52,514 bases of DNA from Acidimicrobiia bacterium. Its GTDB lineage: Bacteria; Actinomycetota; Acidimicrobiia; Spongiisociales; UBA5794. The stretch is from contig JASJAX010000009.1 in NCBI GenBank assembly GCA_030066755.1, forward strand, positions 1 to 52,514, read 5' to 3'. The notes beneath the pieces are model-generated. The model worked only from the letters and a program-made list of their open reading frames with translations. It made no database searches and was not told where the DNA came from. This document shows, piece by piece, positions 1-52,514 of the stretch (within the stretch, counting starts at the first letter, position 1; the number at the start of each line of letters is the position of its first letter). A program made the position numbers and the translations under genes.

Positions 1-47
1 GACTGGCTTCGCCAGTCCGTTGGAGTTCAGGCTTCGCCTGAACTCCA
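1..47. repeat. Tandem hairpins GACTGGC-TTC-GCCAGTC (1-17) and TGGAGTTCAGGC-TTC-GCCTGAACTCCA (21-47)
   Basis: Perfect inverted repeats read directly; 7-bp and 12-bp stems, both with TTC loops. Confidence 0.85.
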
Positions 48-158
48 CGCGCGCCTCCCGTGGGTGTCCGACAAACCCAGCGACGCGAACTCGAGGCTTT
101 CGGCAGCGTCCCGGTGCGATACGTTTGGGAGAGCATCAGCGCGGGGAAGGGGACCTAA

Positions 159-1301
159 ATGCGCAGACTGATGACCACCCTCGTCGCGGCGGCACTCGTC
201 GTCGGTGTACTCGCACCGAGTGTCGGCGCCGTCGGCTACCCGTGGCATCGACCGATGACCGTGGACAGCATCGAATTCATCGGGGAGGTGACGTTCGACA
301 CGGGCTTCGAATACCGCGGCGTCGAAGTAGGCGGCCTGTCGGCGATCACGTACGACGCCAATGCCGACATCTACTACTCGCTCTCGGATGACCGGAGCCA
401 GTTCGCTCCATCGCGGTTCCACACCCTCACGATCGACGTTGGCGACGGGTCGCTCGACCCGGGTGACGTCACGTTCATCGGAGAAACCACACTTCTCGGC
501 AACGATGGACGGCCATACGCCGAGCTCGCCACGGATCCCGAGGGCATGGTGCTGAACCCACGGGACTACACCCTGTACCTCGCATCCGAGGGTGATGCGG
601 TGGCTCTGGTCGACCCGTTCGTCAACCAGTACACGCTCGGCGGCACGCTCATCGATGAGCTCCGCATTCGCAACAAGTACCTTCCGGTGGCCGACGGGAC
701 GTTCGGAATCCGGCAGAACCTCGCATTCGAGTCGCTGGCGATCACCCCGAACGGCAGGAAGCTGATCACTGCGACGGAAGGTGCCTTGGCTCAGGACGGT
801 CCTGCGGCGAGCCTGACCGAGGGCAGCTATGTCCGTGTCATGGTCTTCAAGCTGCCGTCGGAGCGTCCAGCCGGCGAATGGGTCTACCCGGTCGATCCTG
901 TAGTCGATGAGCCAATCCCGGAGGGCTCGTTCATCGTGAACGGCCTCGTCGAGCTCCTGCCGATCGACAACCGAGGCACGATGCTCGCGCTCGAGCGGTC
1001 CTTCTCCGTGGGAGTGCCCGGCAATGACATCCGGCTCTACGAGACGAGCATCCGCGGCGTGAAGGACGTGACGGCGCTCCAGGCCCTCGACGGCGCAACG
1101 TTCGACGTCATGAAGAAGGAGCTCGTTCTCGACCTCGATGATCTCGGGCTGCTGCTCGACAACGTCGAGGGCATGGTGTTCGGCCCGATGCTGCCCGACG
1201 GCAGACAGAGCCTGATCATGGTGTCGGACAACAACTTCAACCCGAACGGCCAATTCACCCAGTTCCTCGCCTTCGCCGTAGAGCTGGCAAAGACCAAATA
1301 G
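159..1301 (+). CDS. Secreted esterase-like/phytase-like beta-propeller protein
   Basis: N-terminal signal peptide (MRRLMTTLVAAALVVGVLAPSVGA); 'GLSAITYDANADIYYSLSDDRS' and 'DPEGMVL' resemble the esterase-like activity of phytase family. Confidence 0.75.
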   Translation: MRRLMTTLVAAALVVGVLAPSVGAVGYPWHRPMTVDSIEFIGEVTFDTGFEYRGVEVGGLSAITYDANADIYYSLSDDRSQFAPSRFHTLTIDVGDGSLDPGDVTFIGETTLLGNDGRPYAELATDPEGMVLNPRDYTLYLASEGDAVALVDPFVNQYTLGGTLIDELRIRNKYLPVADGTFGIRQNLAFESLAITPNGRKLITATEGALAQDGPAASLTEGSYVRVMVFKLPSERPAGEWVYPVDPVVDEPIPEGSFIVNGLVELLPIDNRGTMLALERSFSVGVPGNDIRLYETSIRGVKDVTALQALDGATFDVMKKELVLDLDDLGLLLDNVEGMVFGPMLPDGRQSLIMVSDNNFNPNGQFTQFLAFAVELAKTK

Positions 1302-1329
1302 TCGTCAGCGATCAGTCATCAGTAGTCAG
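1301..1329. repeat. Heptamer array 1: GTCGTCA GCGATCA GTCATCA GTAGTCA
   Basis: Four 7-bp units starting at the stop codon of the preceding CDS. Confidence 0.7.
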
Positions 1330-1345
1330 ATCGCAATGACCCGGA

Positions 1346-1485
1346 GGGGCGGCCTTTGTGCCGCCCCAACCCGGGATCGCAGCGACATGTGCGGTGCGAT
1401 CCCGCAATGAGCGCGGCCGAGAGGCCGCACGGTTACGAGCCGAGCAGAGCGAGGCGAGCACTCGACCCGAGCCTGCTCGGGTCGA
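1346..1485. promoter_or_regulatory. Hairpin cluster upstream of the MetY-like gene (1346-1367, 1413-1428, 1462-1485)
   Basis: GGGGCGGC-CTTTGT-GCCGCCCC; GCGGCC-GAGA-GGCCGC; TCGACCCGAGC-CT-GCTCGGGTCGA (11-bp stem 25 bp before ATG 1510). Confidence 0.55.
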
Positions 1486-1509
1486 AACCGACTGGCTACT
1501 CTCGCGCCT

Positions 1510-2805
1510 ATGCCCCAGCCCGAGCTTCCTGACTTCGAAACGCTGAGCCTGCACGGTGGGCATCGGCCCGATTCGGACTTTGGGGCGAGGGCGGTGCCGA
1601 TCTACCAGACGACGTCGTACGTGTTCGAGGACGTCGACCACGCGGCCGGCCTGTTCAATCTCGAGCGGCAGGGCCACATCTACTCGCGTATCTCGAACCC
1701 AACCGTGTCGGTCTTGGAGGAACGTGTTGCGGCCCTCGAAGGCGGAGTCGGGTCCGTCGCAACGGCGAGCGGCCAGGCGGCCCTGTGGCTGGCGATCTCG
1801 ACCATTGCCGCAGGCGGCGACCACATCGTGTGCTCGCGCAACGTGTACGGGGGAACGAACAACCTGCTCACGCAGACCCTGCCCCGCTTCGGGATCACCA
1901 CCACCCTGGTCGATCCCCGGGATCCCGACGCGTTCGCCGCAGCGATCCGGCCCGAGACGAAGCTGGTCATCGGCGAAAGTTTGGGGAACCCTGGCCTCGA
2001 GATCATGGACCTCGATCGGGTCGCGGCGATCGCTCACGACGCCGGCGTCGCCGTGCTCGTGGACAACACGTTCGCCACGCCGTACCTCTTCCGGCCGTTC
2101 GATCACGGCGCCGATCTCGTCTACCACTCGGCCACGAAGTTCCTCGGCGGTCACGGGGTCGCAGTCGGCGGAGTGCTCGTCGACGGCGGGACGTTCGACT
2201 GGGAAGCCTCGGATCGTTATCCGACGATGACCGAGCCGTACGAGAGCTACCACGGGTTGCGGTTCGCCGAGGAGTTCGGCGTGGCGGCATTCATCACCCG
2301 GGCCCGCGTCGAGGGTCTGCGCGACTTCGGAGCATCGATGAGCCCGTCCAACGCTTTCTACCTGCTGCAGGGCATCGAGACGCTGCCCGTACGGATGGAG
2401 CGCCACGTCGCCAACGCTCGGAAGGTGGCCGAGTTCCTGGACCAGGCCGACGAGGTGGCCTGGGTGCGCTGGCCTGAACTCCCCTCTCACCCCGACCACG
2501 ACCTCGCCCGTCGACTCTTCCCCAAGGGGCCCGGCGCCATCTTCAGTTTCGGGATCAAGGGCGGTCGTGAGGCAGGCCGCCGCTTCATCGAACGGCTCGA
2601 AGTCTTCTCCCACCTCGCCAACGTCGGCGACGCCAAGTCCCTGGTGATTCACCCGGCGTCGACGACGCACGCGACGATGACCACCGATCAGCTCGATGCG
2701 GCCGGGATCGGCGAGGATCTCGTCCGGCTGTCGATCGGGCTCGAGTCGATCGACGATCTGATCCGCGACCTGAACCGCGCGCTGCGCGCCTCGCAGCGGA
2801 ATTGA
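1510..2805 (+). CDS. O-acetylhomoserine sulfhydrylase-like PLP enzyme (Cys/Met metabolism family)
   Basis: 'ETLSLHGGHRPD', 'QTTSYVFEDVDHAAGLFNLERQGHIYSRISNPTVSVLEERVAALEGG', 'HSATKFLGGHG' are MetY/MetZ hallmarks. Confidence 0.92.
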   Translation: MPQPELPDFETLSLHGGHRPDSDFGARAVPIYQTTSYVFEDVDHAAGLFNLERQGHIYSRISNPTVSVLEERVAALEGGVGSVATASGQAALWLAISTIAAGGDHIVCSRNVYGGTNNLLTQTLPRFGITTTLVDPRDPDAFAAAIRPETKLVIGESLGNPGLEIMDLDRVAAIAHDAGVAVLVDNTFATPYLFRPFDHGADLVYHSATKFLGGHGVAVGGVLVDGGTFDWEASDRYPTMTEPYESYHGLRFAEEFGVAAFITRARVEGLRDFGASMSPSNAFYLLQGIETLPVRMERHVANARKVAEFLDQADEVAWVRWPELPSHPDHDLARRLFPKGPGAIFSFGIKGGREAGRRFIERLEVFSHLANVGDAKSLVIHPASTTHATMTTDQLDAAGIGEDLVRLSIGLESIDDLIRDLNRALRASQRN

Positions 2806-2806
2806 T

Positions 2807-3601
2807 ATGCGGTTCGAGGTCAACGGCAAGACCGTCAACGCCACCACCGGCGGCGCGCCGCTCGATCCGGCGAAGCCCCTGGTGGTGTTCGTGCACGGGG
2901 CCGGCGGTGATCGCACCATGTGGTCAATGCAGACGCGCTACTTCGCCCATCACGGCTGGTCCGTGCTCGCAGTCGACCTGCCCGGCCACGGGAAGTCCGC
3001 AGGACCGGCTCCCGACAGTGTCGGCGGCCACGCCGACTGGCTGGCTGCAACGATCAACTCCGCGGGGTTCGACCGAGCGGCGCTGGTCGGACACTCACTC
3101 GGAACGTATATCGCCTTCGAAATGGCGGCCGAGAGCCCAGCGATGGTGACCAGAGTCGTCGCCCTCGGTACGGCTGCGACGATGCCGGTCCACCCTGCGC
3201 TGCTATCGGCAGCCAAGGCAGATGAGCAGCTGGCAGTCGATCTCATCACCACGTGGTCGTTCACCAAACGATCCCAACTCGGCGGGCATCCCACCCCCGG
3301 TACGTGGATCACCGGCCGCAACGCGCGGGTCAGCGAACGCACGCTCGACGGCACCCTCGGCATCGACCTCACCGCAGCCGATGCGCACGATCGAGCCGTC
3401 GCCACGGTGCAGCGCCTCGCCTGTCCTGTGCTGTATGTGCTCGGCGATCGGGACTTGATGACCCCGCAACGCAACGCCCAGGCGCTCATCGAGGCGACAC
3501 CCGACGCCACTGTTTCCACGCTCCCCGGAGCCGGACACATGATGTTGTGGGAGCAACCCGACGCAGTGATCGACACGATCGCCGCCTTCCTCACGCCGTG
3601 A
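2807..3601 (+). CDS. Alpha/beta hydrolase
   Basis: 'VVFVHGAGGDRTMW', nucleophile elbow 'LVGHSLGTY', C-terminal 'GAGHMMLWEQPD'. Confidence 0.9.
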   Translation: MRFEVNGKTVNATTGGAPLDPAKPLVVFVHGAGGDRTMWSMQTRYFAHHGWSVLAVDLPGHGKSAGPAPDSVGGHADWLAATINSAGFDRAALVGHSLGTYIAFEMAAESPAMVTRVVALGTAATMPVHPALLSAAKADEQLAVDLITTWSFTKRSQLGGHPTPGTWITGRNARVSERTLDGTLGIDLTAADAHDRAVATVQRLACPVLYVLGDRDLMTPQRNAQALIEATPDATVSTLPGAGHMMLWEQPDAVIDTIAAFLTP

Positions 3602-4614
3602 ACATCCGCCGGATTCGCGTCGAAGATTCCAAGGAATTCCGCGAGCTTCGGCTGAGGGCGCTCGCCGCCGATCCCGATGCGTTCGCGTCGTCCTACGAGA
3701 GCGAAGCGAGCCGTCCGATGGACACATGGGAGACCTGGGCTGCGTTGAGTTCAGATGGGCCCGACCAAACGATGTACCTCGCTGAGGTCGACGGCGAGTT
3801 GGTTGCGCTCGCCGGTGCGTTCCGGTTGGAAGACAACCCGCGGCGGATGCACCTCATCTCGATGTGGGTGGATCCGGCGCACCGGCGCTCCGGCATCGGA
3901 CGTGCCCTCACGAACACGGTGGTGGCCTGGGCGCGCCAATCCGATGCCGACGACGTCATGCTCTGGGTCGTCGACGACAACGACGGTGCGCGCCGTCTAT
4001 ACGAGGACGCCGGCTTCGTCGCCACCGGCAATTCGATGCCGCTCCCCTCGAACCCCGGCCTGATCGAACACGAGCTGGTGCAGTCGCTCAACCAACACCT
4101 CCGCATGCCGGACGGGTATGTCGACCTCGAGCCGTTGAAGGCCGGTGAGCGACGTGCGTTCATCGAATGGATCGTGGCGGACCGCACCGCACGCGCCATG
4201 GATGCGGAAGGACGGTCGTTGGTCGATGCGTCGCAAAGGGTGCGATCCAGAGTCAGCGAGCTGATCGACGCTCCGCCCGGCACCTCTCACCACTTCTTCG
4301 CCCTGACCGCCGGCATGGATCGCGAGACCCGCGGCTGGATGTGGATGATCGATCGGCGCCGCGATGGAGCGCGAATCATGAGGATCGAGGAGATCGTCGT
4401 CTTCGAAGACTTCCGCGGCGTCGGACTCGCTGCGGCGGCCGTCGACGCCGCGATCCTTCACACCGAATCGGTCGGGATCACAACGATCGAAGCCTCCGTC
4501 CCGATCGCCAACTCGACTGCGAGGCGCATCGCCGAGAGCTGCGGGTTCGTGGAGATCGAACGGTCCGAGTCAGAAGTCTCTGTCCAACTGGATGTCATCG
4601 CAGGAGCGCATTGA
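3598..4614 (+). CDS. GNAT acetyltransferase, two tandem GNAT domains
   Basis: GTG start overlaps the previous stop (GTGA); 'MWVDPAHRRSGIGRAL' in the first half, second GNAT-like C-terminal half 'FEDFRGVGLAAAAVDAAI'. Confidence 0.82.
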   Translation: MNIRRIRVEDSKEFRELRLRALAADPDAFASSYESEASRPMDTWETWAALSSDGPDQTMYLAEVDGELVALAGAFRLEDNPRRMHLISMWVDPAHRRSGIGRALTNTVVAWARQSDADDVMLWVVDDNDGARRLYEDAGFVATGNSMPLPSNPGLIEHELVQSLNQHLRMPDGYVDLEPLKAGERRAFIEWIVADRTARAMDAEGRSLVDASQRVRSRVSELIDAPPGTSHHFFALTAGMDRETRGWMWMIDRRRDGARIMRIEEIVVFEDFRGVGLAAAAVDAAILHTESVGITTIEASVPIANSTARRIAESCGFVEIERSESEVSVQLDVIAGAH

Positions 4615-4618
4615 CCTC

Positions 4619-5518
4619 ATGGCACCGAGCACCCACGCTGCCCTCCCCGACCCGCGTAACGCCGACGTGCTCGTGTACGTCGACGGCGACTTCGTGCATC
4701 GCGCCGAGGCCGCAGTGTCGGTGTTCGACTCGGCGTTCCTCATCGGCGACGGGATCTGGGAAGGACTGCGGTACCACGACGGACGGTTCCTCCACCTCGA
4801 CCGTCATCTGGACCGGCTCTTCGCCACCGCCGATGCGGTCTACCTGGACATCGGCAAGACCAGTGAGGAACTCGCCGACATCTTGCAGGCAACAGTCGAC
4901 CGCAACGGGATGACGAGCGATGCCCACGTGCGGTTGATGGTCTCGCGCGGCACCAAACGGACCGCTCTGCAAGACCCGCGCTTGTCCATCCGACCAACGG
5001 TTGTGGTGATCGCCGAATGGAAGGTCGGTGACCCCGACCTCGCGGCAGCCGGACTCCGCCTCCACACGTCGCAGATACGCCGGCCGCCACCCACGAGCCT
5101 CGACCAGCGGTGGAACAGCCACTCGAAGCTGCATGAGGTGGTGGCGCTCTCGGAGGCGATCGTTGCCGGAGCCGACGAAGCCCTGATGCTGGACATCGAC
5201 GGGAACGTTGCGACGTGCAACTCGACGAACTTCTTCATCGTGCGCGGTGGTGCGCTGTGGACCTCGACCGGCGAGCACTGCCTGAACGGGATCACCCGGG
5301 CCACGGTCCTCGAGCTGGCCGAGGAGGCCGGGATCCCCGCGTACGAGCGCGCCTTCACGGTGGACGACGTGTACGCCGCCGACGAGGCCTTCGTGACGGG
5401 GACGTTTGGCGGACTCACTCCGGTCGCCGCGTTGGATGGGCGGACAATCGGCAGCGGTAGCGTGGGGCCGGTGACACAACGGCTGACGGCGGCTTACCGG
5501 GAGGCGTTGAGCCAATGA
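4619..5518 (+). CDS. Class IV aminotransferase (branched-chain/D-amino acid type)
   Basis: 'VFDSAFLIGDGIWEGLRYHDGRFLHLDRHLDRL', 'NSHSKLHEVVAL', 'GNVATCNSTNFFIV', 'GITRATVLELAEEAGI'. Confidence 0.9.
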   Translation: MAPSTHAALPDPRNADVLVYVDGDFVHRAEAAVSVFDSAFLIGDGIWEGLRYHDGRFLHLDRHLDRLFATADAVYLDIGKTSEELADILQATVDRNGMTSDAHVRLMVSRGTKRTALQDPRLSIRPTVVVIAEWKVGDPDLAAAGLRLHTSQIRRPPPTSLDQRWNSHSKLHEVVALSEAIVAGADEALMLDIDGNVATCNSTNFFIVRGGALWTSTGEHCLNGITRATVLELAEEAGIPAYERAFTVDDVYAADEAFVTGTFGGLTPVAALDGRTIGSGSVGPVTQRLTAAYREALSQ

Positions 5519-6237
5519 CTCGCCTCATCAACATGTGGTCGGGACCACGCAACGTCTCGACGGCGATGATGTACAGCTGGCGGGAGCGCGCCGACACGTC
5601 GGTGTGGGATGAACCGATGTACGGGCATTACCTCGTCGTCACCGGCGTCGACCATCCCGGTCGCGACGAGATCCTTGCGCACGTGCTCACCGACGCCGAC
5701 GAGATCCTCGCCGAGATGGAGTTCGGGATCGTCCCGACCCCGATCCGGTTCTTCAAGAACATGGCGCACCACCTGATTGGCTTCGATCCAACAGTCGTCG
5801 ACCGCTTCGACAACTTCCTACTGACCCGAGATCCCCGCGACATGCTGCCGTCGCTCGCAAAGGGGCTCGGCCGAGCACCGGTGATGCGTGACACCGGGTT
5901 CGACGTCCAGGTCGACATCGTCGAGCGTGACTTGGCCCGTGGCCGCAGACCGATCGTCGTCGATTCGCGCACCTTGCTCGACAACCCGCAATCCGTGCTG
6001 ACGCGGCTGTGCGAGCGCCTCGAGATCCCGTGGGATCCGGCCATGCTCGCGTGGGACTCCGGCCCAAAGCCCGAGGACGGCATCTGGGGCCCCCACTGGT
6101 ACGACCGTCTCCACCAAACCACCGGCTTCGAACCGTACGCCCCCAAGACCGACCCGTTCCCAGAAGACCTCGAGGAGCTCTACGCAGCGTGCGCACCGCT
6201 GTATCGGCGGCTCACGGAGTACGCGATCGAGGGTTGA
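5515..6237 (+). CDS. Sulfotransferase-family protein
   Basis: 'INMWSGPRNVSTAMMYSW' PAPS-loop-like N terminus; ATGA overlap with the aminotransferase. Confidence 0.75.
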   Translation: MTRLINMWSGPRNVSTAMMYSWRERADTSVWDEPMYGHYLVVTGVDHPGRDEILAHVLTDADEILAEMEFGIVPTPIRFFKNMAHHLIGFDPTVVDRFDNFLLTRDPRDMLPSLAKGLGRAPVMRDTGFDVQVDIVERDLARGRRPIVVDSRTLLDNPQSVLTRLCERLEIPWDPAMLAWDSGPKPEDGIWGPHWYDRLHQTTGFEPYAPKTDPFPEDLEELYAACAPLYRRLTEYAIEG

Positions 6238-6256
6238 GGCGGGGCTCCGCCCCGCC
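6238..6256 (+). terminator. GC-rich hairpin after the stop codon, putative terminator
   Basis: GGCGGGG-CTCCG-CCCCGCC directly after TGA at 6237. Confidence 0.5.
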
Positions 6257-6257
6257 G

Positions 6258-6357
6258 TCTCAGGTCTCAGGTCACAGGTCACAGGCCTTCACCTGCGTGC
6301 TCTGACGTGCGACTTGAGACTTGCGACCTGAGACTCGACCTCAAGTCGCTGAGGTCG
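6258..6357. repeat. Heptamer array 2, two opposed blocks plus terminal hairpin
   Basis: TCTCAGG x2, TCACAGG x2 (6258-6285); GACGTGC GACTTGA GACTTGC GACCTGA GACTCGA (6304-6338); hairpin CGACCTCA-AGTCGC-TGAGGTCG (6336-6357). Confidence 0.85.
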
Positions 6358-6388
6358 CCGGTCTGCCGCGTTCTGCCCCGCCACTCCC

Positions 6389-6970
6389 CTACTGCTCGGG
6401 GTAGCTGATCTTCCAGTGGTCGGCTTCGGCGACGAGGTATTCGCTGACGGCGCGGCACCGTTCGAGGGTCTCGCAGAACTTCTCCTCGCCCAACATGGCG
6501 TCGACGAGCGAGACCTGGATGTGACCGATGATCGACAACCGCACTTCGGGGCTGGTCGACAACACGCCGGTGGACTCGACCCCGGACACTTCGATCGGGA
6601 GCTCCGGCCCGCCGACGCCGGCGAGTTCGGTTGCGAGTACCACCAGGTCGGGCGGATCGGCGAGGGCCGGAAGCGCCCAATTGAATCGCATGGGGAGATC
6701 GAAGTCCCCGTCGGGGCGGACGTCGTCCTCACGGAGTTCGTCGAGCTTCTGCTCGAGTTCGAGCAGAACCCGGGGGTCGACCTCGAGCGCGAGGTTCAGA
6801 TCGAGCGGTCCGTCGCACGCTGAGTCGGGGTGGAGGTCGACCTCCCACGACTGGCGCAGCGAGTACGTCTCGATGAAGTGCCGTTCGTCGTGCACGTGGA
6901 ACCCGTGCTCCACGGCGTGGTCTTTGAGGTAGGTGATGAACCCGGCGATGTCGATGGTCATGACGGCCAC
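6389..6970 (-). CDS. Conserved hypothetical protein
   Basis: Long ORF with natural composition; convergent to the upstream operon. Confidence 0.65.
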   Translation of the reverse strand: MAVMTIDIAGFITYLKDHAVEHGFHVHDERHFIETYSLRQSWEVDLHPDSACDGPLDLNLALEVDPRVLLELEQKLDELREDDVRPDGDFDLPMRFNWALPALADPPDLVVLATELAGVGGPELPIEVSGVESTGVLSTSPEVRLSIIGHIQVSLVDAMLGEEKFCETLERCRAVSEYLVAEADHWKISYPEQ

Positions 6971-7046
6971 GATGGTACCGACACCCGGGGACGAGAACTC
7001 CGGTGACTGATCGACTCGACTCGACTCGACTGCGGTGTTCGGTCGT

Positions 7047-7799
7047 TCAGCCGACGGTCACGGCTTCGAGGTCGAGCACGACGACATCGGCGCCACCTGC
7101 AGCAAGCTCGTCGACGTTGTCATCCCTTGCGACGCCGATCACCAAGCCGAACCCTCCGGCGCGACCAGCGGCCACGCCGGACAGCGCGTCCTCGACGACC
7201 ACCGCGGCGGCCGGCTCGGCACCCAACGCGTGCGTGGCTTCGACGAAGACGGCGGGATCCGGTTTCCCGGGCAAGCCTCGTTCTGCGGCGACGTTTCCAT
7301 CGATGATCACTTCGAACAGGTGCTGCACCCCGGCCGCCTCCAGAACCATCGACGCGTTCCGGCTCGACGTGATCAACCCGACCCGCACGTCCGCCGCGCG
7401 GAGGCTGGCAATGAACTCGAGTGTCGTTGTATACGGCTCGACGCCGACGTCTCGCACGTGCGCCCTGAAGTGAACGTTCTTGCGGTTGCCGAGCCCGCAG
7501 ACGGTCTCCTGATCGGGAGCGTCCGACGGATCGCCTTCCGGGAGGATGATGCCTCGTGAGGCGAGGAAGCTCCGCACGCCGTCGTACCTCGGTTTGCCAT
7601 CGACGTACTCCAAGTAGTCGGATCGATCGTCGAAGGGCGGCTCGTCTGGCCCTTTGGCTTCGGCGAGATACTCGTCGAACAAGCGCTTCCAGGCGCCACG
7701 ATGGGCAACGGTCGTCTTGGTGACCACTCCATCCATGTCGAACACCACTGCGTCGAACCGAGCTGGATCGATCACGACGGCAACCTCGTGGGCAGACAT
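7047..7799 (-). CDS. HAD-superfamily hydrolase, beta-phosphoglucomutase-like
   Basis: 'FDAVVFDMDGVVTKTTVAHRGAWKRLFDEYL', 'GLITSSRNA', 'GKPDPAVFVEATHALG', 'VVEDALSGVAAGRAGGFGLVIGV'; AGGAGG ahead of ATG at 7799. Confidence 0.9.
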   Translation of the reverse strand: MSAHEVAVVIDPARFDAVVFDMDGVVTKTTVAHRGAWKRLFDEYLAEAKGPDEPPFDDRSDYLEYVDGKPRYDGVRSFLASRGIILPEGDPSDAPDQETVCGLGNRKNVHFRAHVRDVGVEPYTTTLEFIASLRAADVRVGLITSSRNASMVLEAAGVQHLFEVIIDGNVAAERGLPGKPDPAVFVEATHALGAEPAAAVVVEDALSGVAAGRAGGFGLVIGVARDDNVDELAAGGADVVVLDLEAVTVG

Positions 7800-7938
7800 C
7801 TCGGGTCCTCCTCTCGCCTTCGATGGGCCCTTACTGCCAGCCTGAACCAACCGCTCGCAACACGCAAATACCGGCGGCTGCTTCACCAAAGGACTCTGGT
7901 CGTCACGTGCCGACCCAACCAAGCTGAGGGGCGAGGAG

Positions 7939-8433
7939 GTGAACGGCATGCCCTTCGTCGCCGACCTGTCGTTCCACATCGTCGATCTGCCGTGCTACTG
8001 CGTGGCCACCGCTCGCGGATTCGGGCCGTCTCCCGAGATGGACGCCTGGACCACCTTGCTCGAGTGGGCCGAGCGCAACGGGCTCGATGCCGTCTCCGGC
8101 GGACACCGGTTCTTCGGCTTCAACGACCCGAGTCCGAGCGCCCAGGATGAGCCCTACGGCTACCAGCAGTGGATGACGATTCCGCCGAACGTCGAGGTGG
8201 ATCCCCATGAGGATGTCACGCTGTTCAAGTTCGGCGGCGGCCGCTACATCACCACACGCTGTGAGGGTCTGGCGACCATCACCGATCGGTGGCATGACCT
8301 GTACGCCTACGCCGAGGAAGCCCACCTCGGCCACGGTGAGGGCCCGGGTCTCGAGGAGCTGTTGACGCTCGGGGCGCAATCACCGGACGAGTACGTCTTC
8401 GACCTGTACCTCCCGATCCCGGCGGAGCCGTAA
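7939..8433 (+). CDS. GyrI-like/effector-binding domain protein
   Basis: Small-molecule-binding style: 'FFGFNDPSPSAQDEPYGYQQWMTIP...', 'FGGGRYITTRCEG'. Confidence 0.6.
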   Translation: MNGMPFVADLSFHIVDLPCYCVATARGFGPSPEMDAWTTLLEWAERNGLDAVSGGHRFFGFNDPSPSAQDEPYGYQQWMTIPPNVEVDPHEDVTLFKFGGGRYITTRCEGLATITDRWHDLYAYAEEAHLGHGEGPGLEELLTLGAQSPDEYVFDLYLPIPAEP

Positions 8434-8485
8434 CGCCGTCCGATCGGCCCTGGTGTCGCTGAACCCAGCGGCGGACGCTGAGTGC

Positions 8486-8857
8486 ATGAGCGCAACACTC
8501 GCCTACGTCGCAGCCGCCGTCATCGCCCTCTGGGGTATCGCCCATGCCATCCCCACCAGGCAGGTGGTTGCCGGGTTTGGTGCGATCTCGACCGACAACC
8601 GTCGCATCATCACGCAGGAGTGGATCGCCGAGGCCCTAACCATGTGGTTTCTTGCGGCCCTCATCGTCCTCGTGACCGCGTTCGGCGACACCGGAACGAT
8701 TGCCCCGTGGATCTACCGGTCGGTTGCGATCATGCTCGTTGCCGTCGGCGCACTGACCGCCGCTACGGGCGGCCGTACCCCGGTGATCTGGTTCAAGATC
8801 TGCCCGGTGTTGCTGACGTCAACGGCGATCCTGCTGATCATCGCCAGCGTCGTCTAG
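8486..8857 (+). CDS. Small integral membrane protein (about 4 TM)
   Basis: Hydrophobic segments 'LAYVAAAVIALWGIAHAI', 'MWFLAALIVLVTAF', 'LLTSTAILLIIASVV'. Confidence 0.65.
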   Translation: MSATLAYVAAAVIALWGIAHAIPTRQVVAGFGAISTDNRRIITQEWIAEALTMWFLAALIVLVTAFGDTGTIAPWIYRSVAIMLVAVGALTAATGGRTPVIWFKICPVLLTSTAILLIIASVV

Positions 8858-8933
8858 CGGCGACTTCGCCGAGCCTGGAAGATTCGGACCGCCGGCCCTG
8901 GGTGCCGACCTGCGACCTCTGTACGTTGAGAGT

Positions 8934-10340
8934 ATGGAGTCCAAACGATCGGGCGATGCGCAGCAGCCTCCACGTTCGCGCTCGAGAGGACGACGACCGG
9001 GTGTTCCTGCGAGGACGATTCCGGCCCCTCGGGTGCGACCCGAGCGAAGGGCGGATGCCGACTCGCGGGCAGGCCGCTGCCGGGCCGTCAACCGCGCCAA
9101 CGTGGCCGCGACACCCCAATGGGCGGCCTTGGACTCCAGCTTGCAGCGAGCAATCGAGGTCGTCTCCGTTGTCCTTCCCTTCCGATCGAACCGGTATGTG
9201 ATGGACCAGCTGATCGACTGGGACCGCGTGCCCGACGATCCGATGTTCCAGCTGACGTTTCCGCAGGGAGACATGCTCTACGAGGAGGAGTTCGACGAGG
9301 TCGACCGACTGCTCGAACAGGGCGCTGATCCGAGACGAGTCGCCGAGATTGCCGATCGCATCCGAGCTCGGATGAATCCACAGCCGGGCGGGCAGAAGAC
9401 CCACAACGTACCAACGCTCGATGGGCGGCGCCTCCATGGAATCCAACACAAGTATCGCGAGACCGTGCTCTTCTTCCCGAAGCGGGGACAGACCTGCCAT
9501 GCCTACTGCACATACTGCTTCCGCTGGGCGCAGTTCATCGGAGTGAAGGATCTTCGCTTTGCCGCGATCGGGACCGACGAACTCGTCTCCTACCTGCGTC
9601 GAAACCCGGACGTGACGGATGTGCTGATCACCGGCGGCGACCCGCTGACAATGAAGACGGCCGTTCTCGAGAGGTACGTCGAGCCGTTGCTCCAACTCGG
9701 GCAACTCAGTTCGATCCGAATCGGAACCAAGGCCCCGGCGACGTGGCCCCATCGGTTCACTACCGGATCGGACGCTGACGACGTGTTGCGATTGTTCGAT
9801 CGAGTGGTGTGCAGCGGGAAGCACCTGGCGTTGATGGTGCACTACAGCCACCCGATCGAGCTCTCCACCGACCTCGCCCGACATGCCATCCGGCGGATTC
9901 GCTCGACCGGCGCCACCATTCGGATGCAGAACCCCGTGGCTCGTCGCATCAACGACGACTCCGCGGTGTGGACGGACCTCTGGCGGACGGGAGTGCGGCT
10001 CGGCTGCGTGCCGTATTACATGTTCGTCGCCCGCGACACCGGGCCGCGCAACTATTTCGAGGTGCCGTTGGCGCGCTGCTGGGAGATCTACCAGGGCGCC
10101 TACCGACACCTCAGCGGGCTGGCGCGCACGGTACGAGGACCATCGATGTCGGCCTTCCCGGGCAAGGTGCACATCCTGGGAACGACCTGCATGGATGGCA
10201 TGGAGGTGTTCGTCCTCGAGTATCTCCAAGCCCGCGACGCTGCTCTGGTGCGCCGGCCGTTCTTTGCCCGATTCGATCCCGATGTCACATGGTTCGACCA
10301 GTTGGAGCCGGCCACGGAACGTGATGCGGCCTTCTTCTGA
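8934..10340 (+). CDS. KamA-family (lysine 2,3-aminomutase-like) radical SAM protein
   Basis: CxxxCxxC 'CHAYCTYCFRWAQF', 'DVLITGGDPLTM', 'LMVHYSHPIELS', 'MQNPVARRIND'; the start may be downstream (e.g. ~9200). Confidence 0.9.
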   Translation: MESKRSGDAQQPPRSRSRGRRPGVPARTIPAPRVRPERRADADSRAGRCRAVNRANVAATPQWAALDSSLQRAIEVVSVVLPFRSNRYVMDQLIDWDRVPDDPMFQLTFPQGDMLYEEEFDEVDRLLEQGADPRRVAEIADRIRARMNPQPGGQKTHNVPTLDGRRLHGIQHKYRETVLFFPKRGQTCHAYCTYCFRWAQFIGVKDLRFAAIGTDELVSYLRRNPDVTDVLITGGDPLTMKTAVLERYVEPLLQLGQLSSIRIGTKAPATWPHRFTTGSDADDVLRLFDRVVCSGKHLALMVHYSHPIELSTDLARHAIRRIRSTGATIRMQNPVARRINDDSAVWTDLWRTGVRLGCVPYYMFVARDTGPRNYFEVPLARCWEIYQGAYRHLSGLARTVRGPSMSAFPGKVHILGTTCMDGMEVFVLEYLQARDAALVRRPFFARFDPDVTWFDQLEPATERDAAFF

Positions 10341-10351
10341 GATTGGCCGGC

Positions 10352-12823
10352 TCAGCGACGACCGGGCTCCTCGGCGCGTGGATCCTCCGGCCAGCGGTGT
10401 TTGGGGTAGCGGCCGGCCATGTCCTTGCGGACTTCCTGCCACGACCCGTCCCAGAAGCCTTCGAGGTCGGTCGTGATCTGTACCGGACGATCTGCGGGAG
10501 AGAGCAACATCACCCGCACCGGCCGGCCGGCGATGCGGGGAGCGTCGGTGGTGCCGAAGAACTCCTGGACCCTCGCAGCAATGGTCGGTTGCTCGCCCGA
10601 GTAGTCAACCGCAACACGCCGTCCGCTGGGGATCTCGATTTCGCGCGGCACGAGTTGCTCAACCTCGCTCGCGGCCGGATAGCCGACGTGGTTTCGCAGA
10701 ACCTGGAGGACGTCGAGACGCCGCACGTCGTCGAGCCCCATCGGCTCGCCGAGGTACGGAACGAGCCAGTCGTCGATCGATGCGGCGAGCGCAGGGATCG
10801 AAACGTCCGGCCACGGTGGGCCCGCGTGTCGATGCAGGAACTCGACCCGGCTGCGGAACTCCGATGCAGCGGACGTCCAAGCGAGATCTCGCAGCTCGCC
10901 GTCGACAAGCCTGCGCACGATGGCGTCGGTCGTGGCGGAACTGGAGCTGGGGCGACGCCGGGACGAATCGAGCGCCAGACCGCCGAGCTTGCGTTCGGTG
11001 CGCTCCCAGAGCTCGTCGCCGTCCCACTCCAGAGTCGTTCGTTCCCGGACTTCGTGGGCAAAACGCAACGCAACGTCGTCGGCGTCGATCGGAGCCGCCA
11101 CCCGGATCCGCGCATCCTTGCGCTTTCCGTCGAGATCGGCCGGCACGACAAAGGCTTCCACCGCCAACGGATCACGATCGGATAGCCAGGCCGTTGTCCC
11201 GGTGCGGAGTTGAAACCGACCGGGGCTCCCCCGCCGCACGGCGAGACGGTCCGGGAACGCCAACGCGAGGACGGCTCCCGATCGATCCGCATCGACGGCT
11301 CCATCCGGGATCCCGGCGCGGCGCCGAAGGTCGTCGGCCACCCGGCGGACACGTCGGATCGTCCGGACGGATGCCGCCGGATGGCGGACACTCGGGTCGA
11401 CCACGAGCCGCACCCGCAAGCCCAGGTCCACCGGGAGGTCGTCGGGGTGTCCGTGCAGGACATCGCGCTCGTCGAGCAGCGCCGCGATGACCGCAGCGAG
11501 CGCCCGGTGTTCGCCGGCGTCGACCACCATGCGGGCAAGTCGCGGGTGAAGGGGAAGATCGACCATGGCGCGCCCGGTCTCGGTGAGCCGGCCACGATCG
11601 TCGATGGCGCCGAGCATGCCGAGTAGCTCCACTCCTCCGGCATAGGCCTTGGCCGGCGGCTGGTCGAGGAATCCGAGCGCCGATGGATCCGGCGTGCCCC
11701 AGGCCGCAAGCTCGAGCGCCAGGCCGGCGAGATCGACCTGCGAGATCTCCGGGTCGATGTGCGGGCGGCGTCCCCCGTGCTCGAGTTTCGACCACAGCCG
11801 ATAGGCCACACCGGGCTCGGTTCGGCCCGCCCTGCCGGCTCGCTGCTCTGCCGAGGCCCGCGAAATCGGGATCGTCTGGAGGCGAGTCATCCCGTGGCGA
11901 AGGTCGAGACGGGGTGCCCTCGCCTGTCCGCTATCGATCACGATCCGAACCCCTTCGACGGTGAGCGAGGTCTCGGCGATGTCGGTGGAGAGCACGACCT
12001 TGCGGCGCCCGGCTGCGGAGGGAAGGAGTGCGGCGTCCTGGTCCTCCGGCGGGATGCTCCCGTGGAGGAGCCGAATGTCGGCATCGAGGCCGAGATCGTC
12101 GAGCAGGTCCCGACACCTGACCATCGCACGCATTCCCGGCAGGAACACCAGCACATCGCCCGTGTCATTGCGCAATGCGCCCTGTACGACGGATGCGGCA
12201 TGGTCCTCGACCCACACGCCCCGTGGTGGCCGCTCCCAACGCACATCGATGGGATATGTCCGCGTGTCGGCGGTCACAATCGGTGCCGAATTCTGGCCTC
12301 CGAGGAGGGCCGCAACTCGTTCGGCGTCGATCGTTGCCGACATCGCCACGATCTTCAGGTCGGGACGCAACGACGCCCGGGCATCGAGCGCGAAGGCGAG
12401 CCCGAGGTCGGTCTGGAGGTTGCGCTCGTGGAGCTCGTCGAAGATCAACGCCGCGGTGTTCGGCAGCTCCGGGTCACGCTGGAGTCGCCGGGTCAGGATG
12501 CCTTCGGTGATGACTTCGATCTGCGTCGCCGAGCTCGTGCGCCGCTCGTCTCGGGTGACAAAACCGATCGACTGACCGACGGATTCGCCGGCCAGGTCGG
12601 CCATGCGCCGAGCCGCCGCTCGGGTCGCCAGGCGGCGTGGCTCGAGCATCACGATGCGCCGCCCCTCGGTCCACGGCTCGTCGACGAGCCTGAGCGGTAC
12701 CACCGTCGTCTTCCCCGAGCCCGGCGGCGCCGTGAGCACCACGTGTCCATGGGTGCCCAATGCCGCACGAACCTCGTCGATGCTGGACTCGATCGGCAGC
12801 CCGGTATCGGGAACAGAGATCAT
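10352..12823 (-). CDS. hrpB: ATP-dependent helicase HrpB
   Basis: 'LTAPPGSGKTTVVPLRL', 'DELHER', 'MSATIDAERVAALLG', 'RAGRAGRTEPGVAYRLW'; ATG at 12823. Confidence 0.93.
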   Translation of the reverse strand: MISVPDTGLPIESSIDEVRAALGTHGHVVLTAPPGSGKTTVVPLRLVDEPWTEGRRIVMLEPRRLATRAAARRMADLAGESVGQSIGFVTRDERRTSSATQIEVITEGILTRRLQRDPELPNTAALIFDELHERNLQTDLGLAFALDARASLRPDLKIVAMSATIDAERVAALLGGQNSAPIVTADTRTYPIDVRWERPPRGVWVEDHAASVVQGALRNDTGDVLVFLPGMRAMVRCRDLLDDLGLDADIRLLHGSIPPEDQDAALLPSAAGRRKVVLSTDIAETSLTVEGVRIVIDSGQARAPRLDLRHGMTRLQTIPISRASAEQRAGRAGRTEPGVAYRLWSKLEHGGRRPHIDPEISQVDLAGLALELAAWGTPDPSALGFLDQPPAKAYAGGVELLGMLGAIDDRGRLTETGRAMVDLPLHPRLARMVVDAGEHRALAAVIAALLDERDVLHGHPDDLPVDLGLRVRLVVDPSVRHPAASVRTIRRVRRVADDLRRRAGIPDGAVDADRSGAVLALAFPDRLAVRRGSPGRFQLRTGTTAWLSDRDPLAVEAFVVPADLDGKRKDARIRVAAPIDADDVALRFAHEVRERTTLEWDGDELWERTERKLGGLALDSSRRRPSSSSATTDAIVRRLVDGELRDLAWTSAASEFRSRVEFLHRHAGPPWPDVSIPALAASIDDWLVPYLGEPMGLDDVRRLDVLQVLRNHVGYPAASEVEQLVPREIEIPSGRRVAVDYSGEQPTIAARVQEFFGTTDAPRIAGRPVRVMLLSPADRPVQITTDLEGFWDGSWQEVRKDMAGRYPKHRWPEDPRAEEPGRR

Positions 12824-12860
12824 CGCACGGAGCGTAGGCGACGGTCGGCCAACGGCCACC

Positions 12861-12909
12861 AGCCCCCAGCCCCCAGCCCTGAGACCTGGGACTTGGGACT
12901 TGGGACTCG
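12861..12909. repeat. Heptamer array 3: AGCCCCC AGCCCCC AGCCCTG AGACCTG GGACTTG GGACTTG GGACTCG
   Basis: Seven exact 7-bp units in the divergent hrpB/feoA gap. Confidence 0.85.
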
Positions 12910-13061
12910 GCGATCCCACCGCCGCACAACATCTGCACGGCCTCCCGCAATCAGCCAGCCAGAATCCCGGGGGCAAAGGGCCTTTCGTCCCTGGGGCGCC
13001 GCCGAGTTCCGAAGTTAAGGTGCGCCTGAACACCGAACGACGGATTCTTGAAGTGCGCCCT

Positions 13062-13343
13062 ATGAACCAGCCCGTACCCGCCCAGGCACCCGATCGCCCA
13101 CTGTCGGTGACGCTGGCATCGGTCGAGACCGGCACGCGGGTGCGGGTTCTCGATCTCGCCGTGGAGCGGAGCATCGCTCGACGTTTGGCCGACCTCGGCC
13201 TGACGATCGGTTCGCACGCCACCGTGGTGCAGAGCTCGTCGACTGCCGTGATCCTCGCAGCACGCGGAAGCCGCTTGGCGATTGGTCGGCCGCTCGCACG
13301 GGAGATCGTCGTCACCATCGAGCCGGATGGCGGGACTCCATGA
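13062..13343 (+). CDS. feoA: FeoA-family ferrous iron transport protein
   Basis: 'RRLADLGLTIGSHATVVQSSS...AARGSRLAIGRPLAREIVV' SH3-like FeoA pattern directly before the FeoB GTPase. Confidence 0.85.
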   Translation: MNQPVPAQAPDRPLSVTLASVETGTRVRVLDLAVERSIARRLADLGLTIGSHATVVQSSSTAVILAARGSRLAIGRPLAREIVVTIEPDGGTP

Positions 13344-13849
13344 ACCCGCCGATTTCGATGGCGCTCGCCGGAAACCCCAACAGCGGGAAGACCACACTGT
13401 TCAATGTGATCACCGGCTCGCGACATCACGTCGGGAACTGGCCGGGCAAGACCGTCGAACGTCGGTCGGGAACCGTGCGGCACGGGACCCACGACATCGA
13501 GATCGTCGACCTACCCGGCGCCTACAGTCTGGCCGCCACCTCTCCGGAGGAGGTTCTGGCCCGCGACTACCTCATCGACGAACGCCCTGATGTCGTGGTC
13601 ATCGTGGTCGACGCCTCCCACCTCGAACGCAACCTCTTCCTGGCGACCCAGATTCTCGAGTTCGGTACGCCGGCCGTGCTCGCTCTCAACATGACCGACG
13701 TCGCTGCAGCCGCCGGTATCGAGCTCGACCTCGCCACACTCGCCGAACGGCTCGGAGTCCCGGTTGTGCCGCTCGCCGCGAGCAAACGAGTCGGCGTCGA
13801 GGCGCTGCTCGATGCCGTCATCGAGGTCGGAACGAGGACCGCAGCGTGA
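13340..13849 (+). CDS. feoB: FeoB N-terminal GTPase domain as a stand-alone ORF
   Basis: 'LAGNPNSGKTTLFNVITGSRHHVGNWPGKTVERRSG', 'DLPGAYSL', 'LNMTD'; ends after the G5 region. Confidence 0.92.
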   Translation: MNPPISMALAGNPNSGKTTLFNVITGSRHHVGNWPGKTVERRSGTVRHGTHDIEIVDLPGAYSLAATSPEEVLARDYLIDERPDVVVIVVDASHLERNLFLATQILEFGTPAVLALNMTDVAAAAGIELDLATLAERLGVPVVPLAASKRVGVEALLDAVIEVGTRTAA

Positions 13850-15555
13850 GCGACGCCCTCCATGTCGAGTATGCAGCGGAGATCGAAGCCGCCGTCGCCA
13901 CGATCGAGGTCGCCATTGCAGCCAGTCCGGCGGTCGCCAACGAATTCCCGTCACGTTGGCTCGCGCTCGAACTCCTCGAGAACGGCGACGACCTGCGACG
14001 CAGGATCACCGCCCTCGAAGGTGGCCAATCGGTGATTGACGCTGCGGAGGTCGCAATGGCGGATCTCCGGACCCACCACGGCGACCAGGCATCGATCGCC
14101 GTCGCCGGCGGTCGGTATGACTGGGTGCAGGAAGTCGCCATCGAGATCACCCGCGCCGGCCGCAGCGATGCACCGACGAGGTCAGACCGGATCGATCGTG
14201 TCCTGACCCATCCCTTCGCCGGAGTACCGGTATTCATGTTCGCCATGTGGGCGGTCTTCAAGCTGACCGCCGACGTCGCCGCGGTGTTCCTCGACTGGAT
14301 CGACTCCGTGGTCAACGGGCCGGTGGCGCGATGGGTGGCATCGGCGATCGGAGCGATGGGTCTGGGCGACACGTGGTTCGAGGACCTGATGGTCGACGGT
14401 GTTGTTGCCGGCGTTGGCGGGATTCTCGTGTTCCTCCCCGTGTTGATCGCCCTCTACATGGCACTCGCCGTCCTGGAGGACAGCGGCTACATGGCCCGCG
14501 CCGCGCTCGTCATGGACCGGCTGATGCGACGCCTGGGTCTGCCCGCCAAGAGCTTCCTCCCGATGCTCGTCGGCTTCGGTTGCACCGTTCCGGCGATTTA
14601 CGCCACCAGGACCCTCGAACGTCGCCGCGACCGGGTCCTCACCGGCCTGCTCGTCCCGTTCATGAGCTGCGGCGCCCGCCTCCCCGTGTATGTGTTGATG
14701 GCGGCGGCGTTCTTCCCGAACCGACGCGGCACCGTGGTGTTCGGCATGTACCTCCTGGGTGTTGTCGTTGCCTTGATCATCGGCTTCGTGGCGAGCAAAA
14801 CGGTGATGAGCACTTCGGCCGCTCCCCCACTGATGCTCGAACTGCCGTCGTATCGTCGACCGACGCTGCGCGCCGTGTGGTTCCACACTTGGAAACGCAC
14901 CTCGTCGTTCGTCAAAGATGCCGGAACCATCATCCTCGCCACGAGCATCGTGCTGTGGGTCTTGATGGCGATCCCGATCGGCGGCGGATCGTTCGCCGAT
15001 ACCGCCATCGAAGACAGCGCGTTCGGCCGTACGGCCCAAGTCGCCGCACCGGTCTTCGAGCCCGCGGGCTTCGGTTCGTGGGAAGCGACGGGAGCGCTGG
15101 CGACCGGATTCGTCGCCAAGGAGGTCGTGGTCACCTCGATGGCGCAGATCTACGGCACCGACCGAGCCATCGAGGACCTGACGGATCCCTCGTTCGCCGA
15201 CGACCTCGCCGAAGTTGGGAGCGGCTTCGTGGACGCGTTGCGCGACACGGCGCTCGCGGTACCCGGGATCATCGGCATCGACCTCGTGGACGACGACGCC
15301 GAGGCGGCATCTGCCGGCCTGATCGCCGCCGTCACCAGCGGCTTCGACGCTGCGAGTGGCGGGCATGGGGCCCTGGCGGCCCTGGCGTTCTGCGTCTTCG
15401 TCCTCCTCTACACGCCGTGCGTCGCCGCCGTCGCGGCGGCACGTCGTGAGCTCGGATCACGATGGATGTGGACCAGCATCATCGGCCAGACCGCCCTGGC
15501 TTGGTCGATGGCGGTGGTGACCTTCCAGATAGGCAAACTCCTGTCGCTGGGCTAG
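13846..15555 (+). CDS. feoB: FeoB membrane/helical domain as a separate ORF
   Basis: 'HPFAGVPVFMFAMWAVFKLT', 'ALAVLEDSGYMARAALVMDRLMRRLGLPAKSFLPMLVGFGCTVPAIYATRTLERRRDR', 'KEVVVTSMAQIYG'; GTGA overlap with the GTPase ORF. Confidence 0.93.
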   Translation: MSDALHVEYAAEIEAAVATIEVAIAASPAVANEFPSRWLALELLENGDDLRRRITALEGGQSVIDAAEVAMADLRTHHGDQASIAVAGGRYDWVQEVAIEITRAGRSDAPTRSDRIDRVLTHPFAGVPVFMFAMWAVFKLTADVAAVFLDWIDSVVNGPVARWVASAIGAMGLGDTWFEDLMVDGVVAGVGGILVFLPVLIALYMALAVLEDSGYMARAALVMDRLMRRLGLPAKSFLPMLVGFGCTVPAIYATRTLERRRDRVLTGLLVPFMSCGARLPVYVLMAAAFFPNRRGTVVFGMYLLGVVVALIIGFVASKTVMSTSAAPPLMLELPSYRRPTLRAVWFHTWKRTSSFVKDAGTIILATSIVLWVLMAIPIGGGSFADTAIEDSAFGRTAQVAAPVFEPAGFGSWEATGALATGFVAKEVVVTSMAQIYGTDRAIEDLTDPSFADDLAEVGSGFVDALRDTALAVPGIIGIDLVDDDAEAASAGLIAAVTSGFDAASGGHGALAALAFCVFVLLYTPCVAAVAAARRELGSRWMWTSIIGQTALAWSMAVVTFQIGKLLSLG

Positions 15556-15577
15556 CTGCTGCGCCCAGCCCCGGGCA

Positions 15578-16519
15578 TCACGATGCGCGCTTGTACGCCC
15601 CTGGGCGAACGCCGACCACACGCTGGAAGGCGTTGCTGAACGCCGCCTCGGTGCGGTACCCGACGCGGCTGGCGACAGCGGCAACCGATCGTTGCTCCTC
15701 CTTCAGGAGTCGAGTTGCCAGGTGGATCCGCCAGCGGGTCAGGTAGTCGCCCGGGGTCTCACCGACCGTCGAGCGGAACCGGCCGAAGAAGCTGGAGCGT
15801 GACATGCCGACTGCCGTTGCCAACTCGGTCGCGGTCCACGATCGGTCGGGGTGACGATGGATCAGACCCAGCGCCTCGGCGATGGCCGGATCGCGGAGCC
15901 CGCCGAGCCACCCCACATGGTCGTCCGGGAGGTCGGCGATGTACCGGCGCAACACGTAGACGAGCAGAACGTCGGTCAGGCGTCCGATCACGGCCTCCGA
16001 CCCGGGAGTCGACTCGTCAACCTCCTCGGCGATCAGCTCGACGAGCATCTCGACGACACGGGACACCCGGCCTCGTTGATCTCGCACCACGAGGAGCGGG
16101 GGGATCATCGAGAACACAGGATGCACGTCACTGCGATCGAAATCGACCGTGCCGCAGATGAGCGACGTGTGCGCTCCGCCGCCGGCGACCACGAGGTGGC
16201 CCATGCCGGCGTCGTCGACGGTCGTGGCGTCGCTGATCGGCACGGTCGCTCGCTCCGGGGCGTCGGTCATCAGATGGTTGTCGCCGGCGGGAATCACGAC
16301 GACGTCACCCCTCTGCAACTCGATCGGATCGCCGCCATCGGCCAGCCGTACCCAGGCGTGCCCGCGGACGACGGCGTGGAAGATCCCGCTCGCCGTCCGA
16401 CCGGATTCGATCCCCCACGGCGCATCGAGCGCAGCTCGCGAGAAGATCGATCCCCGCATCTGCACCGAGCGCAGGATATCAGTGAGTGCGTCAGCCATCA
16501 GAGATTCCGTACGTATCAA
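15578..16519 (-). CDS. AraC-family transcriptional regulator with cupin domain
   Basis: C-terminal HTH 'VAAVASRVGYRTEAAFSNAFQRVVGVRPGAYKR'; N-terminal cupin-like region. Confidence 0.92.
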   Translation of the reverse strand: MIRTESLMADALTDILRSVQMRGSIFSRAALDAPWGIESGRTASGIFHAVVRGHAWVRLADGGDPIELQRGDVVVIPAGDNHLMTDAPERATVPISDATTVDDAGMGHLVVAGGGAHTSLICGTVDFDRSDVHPVFSMIPPLLVVRDQRGRVSRVVEMLVELIAEEVDESTPGSEAVIGRLTDVLLVYVLRRYIADLPDDHVGWLGGLRDPAIAEALGLIHRHPDRSWTATELATAVGMSRSSFFGRFRSTVGETPGDYLTRWRIHLATRLLKEEQRSVAAVASRVGYRTEAAFSNAFQRVVGVRPGAYKRAS

Positions 16520-16605
16520 TATGAATAGTGGACATTTGCGTATTCACACGTCCCATACCTCACACTACGTTACGTCACGACGGGACGTCAAGACCTGGAG
16601 GGCAC

Positions 16606-16860
16606 ATGAGCAAGGTGTGGATCCCGACCATTGCCAACTTCTTTCTCCCCGGAGCCGGCTACCTGATCCTCGGCGTCAAACGAGCGTTGTCGCTGATGTG
16701 GCTCCCCGGCTTCGTAGCACTCACGATCGTGGAGTTCGGGATCCAGGACTCCGAGCCGAATCTCTACTGGCTCATGTTCGCCGCAGTGTTCGTGATCAAC
16801 CTGGCGTTTGCGATCGACGTGTACCAGCTGGCGCAGGAGAAGGCTGAGCAGGCCGCCTAG
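16606..16860 (+). CDS. Small membrane protein
   Basis: 'IANFFLPGAGYLILGVKRALSLMWLPGFVAL'; RBS-like GGAGGG before ATG. Confidence 0.65.
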   Translation: MSKVWIPTIANFFLPGAGYLILGVKRALSLMWLPGFVALTIVEFGIQDSEPNLYWLMFAAVFVINLAFAIDVYQLAQEKAEQAA

Positions 16861-16901
16861 TCGACCTCAAGGGAACCAGCGGCGACACCGACACTCAGAC
16901 C

Positions 16902-17282
16902 ATGAGTCTTCACTTCCTCGCTGGCTACGTGCTCGGTGAGCACGGCCGTCAGTCGGCCCGCCTGGCCGCAGCGGCTGGGGCTGCAGCCGGGTCGGGCGCC
17001 CAACGCGACGACATCTATGAACTCCACGATCGGGTCGATCGCCTGACCCTCGTCGTGGCGGCCATGTGGTCGCTACTCCAAGAGCAGGGACTCGATGAGC
17101 AAGCCCTCGCCGACCGCATCCGCGAGATGGACGAGGCCGACGGTTCCGCCGACGGCAAGATGACCCAGCAGGCTACGGACTGCTCGAGCTGCGGGGCAAA
17201 GATCGGCGCCGGCCTCGACCGCTGCCAGTTCTGCGGGGCCGCCGCAACCGACGGCACCGCCGACCCGTTTGCCAGGGTGTAG
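16902..17282 (+). CDS. Hypothetical protein with C-terminal zinc ribbon
   Basis: 'DCSSCGAKIGAGLDRCQFCGAAA' CxxC...CxxC. Confidence 0.7.
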   Translation: MSLHFLAGYVLGEHGRQSARLAAAAGAAAGSGAQRDDIYELHDRVDRLTLVVAAMWSLLQEQGLDEQALADRIREMDEADGSADGKMTQQATDCSSCGAKIGAGLDRCQFCGAAATDGTADPFARV

Positions 17283-17410
17283 TCACAAGTCACAAGTCTC
17301 AAGTCGCAAGTCCAGACCTGAGACACAATGACTTGAGACTTGAGGCACTCTGACCTGAGACTTGAGACCTGAGACCTGAGACCTGAGACCTGAGACCTGA
17401 GACCTGAGAC
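17283..17410. repeat. Heptamer array 4, two opposed blocks
   Basis: TCACAAG/TCTCAAG/TCGCAAG units start the base after the TAG stop, then GACTTGA/GACCTGA units to 17410; lies between convergent genes. Confidence 0.9.
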
Positions 17411-17441
17411 TCTGTAGCGCTGCGACGGTGATCACACACCG

Positions 17442-17873
17442 CTAGATCTGGGCCCCATCCGGTCCGAGGGTGCCGTCGCGACCGGCGTTGCGTAGATGGG
17501 TGACCCAGTCGCCGCTCGACACCATCGTTTCGGGGTCGAGCGGGCGGTGGTGCCGGTATACCCAAGCCGTACCTGCCGGCGTCACGAGATCGAGCTCCTC
17601 ACGAAGGTAGAGCGACGCATCGGAGTCTGCCGGATCGAAGCCTTCGAACGGATCCAGGACGTCTGCAAGGCGATCGTCCGTCACCTCGTAGAGGTCCCCA
17701 ACGACGACCCCTGGCCCTTCGGTCAACGCCGGGTACGCACCGAGATCGTGCAAGGTCCCCCGGACTCGAGCCGACCCGAGGTGGCGAACGAGCGATGCAA
17801 TCCCGATGCGACGTTGAGTGTCGAACGGGGGGCGCAACGAGCCGTAGAAGAAGATGCGATCACCAACCTGCAC
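17442..17873 (-). CDS. Gamma-glutamylcyclotransferase-family protein
   Basis: 'FFYGSLRPPF', 'GTLHDLGAYPALTEG', 'DVLDPFEGF' typical of AIG2/GGCT-like proteins. Confidence 0.85.
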   Translation of the reverse strand: MQVGDRIFFYGSLRPPFDTQRRIGIASLVRHLGSARVRGTLHDLGAYPALTEGPGVVVGDLYEVTDDRLADVLDPFEGFDPADSDASLYLREELDLVTPAGTAWVYRHHRPLDPETMVSSGDWVTHLRNAGRDGTLGPDGAQI

Positions 17874-17938
17874 CGCGTCAACCTACCCGGCAGGCTGCAA
17901 ACTCGATCGGTAGCCTCCGCACCGTCGAAGGGAGCGGC

Positions 17939-20161
17939 GTGACCGAGACGACCCGAACCGAATACCGCACCTGCCCGCTGTGCGAAGCCACCTGTGGTCT
18001 CGAGATCACGCTGCGAGACGGCGCGGTGACTCGAATCCGCGGCGACCGCGACGACGTGTTCAGCCGCGGCTTCATCTGCCCGAAAGGTTCCACACTGAAG
18101 CAGCTCGAGGCCGACCCGAATCGGTTGCGGACGCCACTGGTCCGCCGCAACGGCAAACACGTACCCGCAACCTGGGACGAGGCGTTCGCCGAGATCGAGA
18201 GGCGATTGCGCTCGATCATCGATACGCACGGACCCGACGCGGTTGCGGTCTATCTGGGCAATCCGAACGTCCACTCGATGTCCGGTCCGCTCTACAACCG
18301 GGTGTTCCTCCGGGCGCTGCGGACCAAGAACATCTACAGCGCCAGCACCGTCGACCAGATGCCGAAGCACGTCAGCGCCGGGCTCATGTTCGGCCATCCC
18401 GACCTGATCCCGGTCCCCGATCTCGACCGCACGGACTATCTCCTGATGCTCGGCGCCAACCCGTACGAGTCGAACGGCAGCCTCGCCACGGCTCCGGATT
18501 GGCCGGGCCGCATGGAAGCGATCATGGAGCGTGGCGGGCGGGTCGTCGTCGTCGACCCCCGCCGCACGAGAACGGCCGCCGCCGCATCGGAGCACCTGTT
18601 CATCCGACCCGGGACCGATGCATTGCTCCTGTTCGCCATGGTCAATGTGCTCTTCGCCGACGGTCGTGTCGATCCCGGAAACCTTGCGGATCTCGTCGAC
18701 GGTCTCGACAGGCTGCGCAGCGCGGCGGCCGACTTCTCGCCGGAGGCCGTCGCCGATACGGTCGGCATCGAAGCAGCGACCATCCGCCGCCTTGCTCACG
18801 AACTCGCCAACGCTGAGACCGCCGTCGTCTATGGCCGGATCGGGACGCACACCGCCGAGTTCGGCACCATCGCGAGCTGGCTGGTGGACGCGCTCAACCT
18901 CATGACCGGCAACCTCGATTGTCCGGGCGGGGCGATGTTCCCCCTCGCCGCAACCGAACAGCCGAGGAGCCGGCGTGGCTTCCAACTGGGCCGCTTCACG
19001 AGCCGGGTGCACGGCCTTCCGGAGGTGCGTGGCGAACTGCCCATTGCGACCCTGGCCGACGAGATCATGACCCCCGGCGACGGCCGGGTTCGTGCGCTGG
19101 TCACGATTGCGGGCAATCCGGTGCTGTCGACGCCGCACAGCGATCGTCTCGACGCCGCGCTCGCCGACCTCGACTTCATGGTCAGCCTCGACCTCTATCT
19201 GAACGAAACCAGCCGTCACGCCGATGTGATCCTCCCCGGCACTCCCCCGCTGCAGCGGCCGCACTACGACTTCGCCTTCACCCAGCTATCCATCCGCAAT
19301 GTCGCCAACTTCTCGCCGGCGATCCTCCCTGCCGAGTACGACAACCCAGAGGAGTGGCAAGTCCTCCTCCGGCTGGCGGCCGTCTGTGCCGGACAAGGCG
19401 CAGACGCCGATCTCAACACCTTCGACGACATGGTGTTCGGAACCGTGATCGCTCGTTCAATCGGGAGTCCGGACTCGAGAATCCACGGACGTTCCCCGGA
19501 GGACATCCTGAACGAGTCGACCGGCGAACGCGGCCCGATCCGACTGCTCGAGTTCTTCGTCCGCACCGGCCCCTACGGCGATGCCTATGGGCAGGACCCG
19601 GACGGCCTCACGCTCGCTGCTCTGCGGTCGGCCCCGCACGGCATCGACCTCGGACCACTCCAGCCCCGCCTCCCCGAGGCGCTGGCGACACCCGACGGGC
19701 GGATCGACCTGGCTCCGGCGGAGATCCTGGCTGATGTTCCCCGGCTTGCAGAACGTGCGTCGCAGCACACGAACGGAACGATGACCCTCGTCGGGCGCCG
19801 CGACCTCCGGTCGAACAACTCCTGGATGCACAACCTCGAAGTGCTCATCAAGGGCAAGGAGCGGTGCACGCTGCAGATCCACCCCAGCGACGCGGATCGA
19901 TTCGGGATCGAGTCGGGTGGCATCGCCAAGATCGTCTCCGCCGCCGGCTCCGTGGCTGCCCCGGTCGACATCACGGAGTCGATCATGCCCGGGGTCGTGA
20001 GCCTCCCGCACGGATGGGGCCACGACCTCTCTGGAACTCGCCTCGACGTTGCGGCCACCCGGCCCGGCGTCAACAGCAACAAGCTGGCTCCCGGTGCCAC
20101 CGACCCGCTCTCCGGCAACGCCGTCCTCAACGGCATCCCAGTCGAGGTCATGCCGGGCTGA
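17939..20161 (+). CDS. Molybdopterin-dependent oxidoreductase
   Basis: 4Fe-4S 'CPLCEATCGLEITL...FICPKG', 'NPNVHSMSG', 'LDLYLNETSRHADVILPGTPPLQ'; GTG start at 17939. Confidence 0.9.
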   Translation: MTETTRTEYRTCPLCEATCGLEITLRDGAVTRIRGDRDDVFSRGFICPKGSTLKQLEADPNRLRTPLVRRNGKHVPATWDEAFAEIERRLRSIIDTHGPDAVAVYLGNPNVHSMSGPLYNRVFLRALRTKNIYSASTVDQMPKHVSAGLMFGHPDLIPVPDLDRTDYLLMLGANPYESNGSLATAPDWPGRMEAIMERGGRVVVVDPRRTRTAAAASEHLFIRPGTDALLLFAMVNVLFADGRVDPGNLADLVDGLDRLRSAAADFSPEAVADTVGIEAATIRRLAHELANAETAVVYGRIGTHTAEFGTIASWLVDALNLMTGNLDCPGGAMFPLAATEQPRSRRGFQLGRFTSRVHGLPEVRGELPIATLADEIMTPGDGRVRALVTIAGNPVLSTPHSDRLDAALADLDFMVSLDLYLNETSRHADVILPGTPPLQRPHYDFAFTQLSIRNVANFSPAILPAEYDNPEEWQVLLRLAAVCAGQGADADLNTFDDMVFGTVIARSIGSPDSRIHGRSPEDILNESTGERGPIRLLEFFVRTGPYGDAYGQDPDGLTLAALRSAPHGIDLGPLQPRLPEALATPDGRIDLAPAEILADVPRLAERASQHTNGTMTLVGRRDLRSNNSWMHNLEVLIKGKERCTLQIHPSDADRFGIESGGIAKIVSAAGSVAAPVDITESIMPGVVSLPHGWGHDLSGTRLDVAATRPGVNSNKLAPGATDPLSGNAVLNGIPVEVMPG

Positions 20162-20163
20162 GG

Positions 20164-20211
20164 CCTGACGCCTTCGGCGTCAGGTTCGAGTTTGAGCTTT
20201 GCTCAAACTCG
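20164..20211. repeat. Tandem hairpins CCTGACGCC-TTC-GGCGTCAGG and CGAGTTTGAGC-TTT-GCTCAAACTCG
   Basis: 9-bp and 11-bp perfect stems with 3-nt loops right after the CDS stop. Confidence 0.85.
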
Positions 20212-20222
20212 GCCTTGGTGGG

Positions 20223-20288
20223 CAGTCGTCAGTCGTCAGTCACGAGCCACGAGCCACGAGCCACGAGCCACGAGCCACGAGCCACGAG
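20223..20288. repeat. Heptamer array 5: CAGTCGT x2, CAGTCAC, GAGCCAC x6
   Basis: Strict 7-bp period read directly. Confidence 0.9.
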
Positions 20289-20413
20289 AGCAAACGCGCA
20301 CCTGGCGATCACGTCAACCTCGTCTCGAAGCTCGACGCTTGACCCGGATGTCGCGCCGGGACCGAGCTGCCGCGTCCGAGGCCGCACGTTGATAGCGTTC
20401 GGGCTCAGGGCTC

Positions 20414-20523
20414 GACCTGAGACCTGAGACCTGAGACCTGAGACCTGAGACCTGAGACTTGGGACCTGAGACCTGCGACTTGGGACTTGGGACTTGGGAC
20501 TCGGCCTCAACTCGCTGAGGCCG
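20414..20523. repeat. Heptamer array 6 (13 units) plus terminal hairpin
   Basis: GACCTGA/GACTTGG/GACCTGC/GACTCGG units 20414-20504; hairpin CGGCCTCA-ACTCGC-TGAGGCCG 20502-20523. Confidence 0.92.
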
Positions 20524-20545
20524 ACCGCCCGATAACCTGGCGACC

Positions 20546-22222
20546 ATGTCGCAGCAGCACCCCATCTACGCCCTCTCCGATGCCATCGTCGATGAGCTGG
20601 CCTCGCATTACCCGACGGCCGCCACCTACCTCGGTATCGATGGTCACGACCACCGGATGCCGGACTTGAGCCCGGACGGGGCACAAGCAGCCCTCGAGGC
20701 GGTGCGATCACTCCGGCGCCAAGTGTCCGAGCTCACCCCGACGGCGAACCGTTGGGATCGACTCGCCGTGCTCGTCGCCGAAGCCGCTCTCGACGAGGAG
20801 ATCGAGCACATCGAGCACGGCGATCACCTCATCGACCTCAACTCGATGGCGTCGCCGATGCAGGATCTCCGCGAGGTCTTCGACCACATGGGACGTGACT
20901 CGAGCGACCACTGGGCCAACATCATCGCTCGTCTCAAGGCGATGGACCCGGCGCTCGACGGATACCGCCGGACGCTCAACGAGGGCCGCGCCATGGGAAT
21001 GGTCGTCGCAAAGCGGCAGGCCGAAGCTACGGCGGAACAGGCCGGAGTGCATGCCTCCGAGGACGACTCCGCATTCGTTGCGCTGATGCGGGAGTTCGAG
21101 GCCTCAGACCATTCCCCTGCGATGAAGACCGCCATGGCCGAGGCCGTTTCGGCCGCTCGAGCCGCGTTCGGACGCTTCAGCGAGTACCTCCGAGAGGACT
21201 ACCTCCCCGCAGCGCGACCCGAAGATGGCGTCGGCGCCGAGGCGTACGCCCGATACGCCCGTCGTTTCCTGGGCATGGACATCGACCCGATCGAGACCTA
21301 TGCGTGGGGTTGGAGCGAAGTCATGTCGTTGCGTGCGGCGATGGAGACCGTTGCCGATCAGATCAAACCGGACGCCACCATCGCCGAAGCGCTCGAAGTC
21401 CTGAAGACCGATCCAGAGCGAGGAGCACCCAGCGCAGAGGTGTTCCGCGAAATGATGCAAGAGCGCACCGAAGACGCACTCGGGAAACTCGCCGGGACCC
21501 ACTTCGATCTCCCCGACGAGATCCGGCGATGCGACGTGAAGATCGCGCCGCCTGGGGGCGCGCTCGGCGCGTACTACGTGGGGCCTTCGGAGGACTTCAC
21601 GCGGCCGGGCACCGTGTGGTGGGCGCTCGACGGCGATGGTCCGGTCCCGCTGTATGACCAGATCACGACGGCCTATCACGAGGGATTCCCCGGACACCAC
21701 CTCCAGGTGGGCGTTCAGGTCTCGCTCGCCGAGAAGCTGTCCCGACTCCACCGTCTGTGGATGTGGAAGTCTGGATCGGGCGAGGGTTGGGCGCTCTACG
21801 CCGAGCGCCTCATGCACGAGCTCGGGTTCCTGGACAAACCCGATTACGTATTCGGCCTGTTGGCGGCGCAGATGCTGCGAGCGTGTCGCGTCGTGATCGA
21901 CATCGGCGCTCACCTCGATCTGACGATCCCCGCAGACCAGCCGTTCCACCCCGGCGAGCCCTGGCGATTCGAGACGGCAACCGAGATGCTGCAGGACTAC
22001 GCCACGCTCGACGCTCCTTACGCAGCGAGCGAAGTCACCCGGTATTACGGCTGGCCGGCCCAGGCGATCTCCTACAAGATCGGAGAACGGACCATCCTCG
22101 ACATCCGTGACGAGGTGGAGCAGCAGCGTGGCGATGACTTCGACCTGAAGGCGTTCCATCGGGAGTTGCTCGAGGTGGGTCCGGTCGGACTCGACCTGCT
22201 GCGCGAGATGCTCCTCGCCTGA
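20546..22222 (+). CDS. DUF885-family putative metallopeptidase
   Basis: 'YHEGFPGHHLQ' (HExxHH-like), 'GSGEGWALYAERLMHELGF'. Confidence 0.9.
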   Translation: MSQQHPIYALSDAIVDELASHYPTAATYLGIDGHDHRMPDLSPDGAQAALEAVRSLRRQVSELTPTANRWDRLAVLVAEAALDEEIEHIEHGDHLIDLNSMASPMQDLREVFDHMGRDSSDHWANIIARLKAMDPALDGYRRTLNEGRAMGMVVAKRQAEATAEQAGVHASEDDSAFVALMREFEASDHSPAMKTAMAEAVSAARAAFGRFSEYLREDYLPAARPEDGVGAEAYARYARRFLGMDIDPIETYAWGWSEVMSLRAAMETVADQIKPDATIAEALEVLKTDPERGAPSAEVFREMMQERTEDALGKLAGTHFDLPDEIRRCDVKIAPPGGALGAYYVGPSEDFTRPGTVWWALDGDGPVPLYDQITTAYHEGFPGHHLQVGVQVSLAEKLSRLHRLWMWKSGSGEGWALYAERLMHELGFLDKPDYVFGLLAAQMLRACRVVIDIGAHLDLTIPADQPFHPGEPWRFETATEMLQDYATLDAPYAASEVTRYYGWPAQAISYKIGERTILDIRDEVEQQRGDDFDLKAFHRELLEVGPVGLDLLREMLLA

Positions 22223-22301
22223 ACGACGGCGCTGCAACCAAACGGTCGGCACCGGGGTTCTTGTCGATGAAGCTATTCGACACCAGAGGAGGTAGTGCAC
22301 G

Positions 22302-22877
22302 GTGACGACGAGGGCCGCACCGCGCCGGCTGAACGCCCGACTCGCCCGCGATCTGGACGACGCGTTCCCTACGCTCGTCGAGGAGTTCGCCGACGGGCTG
22401 TACTCCGGCGTCCGCCGGCTCGCGCCCGGCCGCGCCGACGCCGAGGATCTCGTTCAGGAGACCTTCCTACGGGCGTACCGTGCCCTGGGCTCCTACGGGC
22501 CGGAGCGGATCCGCTCGCTCAAGCTGAGCCCGTGGCTGTGGACCATTGCGCTGAACCTCTGCCGATCCGCCGCACGTCGCAGGGCTCGGCGCGTGACAGA
22601 GGTCGCTCTCGAGGCTGCATCCGGCACGGCGACGTCGCCGGACGACACTGCAGCGGACGCGGTGACGGCCTCGATGGAAGCAGTGTGGCGGCGTCGCCTC
22701 GACGCCCTCAGCACTGCGCAACGGACCGCTGTCGTCCTCCGCCATGTCGTTGACCTGCCGTACGCCGACATCGCTGAGGTGACCGGACGCCCCGTCGGCA
22801 CGACGAAAGCCGATGTCCACCGCGGTATCGAACAGCTCCGCCGACTGATGGCCGACGAGCACACGGACCAGGAGTGA
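22302..22877 (+). CDS. ECF-type RNA polymerase sigma-70 factor
   Basis: Region 2 'ADAEDLVQETFLRAYRAL', region 4 'LSTAQRTAVVLRHVVDLPYADIAEVTGRPVGTTKADVHRGIEQLR'. Confidence 0.92.
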   Translation: MTTRAAPRRLNARLARDLDDAFPTLVEEFADGLYSGVRRLAPGRADAEDLVQETFLRAYRALGSYGPERIRSLKLSPWLWTIALNLCRSAARRRARRVTEVALEAASGTATSPDDTAADAVTASMEAVWRRRLDALSTAQRTAVVLRHVVDLPYADIAEVTGRPVGTTKADVHRGIEQLRRLMADEHTDQE

Positions 22878-22883
22878 CCGATC

Positions 22884-23654
22884 ATGACGAACAACGATGT
22901 CATCACTGCATTGAACGAACTCGCAACGAGCGCGCCGGACGCCCTGATCGATCGCACTTTGGCAGCGACCGGTCACATCGACCACTACGCCATCCTCGAC
23001 GGCCCGGCCGGATCATGGGCCGTTGCCTTCAACGACCACGGCGTCTCCGGTGTGGTCCCCGCCGGGAGCGACGACGCCGGTGCGCTGGAAGCACGCACCG
23101 GTCGGCGGGCTGTACATGGCGCACTGCCGACCCGTCTCGCTCGCTCGCTCGAACGCGCCCTGCGAACCGGCAGGCTCGGAGCGCTGCCGATCGACACCAG
23201 ATCAATGAGTGCATTCCAGGTGCAAGTGCTCGAGAAGGCGGCGGAGATCCCGCCGGGAGAGTTGCGGTCCTACGGCTGGGTGGCACGTGAGATCGACCGG
23301 CCGGAGGCCAGCCGGGCGGTGGGTACTGCGCTGGCTCGCAACCCGATCCCGGTACTGCTCCCGTGCCACCGGGTGAGCCGCAGCGACGGTTCGATCGGCA
23401 ACTACGCCTTCGGCTCGGACATGAAACGAGCACTCCTCGAGGCCGAAGGCCTCGACGCCACCCGCCACCTCGACGAGGTGCAGCGCGGCGTTCGCTACCT
23501 CGGGACGGACACGACGAACGTCTACTGCCTGCCTACCTGCCGCCACGCCAGGCGGATCACCGCCCACCACCGCCAGGAGTTCCGCACCATCCAGGCTGCT
23601 GAGTCTGCCGGCAAACGCCCCTGTCAGGCATGTCGGCCGGCGGTAGCCGCCTGA
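22884..23654 (+). CDS. Methylated-DNA-protein cysteine methyltransferase fused to a C-terminal Ada-type Zn-binding domain
   Basis: 'IPPGELRSYGWVAREI...NPIPVLLPCHRVSRSDGSIGNYAFG' active site; C-terminal 'TNVYCLPTCRHARRITAHHRQEFRTIQAAESAGKRPCQACRP' Ada metal-binding pattern. Confidence 0.9.
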   Translation: MTNNDVITALNELATSAPDALIDRTLAATGHIDHYAILDGPAGSWAVAFNDHGVSGVVPAGSDDAGALEARTGRRAVHGALPTRLARSLERALRTGRLGALPIDTRSMSAFQVQVLEKAAEIPPGELRSYGWVAREIDRPEASRAVGTALARNPIPVLLPCHRVSRSDGSIGNYAFGSDMKRALLEAEGLDATRHLDEVQRGVRYLGTDTTNVYCLPTCRHARRITAHHRQEFRTIQAAESAGKRPCQACRPAVAA

Positions 23655-23710
23655 GGTCGAGGTCCCAGGTCCCAGGTCCCAGGTCCCAGGTCTCAAGTTC
23701 GAGGTTCGAG
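23652..23710. repeat. Heptamer array 7: TGAGGTC GAGGTCC CAGGTCC x3 CAGGTCT CAAGTTC GAGGTTC
   Basis: Starts at the TGA stop codon; strict 7-bp units. Confidence 0.88.
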
Positions 23711-23748
23711 GGCCGCACCTCTGCGAGAACGGGGCTGACGAGCGGATC

Positions 23749-23929
23749 CCCCGCCCTTGTAGGGCGGGGACAGGCTGCGGAGCAGCCAGGGGAGGGTCTC
23801 TACGGTTCGGTACGACAGCGGTGAGCAGGGAGCGGCGTTAGGAGACAGGACCCACCGTGATCCCGATCTCTGTGGAAACCCTCCCCGACCTCCACTTCGT
23901 GGAGGCCACCCCTCCCTGAAAGGGAGGGG
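23749..23929. repeat. REP/MITE-like cluster of four short-loop hairpins
   Basis: CCCCGCCCT-TGT-AGGGCGGGG; GGCTGC-GGA-GCAGCC; CCTCCAC-TTC-GTGGAGG; CCCCTCCCT-GAA-AGGGAGGGG; outer GGGGAGGGT/ACCCTCCCC inverted pair (23789-23797, 23878-23886). Confidence 0.8.
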
Positions 23930-23949
23930 GATGGCTCGCCCAACTCGCC

Positions 23950-24339
23950 CTAAAACGCCGTGTTCTCGATCCATGGGATCAGCTTGGCGAGCACGATTCC
24001 TGCGTTGGCGAGTAACGCCATCACGCTGACGACGCCGACCGGATTCCACCACGACGTTGCAACGAGGCTCGACAGCACGACGCCGGCCAATGCCGGACCA
24101 AACCAGCCGACGGACGATGCGAACACCCCGAACGAGGCCACGACGAACAGCCCACCGGCGACGATGCCGGCGATGGCGATCACCTTCGCCGTCGGACTCC
24201 TGGAATCGGCGAGACCGCCGAGCACACGATCGGAGACCGGGCCGTCCTGCGAGGCCGGAAAGAAGGCGGCGAGCATCCACGCCAGGTGTCCGACTCCGTG
24301 CGCAAAGACGAAGAGCCCGAGGACGATGCGTACGGCCAT
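23950..24339 (-). CDS. Small membrane protein (about 4 TM)
   Basis: 'AVRIVLGLFVFAHGVGHLAWML', 'VIAIAGIVAGGLFVVASFGVF', 'VVSVMALLANAGIVLAKLIPW'. Confidence 0.7.
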   Translation of the reverse strand: MAVRIVLGLFVFAHGVGHLAWMLAAFFPASQDGPVSDRVLGGLADSRSPTAKVIAIAGIVAGGLFVVASFGVFASSVGWFGPALAGVVLSSLVATSWWNPVGVVSVMALLANAGIVLAKLIPWIENTAF

Positions 24340-24429
24340 GTATCGACCATGCCGCAACATGGGCCCGCGAGGTAGAGCCATCCGGCGCTGGTCGTACCGA
24401 GTGTCGACGCGTCTCCTAGCATCTGCGCC

Positions 24430-26124
24430 ATGAGCGCCGCAGAGCTGATCGAGACCATCCGGAAATCGGTGATCGGAAGCGACGAGGTGGTGGGCGGCCC
24501 GTTTGGTCCGCGTCGTGTGATCTATGCCGACTACACCGCATCGGGCCGTTCGCTGTCGTTCATCGAGGACTACCTCCGCGAAGCCGTCCTCCCGCTGTAC
24601 GCGAACACCCACACCGAGTCGTCCGGGACGGGACTCCAAACGACCCGCTTCCGGGAGGATGCGCGGAACATCATCCGACGCTGCGTCGGGGCCGACGACT
24701 CCCATGCGGTGCTCTTCACCGGATCGGGTTCGACCGGCGCCATCGATCGGATGGTCCGGGTCCTCGGCCTGCGTATTCCTTGCGCGCTCGAAGAGCGGTA
24801 CGAATTGTCCTCCGACATCCCGGCCGCCGACCGTCCCGTCGTGTTCATTGGGCCGTTCGAGCATCACTCCAACGAGCTCCCGTGGAGGGAGTCGATTGCC
24901 GACGTCGTCACGATCGACGAGGACCACGACGGCCACATCGACCTCGAACACCTCGAACGCGAACTCATTCGATTCGCCGACCGCAAGCTCAAGATCGGCT
25001 CGTTCTCGGCGGCGTCCAATGTGACCGGCATCATCTCCGACACCCGGGCGATCGCCGAGCTACTGCATCGCCACGGCGCGCTGTCGTTCTGGGACTTTGC
25101 GGCGGCAGCACCGTACGTCGAGATCGAGATGACGCCGGACGGCAATGAGGCCTACGCCAAGGATGCAGTCTTCATCTCACCGCACAAGATGATCGGTGGA
25201 CCGGGCACGCCCGGCGTGCTCATCGCCCGTAAGGCGCTGTTCAAGAACCGGGTACCAGCAGTGCCGGGAGGTGGAACCGTTGCGTATGTCAACCCACTCG
25301 AACATCGCTACCTCGACGATGTCGAACATCGGGAGGAAGGTGGGACGCCGGCAATCGTGGAGTCGATTCGCGCCGGACTCGTGTTCCAGCTGAAGGAGGC
25401 GGTCGGTACCGACGTCATTCGGGACCTCGAGGAATCCTTCATCCGGCGAGCCATCGAGTCGTGGGAACAGAACCCGAACATCGACATCCTCGGCAACCAC
25501 GAAGCCGACCGTCTCTCGATCGTCTCGTTCGTCGTACGCCACGGAGATCGATACCTCCACCACAACTACGTCGTGGCTCTCCTCAACGACCTGTTCGGAA
25601 TCCAATCGAGAGGCGGCTGTTCGTGCGCCGGCCCGTACGGTCACCGGCTGCTGGGTATCGACATCGATCGTTCACACGAGTTCGAGCGAGAGATCACCCG
25701 CGGCTGCGAGGGCATCAAACCCGGCTGGGTTCGGGTCAACTTCAACTACTTCATCTCCGAGGCGGTCTTCGAGTTCATCCTCGACGCCGTCCACTTCGTC
25801 GCCAACGAAGGGTGGGCGATGCTCCCGCAGTACCGCCTCGATGCCGTGAGCGGACTGTGGCGCCATCGCGACGGACTCGCCGAACCTCCGATGAGCCTGG
25901 ACGACATCGACTACACGACGGGCTCGATGGATTACCGCCATCGGCGCGAGACGGCTCCCGATTCCAATCTGTCTGCCTACCTCGACGAGGCAGCTCGGAT
26001 CGTGTCCGCCGCTCGCGGTGCGCTCCCAGAGCCGCTCGGCAACCCCGACGTGACCGCCGATTTCGAGCATCTGCGGTGGTTCCCTCTTCCTGACGAGATC
26101 CGGGATGAGCTGATCGGCACGTGA
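24430..26124 (+). CDS. Class V aminotransferase/cysteine desulfurase-fold protein
   Basis: 'YADYTASGRSLSFIEDYLREAVLPLYANTHTESS', 'FSAASNVTGIISD', 'ISPHKMIGGPGTPGVLIA'. Confidence 0.9.
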   Translation: MSAAELIETIRKSVIGSDEVVGGPFGPRRVIYADYTASGRSLSFIEDYLREAVLPLYANTHTESSGTGLQTTRFREDARNIIRRCVGADDSHAVLFTGSGSTGAIDRMVRVLGLRIPCALEERYELSSDIPAADRPVVFIGPFEHHSNELPWRESIADVVTIDEDHDGHIDLEHLERELIRFADRKLKIGSFSAASNVTGIISDTRAIAELLHRHGALSFWDFAAAAPYVEIEMTPDGNEAYAKDAVFISPHKMIGGPGTPGVLIARKALFKNRVPAVPGGGTVAYVNPLEHRYLDDVEHREEGGTPAIVESIRAGLVFQLKEAVGTDVIRDLEESFIRRAIESWEQNPNIDILGNHEADRLSIVSFVVRHGDRYLHHNYVVALLNDLFGIQSRGGCSCAGPYGHRLLGIDIDRSHEFEREITRGCEGIKPGWVRVNFNYFISEAVFEFILDAVHFVANEGWAMLPQYRLDAVSGLWRHRDGLAEPPMSLDDIDYTTGSMDYRHRRETAPDSNLSAYLDEAARIVSAARGALPEPLGNPDVTADFEHLRWFPLPDEIRDELIGT

Positions 26125-26127
26125 CGA

Positions 26128-26148
26128 CCTATACCCCCTAGGGTATAG
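26128..26148. promoter_or_regulatory. Putative CsoR/CstR operator 1 (CTATACCCCCTAGGGTATAG)
   Basis: Dyad CTATACCC/GGGTATAG immediately upstream of the CsoR-family gene. Confidence 0.75.
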
Positions 26149-26155
26149 TGGCGAG

Positions 26156-26425
26156 ATGGAACTCGACCAAACAACCCTCTCCGACCTCCTCCGTCGCCTG
26201 CGACGCGTTGAAGGACAGATCCGCGGGATTCAGGGCATGATCGAGGACGACCGTGAGTGCACCGACGTCGTCACCCAGTTCGCCGCAGCGATGCGGGCGC
26301 TGGAGCAGGCCGGCTTCAAGTACTTCTCGGCGACCCTGACCCAATGCGCCCTCGACCCCGACCGGGCCGCCGCCAACGGCTACACCGCCGACAAGCTCGA
26401 GAAACTGTTCATGCAGCTTGCGTAG
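26156..26425 (+). CDS. CsoR/FrmR-family metal- or persulfide-sensitive repressor
   Basis: 'LLRRLRRVEGQIRGIQGMIEDDRECTDVVTQFAAAMRALEQAGFKYFSATLTQC'. Confidence 0.9.
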   Translation: MELDQTTLSDLLRRLRRVEGQIRGIQGMIEDDRECTDVVTQFAAAMRALEQAGFKYFSATLTQCALDPDRAAANGYTADKLEKLFMQLA

Positions 26426-26442
26426 ATACCCCCCCGGGTATA
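26426..26442. promoter_or_regulatory. Putative CsoR/CstR operator 2 (ATACCCCCCCGGGTAT)
   Basis: Second dyad of the same type between the repressor and the rhodanese genes. Confidence 0.7.
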
Positions 26443-26480
26443 TGCTCCCCGCCACATACCCACGACACCCAGAGGACACC

Positions 26481-26792
26481 GTGTTCACCAAGACGAAGAT
26501 CGAACAAGTACCGGCCCGGCAGTGGAAGGCCTGGAAGGACGAACACGATGCCGTCGTGCTCGATGTCCGCGAACCCGCCGAGTGGGCGAATGGCCTTCTC
26601 CCCGATGCCGTGACCATGGCAATGAGCCGTGTCGCAACCGAATGGCAGCAGCTCGACCCCACCACTCCCGTGCTCGTGGTCTGCCGCTCGGGTAATCGCA
26701 GCAACTCAGTGGCGCGCGCCCTCGCCAAGGCCGGATTCTCCAAGGTCGCCAACATGTCCGGTGGCATGGTCGCCCTGGGGCTCGCCCGATGA
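26481..26792 (+). CDS. Rhodanese-like sulfurtransferase
   Basis: 'VVLDVREPAEWANG', active-site loop 'CRSGNRS'; GTG start 26481. Confidence 0.9.
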   Translation: MFTKTKIEQVPARQWKAWKDEHDAVVLDVREPAEWANGLLPDAVTMAMSRVATEWQQLDPTTPVLVVCRSGNRSNSVARALAKAGFSKVANMSGGMVALGLAR

Positions 26793-27196
26793 TCCGAGGG
26801 CGTTCCCGGTCCATCGCTGCGCTGGCGATCGCGGCATTCGTCGGGCTCGGTGCGTGCGGCGGCGACACCGTCGTCTTCGAGCTGACGGACGCCGTCGAGT
26901 CACAGGAGCTCCTGACCGAGCCCCCGGCCGGTCTCGTCGTCCTGGATATCCGCACACCGGACGAGTTCGCCGAAGGCCACATCGGTGGATCGAGCAACCT
27001 CGACTTCTACGAGCCGGATTTCGCCGCCTCGCTGGATGCGCTCGACAAGGACCTGCCGTACTTCGTGTATTGCCGGTCCGGGAACCGGTCATCTCAGGCC
27101 CTCGAGACGATGAAGGATCTCGGGTTCACCGAGGTGTACGAACTCGACGGCGGCATCATCACGTGGGCAGAGGCAGGGCTACCGATCGACCAGTAG
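26789..27196 (+). CDS. Rhodanese-like lipoprotein
   Basis: Lipobox-like 'FVGLGACGG'; 'VLDIRTPDEFAEGHI', 'VYCRSGNRS'; ATGA overlap. Confidence 0.9.
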   Translation: MIRGRSRSIAALAIAAFVGLGACGGDTVVFELTDAVESQELLTEPPAGLVVLDIRTPDEFAEGHIGGSSNLDFYEPDFAASLDALDKDLPYFVYCRSGNRSSQALETMKDLGFTEVYELDGGIITWAEAGLPIDQ

Positions 27197-27232
27197 CCAG
27201 TAGCCAGTAGCCAGTAGCCAGTAGCCAGTAGC
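27191..27232. repeat. Heptamer array 8: CAGTAGC x6 (contains the rhodanese stop codon)
   Basis: Six perfect copies; TAG at 27194-27196 is the CDS stop. Confidence 0.95.
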
Positions 27233-27250
27233 CAGACCGTACTCGGCTGA

Positions 27251-27306
27251 GACCTGAGACCTGAGACCTGGGACCTGCGACTTGCGACTTGAGACTTGGG
27301 ACTTGT
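27251..27306. repeat. Heptamer array 9: GACCTGA x2 GACCTGG GACCTGC GACTTGC GACTTGA GACTTGG GACTTGT
   Basis: Eight exact 7-bp units 18 bp after array 8. Confidence 0.93.
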
Positions 27307-27353
27307 GACACCCAGGGGACGGTGCAGCTGTCGACCGGGTACCCTCCCCTCCC

Positions 27354-28262
27354 ATGTGGACCTCGCAGACACCGGACTGGTTCACGCGTGCGCTCGACCG
27401 CATGCCCAACGAGCGGATCGTCGAAGTCGACGGCACCGACATCCACTACCTCGAATGGGCGCAGGTCGGAGCGCCCGGCCTCGTGTTCGTCCACGGTGGA
27501 GCCGCCCATTCACGATGGTGGACCTTCCTCGCCCCCTTCTTCGCCGACGACTGGCATGTCGCGGCACTCGACATCTCCGGTCACGGCGACAGCGGGCGCC
27601 GGCCCGAGTACTCGCATGAGCAGTGGGCCTGCGAAGTGCTCGCAGTCGCGGAAGATGCAGACTTCCCCGGACCACCGGTGGTGGTCGGGCACAGCCTCGG
27701 CGGCATGGTCACGATTCAGACCGCTTCGACGCACGGTGACCGCCTCGCGGGTGCGGTGATCGTCGACTCACCGGTCCGGCGGCCGGACCCTGAGTCCGAG
27801 GAAGGCGCCAGCGGCCGGAGCTTCCGGTCGCCCGGCGTGTACCCAACGCTCGACGAGGCAATGAGCCACTTCCGGCTCATCCCCCCACAGCCGGCCGAGC
27901 ACGACTTCATCGTCGACTACATCGCCCGGAACTCGCTCCACGAGACCGATGCCGGATGGACGTGGAAGTTCGATCCAAAGGTGTTCCAGCACACGCTGCG
28001 ACCACTGCGAGATCAGCTGGCCACCGTCAGTTGCCGGGTTGCCTTGATTCGCGGCGACCTCAGCGTCGTCGTTCCGCCGGACACCGCCGACTACATGTAC
28101 GACCTGATGGGTCGCAGCGCCCCCGTGATCTCGATCCCGGAGGCCCACCATCATCTGATCCTCGATCAACCGCTTGCGTTCGTGTCGGCGCTGCGGACAC
28201 TCCTGGCGGACTGGCAACACTCGATCCCGCGCCGCCTGCGGACAAAACCACACGGGACTTGA
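27354..28262 (+). CDS. Alpha/beta hydrolase
   Basis: 'LVFVHGGAAHSRWW', 'VVGHSLGGMV', 'PEAHHHLILDQP'. Confidence 0.9.
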   Translation: MWTSQTPDWFTRALDRMPNERIVEVDGTDIHYLEWAQVGAPGLVFVHGGAAHSRWWTFLAPFFADDWHVAALDISGHGDSGRRPEYSHEQWACEVLAVAEDADFPGPPVVVGHSLGGMVTIQTASTHGDRLAGAVIVDSPVRRPDPESEEGASGRSFRSPGVYPTLDEAMSHFRLIPPQPAEHDFIVDYIARNSLHETDAGWTWKFDPKVFQHTLRPLRDQLATVSCRVALIRGDLSVVVPPDTADYMYDLMGRSAPVISIPEAHHHLILDQPLAFVSALRTLLADWQHSIPRRLRTKPHGT

Positions 28263-28322
28263 GGCAACCCCGAACCGGACCGATAGAGTGCAGGACACGG
28301 GCAGAACGCCGAGGAGGAGTAG

Positions 28323-29039
28323 ATGACCAGCGGGCTTCAGAGCCCCCGCCTCAGTCTGGCTGAGGCGTATCTCGTAGCGCAGAGCTTCCTGGGCCACATC
28401 CGCGCCGTTCCCTCACGGGTCGAAGAACCCGTGGATGGAGTCGTGGAGCTCGAAGGCGCCGGGATGATGAGCCGCGTGAAGTACCAGCGCAACCCCATCG
28501 GTCAGGGTGCGATCATCGCCCTGCTCAAAGCCGCCGACAGCGCCGACCTCGACCTCGCCATGTTCTCGGTGACCGGATTCTCCGATTCGGCCATCTCGTT
28601 CGCCGCGAGCCGAGCCATCGCACTGTTCGACCTCACCGCCGACGGAGACGTCGTCCCGGTCACCACGGCCGCACGGGCCATGATGATCGAGGATCCGTTC
28701 GTGTCACCGCTCGATCCGGCGGCGTATACCTACACCGAGCCGGATTTCGAACCTTCGCCTGACGAGGGTGCCGACTTCTTCATCTTCGAGCCCGCTACCA
28801 AGCAGCCGAGTGCAGCCCCGCCGACGTCGTGGCGTGAGTGCCCACGCTGCGGAACGAAGCACCATCAGAGCGCCCAATTCTGTGCCGCATGTGGAACCGA
28901 CCTGACGAAACGTTCCTCGGCGCTACTCCCTGCTGATTCCCCGCCGGCAAAGCCCATCCCGCGGGCCGCACCGGGCGCTCCCACCCTTCGCTGCAAGACC
29001 TGCGGTTCCCACGACATCGAGCTCGTCCCGGGATCGTGA
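28323..29039 (+). CDS. Hypothetical protein with zinc-ribbon motifs
   Basis: 'CPRCGTKHHQSAQFCAACG', second 'CKTCGSHDIELV'. Confidence 0.7.
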   Translation: MTSGLQSPRLSLAEAYLVAQSFLGHIRAVPSRVEEPVDGVVELEGAGMMSRVKYQRNPIGQGAIIALLKAADSADLDLAMFSVTGFSDSAISFAASRAIALFDLTADGDVVPVTTAARAMMIEDPFVSPLDPAAYTYTEPDFEPSPDEGADFFIFEPATKQPSAAPPTSWRECPRCGTKHHQSAQFCAACGTDLTKRSSALLPADSPPAKPIPRAAPGAPTLRCKTCGSHDIELVPGS

Positions 29040-29040
29040 C

Positions 29041-29835
29041 GTGAATGAACCGTGCGGCTGGGACCCGTCCCAGTACGCGCAGTTCGACGCACCTCGCCTG
29101 CGCCCGGCCATTGAACTCCTGAACCGAGTCGTCCATCCCGGCCCTGCGATCGTCCACGATCTCGGAACCGGGCGCGGCGAGATGGCGCGTGCCATGGCCG
29201 ACCGATGGCCCAGTGCGGAGGTGACCGGATCGGACCTGTCGCCGGAGATGCTCACCGAAGCGGCCACCGTTCCCAGTCGGGTGTCGTGGGAGATCGGCGA
29301 TGTCCGCAATTGGCAACCGGACAGGGGCCACGACGTCATCTACTCCAACGCCGTGCTGCATTGGGTCGACGACCACGCCGAGCTCTTGCCCCGCTTGGTC
29401 TCCTACCTGAATCCGGGCGGCGTACTCGCGATCCAGATGCCGCTCAGCTGGCACGAGCCTTCCCACCAGCTCATGCGAGCGACCCTTGCGACCGGAGGAC
29501 CTGGGGGATCGCCGCTCGGTGATCCGGCTCTGCGGCAGCGCTACGAACGCCCACCCGTCGAGTCGCCGGGCTGGTATCACACAATCCTCGAACCCCACGT
29601 CACCGAGCTCGACATCTGGGAGACCCGGTACTTCCAGATCCTCGACGGCCCGGAGCCCGTGTACGAATGGGTCTCAGGAACGGCACTGCGACCGATTCTC
29701 GAGAGCCTTCAGGGAAGCGAACTGGGCCGGTTCGTCGAGGTCTACCGATCGGCACTCCAGGAGGCGTACCCGTCACGGCCTGACGAGACCACGATCTACC
29801 CATTCGCTCGCTTGTTCATCGTGGCCACACGCTGA
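29041..29835 (+). CDS. Trans-aconitate 2-methyltransferase-like SAM methyltransferase
   Basis: 'WDPSQYAQFDAPRLRPAIELL', 'VHDLGTGRGEMARAMADRWPSAEVTGSDLSPEML', 'YSNAVLHWVDDH'. Confidence 0.88.
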   Translation: MNEPCGWDPSQYAQFDAPRLRPAIELLNRVVHPGPAIVHDLGTGRGEMARAMADRWPSAEVTGSDLSPEMLTEAATVPSRVSWEIGDVRNWQPDRGHDVIYSNAVLHWVDDHAELLPRLVSYLNPGGVLAIQMPLSWHEPSHQLMRATLATGGPGGSPLGDPALRQRYERPPVESPGWYHTILEPHVTELDIWETRYFQILDGPEPVYEWVSGTALRPILESLQGSELGRFVEVYRSALQEAYPSRPDETTIYPFARLFIVATR

Positions 29836-29885
29836 CCCGACCACGGACATGGAATCTCCCCGCTGCGCTGCCGGTTGACCCACCC

Positions 29886-30740
29886 ATGGATCCGCCGATT
29901 CACTATCGACTGCGCGGCACCAACTTCGCCGTCTCCCGCATCGCCGATCTCCCCCGACTGATTACCGGTTCGGCCTTGCTCGTCGGCTCGGCGGCACGGG
30001 TGGTTGTCGCCGCCGGCCGACGGGGACGATCCCGGCCGGCAGAGCGGCGCTGGGCACGCTGGGCGGCTCGCTTCCTCGGAGTGCGTCTCGCTATTCGCGG
30101 GATCGAGCACATCGATCAGCGGAGCAGCTACGTCGTGGCCCCGCTCCACGAGGGGTTCGCCGATGTGATCGCCCTCCTCCACCTTCCGCTCGACCTCCGA
30201 TTCGCCGCTCGAGACGAGCTGGCGACGTGGCCTGCGCTCGGCGCCGGGTTGCGCGCCGGCCGCCACGTGCTGATCAACCCGGAGGAGCCGCGAGCAGCTC
30301 TCCGCCGGTTGCTGCGCACGGCTCCGGGAGCCCGTGAGGCCGGTGAGAGCCTCGTGATCTTCCCCCAGGGCTCGCTTCTCGGCATCGAGACCGCGTTCGG
30401 CCGAGGTGCGTTCGCCGTGGCCGAACGGATGAATCTGCCGGTGTTGCCCGTGGTGATCACCGGATCACATCGTGTGTGGGAGCACCCGTTCTCCCCCTTG
30501 GTCCGCTTCGGCGAGCAGATCCATCTCGAGGTGCTTCCACCGGTCGAACCTCCGTTCCCCGGCGCCGACGTCCGTGCCTTGGAACGACAGATGAAACGAC
30601 GTGCGCTGAATTCGGCGGTGCCGGCACGCCGCTACCGACCCGAGAGCGACGGGTACTGGGACGGCTACCGCTTCACCATCGACCCGGACTACCCCGCCGT
30701 GTACGACGCAGTTGCACGCCACCGCAACGCGGTTGGGTGA
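29886..30740 (+). CDS. 1-acyl-sn-glycerol-3-phosphate acyltransferase-like protein (PlsC family)
   Basis: 'APLHEGFADVI', 'ESLVIFPQGS'; variant of the HxxxxD/FPEG motifs. Confidence 0.75.
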   Translation: MDPPIHYRLRGTNFAVSRIADLPRLITGSALLVGSAARVVVAAGRRGRSRPAERRWARWAARFLGVRLAIRGIEHIDQRSSYVVAPLHEGFADVIALLHLPLDLRFAARDELATWPALGAGLRAGRHVLINPEEPRAALRRLLRTAPGAREAGESLVIFPQGSLLGIETAFGRGAFAVAERMNLPVLPVVITGSHRVWEHPFSPLVRFGEQIHLEVLPPVEPPFPGADVRALERQMKRRALNSAVPARRYRPESDGYWDGYRFTIDPDYPAVYDAVARHRNAVG

Positions 30741-30744
30741 GCCG

Positions 30745-32631
30745 TCAGGCGTCTCCGCCCGTCGCACCCGAGGAACGTCTCAGGAACAACACGCCGAGCG
30801 GCGGGATACCCAGCTTGAGCGAGTGGGACCGGCCATGCATCGGCACGGCTTCGGGCACCGACGTGCCCCGCGATCCCTTGCCGGTGCCCCAGAAGGCTTC
30901 GTCGTCGGTGTTGAGCACGACCTGCCAGTCGTGATCTCCATCAACGCCGACGCGGTAGTCGTCACGCACCACGGGAGTGAAGTTCGCCACGACCAGGACG
31001 TCCCCATCCGGTCCGTGCCGCATGAACGACAGCACGCTCGAATCAGCGTCGCCGGCGTCGACCCAGGACATGCCGTCCTGGTTGAAGTCGCGGGCATAGA
31101 GCGCCGATTCGGACCGGTAGATCGCGTTCAACGCCTTGGTGAACTCGGCCATGCCCGCATGGTTCGGATGATCGAGCACCCACCAGTCGAGGCCGCGATC
31201 GACACTCCACTCTGAGCGCTGGCCGAACTCGCTCCCCATGAAGAGCAGCTTCTTGCCCGGCAGGGCGTACATGTACGCATACAGGGCCCGCAGATTGGCG
31301 AACTGCTGCCATTCGTCGCCGGGCATCTTGTTGACCATCGAGCCCTTGCCGTGGACCACCTCATCGTGCGACAGCGACAGCACGAAGTTCTCGTCGTATT
31401 GGTACAGCCCGCGGAACGTCAGGTCGTTCTGGTGGTACTTGCGATGGATCGGTTCGCGCTGGAAGTACGCCAGCGTGTCGTGCATCCAACCCATGTCCCA
31501 CTTGAATCCGAACCCGAGCCCGCCGAAGTCGACCGGCTTCGACACTCCCGGCCATGCCGTCGATTCCTCCGCAACGGTGACCGTGCCGGGCATCGCACCG
31601 TAGGCGTCACGATTCAACGTCTGGAGGAACGAGATCGCCTCGAGGTTCTCGTTCCCGCCGTGAACGTTCGGTTCCCACTCCCCTTCCTTGCGGCTGTAAT
31701 CGAGGTACAGCATGGAAGCGACCGCATCGACGCGAAGGCCGTCGATGTGGTACTTGTCGAGCCAGAACATCGCGCTCGACAGGAGGAACGACCGAACCTC
31801 GTTGCGCCCGTAGTTGAAGATCGCGGAGTTCCAATCCGGATGCCAACCCTTGCGCGGATCCGCGTGCTCGTACAGGTGAGTGCCGTCGAAGAACTCGAGA
31901 CCGTGCGGGTCCGTCGCGAAGTGCGACGGGACCCAGTCCAGGATCACACCGATGCCGGACCGGTGGAGCGCATCGACGAGGAACATGAAGTCCTGCGGAG
32001 TGCCGAAGCGGCTCGTCGGGGCGAAGTAGCCCGTCGCCTGGTACCCCCAGGAGGGAAAGAACGGGTGCTCGGTCACCGGCAACATCTCGACGTGGGTGTA
32101 GCCCATATCGACGAGATACCGGGCGAGGATCGGCGCGAGCTCGCGATAGGAGAAGGACTCGGCGCGGCTCTTCTTCCGCCACGATCCAACGTGCAGCTCG
32201 TAGATGCTCATCGGTGCATCGTGGGCGTTGTGGGCTCCGCGGGTGGACATCCACTCCTCGTCGTTCCACTCGTAATCGAGGCCCCAGACGACCGACGCGG
32301 TCTTCGGCGGCACTTCGGCATGGAAGGCGTATGGGTCGGCCTTCTCACGAACGCCACCGGCCGCCGTTTCGATGCGGTACTTGTAGGTGTTGCCCTCTTG
32401 GGCTTCGGGGATGTGACCGCGCCAGATCCCCGATTCGCTGGGGAACAGCTCGTTGGCGTCGGGTCGCCAGCCGTTGAAGTCACCGATGACGCTGACACGT
32501 CGTGCGTTCGGCGCCCACAGGGCAAAATGGGCACCCTCCCCAACGAGATGCGCACCGAGGTGCTCGTACATCCGGTTGTTGGTGCCCTCGGCAAACAAGT
32601 AGATGTCTTGGTCGGAGAGGAAATCGGGCAT
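30745..32631 (-). CDS. glgB: 1,4-alpha-glucan branching enzyme
   Basis: 'HFALWAPNARRVSVIGDFNGW', 'GVILDWVPSHF', 'DGLRVDAVASMLYLDY', 'LSHDEVVHGKGS'. Confidence 0.95.
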   Translation of the reverse strand: MPDFLSDQDIYLFAEGTNNRMYEHLGAHLVGEGAHFALWAPNARRVSVIGDFNGWRPDANELFPSESGIWRGHIPEAQEGNTYKYRIETAAGGVREKADPYAFHAEVPPKTASVVWGLDYEWNDEEWMSTRGAHNAHDAPMSIYELHVGSWRKKSRAESFSYRELAPILARYLVDMGYTHVEMLPVTEHPFFPSWGYQATGYFAPTSRFGTPQDFMFLVDALHRSGIGVILDWVPSHFATDPHGLEFFDGTHLYEHADPRKGWHPDWNSAIFNYGRNEVRSFLLSSAMFWLDKYHIDGLRVDAVASMLYLDYSRKEGEWEPNVHGGNENLEAISFLQTLNRDAYGAMPGTVTVAEESTAWPGVSKPVDFGGLGFGFKWDMGWMHDTLAYFQREPIHRKYHQNDLTFRGLYQYDENFVLSLSHDEVVHGKGSMVNKMPGDEWQQFANLRALYAYMYALPGKKLLFMGSEFGQRSEWSVDRGLDWWVLDHPNHAGMAEFTKALNAIYRSESALYARDFNQDGMSWVDAGDADSSVLSFMRHGPDGDVLVVANFTPVVRDDYRVGVDGDHDWQVVLNTDDEAFWGTGKGSRGTSVPEAVPMHGRSHSLKLGIPPLGVLFLRRSSGATGGDA

Positions 32632-32704
32632 CGTCGGCGTTCCTTCGCTGATCTCGTGGTGCGTCGTTCAGGCTAACGGGCCACGGCCGCCGGTCCCACT
32701 GCGG

Positions 32705-33163
32705 TCAGTTGATCGTGCGGTAGTAGACGTGCGACGTCTTGATGCGATCGAAACCCAGACCCGGGTAGAAGCCGTGAGCTTCCGGTCGCTCAACCCTCGA
32801 GTGCAGCCACATACCGTGATAGCCGCCTGCCCGTGCCCACTCATCCACTGCATCCACCAACACGGTGCCGATGCCACTCCCACGCTCGCCTTCCGCAACC
32901 ACGAGGCCCCCGATCTCGACGTGCAGCGGCTCCTGGAGCAACGGCCGTTCGAGCGCATGTACCCAGCCGACGATCTCACCGTCGCGTTCCGCCACGAGCA
33001 GGAGGTGACCATCGGTCCCTCCGTATCGCTCCAGCCGCCGAGCGATCCCCGCCTCGTCGACGGGATACCCGAGCTGAATCCCCAACTCGGTGACCACGGC
33101 AACGTCGGCCGCCGACATCGGCCGGATCGTCAGGTCAGCCAAGGCCGGCGCCACAGGAGGAAC
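32705..33163 (-). CDS. GNAT-family N-acetyltransferase (start uncertain)
   Basis: 'LTIRPMSAADVAVVTELGIQLGYPV', 'VAEGERGSGIGTVLVDAVDEWARAGGY'. Confidence 0.82.
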   Translation of the reverse strand, partial: VPPVAPALADLTIRPMSAADVAVVTELGIQLGYPVDEAGIARRLERYGGTDGHLLLVAERDGEIVGWVHALERPLLQEPLHVEIGGLVVAEGERGSGIGTVLVDAVDEWARAGGYHGMWLHSRVERPEAHGFYPGLGFDRIKTSHVYYRTIN

Positions 33164-34142
33164 GCACGACGAGCTCCGACGGGAGAATGATCCGTCGGCC
33201 GGATTCCGACGGGTTGTCGATGAGGTCGAGCAGCAGGGCCACCGCCGCCGCACCGAGTTGCTCAGCGTTCTGGCGCACCGTCGTCAAGGGAGGTTCCATC
33301 TGTTGAGCGAGCGGGATGTCGTCGAAACCAACGAGGGCGACATCATCGGGAACCGCAACCAAAGCAGCACGCAGCTCATTGAGCGCTCCCGCCGCCATCC
33401 GATCGCTGGCGGCGAAGACGGCATCGGGCCGATGCTCCAGGAGTCGGCGCATCCCGACCCGACCTCCTGCCTCGGTGAAGTCGGATTCGAAGACGAGTTC
33501 CTCGTCGTAGCGGACGCCGAACTGCTCCAACGCCTCCCGATACCCGGTCAACCGATCCTGCGACACCGTCGCAAACAGCGGTCCGGTGATCGTGGCTACT
33601 CGCCTGCGTCCGAGGCGCAGGAGGTGGGCCGTAGCTTGGCGAGCACTCGAGACGTTGTCGTTGTCGACATACGAAACCTGCGGGTTGTCGCTCCTCCCCA
33701 CATTGACGAAGATCGTGCCGGACTCGACGAGCCGATCTGCGAACGGGTCCGACGCATGCGATCCCGAGAACACCACACCGTCGACCATGCCTCGGCGCGC
33801 CACCTCGTCGATCCGATGGATGAACCCCGCCTCTGCGAGCGACAACATCACAAACTGGTCACGACCATCCGCCTCGCGGGCAATGCCGTGCAACAACCGA
33901 GAGAAGTAGGGATCGGCGAGCACGCCGTCGGCCGCCATGGGGATCACCACGCCCAGCACGTTCGACCGGCCCGATGCCAGGCTCTGAGCCGTTCGGTTCG
34001 GGCGGTATCCCTCACGTTCAACGATTGCGGCGACCCGCTCCCGGGTTGCCGCCGCCACCCGCACATCACCGTTGATCACGCGCGACACGGTCGAGCGGGA
34101 TACCCCACTCAGTCGGGCGATCTCCTCCAACGTGTGCGCCAC
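33135..34142 (-). CDS. LacI-family transcriptional regulator
   Basis: 'TLEEIARLSGVSRSTVSRVINGDVRVAAATRERVAAIVEREGYRPNRTAQSLAS'. Confidence 0.95.
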   Translation of the reverse strand: MAHTLEEIARLSGVSRSTVSRVINGDVRVAAATRERVAAIVEREGYRPNRTAQSLASGRSNVLGVVIPMAADGVLADPYFSRLLHGIAREADGRDQFVMLSLAEAGFIHRIDEVARRGMVDGVVFSGSHASDPFADRLVESGTIFVNVGRSDNPQVSYVDNDNVSSARQATAHLLRLGRRRVATITGPLFATVSQDRLTGYREALEQFGVRYDEELVFESDFTEAGGRVGMRRLLEHRPDAVFAASDRMAAGALNELRAALVAVPDDVALVGFDDIPLAQQMEPPLTTVRQNAEQLGAAAVALLLDLIDNPSESGRRIILPSELVVRSSCGAGLG

Positions 34143-34195
34143 CTACGGCCTCCTCCCAGAACGCGGGGGTGAGCCCGCGCGGCCAAACCTATCAG

Positions 34196-35896
34196 CTACA
34201 GCTTCGCCCGCTCCGACTCGGGGACCGCCATGCGGGCCAGTCGCTTCGAGAAGTAGTAGATCCGCTTGAGGTGAGCGATCACGTCGATCTCGAACCGGTA
34301 GTTGGCGATCCGGTTGGGCGCATCGATCACCAACCGTTCGGCTTGGTGTTGTGAGGCCTCGCGTTCCATCGAGTTGATCTGATCCTTCATCTTGCCGACC
34401 TTGCGAGCTGCGGTCGCGTTCTTCTGGGTCAGCGCCATCATGGCCAATCCCAGCGCGGTCTCGACCTCGCTGTGGAAGGCACCGAGCACGTCCCTCGTTT
34501 CGTCGCTGATGATCAGCCCCTGCTCGACGCGCTGGAGCCCGAGCTGGACGAGATTCGTTTCGATGATGTCACCGATCGCTTCGAGATCGTTCGTCGCCTC
34601 CATGAGGCCCACGAGCTCGTCCGACGAATCCTCGCTGAGCTTGGTCTGTCCGATCGCACCGAGATACGAGATGATCTGGCCATGGAGATCGTCGACTTCG
34701 TCGTCGAGAGCTTCGATGTCGGAGAGGTCGCTGCGAGTTCCGTCCATGAGGGCAGGGAGGATTCGCGTGAGCATGGTCCGCACCCGGTCGGCGGCTCGCA
34801 GGAGCTCCAGCCGCGCCCGGTCGAGGGCCAGCGGAGGTGTCCGGAGGAGCTCACGATCCAGGTAGCGAGCCCGCACCCGCCGATCCTCGTCTGGCCGCGG
34901 CGGGAGCAGCCGTTCAACCAGCCGCGCCAACGCATCGGCGAACCAGATGAAGATCACGAGGTTGGCGACGTTGAAGACGGTGTGGGCGTTCGCCAGCTGC
35001 CGGGCGAGTCCGCCCCCGGCCCCTTCCACCGTGCTCGTGAGGAACCCGATCAGGGGAATCCAGATGACGACCCCGATCACGTTGAACAGCGTGTGCACCA
35101 TGGCCGCCTGCTGCGCCTCGCGGGGTTTGCCGAGGGCCGCGAGCTGCGCCGTCACCGACGTGCCGACGTTCGCCCCGAAGATCAGCGCGATGCCGGCCTC
35201 GAGGGTGATCAGCCCTTGACCGGCGAGCACGATCACGACCCCGGTGGTCGCCGACGAGGACTGGACGAGCGCAGTGAACGCCGCGGCGGCGCCGATACCG
35301 AGGATCGGATTCTCCATCCGGGCCATGAAGTCGATGAACGGGTCGTACGTACGCAGCGGCTGCATCGCATCCGCCATGAGTCCCATGCCGAAGAACACGA
35401 GCCCGAGACCCATGACGAGGGCACCCCACGTTTGGCGGTCGTCCCTCTTGGAGAAGAAGCTGACGCCGAACCCGGCGGCAACGATGCCGAGCGCCCAACG
35501 CGATACGTCGAACGCAATGATCTGTGCGGTGATCGTCGTCCCGACGTTCGCTCCCATGATGACGCCGATCGATTGGCTGAGCGTCATGAGCCCGGACGTG
35601 ATGAAACCGACGACGAGCACCGTCGTGACCGACGACGACTGGATGATCGCCGTGACCCCAGCCCCGGTGATCGCTCCGAGGTACTTGTTGGCGGTGAGCC
35701 GGCGGAGGACGGCCCGAAGCCGGGTCCCGGCGATGAGCCGCAGTGATTCGGTGAGGCGATCGAGTCCGAGCAGGAAGATGGCCAGCCCGCCGGTCAGCGT
35801 GACGAGCAGGAGCACCGTGTCGATGTCGCCGTCCGACACCGTCGCCGATTCGGCGGCGGCGATCACCATCGGCGATCCGATTACCGCACCCGTCAC
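34196..35896 (-). CDS. Na/Pi cotransporter family protein with PhoU-like C-terminal domain
   Basis: Duplicated 'ITGAGVTAIIQSSSVTT' / 'AALVQSSSATT' QSSS motifs; helical PhoU-like C terminus. Confidence 0.92.
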   Translation of the reverse strand: MTGAVIGSPMVIAAAESATVSDGDIDTVLLLVTLTGGLAIFLLGLDRLTESLRLIAGTRLRAVLRRLTANKYLGAITGAGVTAIIQSSSVTTVLVVGFITSGLMTLSQSIGVIMGANVGTTITAQIIAFDVSRWALGIVAAGFGVSFFSKRDDRQTWGALVMGLGLVFFGMGLMADAMQPLRTYDPFIDFMARMENPILGIGAAAAFTALVQSSSATTGVVIVLAGQGLITLEAGIALIFGANVGTSVTAQLAALGKPREAQQAAMVHTLFNVIGVVIWIPLIGFLTSTVEGAGGGLARQLANAHTVFNVANLVIFIWFADALARLVERLLPPRPDEDRRVRARYLDRELLRTPPLALDRARLELLRAADRVRTMLTRILPALMDGTRSDLSDIEALDDEVDDLHGQIISYLGAIGQTKLSEDSSDELVGLMEATNDLEAIGDIIETNLVQLGLQRVEQGLIISDETRDVLGAFHSEVETALGLAMMALTQKNATAARKVGKMKDQINSMEREASQHQAERLVIDAPNRIANYRFEIDVIAHLKRIYYFSKRLARMAVPESERAKL

Positions 35897-36002
35897 GTTG
35901 TCGTCACTCCTCGTTCAGTGCGGGCAGGGTACATGGCGGACCCTTCCGGGTGCTTCCATGCCAGACTCAGGGTGGCCCGATCACCGACCTGGGAGTGGAG
36001 AG

Positions 36003-37379
36003 ATGCCGTATCGCACGATCATCGAGCCGTTTCGGATCCACAGTGTCGAAGCCATCGACTTCCCCGACCTGCCCCAGCGTCAGGCGGCCCTCGATCGTGC
36101 CGGGTACAACCTGTTCGGCCTGCACGCCGACGAGGTCATCATCGACCTCTTGACGGACTCGGGAACCGGCGCGATGTCGTCGGAGCAGTGGGCCGGCATG
36201 ATGCGAGGAGATGAGTCGTACGCCGGAAGCCGCTCGTTCTATCGCTTCGAGGCGGCGATCCAGAAGATCACCGGGTACTCGGAGATCATCCCCACTCACC
36301 AGGGCCGTGCCGCCGAGCGGATCCTCTTTGCCGCAATCGTGTCCGCCGGCGACGTCGTCCCGAACAACACCCACTTCGATACCACCCGGGCCAATGTCGA
36401 GTACCAGGACGCCGAAGCCCGCGATCTCGTCATCGCCGAGGGCAGGGATCCGTCGGTCCTGCATCCCTTCAAGGGCAACATGGACATCGACGCCCTCGAG
36501 GCAACGATCGCCGAGGTCGGCGTCGATCGCATCCCGTTCGTCATGGTCACGGTCACCAACAACTCCGGAGGGGGTCAGCCGGTCTCGATGGAGAACCTGC
36601 GCGCGGTGCGGGCGGTGTGCGATCGGCACGATCTGCCGCTGATCCTCGACGCCTGTCGGTTTGCGGAGAACGCGTGGTTCATCAACCAGCGTGAACCCGG
36701 GTACGAGGACGTGTCACCGCTCGAGATCGCACAGGAGATGTTCTCACTCGCCCACGGGTGCACGATGTCGGCCAAGAAGGACGGGCTCGCCAACATCGGC
36801 GGGTTCGTTGCGATGAACAACCCCGAGGTCGCCCAGCAGTGCCGGAACCTCCTGATCCTGACCGAAGGCTTCCCGACATACGGCGGCCTCGCCGGCTACG
36901 ACCTCGAGGCGATCGCCCAAGGTCTCGAGGAGGTACTCCATCCCGAGTATCTGCGCTACCGGATCCGCTCGACGGCGTACCTGGCGGACAAGGTACACGC
37001 CGCGGGCGTCCCCGTGATGCGCCCGCCCGGTGGCCACGCGGTCTACCTCGATGCCAAAGGCCTGCTCCCCCACATTCCCGCTCATGCGTACCCGGCGCAG
37101 GCCCTCGCCGTCGAGCTCTACCGCAACGGCGGTGTCCGCGGTGTGGAGATCGGGACGGTGATGTTCGGTAAACCCGTCGCCGACGGTCCGGACGAGCCGG
37201 CGCCGATGGAACTGGTCCGGCTTGCGATTCCGCGACGCACGTACACCCAAAGCCACATCGACTACGTCGCCGAGGTCGTGATCGATGTCGCCGCGGAGGC
37301 CGAGAGCATCGGCGGATACCGGATCGTGGAGCAGCCACCTTGGCTGCGGCATTTCACCGCACGCTTCGAACCGATCTAG
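36003..37379 (+). CDS. Tryptophanase/tyrosine phenol-lyase family beta-eliminating lyase
   Basis: 'EPFRIHSVE', 'IDLLTDSGTGAMS', 'MMRGDESYAGSRSFYRFE', 'IPTHQGRAAE', 'MSAKKDGL', 'LTEGFPTYGGLAG', 'AIPRRTYTQSHID'. Confidence 0.93.
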   Translation: MPYRTIIEPFRIHSVEAIDFPDLPQRQAALDRAGYNLFGLHADEVIIDLLTDSGTGAMSSEQWAGMMRGDESYAGSRSFYRFEAAIQKITGYSEIIPTHQGRAAERILFAAIVSAGDVVPNNTHFDTTRANVEYQDAEARDLVIAEGRDPSVLHPFKGNMDIDALEATIAEVGVDRIPFVMVTVTNNSGGGQPVSMENLRAVRAVCDRHDLPLILDACRFAENAWFINQREPGYEDVSPLEIAQEMFSLAHGCTMSAKKDGLANIGGFVAMNNPEVAQQCRNLLILTEGFPTYGGLAGYDLEAIAQGLEEVLHPEYLRYRIRSTAYLADKVHAAGVPVMRPPGGHAVYLDAKGLLPHIPAHAYPAQALAVELYRNGGVRGVEIGTVMFGKPVADGPDEPAPMELVRLAIPRRTYTQSHIDYVAEVVIDVAAEAESIGGYRIVEQPPWLRHFTARFEPI

Positions 37380-37400
37380 GCGGCCGCGCGGCGGCCGCGG

Positions 37401-37470
37401 TCTCAAGTCCCAGGTCCCACGTCCCAGGTCTCAGGTCTCAGGTCCCAGGTCTCAAGTCCGAGGTCTCGGG
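37401..37470. repeat. Heptamer array 10 (10 units TCTCAAG/TCCCAGG/TCTCAGG), preceded by a GCGGCCGC-GCG-GCGGCCGC element (37380-37398)
   Basis: Exact 7-bp phase; fills the convergent gap and ends 3 bp before the hrpA stop. Confidence 0.9.
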
Positions 37471-37473
37471 TCC

Positions 37474-40400
37474 TCACATCAGCAACGCGTCGAGGGCGGC
37501 TCTCACTCGCTTCTCGCTGATCGGGCCCTTGGCGCCGACGGTCTGGGCAAACACGCTGACCCGGAGTTCCTGCAGCATCCATACGATCTCGATCAGCTCG
37601 GGCGACCACGACAGCACCTCGGCGAGCCGGTCGTGCTCCGCTTCGAGCGCATTGACTCGCGCCATCGCTTCGCGGTCCCGGTCGGGATGCTCGGGCACCT
37701 TGCGAAGACGCCATGCGGCCGCCTCCAGATAGCGGCGGAGATCGTCGAGCCGCTCGGCTCCAATCGCAGTGATGAAACCCGGAAAGACCAAGCGGTCGAT
37801 CTGTTCCTCAACGTCGGCCATCACGTCGCCGAAGGCGTCGGCGGCGGTTTCGTCGAGCGCGAGATTCACCTGCTGGAGCGCAGCAAGCACGCCGACCGCA
37901 TCGACTCCGACTTGCTCGAGTGTGGTGGCCAGATCTGAACGCACTCGGTCGACGAGCCGATCGAACCCGGCGGAATCCCACACGCTGCCTCCGGCGTCAG
38001 CGAGGATGGCATCGACCGCACACCGCAGGCAGTCGTCCATCCACTCGGACATCGACGTGTAGGGACTGCCGACGATCGCCAGGCCGCTCTGGCCGTCGAG
38101 GACGGCGCTCAGCAGCCGATGTGGCGACGGCAGGTTGAGGAGTACCAGTCTGCGGAGGCCGCCCCACATGGCATCGAGCTGCTCATCCTCCGTCGCCATG
38201 AGCCGGATGGACACGGCGTCCCCGTCGTCGACGAGCGCGGGATAGGCGGATACCGAGCGATCCGGTCCGGCGATGTCGACTCGCGACGGCAAATCGCCGA
38301 AGTCCCATTCGGTGATTCCCTCACGTTCGATCGGGTGCTTCGAATCGGCCAGGGTGGCGCGGGCGGCGTCGCGCAGCTGACTCCGGAGCACGATCAGATC
38401 ATCGCCTTTGGCAACGACCCGGCCCGACGGATCGACGACGCGGTACCTCGGACGTACGTGGATCGGGATACGAGTCTGATCGAAGTCATCAGGGCCGATG
38501 ATGACGCCCGACCGACGGGTCAGCTCGCGGGCGAGTGCTTCGAGCAGACGGCCTGAGGTCGGGTCGAGCGCAGCTGCGACATCGGCAGCCGTGTCCGGTA
38601 CCGGCGCAAACGACTTGCGGATCTGCTTGGGGAGCGACCGCATCAGGGCGGTGATCAGCTCCGACCGAAGACCCGGAATGTTCCACTCGAACACCACCGG
38701 ATCGATGCGGTCGAGCTCTGCGAGTGGCACGTCGATCGTGACGCCGTCATTCGGACTGGCCGGATCGAACTCGTACTCCAACGCCAATGCGAGATCGCCG
38801 TAGTGCCATTCGGGCGGGAAGGCCGCTTCGTCGACGGCGTCGGCCTCCGGTTCGATCAGATCGGCGGGAGACAGATCGAGCAGGTGCGGGTGGCGCCCAC
38901 GTTCCCGCTTCCACCAGTTGTCGAAGTGTCGGACCGAGGTCACGTCGTCGGGTATCCGGGCGTCGAAGAACGTAACGATCATGTCGTCGGACACGAGCAA
39001 GTCGGCCCGCCGTTCTCGTGCCTCGACCTCGAGCACCGCATCGATCTGATCGGCGTTGTGGTCGACAAACCGGTGGGGTGCGTCCCATTCGCCGGCCACG
39101 AGTGCGTGGCGGATGAAGAGGTCACGGGCCACGGCGGGGTCATAGCGGCCGTACTGCACGATCCGGTCGCTCGACAATGCGAGGCCGAACAAGGTCGCGG
39201 TCTCGCGCGCCACGGCGGATCCACGATCGGCATCCCACCATGGGTCGGAGACCGAACGCCGCACGAGTGGTCCCGCAACCCGCTCGACCGTTTCCGGATC
39301 CACCGCCACGACCCCAGTTGCCCAGGTTCGTGTGGTCTCGATCAGCTCGGCGGCCATCACCCACTCCGGGGCACGTTTGAAGAGCACCGAGCCGGGACGA
39401 ATCGCAAACCGGGCACCGCGGGCCCCGCGATACTCCCAGCCGTCGGGATCCTTCTTCCCGACGTGCGACAGCAGGCCGGCGAGCAGCGACTCGTGCACCA
39501 AGGCCGGGTCGGCGGGGTCCCGGTTGGGTCGCATCCCCAGATCGTCCATCACCCGACGCAACTGAGCCCGTAAGTCCTGCCACTCCCTGACCCGACGCCA
39601 ATTGAGGTACTCGTCACGGCACATCCGACGGAACTGGTTCGAGGTCCGCGCCGTACGTTCACGAGCGATGTGCGTCCACAGGTTCAGCCAACTCAGGAAG
39701 TCGGAGTCGGGGTCGGCGAAACGGCGATGCTTCTCATCGGCTGCCTGTTCCTTGCCGAGCGGGCGTTCGCGAGGATCGATGATGGAGAGGGCGCTGACGA
39801 CCGTGAGCACCTCGCTGAGGCAGGCGTTGCGGTCGGCGGCGAGGAGCATCCGGCCCAAACGAGGATCGACCGGGATCCGCGCCAGCGCTCGCCCAACATC
39901 GGTCAGCCAGGCGCGGGTCCCGACGGGGTCGCCGGCAACCGCACCGAGTTCGTCGAGAAGTGCCACGCCGTCCTTGATCGCGCGAGTATCGGGAGCATCG
40001 ATGAACGGGAACGACTCGACGTCGCCCAGCCCGATCGCCGCCATCTGGAGCATGACGGATGCCAGGTTCGTTCGGAGGATCTCTGGATCCGTGTATTCCG
40101 GCCGGCCGGCGAAGTCCTCTTCGTCGTATAGCCGGATCGCAATGCCGGGACCGAGGCGGCCGCATCGGCCGGAGCGCTGGCGTGCCGACGCCTGTGAGAT
40201 CGGTTCGATCGGGAGCTGCTGAACCTTCGTGCGCCGGGAATAGCGAGAGATTCGGGCCAGGCCGGCATCGACAACGTATCGGATCCCGGGCACCGTCAGC
40301 GATGTCTCGGCAACGTTGGTGGCGACCACGATCCTGCGACCGGTGTGTGAGGCGAAGACACGATGCTGCTCGGCTGCTGACAGCCGCCCGAACAGCGGCA

Positions 40401-41361
40401 GGATCTCGGTGTGCCGCAGGCGCAGGTCCTCGAGGGTATCGACCGCGTCGCGGATCTCCCGCTCCCCGGAGCAGAACACCAGGATGTCGCCCGGGCCTGC
40501 CGCGCTGAGCTCGACCACGGCGTCGGCGATTGCCTGGCTCTGGTCACGGGGCTCGCTCAGGCTGGGATCGATCAACGGCCGGTACCGGACCTCGACTGGG
40601 TACGTTCGGCCCGCGACCTCGACCACCGGTGCGTCCGAGAAGTGGTCTGCAAACCGTGCGGTGTCGATGGTCGCCGAGGTGATGATGAGCTTGAGGTCGA
40701 GACGCTTCGGGAGGAGTCGCTTGAGGAATCCGAGCAGGAAGTCCACGTTGAGCGACCGCTCATGGGCTTCGTCCACGATGATCGTGTCGTATCGGTTGAG
40801 GAATCGATCTCGTTGGATCTCGTTGAGCAGGATGCCGTCGGTCATCACCTTGACGAGGGTGTGTTCGGTCACTTCATCGGTGAACCGCACGGTGTAGCCG
40901 ACCACCCCGCCGACTTCAGTGCCGACCTCATCGGCGATCCGCTCTGCGATCGATCGAGCGGCGATCCGCCGTGGCTGCGTGTGCCCGATCATCCCCGAGA
41001 CACCGCGTCCCAACTCGAGACAGAGCTTGGGCAGTTGAGTGCTCTTCCCGGACCCCGTCTCGCCGGCGACGATGACGACCTGATGATCCCGGATGGTGTC
41101 GAGCAGCTCGTCCCGCCACGCCGTGATCGGGAGGTCCTCGGGATACTGGAGCGTCGACGGAGCTGCGGAGCGACGGGTAGCGATTCGCATTTCGGCCGCA
41201 TCGAGCTCGGCGGCGATGAGCCCGAGGATCTCTCGAGCTCGCGTCGGCGCCGTCACCCGTTCCACCCCTCGCAACCGCCGCCGCAGCTCGACCCGGTCGG
41301 CCGTCATCAAGCCCTGCAATCGAGCGCGCAGATCGGCGACGGAAGGAGATGGGGCGGACAT
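37474..41361 (-). CDS. hrpA: ATP-dependent RNA helicase HrpA
   Basis: 'VIVAGETGSGKSTQLPKLCLELG', 'DEAHERSLN', 'ITSATIDTARFADHF', 'RQRSGRCGRLGPGIAIRLY', C-terminal DUF3418-like region; ATG 41361. Confidence 0.94.
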   Translation of the reverse strand: MSAPSPSVADLRARLQGLMTADRVELRRRLRGVERVTAPTRAREILGLIAAELDAAEMRIATRRSAAPSTLQYPEDLPITAWRDELLDTIRDHQVVIVAGETGSGKSTQLPKLCLELGRGVSGMIGHTQPRRIAARSIAERIADEVGTEVGGVVGYTVRFTDEVTEHTLVKVMTDGILLNEIQRDRFLNRYDTIIVDEAHERSLNVDFLLGFLKRLLPKRLDLKLIITSATIDTARFADHFSDAPVVEVAGRTYPVEVRYRPLIDPSLSEPRDQSQAIADAVVELSAAGPGDILVFCSGEREIRDAVDTLEDLRLRHTEILPLFGRLSAAEQHRVFASHTGRRIVVATNVAETSLTVPGIRYVVDAGLARISRYSRRTKVQQLPIEPISQASARQRSGRCGRLGPGIAIRLYDEEDFAGRPEYTDPEILRTNLASVMLQMAAIGLGDVESFPFIDAPDTRAIKDGVALLDELGAVAGDPVGTRAWLTDVGRALARIPVDPRLGRMLLAADRNACLSEVLTVVSALSIIDPRERPLGKEQAADEKHRRFADPDSDFLSWLNLWTHIARERTARTSNQFRRMCRDEYLNWRRVREWQDLRAQLRRVMDDLGMRPNRDPADPALVHESLLAGLLSHVGKKDPDGWEYRGARGARFAIRPGSVLFKRAPEWVMAAELIETTRTWATGVVAVDPETVERVAGPLVRRSVSDPWWDADRGSAVARETATLFGLALSSDRIVQYGRYDPAVARDLFIRHALVAGEWDAPHRFVDHNADQIDAVLEVEARERRADLLVSDDMIVTFFDARIPDDVTSVRHFDNWWKRERGRHPHLLDLSPADLIEPEADAVDEAAFPPEWHYGDLALALEYEFDPASPNDGVTIDVPLAELDRIDPVVFEWNIPGLRSELITALMRSLPKQIRKSFAPVPDTAADVAAALDPTSGRLLEALARELTRRSGVIIGPDDFDQTRIPIHVRPRYRVVDPSGRVVAKGDDLIVLRSQLRDAARATLADSKHPIEREGITEWDFGDLPSRVDIAGPDRSVSAYPALVDDGDAVSIRLMATEDEQLDAMWGGLRRLVLLNLPSPHRLLSAVLDGQSGLAIVGSPYTSMSEWMDDCLRCAVDAILADAGGSVWDSAGFDRLVDRVRSDLATTLEQVGVDAVGVLAALQQVNLALDETAADAFGDVMADVEEQIDRLVFPGFITAIGAERLDDLRRYLEAAAWRLRKVPEHPDRDREAMARVNALEAEHDRLAEVLSWSPELIEIVWMLQELRVSVFAQTVGAKGPISEKRVRAALDALLM

Positions 41362-41382
41362 CGGAGGAATGCTACGGGAGGT

Positions 41383-41522
41383 ACTTGGAACTTGGAACTT
41401 GGAACTTGGAACTTGGAACTTGGAACTTGGAACTTGGAACTTGGAACCCGGGACCTGGGACCTGGGACCTGAGACCTGAGACCTGAGACCTGCGACCTGC
41501 GACCCGCGGCCTGCGACCTGAG
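41383..41522. repeat. Heptamer array 11: ACTTGGA x9 then ACCCGGG/ACCTGGG/ACCTGAG/ACCTGCG units (20 units)
   Basis: 140 bp with no phase slip; divergent gap, 22 bp upstream of the hrpA start; followed by GCGGCCGC (41526-41533). Confidence 0.96.
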
Positions 41523-41568
41523 ACTGCGGCCGCATCGACCGCCTCCTCCCCCTCCCTATCCTCATCCC

Positions 41569-42411
41569 ATGCACTACGCCGTTGATATCCCGAACTTCGG
41601 GTTGTGGTCGGATCCCCGGGAGGTGGCGACCTTCGCCCGCCAGCTCGAGGATGCGGGCTGGGACGGCCTCAGCGTGTGGGACCACATCGTGTTCATGGAT
41701 GGGGCTGAGGTTGCCGATCCGTGGATCCTCCTGGCCGCAGCTGCGACGGCGACCAGCGATCTGACGCTGATGAACATGGTGGCACCGCTCCCCCGACGTC
41801 ATCCGTGGAAGCTCGCCCGAGAGACCGTGAGCCTCGACCTCCTCTCCAGCGGGCGGTTCATCCTCGGCGTCGGCATCGGTTGGCCGACCGATCCCGAGTT
41901 CGCCCGATTCCATCAGGAAGAGGACCTGAGAACGCGCGGCGACATGCTCGACGAGGGGCTCGACGTCCTGCTCGGCCTCTGGAGCGGCGAGCCGTTCAAC
42001 TACGCCGGCGACCACTACCAGATCGACGAGGTGGCGTTTCTGCCGAGACCGCTCCAGGAGCCCCGGATCCCGATCTGGGTTGCCGGCATGTGGCCCGGGG
42101 GCAGGCCGTTCCGGCGTGCGGCACGATTTGACGGTGTCGTCCCGATCGGGTTCGACGGCGAGAACTTCACTGAGATCGGCCCGGATGAAGTCACCGCGAT
42201 CCTCGGAGTCATCACTGAACATCGTGACGACACAGGTCCGTACGACTTCTCACTTTCGATCGACTGGATCCAGGACCGGCCGAGCGCCCGAGAGAAGATC
42301 GCCGCCCTCGAGATAGCCGGCGTGACGTGGGTGCGGGAACAATGGAATCCCTGGTCCGGGTTTGAGTTCGACGACTGGCGCAGAGCCGCGCTCGAAGGGC
42401 CACCGAGATGA
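41569..42411 (+). CDS. LLM-class (luciferase-like/F420-type) oxidoreductase
   Basis: 'FGLWSDPREVATFARQLEDAGWDGLSVWDHIVF', 'LLSSGRFILGVGIGWPTDPEF'. Confidence 0.9.
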   Translation: MHYAVDIPNFGLWSDPREVATFARQLEDAGWDGLSVWDHIVFMDGAEVADPWILLAAAATATSDLTLMNMVAPLPRRHPWKLARETVSLDLLSSGRFILGVGIGWPTDPEFARFHQEEDLRTRGDMLDEGLDVLLGLWSGEPFNYAGDHYQIDEVAFLPRPLQEPRIPIWVAGMWPGGRPFRRAARFDGVVPIGFDGENFTEIGPDEVTAILGVITEHRDDTGPYDFSLSIDWIQDRPSAREKIAALEIAGVTWVREQWNPWSGFEFDDWRRAALEGPPR

Positions 42412-42827
42412 GCGAGGTGACATTGCACATCACCGGACTCGGCGAGGCCGAGTTGCGCTGGCAGGACCTCGTCGCCCTTCCCGGCAGCGTCGCCGACGCC
42501 GGCACCGTCGCCGCCGGGGCCGTCGGTCTGGCCGTGCCGGTTGCTGCGATTCTCGACTCCGTCGCCGTCGCCGATGCCGCGACCCACGGCACGGTCATCT
42601 CGGCAGACGGCGAATACACCGCCTCCATCCCGATCGAAACGCTGCGCAGTGGCGGTTGGCTCGCAGTCGGCCTCGATGGCGGTCCGTTGCCGCGGGACCG
42701 AGGTGGTCCTCTTCGGTTGACCGTCGCCGACGGCACAACGCTGTGTTGGAACGTGAAGGACGTTGGTTCGATCCGCCTGACCGATGCGCCCGAGCCCGAC
42801 TCGGTACCGGAGAATCCGCCGCATTGA
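42408..42827 (+). CDS. Small protein resembling a truncated molybdopterin-binding (sulfite oxidase-like) domain
   Basis: 'GGPLPRDRGGPLRLTVADGTTLCWNVKDVGSIRL'. Confidence 0.55.
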   Translation: MSEVTLHITGLGEAELRWQDLVALPGSVADAGTVAAGAVGLAVPVAAILDSVAVADAATHGTVISADGEYTASIPIETLRSGGWLAVGLDGGPLPRDRGGPLRLTVADGTTLCWNVKDVGSIRLTDAPEPDSVPENPPH

Positions 42828-42835
42828 GGCTGAAG

Positions 42836-42919
42836 TCTCAAGTCTCAGGTCTCAAGTCTCAAGCCCGAAGTCCGCGGGCTCAGGCCCCAAGTCCCAGGTG
42901 TCACGTCTCCGGTCTCAGG
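42836..42919. repeat. Heptamer array 12 (12 units, TCTCAAG/TCTCAGG plus divergent units)
   Basis: Exact 7-bp phase even in divergent units (CCCGAAG TCCGCGG GCTCAGG CCCCAAG); convergent gap. Confidence 0.88.
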
Positions 42920-42932
42920 TTCAGGGATCGCC

Positions 42933-43325
42933 TCAAGGCTTTCGGCGGAGTTCGCGGATTTGGAGGATGGCGAAGTCGAGGACTGCGAGGCTGAGGATGC
43001 CGAGTGCCCACTTGCCTCCGGCACTCATCGTGTTGGGGATCACGAGCAGCACGATGGCGCCGAGCACCCACGCCAGGTCGCCGACCGTCGCGACCACCGC
43101 AATCCGACGATCGAATGCTGGAGTCGCCGCATTGGATCGGAGGATGAGCCCGTACGGGACGAGGGCAAACCCGACGACGGCAATCACCCAGACAGGGAGA
43201 TCGAACCAGTCACCGATGACCACCGAACCGACCAGGAGGATGGAGCCGGAGACAATGCAGAACCAACCGTTGCCGGAGATGATCCTGGCGAGCCGATCAT
43301 CCGTCTGGTTGGTCGATGCCGTCAT
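42933..43325 (-). CDS. Hypothetical 4-TM membrane protein
   Basis: 'ISGNGWFCIVSGSILLVGSVVIGDWFDLPVWVIAVVGFALVPYGLIL'. Confidence 0.7.
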   Translation of the reverse strand: MTASTNQTDDRLARIISGNGWFCIVSGSILLVGSVVIGDWFDLPVWVIAVVGFALVPYGLILRSNAATPAFDRRIAVVATVGDLAWVLGAIVLLVIPNTMSAGGKWALGILSLAVLDFAILQIRELRRKP

Positions 43326-43430
43326 GAGCGCCTCCTGTGTCGGGAATCATCACCGTGCCGCGGCAGTCGCGGCAAATCAATTACCTGCCACGTCATTCCG
43401 CTCATACGGGACACGTTCTACGCTCAGGAC

Positions 43431-44237
43431 ATGGCGACGACCGCAGCACCGACCTTCGGCGAAGTTCTCCGCCTGTGGCGTACCACCCGGCGGATGTCCC
43501 AACTCGGGTTGGCCGCCGAGGCCGAGGTCTCGCAGCGCCATTTGAGTTTCCTCGAAACCGGCCGGGCGAAGCCGAGCCGCGAGATGGTCACCCACCTTGC
43601 GGCGATTCTCGACCTCCCACTTCGTGCGAGGAACGACATGCTCTTGTCTGCCGGTTTCGCACCGGCCTTCCCCGAGACGGCGCTCGATGAGCCGGCGATG
43701 GACCAAGTGCGGCACGTGCTCGAGTTCCTCCTGGAGGCGCATGAGCCCTTCCCCGCGATCGTCGTGGACCGGCGGTGGAACTCCGTGATGACCAACGAAG
43801 CGGCCGGGCGTTTCCTCGCAGGCTTCATCGACCTTGCGTCGGCCGCTGCGATCGGACCCAACCTCGCTCGGCTCACCTTTCACCCCGGTGGACTCCGGTC
43901 GACGATCGTGAATTGGGACGAGGCGGCCGGGATGGTCCTGCAGCGACTCGAGCGCGAGGTGGCCGACCGCGCCGGCGATCTCGAACTCGCAGCGCTCCTC
44001 GACGAGGTGCTCGAGTACCCGGGGGTCGCCGATCTGCAACGAGCCCCCGAGCTGCCGAGCGGCCGGGACCTCCTCGTCCCCGTCCACTACCGCGCCGACA
44101 ATCGGGACGTGCGCATGTTCTCGACCATTGCGACGATCGGCGCCGCCTACGACGTCACGCTGGAGGAACTCCGCCTCGAAACGTTCTTCCCGGCCGACCC
44201 GGACAGCGAGGCGGTGCTGCGAGCCATGGCGGGCTGA
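43431..44237 (+). CDS. XRE-family regulator with MmyB-like ligand-binding domain
   Basis: 'FGEVLRLWRTTRRMSQLGLAAEAEVSQRHLSFLETGRAKPSREMVTHLA'; C-terminal MmyB-like PAS region. Confidence 0.9.
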   Translation: MATTAAPTFGEVLRLWRTTRRMSQLGLAAEAEVSQRHLSFLETGRAKPSREMVTHLAAILDLPLRARNDMLLSAGFAPAFPETALDEPAMDQVRHVLEFLLEAHEPFPAIVVDRRWNSVMTNEAAGRFLAGFIDLASAAAIGPNLARLTFHPGGLRSTIVNWDEAAGMVLQRLEREVADRAGDLELAALLDEVLEYPGVADLQRAPELPSGRDLLVPVHYRADNRDVRMFSTIATIGAAYDVTLEELRLETFFPADPDSEAVLRAMAG

Positions 44238-45716
44238 TCACCGCCGATGAGCCCAACGCCGCACGAGGTCGTCGCGATACTCGTCGAACACTGCGAGGGC
44301 GCCCGCGAGATCGGCGCTCGTCGCGTCCCGAGGCACCTCGAACCGCTCGGCGATCCGCTCGAGCAGCTCGCCTGCGGCGTCGTCGATCTTCGCGGTGGCA
44401 TGGCTCGCGGCTGCCCCGACACCGAGTGAGAGCCCGACCGGGATGAGCACCTCAACTGCCCGGACTGCTCTGCTCACGGCCGGCATCAGGATCTCTGCCG
44501 TTGTTGCTGCGGAAGCCAAGAGACCGATCTCGTGTTGGGCGTCCCCGGCTTCGTGGATGACGGCGATGGACAGGCTCGTGGCCAGGTACGCCGCCGTTGC
44601 TGCATTGGCGAAGGTGTGGTCTTCACCAGGGTCGGAAAACCATGCCGCGTCCATTCGGTCCGGGCCCAGGACCCCGTCGACCACGGCAGCCAGGTGGTCC
44701 GGCCCGTCGTCGGCGGTGATGAGGTGCCGCATCCAGGCGACCGACGCGTGCGCCTCCCGATCCGCCACCATCGCGAGTTGCGCAACCACGGCGCGGGGCT
44801 CGATGCCGATGAGGGAAACGATGGCACGGTCGAGGGCCTCGGGATCCGGTCCTTTGATCCGGTCGTTCTGGGCAGCGACGAGTTCGACGACGAGCGCAGC
44901 GATCTGCTCCACGTCGTCGAGTTGACCAAGCAGCCGAACTACCCCGTCCACGGTCTGCGCCGATCCGTCGACCACGTCGGCTCGGATCAGCGATCCACGG
45001 ATCGTCGCGGCAGTTCGACCGGTGCCCTTCGCCAGCCACGAAGCAACGAGATGTGAGTCTTCCCCTGTCGTGGCGCCGGCAAGGTGACCAACGAAGGTGA
45101 TCGCAACGAGATCACCGGAGACGACTCGCGCTGCGAAGGCGTCCAGGATGGCGTTCGAAACGGATCCCTTGGTCGCGCCGACGGCGCGACCGACTTCGGC
45201 GATCGCCCGAAGATCGTGACCGCCGGCGATGAGGGCGTCGACCAGCGTGACGACGTGCCCGGCGTCCAAGTCGGTGATCGCAGCATTGATGGTGCGTCTT
45301 CGGCTCGCCGCGGACACATCGGGATCGAGCAGGAGCGCGTCCAGGCACCGATAGGCGGCCGCAATGCCGGTCCCCGGTTGATGAGTCGTTCCGTCATGAC
45401 GGATGGCCTCGGACACCGCCGCTTGGACCGCACGACTCAGCCCGTTGACGATCTCGACAGCGGCCTGCTCGAGACGTTCGACGGCCGCAGCGCGGGCGTG
45501 GAGATCAGCTGCCCACTCGGCGAGTCGACGAGCTCGACACTCGAGCCGCTTGGTGACCTGCGGGAGCGGAGGCCAAGGATGGCGATTCGACACCGCAGCG
45601 ATGTTGGCTGCGGCCGAGTCGAGTGTGGCGGCGTGCGCAGCGCACGCTGCGGCGATGCCGTGGAGGTCCCGCGGTGCGACCGCCCGGTCAAACCGACCGG
45701 AAATGCCGAGAGTCAT
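44238..45716 (-). CDS. Large alpha-helical hypothetical protein
   Basis: 492-aa ORF; Ala-rich helical N terminus with 'HPWPPLPQVTKRLECRARRLAEWAADL'; internal hydrophobic 'VLIPVGLSLGVGAAASHA'. Confidence 0.6.
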   Translation of the reverse strand: MTLGISGRFDRAVAPRDLHGIAAACAAHAATLDSAAANIAAVSNRHPWPPLPQVTKRLECRARRLAEWAADLHARAAAVERLEQAAVEIVNGLSRAVQAAVSEAIRHDGTTHQPGTGIAAAYRCLDALLLDPDVSAASRRRTINAAITDLDAGHVVTLVDALIAGGHDLRAIAEVGRAVGATKGSVSNAILDAFAARVVSGDLVAITFVGHLAGATTGEDSHLVASWLAKGTGRTAATIRGSLIRADVVDGSAQTVDGVVRLLGQLDDVEQIAALVVELVAAQNDRIKGPDPEALDRAIVSLIGIEPRAVVAQLAMVADREAHASVAWMRHLITADDGPDHLAAVVDGVLGPDRMDAAWFSDPGEDHTFANAATAAYLATSLSIAVIHEAGDAQHEIGLLASAATTAEILMPAVSRAVRAVEVLIPVGLSLGVGAAASHATAKIDDAAGELLERIAERFEVPRDATSADLAGALAVFDEYRDDLVRRWAHRR

Positions 45717-45872
45717 GATGCGACTATCCAGAACCCACCCGGCCGAAACAAGGGGTGCGTCGGCGTCAGTCCGGACGCGCCGAGAGGTCGGGATCGAACG
45801 ACCCCGACCTATCGACGATTGATTCGCCACCGACTCGAGTCCCGAACGGGAATCGACGTTGTCGTCGCACGA

Positions 45873-45926
45873 AGCGATCTCATCGCAAGCAGCGACCTGA
45901 TCGCACGAGGCAATCTCATCGCACGG
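45873..45926. repeat. Three 18-bp tandem dyad repeats (AGCGATCTCATCGCAAGC / AGCGACCTGATCGCACGA / GGCAATCTCATCGCACGG)
   Basis: Each contains a GCGAT-N3-ATCGC-type dyad; upstream of the 44238-45716 CDS. Confidence 0.75.
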
Positions 45927-46062
45927 TGTGCGTGCTGGTGGCCCGCTCGTAGTCGACGAGACGCCCGGATTGGGCTTCTTCGACCCAGCGTGGTGCCCGA
46001 CGTTCGGCGAGGCCGAGACGGTTCAGCACGCCGGCGAGACGGCTCTGATTGTGGAGCTGCAC
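45916..46062 (-). CDS. Small ORF, 48 aa (MQLHNQSRLAGVLNRLGLAERRAPRWVEEAQSGRLVDYERATSTHTVR)
   Basis: GTG start preceded by AAAGGAGGGG; not in the supplied ORF track because of its size. Confidence 0.45.
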   Translation of the reverse strand: MQLHNQSRLAGVLNRLGLAERRAPRWVEEAQSGRLVDYERATSTHTVR

Positions 46063-46151
46063 GATTCCCCTCCTTTCCTCGAGTCGTGGGGCCGTCGCCT
46101 CTCATTGCGACGGTCCGTGCAGGTGCGGTGAGCCCGACCCACCGCCCCGGT

Positions 46152-46193
46152 ACCGTCTCGGCGAGAAAAGGCCGTATATGTGGCCGAGACGGT
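46152..46193. repeat. Inverted repeat ACCGTCTCGGC-N20-GCCGAGACGGT
   Basis: Perfect 11-bp arms; a third copy of GCCGAGACGGT at 46012-46022. Confidence 0.75.
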
Positions 46194-46221
46194 GCGGCGG
46201 CGGCGGGTAGGACCACCGACG

Positions 46222-46301
46222 TGGGCGAGCGGAGACTCGAACTCCTTGCTGAGCGTGTCGGAGGCACGAACCGGCTCAGGATCCCCCGGATGGGCTCGCC
46301 C
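46222..46301 (-). ncRNA. tRNA-like structured element (not a canonical tRNA)
   Basis: Minus strand: GGGCGAGC...GGAG-TTCGAGT-CTCC-GCTCGCCC-A: 8-bp acceptor-like stem, canonical T-loop, plus two internal hairpins. Confidence 0.35.
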
Positions 46302-46339
46302 GCTTTCGTCTGTCAGGGTGCGGTCGGGGGCGGCCAATG

Positions 46340-46362
46340 AAAAAGCCGCCCGGTGGGCGGCT
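46340..46362 (-). terminator. Intrinsic terminator on the minus strand (AGCCGCCC-ACC-GGGCGGCT-TTTT)
   Basis: Plus strand AAAAAGCCGCCCGGTGGGCGGCT: strong stem plus T-run on the minus transcript. Confidence 0.75.
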
Positions 46363-46384
46363 CCTCAGCTGGGTCGATGTCCCG

Positions 46385-46504
46385 CTAGCGCAGGACGGAG
46401 AACCGGCAGGGAGCCGTGGGTGAAGCGTCGACCTCGGCGACGCAGCCGCCGCGACCGAGGGCGGAGACGCCGAACCAACGCTTGGTGATCGGATGCGTGA
46501 TCAT
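46385..46504 (-). CDS. Small ORF, 39 aa (MITHPITKRWFGVSALGRGGCVAEVDASPTAPCRFSVLR)
   Basis: SD-like AGGAGAAAGGAC before ATG 46504; TTGACG-N18-AACCTA promoter-like boxes at 46630-46635/46606-46611; intrinsic terminator downstream. Confidence 0.5.
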   Translation of the reverse strand: MITHPITKRWFGVSALGRGGCVAEVDASPTAPCRFSVLR

Positions 46505-46651
46505 TCGGACCGTCCTTTCTCCTCGGACCGGAGGGCGGAACCTCACGGTGTGCCGGAAACACAAATGGCCGCGTCGCCCCAAGCGGGGTTTCACGGCCTC
46601 GCCCGTAGGTTGGCACGGCATCGCCAATGCGTCAAGGCCCTTTGTTGAGAA

Positions 46652-46672
46652 GTAGCCAGTAGCCAGTAGCCA
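46652..46672. repeat. Heptamer array 13: GTAGCCA x3
   Basis: Same unit as array 8. Confidence 0.85.
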
Positions 46673-46718
46673 GATGAAAGCCGACCGCGGACGCACGCGC
46701 TCGAACCGTGACTCCGAG

Positions 46719-46897
46719 CTGGCGACTGGAAGCGAGCGCAGCGAGCGGACTGGCGACTGGCGACCCGGCGGCGAAGCCGCCGCACTGGCGACTGGAAGCG
46801 AGCGCAGCGAGCGTACTGGCGACTGGCGACTCGGCGGCGAAGCCGCCGCACCGGCTACCGGAAGTGAGCGCCAGCGAACGTACTGGCGACTGGCTAC
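46719..46897. repeat. 66-bp tandem repeat (~2.7 copies) built from CTGGCGA heptamers, AGCGAGCGCAGCGAGCG and hairpin CGGCGGC-GAA-GCCGCCG (array 14)
   Basis: Copies begin at 46719, 46785 and 46851; ends inside the 3' end of the aquaporin gene. Confidence 0.9.
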
Positions 46898-47592
46898 TTT
46901 CCGTGCGGTACGACGACGGCGTCTGCCACGTCGCTTGCGTCGGGGAACAGGAAGCGGATCAATGGGATGACCAGCGCAACGCCGACGAGCTCGGCGACCA
47001 AGAAGGCGGGGGCCGACGCCGGCTCGATCCCGGCGAACGTGTCGGAGAACATTCGGCCGATCGTCACCGCCGGGTTGGCAAAGCTCGTCGACGAGGTGAA
47101 GAAGAACGCGGCCGCGATGTACGCCCCGACCACATACGGCGCGGAGTGTGCGCGACCGGAGCGCACGACCCCGAAGATCACGAGAACGAGACCGAGTGTG
47201 GCAATCACCTCGGCGAACCACAGGTGGGAACCGGATCGAGCAGTGGTACTCAGAGAGATGACGTCGATGTCGAACATGAGGTTGGCCGCAGCAACGCCGA
47301 CCAACCCACCGGCCACCTGACCTGCGACGTAGCCGGCAGCATCACGGCTGGTCAACCCACCGAACCACCGGTCGACCAGCGTGACGGCCGGGTTGAGGTG
47401 AGCGCCGCTGATGGGACCAATCGACAGGATGATCGCCACCAGGATCGACGCCGTGGCGACGGCGTTGATCAACAGCTGGAGACCGACGTCGGCGGTGAGC
47501 CTCGTCGCCATGATCCCCGAACCGACGATGCCGGCGAGGAGGAACCCGGTTCCAACCGCCTCCGCAGCGACGCGCCGACCCAGCGGTGCCAT
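46894..47592 (-). CDS. MIP/aquaporin-family channel
   Basis: NPA motifs 'SGAHLNPAVTLVDRW' and 'SFANPAVTIGRMFSDTFAGI'. Confidence 0.93.
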   Translation of the reverse strand: MAPLGRRVAAEAVGTGFLLAGIVGSGIMATRLTADVGLQLLINAVATASILVAIILSIGPISGAHLNPAVTLVDRWFGGLTSRDAAGYVAGQVAGGLVGVAAANLMFDIDVISLSTTARSGSHLWFAEVIATLGLVLVIFGVVRSGRAHSAPYVVGAYIAAAFFFTSSTSFANPAVTIGRMFSDTFAGIEPASAPAFLVAELVGVALVIPLIRFLFPDASDVADAVVVPHGK

Positions 47593-47598
47593 GGCTCG

Positions 47599-48012
47599 CT
47601 ACCGGCGGGCCGGGACGGCGAGATCCTCGAGCAGACCGCGGATACGTTGTTCGATCTCGTCACGGATCGGTCGCACGGCGTCGACCCCCTGGCCGTGGGG
47701 GTCGTCCAACTCCCAGTCGAGGTATTGCTTGCCGGGATAGAACGGGCACGTATCGCCGCAACCCATGGTGATGACGACGTCGGCAGTGCGCACCATGTCG
47801 TCCGTCCACTTCTGCGGTTGGTAGCCGGCGATGTCGATGTCCACCTCGGCCATCGCCTCAACCGCAGCCGGATTGACGGCGTCTCCAGGGTTCGACCCTG
47901 CGGAGTACACGTCGACACCGTTGCCTGCCAACTCGCGCAACCATCCGGCCGCCATCTGAGAACGGCCGGCGTTGTGGGTACAGAGGAAGAGAACGGCAGG
48001 TCGTTCGGTCAA
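47599..48012 (-). CDS. arsC: Arsenate reductase, low-MW-phosphatase (thioredoxin-type) family
   Basis: 'VLFLCTHNAGRSQMAAGWLREL', 'ITMGCGDTCPFYPGKQYLDWELDDPHGQ'; TTG start likely at 48012. Confidence 0.9.
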   Translation of the reverse strand: MTERPAVLFLCTHNAGRSQMAAGWLRELAGNGVDVYSAGSNPGDAVNPAAVEAMAEVDIDIAGYQPQKWTDDMVRTADVVITMGCGDTCPFYPGKQYLDWELDDPHGQGVDAVRPIRDEIEQRIRGLLEDLAVPARR

Positions 48013-48088
48013 GGGTTTCAGCTCCGGGTGTGCGTGCCCGGAGCTTACCGATGCCGAAGTGAACCGAAGGTGGCTGCTGAGTGACGAC

Positions 48089-48283
48089 TCAGGTCGGCGT
48101 GTCGTCCTTCTCGATCCGGGACGCCGCCTCCTCCTCCCGCTTCCGCTCCAACTCTCGCTCACGGAACCGGTCGGCGAGATGCTTCTGGTAGTTGCGCGAG
48201 GCGTGGTCGTGCTTCGACCGCTTCATGTCGCGCGAGTGCGGCACGTCGCGGCCGGGGGGACGGAATCCGGAGGTGTGCTCCAC
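48089..48283 (-). CDS. Small charged hypothetical protein (64 aa)
   Basis: GTG start preceded by GGAAAGGAGTG; Lys/Arg/Glu-rich C terminus. Confidence 0.6.
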   Translation of the reverse strand: MEHTSGFRPPGRDVPHSRDMKRSKHDHASRNYQKHLADRFRERELERKREEEAASRIEKDDTPT

Positions 48284-48466
48284 GAATCACTCCTTTCCTT
48301 CCGACCATCGTTGCAGACGCAAATTCGGGCAAAAAGGTGCAGAGGTCATCTCTTGGGCACGGCTCCGACGACTCCGGCCCCAACCGACGCTCCGCCAAAA
48401 CCCGGCGCCAGAGGATCCGTCGGAAGGCCCCTATGCCTCGTCGGCTGTCGAGGCGACAGTGAGGGC

Positions 48467-49345
48467 ATGTACACCATCCTCGAGGCACACGATGTCGCGC
48501 CGGACGTGCGCCGGATTCGCGTCGACGCCCCGCGCGTCGCAACCCACCATCGGGCCGGCCAGTTCGTCATCTTGCGCGTGACCCCTGACGGCGAGCGCAT
48601 TCCGCTGACCATCGCCGACTCAAACCCGGATGACGGTTCGATCACCCTCTACGTGCAAGCCGTCGGAAGGACAACGAAGCTGCTGAATCGCCTCGAAACC
48701 GGCGACGTCATCAACGACATCGCCGGTCCGCTCGGTCGGGCAACCGACATCGAGGACTACGGGCGGGCCGTCGTCGTCGGGGGCGGGCTCGGCATCGCTA
48801 TCGCCTACCCGGTCGCCATCGCACTGCTCCGGGCCGGAAATGGCGTTGACGCGATCCTCGGCGCACGCTCTCGAACCCACCTCTTTCTCGAGGATGAGCT
48901 CCGATCCGCCGGTGCAGACGTCAAGCCGTGCACCGACGACGGGTCTCACGGCCGGCACGGGTTTGTCACCGATGAACTCGCAGCCATGCTCGACGCCGGC
49001 GCCGAGCCGGGAGTCGTCTTCGCCGCCGGCCCGGTCGTCATGATGAAAGCGGTCGCCGACGTGACGCGTCCTCGTGGGATCCACACGATCGCGAGCCTCA
49101 ATCCGATCATGGTCGATGGCACCGGGATGTGCGGTGGGTGCCGCGTATCGGTCGGCGGACGCACCCGGTTCGCGTGCGTCGACGGCCCCGAGTTCGATGC
49201 CCACCAGGTCGACTTCGGTCTGCTCCAGCGACGCAATGACGCGTATCGAGATTTCGAGTCGACGCGCGATCAGCAACTCGACGCCTTAGATGACTGCGAA
49301 ATCGCAGGGATCCTCGCCCCGGTGCACAGGGAGCCGCAGGCATGA
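48467..49345 (+). CDS. NfnA/SudB-type FAD/NAD(P)-binding ferredoxin-NADP reductase subunit
   Basis: 'RAGQFVILRVTPDGERIPLTIAD', 'VVVGGGLGIAIAYPVA', 'NPIMVDGTGMCGGCRVSVGG'. Confidence 0.9.
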   Translation: MYTILEAHDVAPDVRRIRVDAPRVATHHRAGQFVILRVTPDGERIPLTIADSNPDDGSITLYVQAVGRTTKLLNRLETGDVINDIAGPLGRATDIEDYGRAVVVGGGLGIAIAYPVAIALLRAGNGVDAILGARSRTHLFLEDELRSAGADVKPCTDDGSHGRHGFVTDELAAMLDAGAEPGVVFAAGPVVMMKAVADVTRPRGIHTIASLNPIMVDGTGMCGGCRVSVGGRTRFACVDGPEFDAHQVDFGLLQRRNDAYRDFESTRDQQLDALDDCEIAGILAPVHREPQA

Positions 49346-50784
49346 GCGAGCCGCTCACCCGGAAAGAGCGAATGGCGATGGCTCGCGTCGACATGCCCGA
49401 GCACGACGCCGAGGCACGGGCGACGAGCTTCACGGAGGTGAACCTCGGGCTGACCGCCCAAATGGCCCGGCTCGAAGCGATGCGGTGTCTCGAATGCCGC
49501 AGGCCGACGTGTATTGCGGGCTGCCCGGTCGGCATCCGGATTGACGACTTCATCGTCCGCGTTGCGCAGGGTGATTTTGCGGGTGCCGGAGAAGTGATTC
49601 GCAACGACAACCTGCTCCCGGCTATCTGCGGCCGCGTCTGCCCCCAGGAGCACCAGTGTGAAGGTGCCTGCGTCCTCGCCCGCAAGGACCGGCCGATCGC
49701 AATCGGTCACCTCGAACGATTCGTCGCCGACATCACTGCAGCCGACACGATCGTCGACGTCACGACCCTGCCGCCGCCGACGGGCCATCGTGTTGCCGTC
49801 ATCGGCAGCGGACCTGCCGGGCTCGCAGCCGCCGCAGACCTCATCCGGCACGGCCATGAGGTGACGGTGTTTGAGGCGCTCCACGAGCCGGGCGGCGTCC
49901 TCATCTACGGGATTCCTGAGTTCCGTCTGCCCAAGGACATTGTGGCGTCTGAGATCGAAAGTCTGAAGCGCCTCGGGGTCGTGTTCGAGATGAACACGCT
50001 CGTCGGTGCGTCGGTCTCGCTCGAAGAGCTCCGCACCGTTGAGGGCTTCGACGCCGTGTTCCTCGGTGTCGGCGCCGGACTCCCCCGGTTCCTCGATGTT
50101 CCTGGCGAGCATCTCGTCGGCGTGTACTCGGCGAACGAGTTCCTGACCCGGGTCAACTTGATGAAGGCCTGGCTCGCCGACGCCGAGACGCCTGTGCTCG
50201 ATGTGCGGGACAAGCGGGTTGCGGTGTTCGGAGGCGGGAACACTGCGATGGACGCCGTCCGCACGGCGCTCCGGCTCGGTGCTGCCGAAGCACGCATCGT
50301 GTATCGACGCTCCGCCGAAGAGATGCCCGCACGCATCGAGGAAGTCCGCCACGCCGAGGAGGAAGGCATCGTCTTCGACTTCCTCGCGGCGCCGCTCGAG
50401 TTCCTTGGAGACGATCACGGACGGATCACGCGAATGCGACTCCAGCAAATGGAACTCGGCGAACCGGACGACGCTGGTCGCCGCCGCCCGGTGCCGATCG
50501 ATGGCGCCACGTCGATCCACCCCATCGACCTCGCCATCGTCGCCATCGGGAACGCACCCAACCCGTTGTTACTCGCCGCAGTGCCCGAGCTCGAGCACAC
50601 GGGATGGGGAACCCTCATCGTCGATGAGGAGACGGGGATGACGTCGATGGACGGCGTGTTCGCCGGCGGCGACATCGTCACCGGCGGCGCCACCGTGATC
50701 CTCGCCATGGGCGCCGGCCGGAAGGCGGCCGCCGGGATTCACGAGTGGCTGGGTCAACGGGAAAGCGCCGATACGCCCGGCTGA
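49342..50784 (+). CDS. GltD-like/NfnB/SudA NADPH-dependent glutamate synthase-type oxidoreductase
   Basis: 'CLECRRPTCIAGCPVGIRIDDFI', 'ICGRVCPQEHQCEGACV', 'VAVIGSGPAGLAAAADLIRHGHEVTVFEALHEPGGVLIYGIPEFRLPK'; ATGA overlap. Confidence 0.92.
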   Translation: MSEPLTRKERMAMARVDMPEHDAEARATSFTEVNLGLTAQMARLEAMRCLECRRPTCIAGCPVGIRIDDFIVRVAQGDFAGAGEVIRNDNLLPAICGRVCPQEHQCEGACVLARKDRPIAIGHLERFVADITAADTIVDVTTLPPPTGHRVAVIGSGPAGLAAAADLIRHGHEVTVFEALHEPGGVLIYGIPEFRLPKDIVASEIESLKRLGVVFEMNTLVGASVSLEELRTVEGFDAVFLGVGAGLPRFLDVPGEHLVGVYSANEFLTRVNLMKAWLADAETPVLDVRDKRVAVFGGGNTAMDAVRTALRLGAAEARIVYRRSAEEMPARIEEVRHAEEEGIVFDFLAAPLEFLGDDHGRITRMRLQQMELGEPDDAGRRRPVPIDGATSIHPIDLAIVAIGNAPNPLLLAAVPELEHTGWGTLIVDEETGMTSMDGVFAGGDIVTGGATVILAMGAGRKAAAGIHEWLGQRESADTPG

Positions 50785-50809
50785 AGGTGGCCAGTTGGTG
50801 GCCGCGCTC

Positions 50810-51388
50810 TCAGCGCATGCTCACCGGGTCGGCGTCCAACGCACTCGCCACAGCCCCGGCCCCACGCAGGTCACCTCGATAGATCGAAACGGCCCATCCC
50901 GATACCGCACGAGCCAACTGCACGCGCTCATCGTCATCGAGCCCCACGGTGAGCGCCTCGAGCTCCCCCAGTACGTCCTCGACGTTGTCCATGTGATTGG
51001 AGAGAATCTCGTGACGCCGCTCCCCCGAAACGACGTGGCCAAAGAACAGGCGGAGTGCTGCCGGGTGTTTGATGACCGGAGGATCGATTGGCGACGACTC
51101 GATCCAACGAACCAACTCGGATCGCCCTGAGGCGGTCAGTCGGTACACCGTCTTGTCCGGACGATCCTGTTGCTCAACTCGTTGCGGGGCGACGAACCCC
51201 TGCGCTTCGAGCCGTCGTAACTCCCGGTAGATCTGGCTCTGAGCCGGACTCCAGTAGAAGAACCGGAGACTGCCGAGCGCGCGCTGGCGCAACTCATAGC
51301 CGGACAATCCCTCGCCGAACGACAAGAGACCGAGGACGGCATACGCCGTCGTCGGAAGAAACTCGGTGGTCTCGTTGACATCGCCCAC
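50810..51388 (-). CDS. PadR-family transcriptional regulator
   Basis: 'AVLGLLSFGEGLSGYELRQRA...YWSPAQSQIYRELRRLEAQGFV'. Confidence 0.92.
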   Translation of the reverse strand: MGDVNETTEFLPTTAYAVLGLLSFGEGLSGYELRQRALGSLRFFYWSPAQSQIYRELRRLEAQGFVAPQRVEQQDRPDKTVYRLTASGRSELVRWIESSPIDPPVIKHPAALRLFFGHVVSGERRHEILSNHMDNVEDVLGELEALTVGLDDDERVQLARAVSGWAVSIYRGDLRGAGAVASALDADPVSMR

Positions 51389-51483
51389 GAGACTGGACTA
51401 TAACTAATCGTCATATATATGACAAACAGTTATAAGAGCACCGTCGATGGAACCACCACGACCGAACGGCCTCGGGAGGACAG

Positions 51484-51786
51484 ATGAGCGACACGGACGA
51501 CCGGATCACGATGAAGAACCCGAACACCGGCCGCGACGACACCCGGATCCGCCGGGTGATGTACGAACCGGTACGCGCAGCGATCCTGGCGGCCGTGGCC
51601 GAGGCCGGAGAGTTGGAGTTCCAGGACCTGCGCAACGAGGTCGAACGCCGTACGCCCGCCGGCCTGTGGGACAACGCCAGCGTTGGCTGGTACACGACCA
51701 CCGTCAAGCTCGACCTCGAGGCCCGCGGCGAGATCGAACGAGTCCCCCGATCGAGCCCCCAACGGCTCCGTCTGCCGGCCGGCTGA
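51484..51786 (+). CDS. Small conserved protein, possibly DUF6958-like
   Basis: 'MYEPVRAAILAAVAEAGELEFQDLRNEVERR...GWYTTTVKLDLEARGEIERVP'. Confidence 0.6.
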   Translation: MSDTDDRITMKNPNTGRDDTRIRRVMYEPVRAAILAAVAEAGELEFQDLRNEVERRTPAGLWDNASVGWYTTTVKLDLEARGEIERVPRSSPQRLRLPAG

Positions 51787-51853
51787 TCGGGCACCGAGCC
51801 GGATTCGCACGGCATTTGGTGGTTCCGGGAAGTGGTGCCACTATCCCGGCGCA

Positions 51854-52375
51854 ATGGAGGGGTTCGCCGCACCGTTCTTCGTCGCATCTGCACTGCTCGC
51901 GCTCGCCGGCGGTGCCAAACTGGCCCGTCCCGAACCCGCGATGGGAGCACTTCGGTCGGTTGGGCTCCCGTCGAGCCGGCTCGTGGCCCAAGTGCTGGGA
52001 ACGGGCGAGGTCCTTGTCGGGAGCGTCGCCCTCATCGTCGGTGGTGCCCCGGTCGCATGGCTGGTTGCCGCGTCCTATCTCGGGTTCGCCGGGTTCGTTG
52101 TCGTTGCGCTCCGCAAGGGTGGTGCGGTCGCCTCGTGCGGCTGCTTCGGAACGGACGACAGTCCCCCGACGACCGTCCACCTCGTGTTGAACCTCCTCGC
52201 CGCGATGACCGCGTCCGGTGCTGCCGTCGCCGGTCTCGGCGGGATCCCCGATGTGATCGGCGATCAGCCGGCGTTCGGCCTGCCATTCGTTGGATTCGTG
52301 GTGTTGGGAACCTGGTTCGCTTACCTCGCTTTGTCGGTCCTTCCCACATTGATCCCGGCGGAGCCCAGCCGATGA
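51854..52375 (+). CDS. MauE/DoxX-like membrane protein
   Basis: 'ALLALAGGAKLARPEPAMGALRSVGLP', 'AVASCGCFG'. Confidence 0.75.
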   Translation: MEGFAAPFFVASALLALAGGAKLARPEPAMGALRSVGLPSSRLVAQVLGTGEVLVGSVALIVGGAPVAWLVAASYLGFAGFVVVALRKGGAVASCGCFGTDDSPPTTVHLVLNLLAAMTASGAAVAGLGGIPDVIGDQPAFGLPFVGFVVLGTWFAYLALSVLPTLIPAEPSR

Positions 52376-52514
52376 GCCAGGCACTCGTGGAGCGGGCGAG
52401 CCGACTCCTCGGCAAGGACGTGTCTCGGCGTCGGTTCCTGCAACGCGTTGCCATCGTTGGTTCGGCCCTGCTGACTGCGCCCCTCGACTTCATCCTTCGA
52501 CCCAACACGGCGTA
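52372..52514 (+). CDS. Tat-signal protein, truncated by the window end
   Basis: ATGA overlap; MSQALVERASRLLGKDVSRRRFLQRVAIVGSALLTAPLDFILRPNTA twin-arginine signal. Confidence 0.65.
   Translation, partial: MSQALVERASRLLGKDVSRRRFLQRVAIVGSALLTAPLDFILRPNTA

Follow-up and report, generated by a model that had tools for sequence, protein, structure and literature searches.

What keeps an ECF sigma factor in check when the gene beside it encodes a DNA repair enzyme and no anti-sigma factor is in sight? The question is raised by two forward-strand genes in the window (the whole 52,514-nucleotide stretch of Acidimicrobiia DNA analysed here), for which an earlier note had suggested that a protein joining an MGMT to an Ada zinc domain senses alkylation and controls the sigma factor. 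The upstream gene (22302..22877) starts with GTG and encodes 191 residues; its translation (22302-22874) matches Sigma70_r2 (2.8e-16) and Sigma70_r4_2 (4.4e-12) in Pfam, and it has regions 2 and 4 only, the make-up of an ECF sigma factor, as which the sigma tree also places it. Its stop codon ends at 22877 and the MGMT-Ada gene (22884..23654, 256 residues; translation 22884-23651) starts at 22884, leaving 6 bp between the two. The MGMT catalytic/DNA-binding domain (PF01035, DNA_binding_1; residues 110-189, 23211..23450, 2.7e-29) contains PCHRV at residues 160-164, and in structure the MGMT part comes closest to the MGMT domain of E. coli Ada (1sfe). It is followed by a C-terminal Ada_Zn_binding domain (residues 197-252, 23472..23639, 7.6e-9), whose four cysteines lie in CLPTC and PCQAC, the counterparts of CRPSC and PCKRC in E. 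coli Ada (PMC10779285). Pfam detects no AraC domain in this protein, which has neither the N-terminal zinc domain nor the AraC-type helix-turn-helix of Ada, and no anti-sigma domain in the examined genes adjoining the pair. The layout that the earlier note had read from the letters (a sigma gene 6 bp upstream, an inverted domain order without AraC, no anti-sigma factor nearby) is thus confirmed by coordinates, Pfam and motifs. The source genome has 36 Sigma70_r2 matches above cut-off, one other MGMT-like gene and, as its sole Ada zinc domain, the one described here.

The surroundings of the pair contain further features. A class V aminotransferase gene (24430-26124), related to the SufS cysteine desulfurase at a level far below the curated cut-off, lies downstream of the pair and is not evidently part of it. 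Beyond it, a CsoR-type repressor (PF02583) and two rhodanese-domain genes (26156-27196) likely form a persulfide/sulfur-stress operon. There are also many short tandem arrays of 7-bp units (AGACCTG, GACTTGG, AGGTCCC and similar), and related units recur at separate places in the window (17281-17410, 20241-20501, 23657-23705, 27190-27309, 37399-37473 and 41383-41524).

The association of such genes is already on record. A review of 2022, with reference to the ECF reclassification by Casas-Pastor et al. (2021), states in its available part that ECF122 has 6-O-methylguanine DNA methyltransferases as its conserved neighbours; it places this group among sigma factors without an anti-sigma factor, under 'unknown mechanism', and names the Cellulomonas protein WP_057211282.1 as its model (PMC8999054). 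The window pair, with its conserved MGMT gene adjoining the sigma gene, fits this description, the match being one of gene neighbourhood and description and not of sigma profile. Our literature search returned no paper on the mechanism of ECF122 or on a fusion of a zinc anti-sigma (ZAS) domain with MGMT, and no report of induction of the pair by alkylation. To what that part of the review covers, the present analysis adds evidence that MGMT-Ada may act as an anti-sigma factor, together with the promoter and the regulon.

An MGMT match at E 1e-15 was found in 125 of 138 genomes of the order. We fetched the loci of the subfamily, 84 of which left room to judge the upstream gene (L069, cut by a contig end, was left out), and in 83 of these a sigma gene lies directly upstream on the same strand; the lone exception, L070 in genome G104, has the MGMT without the sigma factor. 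As the same pair is present in 83 of 84 testable relatives, the pairing in the window is not due to chance. Sigma and MGMT genes overlap by 4 bp in 73 of the 83 pairs, which suggests translational coupling in most relatives and makes the 6-bp gap of the window unusual. Beyond the order, a sampling of phyla and a search through named genomes recovered the pair in Rubrobacter, Nonomuraea, Streptomyces, Streptosporangium, Actinomadura, Pseudonocardia and Actinokineospora, in Chloroflexota and WPS-2 and, more distantly, in Rokubacteria and others. The pairing on which the earlier note's idea depends is therefore real, conserved across several phyla, and more general than its author could see. The catalytic motif CHRV is retained in all paired MGMTs (107/107); an apparent PSHR in L007 and L013, suggestive of catalytically dead sensors, proved to be a pattern artefact. 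At four loci (L144 and L145 in Rokubacteria, L140 and L141 in Chloroflexota), MGMT-Ada stands beside sigma factors that branch elsewhere in the ECF tree, which suggests that pairs of this kind originated, or were exchanged, on more than one occasion. On the Streptomyces plasmids NBC_01022 and NBC_00503 (L376, L377), the sigma factor, MGMT-Ada and a second MGMT are found beside SARP regulators and metK/metF/metH, a setting that may hint at self-protection in a biosynthetic cluster.

The inverted Ada domain, which the earlier note had stressed, turns out to be a secondary feature. An Ada tail is present on 65 of the 83 paired MGMTs of the order and absent from 18, and the 18 Ada-less pairs still keep the sigma factor, the gene order and the promoter. 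Because of this absence, the core partner of the sigma factor is, judged by the genomes compared, the MGMT part, and Ada is optional and not required for pairing; where present, it would let the protein respond to more kinds of lesion. The same counts bear on a reading in which MGMT-Ada is a co-activator: once alkylated, it would bind promoter DNA through its methylated zinc domain and bring in the ECF holoenzyme, in the manner of methylated E. coli Ada. Methylated E. coli Ada contacts sigma70, and both the complete zinc domain in 65 of the 83 pairs and the structural likeness of the MGMT part to that of Ada would suit such a role. However, the pairs without Ada show that the arrangement persists in its absence, a k-mer search of the promoter regions found no further conserved box besides the -35 and -10 elements, and the ZAS domains fused to MGMT in relatives imply inhibition; co-activation is, in our judgement, quite improbable.

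Several of the distant pairs have MGMTs with long N-termini, and in Eremiobacterota (148 genomes searched, 30 loci fetched) the paired MGMTs carry an N-terminal ZAS domain with Hx3Cx2C beside a cognate ECF sigma factor, the hallmarks of the class I (ASDI/ZAS) anti-sigma factors. The sigma gene lies upstream, overlapping the MGMT gene by 14 bp, in 29 of the 30 fetched loci. All 30 aligned sequences share residues C3, H28, C32 and C35, and Pfam zf-HC2 matches 27 of the 30 (best 3.7e-6). The top two PDB profile matches of the domain are weak (3hug_B, 0.016, which we take to be the SigL anti-sigma factor RslA, and RsiW 5wuq_C, 0.06), and its AlphaFold model (pLDDT 54.6), which contains four helices only, does not confirm the tertiary fold. 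These pairs group with the window type with moderate support, both in the sigma tree (SH-aLRT 88) and in the MGMT core tree (94). The same ZAS-MGMT architecture with a sigma factor is present in Gemmatimonadota, where the zinc ligands are partly or wholly lost in L236-L239 and L241-L243; L242 and L243 have ZAS-like N-termini without any zinc ligand, and their close relatives keep some. Class I anti-sigma domains without zinc exist (PMC7406223). A zf-HC2-like MGMT N-terminus (E 0.0021) also occurs in one Chloroflexia genome (L152), and the sigma-less MGMTs from the same search mostly begin at the MGMT fold. Since ZAS/MGMT fusions exist, an anti-sigma protein can, to judge from these gene architectures, have an MGMT as its sensor. 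In addition, a single record from a plasmid of Streptomyces sp. NBC_00212 (WP_331721395.1) joins sigma region 4, MGMT and Ada in one chain; sigma region 2 is not recognised in it by Pfam, so that the sigma factor may be degenerate there.

Both kinds of fusion weigh on the idea that MGMT-Ada is an output only, the sigma factor being controlled by transcription or by another factor and the MGMT gene being the most conserved target in the operon. Such an arrangement would agree with an autoregulated promoter, with the window protein having no recognisable anti-sigma domain, and with the entry for ECF122 in the available part of the review (unknown mechanism, no anti-sigma factor; PMC8999054), but a mere output needs neither an N-terminal zinc anti-sigma domain nor fusion to a sigma factor, and we regard this explanation as unlikely. 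The fusion to the sigma factor and the tight pairing would also suit any physical coupling, including one that serves repair and not regulation, with sigma and RNA polymerase bringing MGMT to transcribed DNA; the anti-sigma-domain fusions, the autoregulation and the small regulon point to regulation instead, and a pure repair coupling appears very improbable.

At its N-terminus, the window protein has neither the Hx3Cx2C motif nor the three-helix bundle of the class I (ASDI/ZAS) anti-sigma factors. At the position of the relatives' anti-sigma domain, it has an N-terminal extension (residues 1-34, 22884..22985) with two predicted helices (residues 3-16 and 18-28) and the conserved pattern L..L...AP..L...VL..TGLAD. 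Sigma-paired MGMTs conserve this extension and most unpaired ones lack it, a distribution that also counts against MGMT-Ada being an output only. Class I anti-sigma domains bind sigma region 2 through their helix 4 (PMC7406223); by eye and by pattern the extension resembles this helix, a homology that profile comparison does not support and that we rejected. Profile similarity was found neither to the Eremiobacterota ZAS domain (hhalign probability 0.8%) nor to known anti-sigma factors, and the extension as a candidate sigma-contact region therefore stays a proposal. An AlphaFold model of sigma and MGMT read through an in-frame TGA gave good folds (pTM 0.60) and no confident docking; because the MGMT N-termini were misaligned into the sigma region, this model is no test of docking. 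Mutual information between sigma and MGMT gave no regional signal (Neff 55).

A motif search of the sigma upstream regions located a conserved ECF-type promoter, TGCAAC-N16-GKGTTCT, which in the window consists of a -35-like TGCAAC (22233..22238, forward strand) and, 16 nt after it, a -10-like GGGTTCT (22255..22261, forward strand). This site, TGCAACCAAACGGTCGGCACCGGGGTTCT (22233-22261), lies upstream of the sigma gene and is the sole exact match in the source genome. Of 107 regions upstream of sigma genes, 94 contain the relaxed form TGMAAC-N15-17-GKGTT and none the reversed pattern; related elements precede the sigma genes of Nonomuraea and Chloroflexota and, as TGAAAC, those of Rubrobacter and Eremiobacterota. 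An exact site is present in 79 of 137 genomes of the order, with few matches to the reversed control. Besides the operon itself, the gene that recurs downstream of the motif encodes an EamA exporter, and a one-mismatch site on contig C127 of the source genome (1141-1169) precedes an EamA relative. Single-case targets are a Peptidase_S26/HhH-GPD (AlkA-like) glycosylase gene (L348), MFS exporters (L358, L360) and a PQ-loop protein. Many of the other additional sites are not followed by a convincing gene start and are probably chance matches.

Taken together, these data favour, with reasonable confidence, MGMT-Ada as a soluble, alkylation-sensing anti-sigma factor of its dedicated ECF sigma factor; binding, inhibition and release are what we infer. 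We take it as such because of the fusions in relatives, because the conserved coupling, the autoregulation and the repair/efflux targets are consistent with a negative-feedback stress switch, and because alkylated MGMT is destabilised, its domains 'open up', and methylation of Cys38 in Ada is a known switch (PMC10779285). The control of the sigma factor that the earlier note had hypothesized accordingly gains support from the ZAS-MGMT homologues, the one sigma-MGMT-Ada fusion, the autoregulation and the regulon. As a plausible mechanism, unalkylated MGMT(-Ada) would bind the sigma factor and keep it from RNA polymerase. Irreversible transfer of alkyl groups from O6-alkylguanine, and from methylphosphotriesters where Ada is present, to cysteines of the protein would then change its conformation and use it up, freeing the sigma factor. 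The freed sigma factor would transcribe its own operon from TGCAAC-N16-GKGTTCT, supplying more repair enzyme and inhibitor as feedback, and would also drive a small regulon of EamA, some MFS exporters and, in one genome, the AlkA-like glycosylase. A more specific version is tentative, and we hold it with less than even confidence: a suicide anti-sigma factor, derived from a ZAS/MGMT fusion that lost its zinc bundle and acquired an Ada sensor at the C-terminus, in which the repair enzyme would free one sigma factor per lesion repaired and so act as a single-turnover damage counter.

Several known systems share parts of this design. Like the soluble zinc anti-sigma factors of the ZAS/ASDI class (RsrA, RshA, ChrR), the proposed sensor is cytoplasmic and encoded beside the ECF sigma factor that it would inhibit, and the Hx3Cx2C domain of that class is found in the Eremiobacterota relatives; unlike in that class, the proposed sensor here is a suicide DNA-repair enzyme, and the zinc bundle was either lost from the window protein or never present in it. 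ECF41, ECF42 and CorE have fused C-terminal regulatory domains, and the Streptomyces NBC_00212 fusion likewise has a regulatory-type domain C-terminal on its sigma factor, which in this case is MGMT-Ada. With ECF122 the pair shares an ECF sigma factor without a recognised anti-sigma factor, a conserved 6-O-methylguanine DNA methyltransferase neighbour and a mechanism listed as unknown, whereas the Ada domain, the anti-sigma fusions, the promoter and the regulon are absent from the available part of the review's account; for the ECF122-type group, as listed there, our proposal would offer a mechanism. E. coli Ada, finally, also combines an MGMT with an Ada zinc domain in a repair enzyme that doubles as a regulator, as proposed for the window protein, with its own gene among the outputs. 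In the window, however, the domain order is inverted, the AraC helix-turn-helix is missing, a dedicated ECF sigma factor takes the place of sigma70, and inhibition is proposed instead of activation. The pair would thus represent a second alkylation-response design besides Ada, in which the repair enzyme itself inhibits a dedicated sigma factor.
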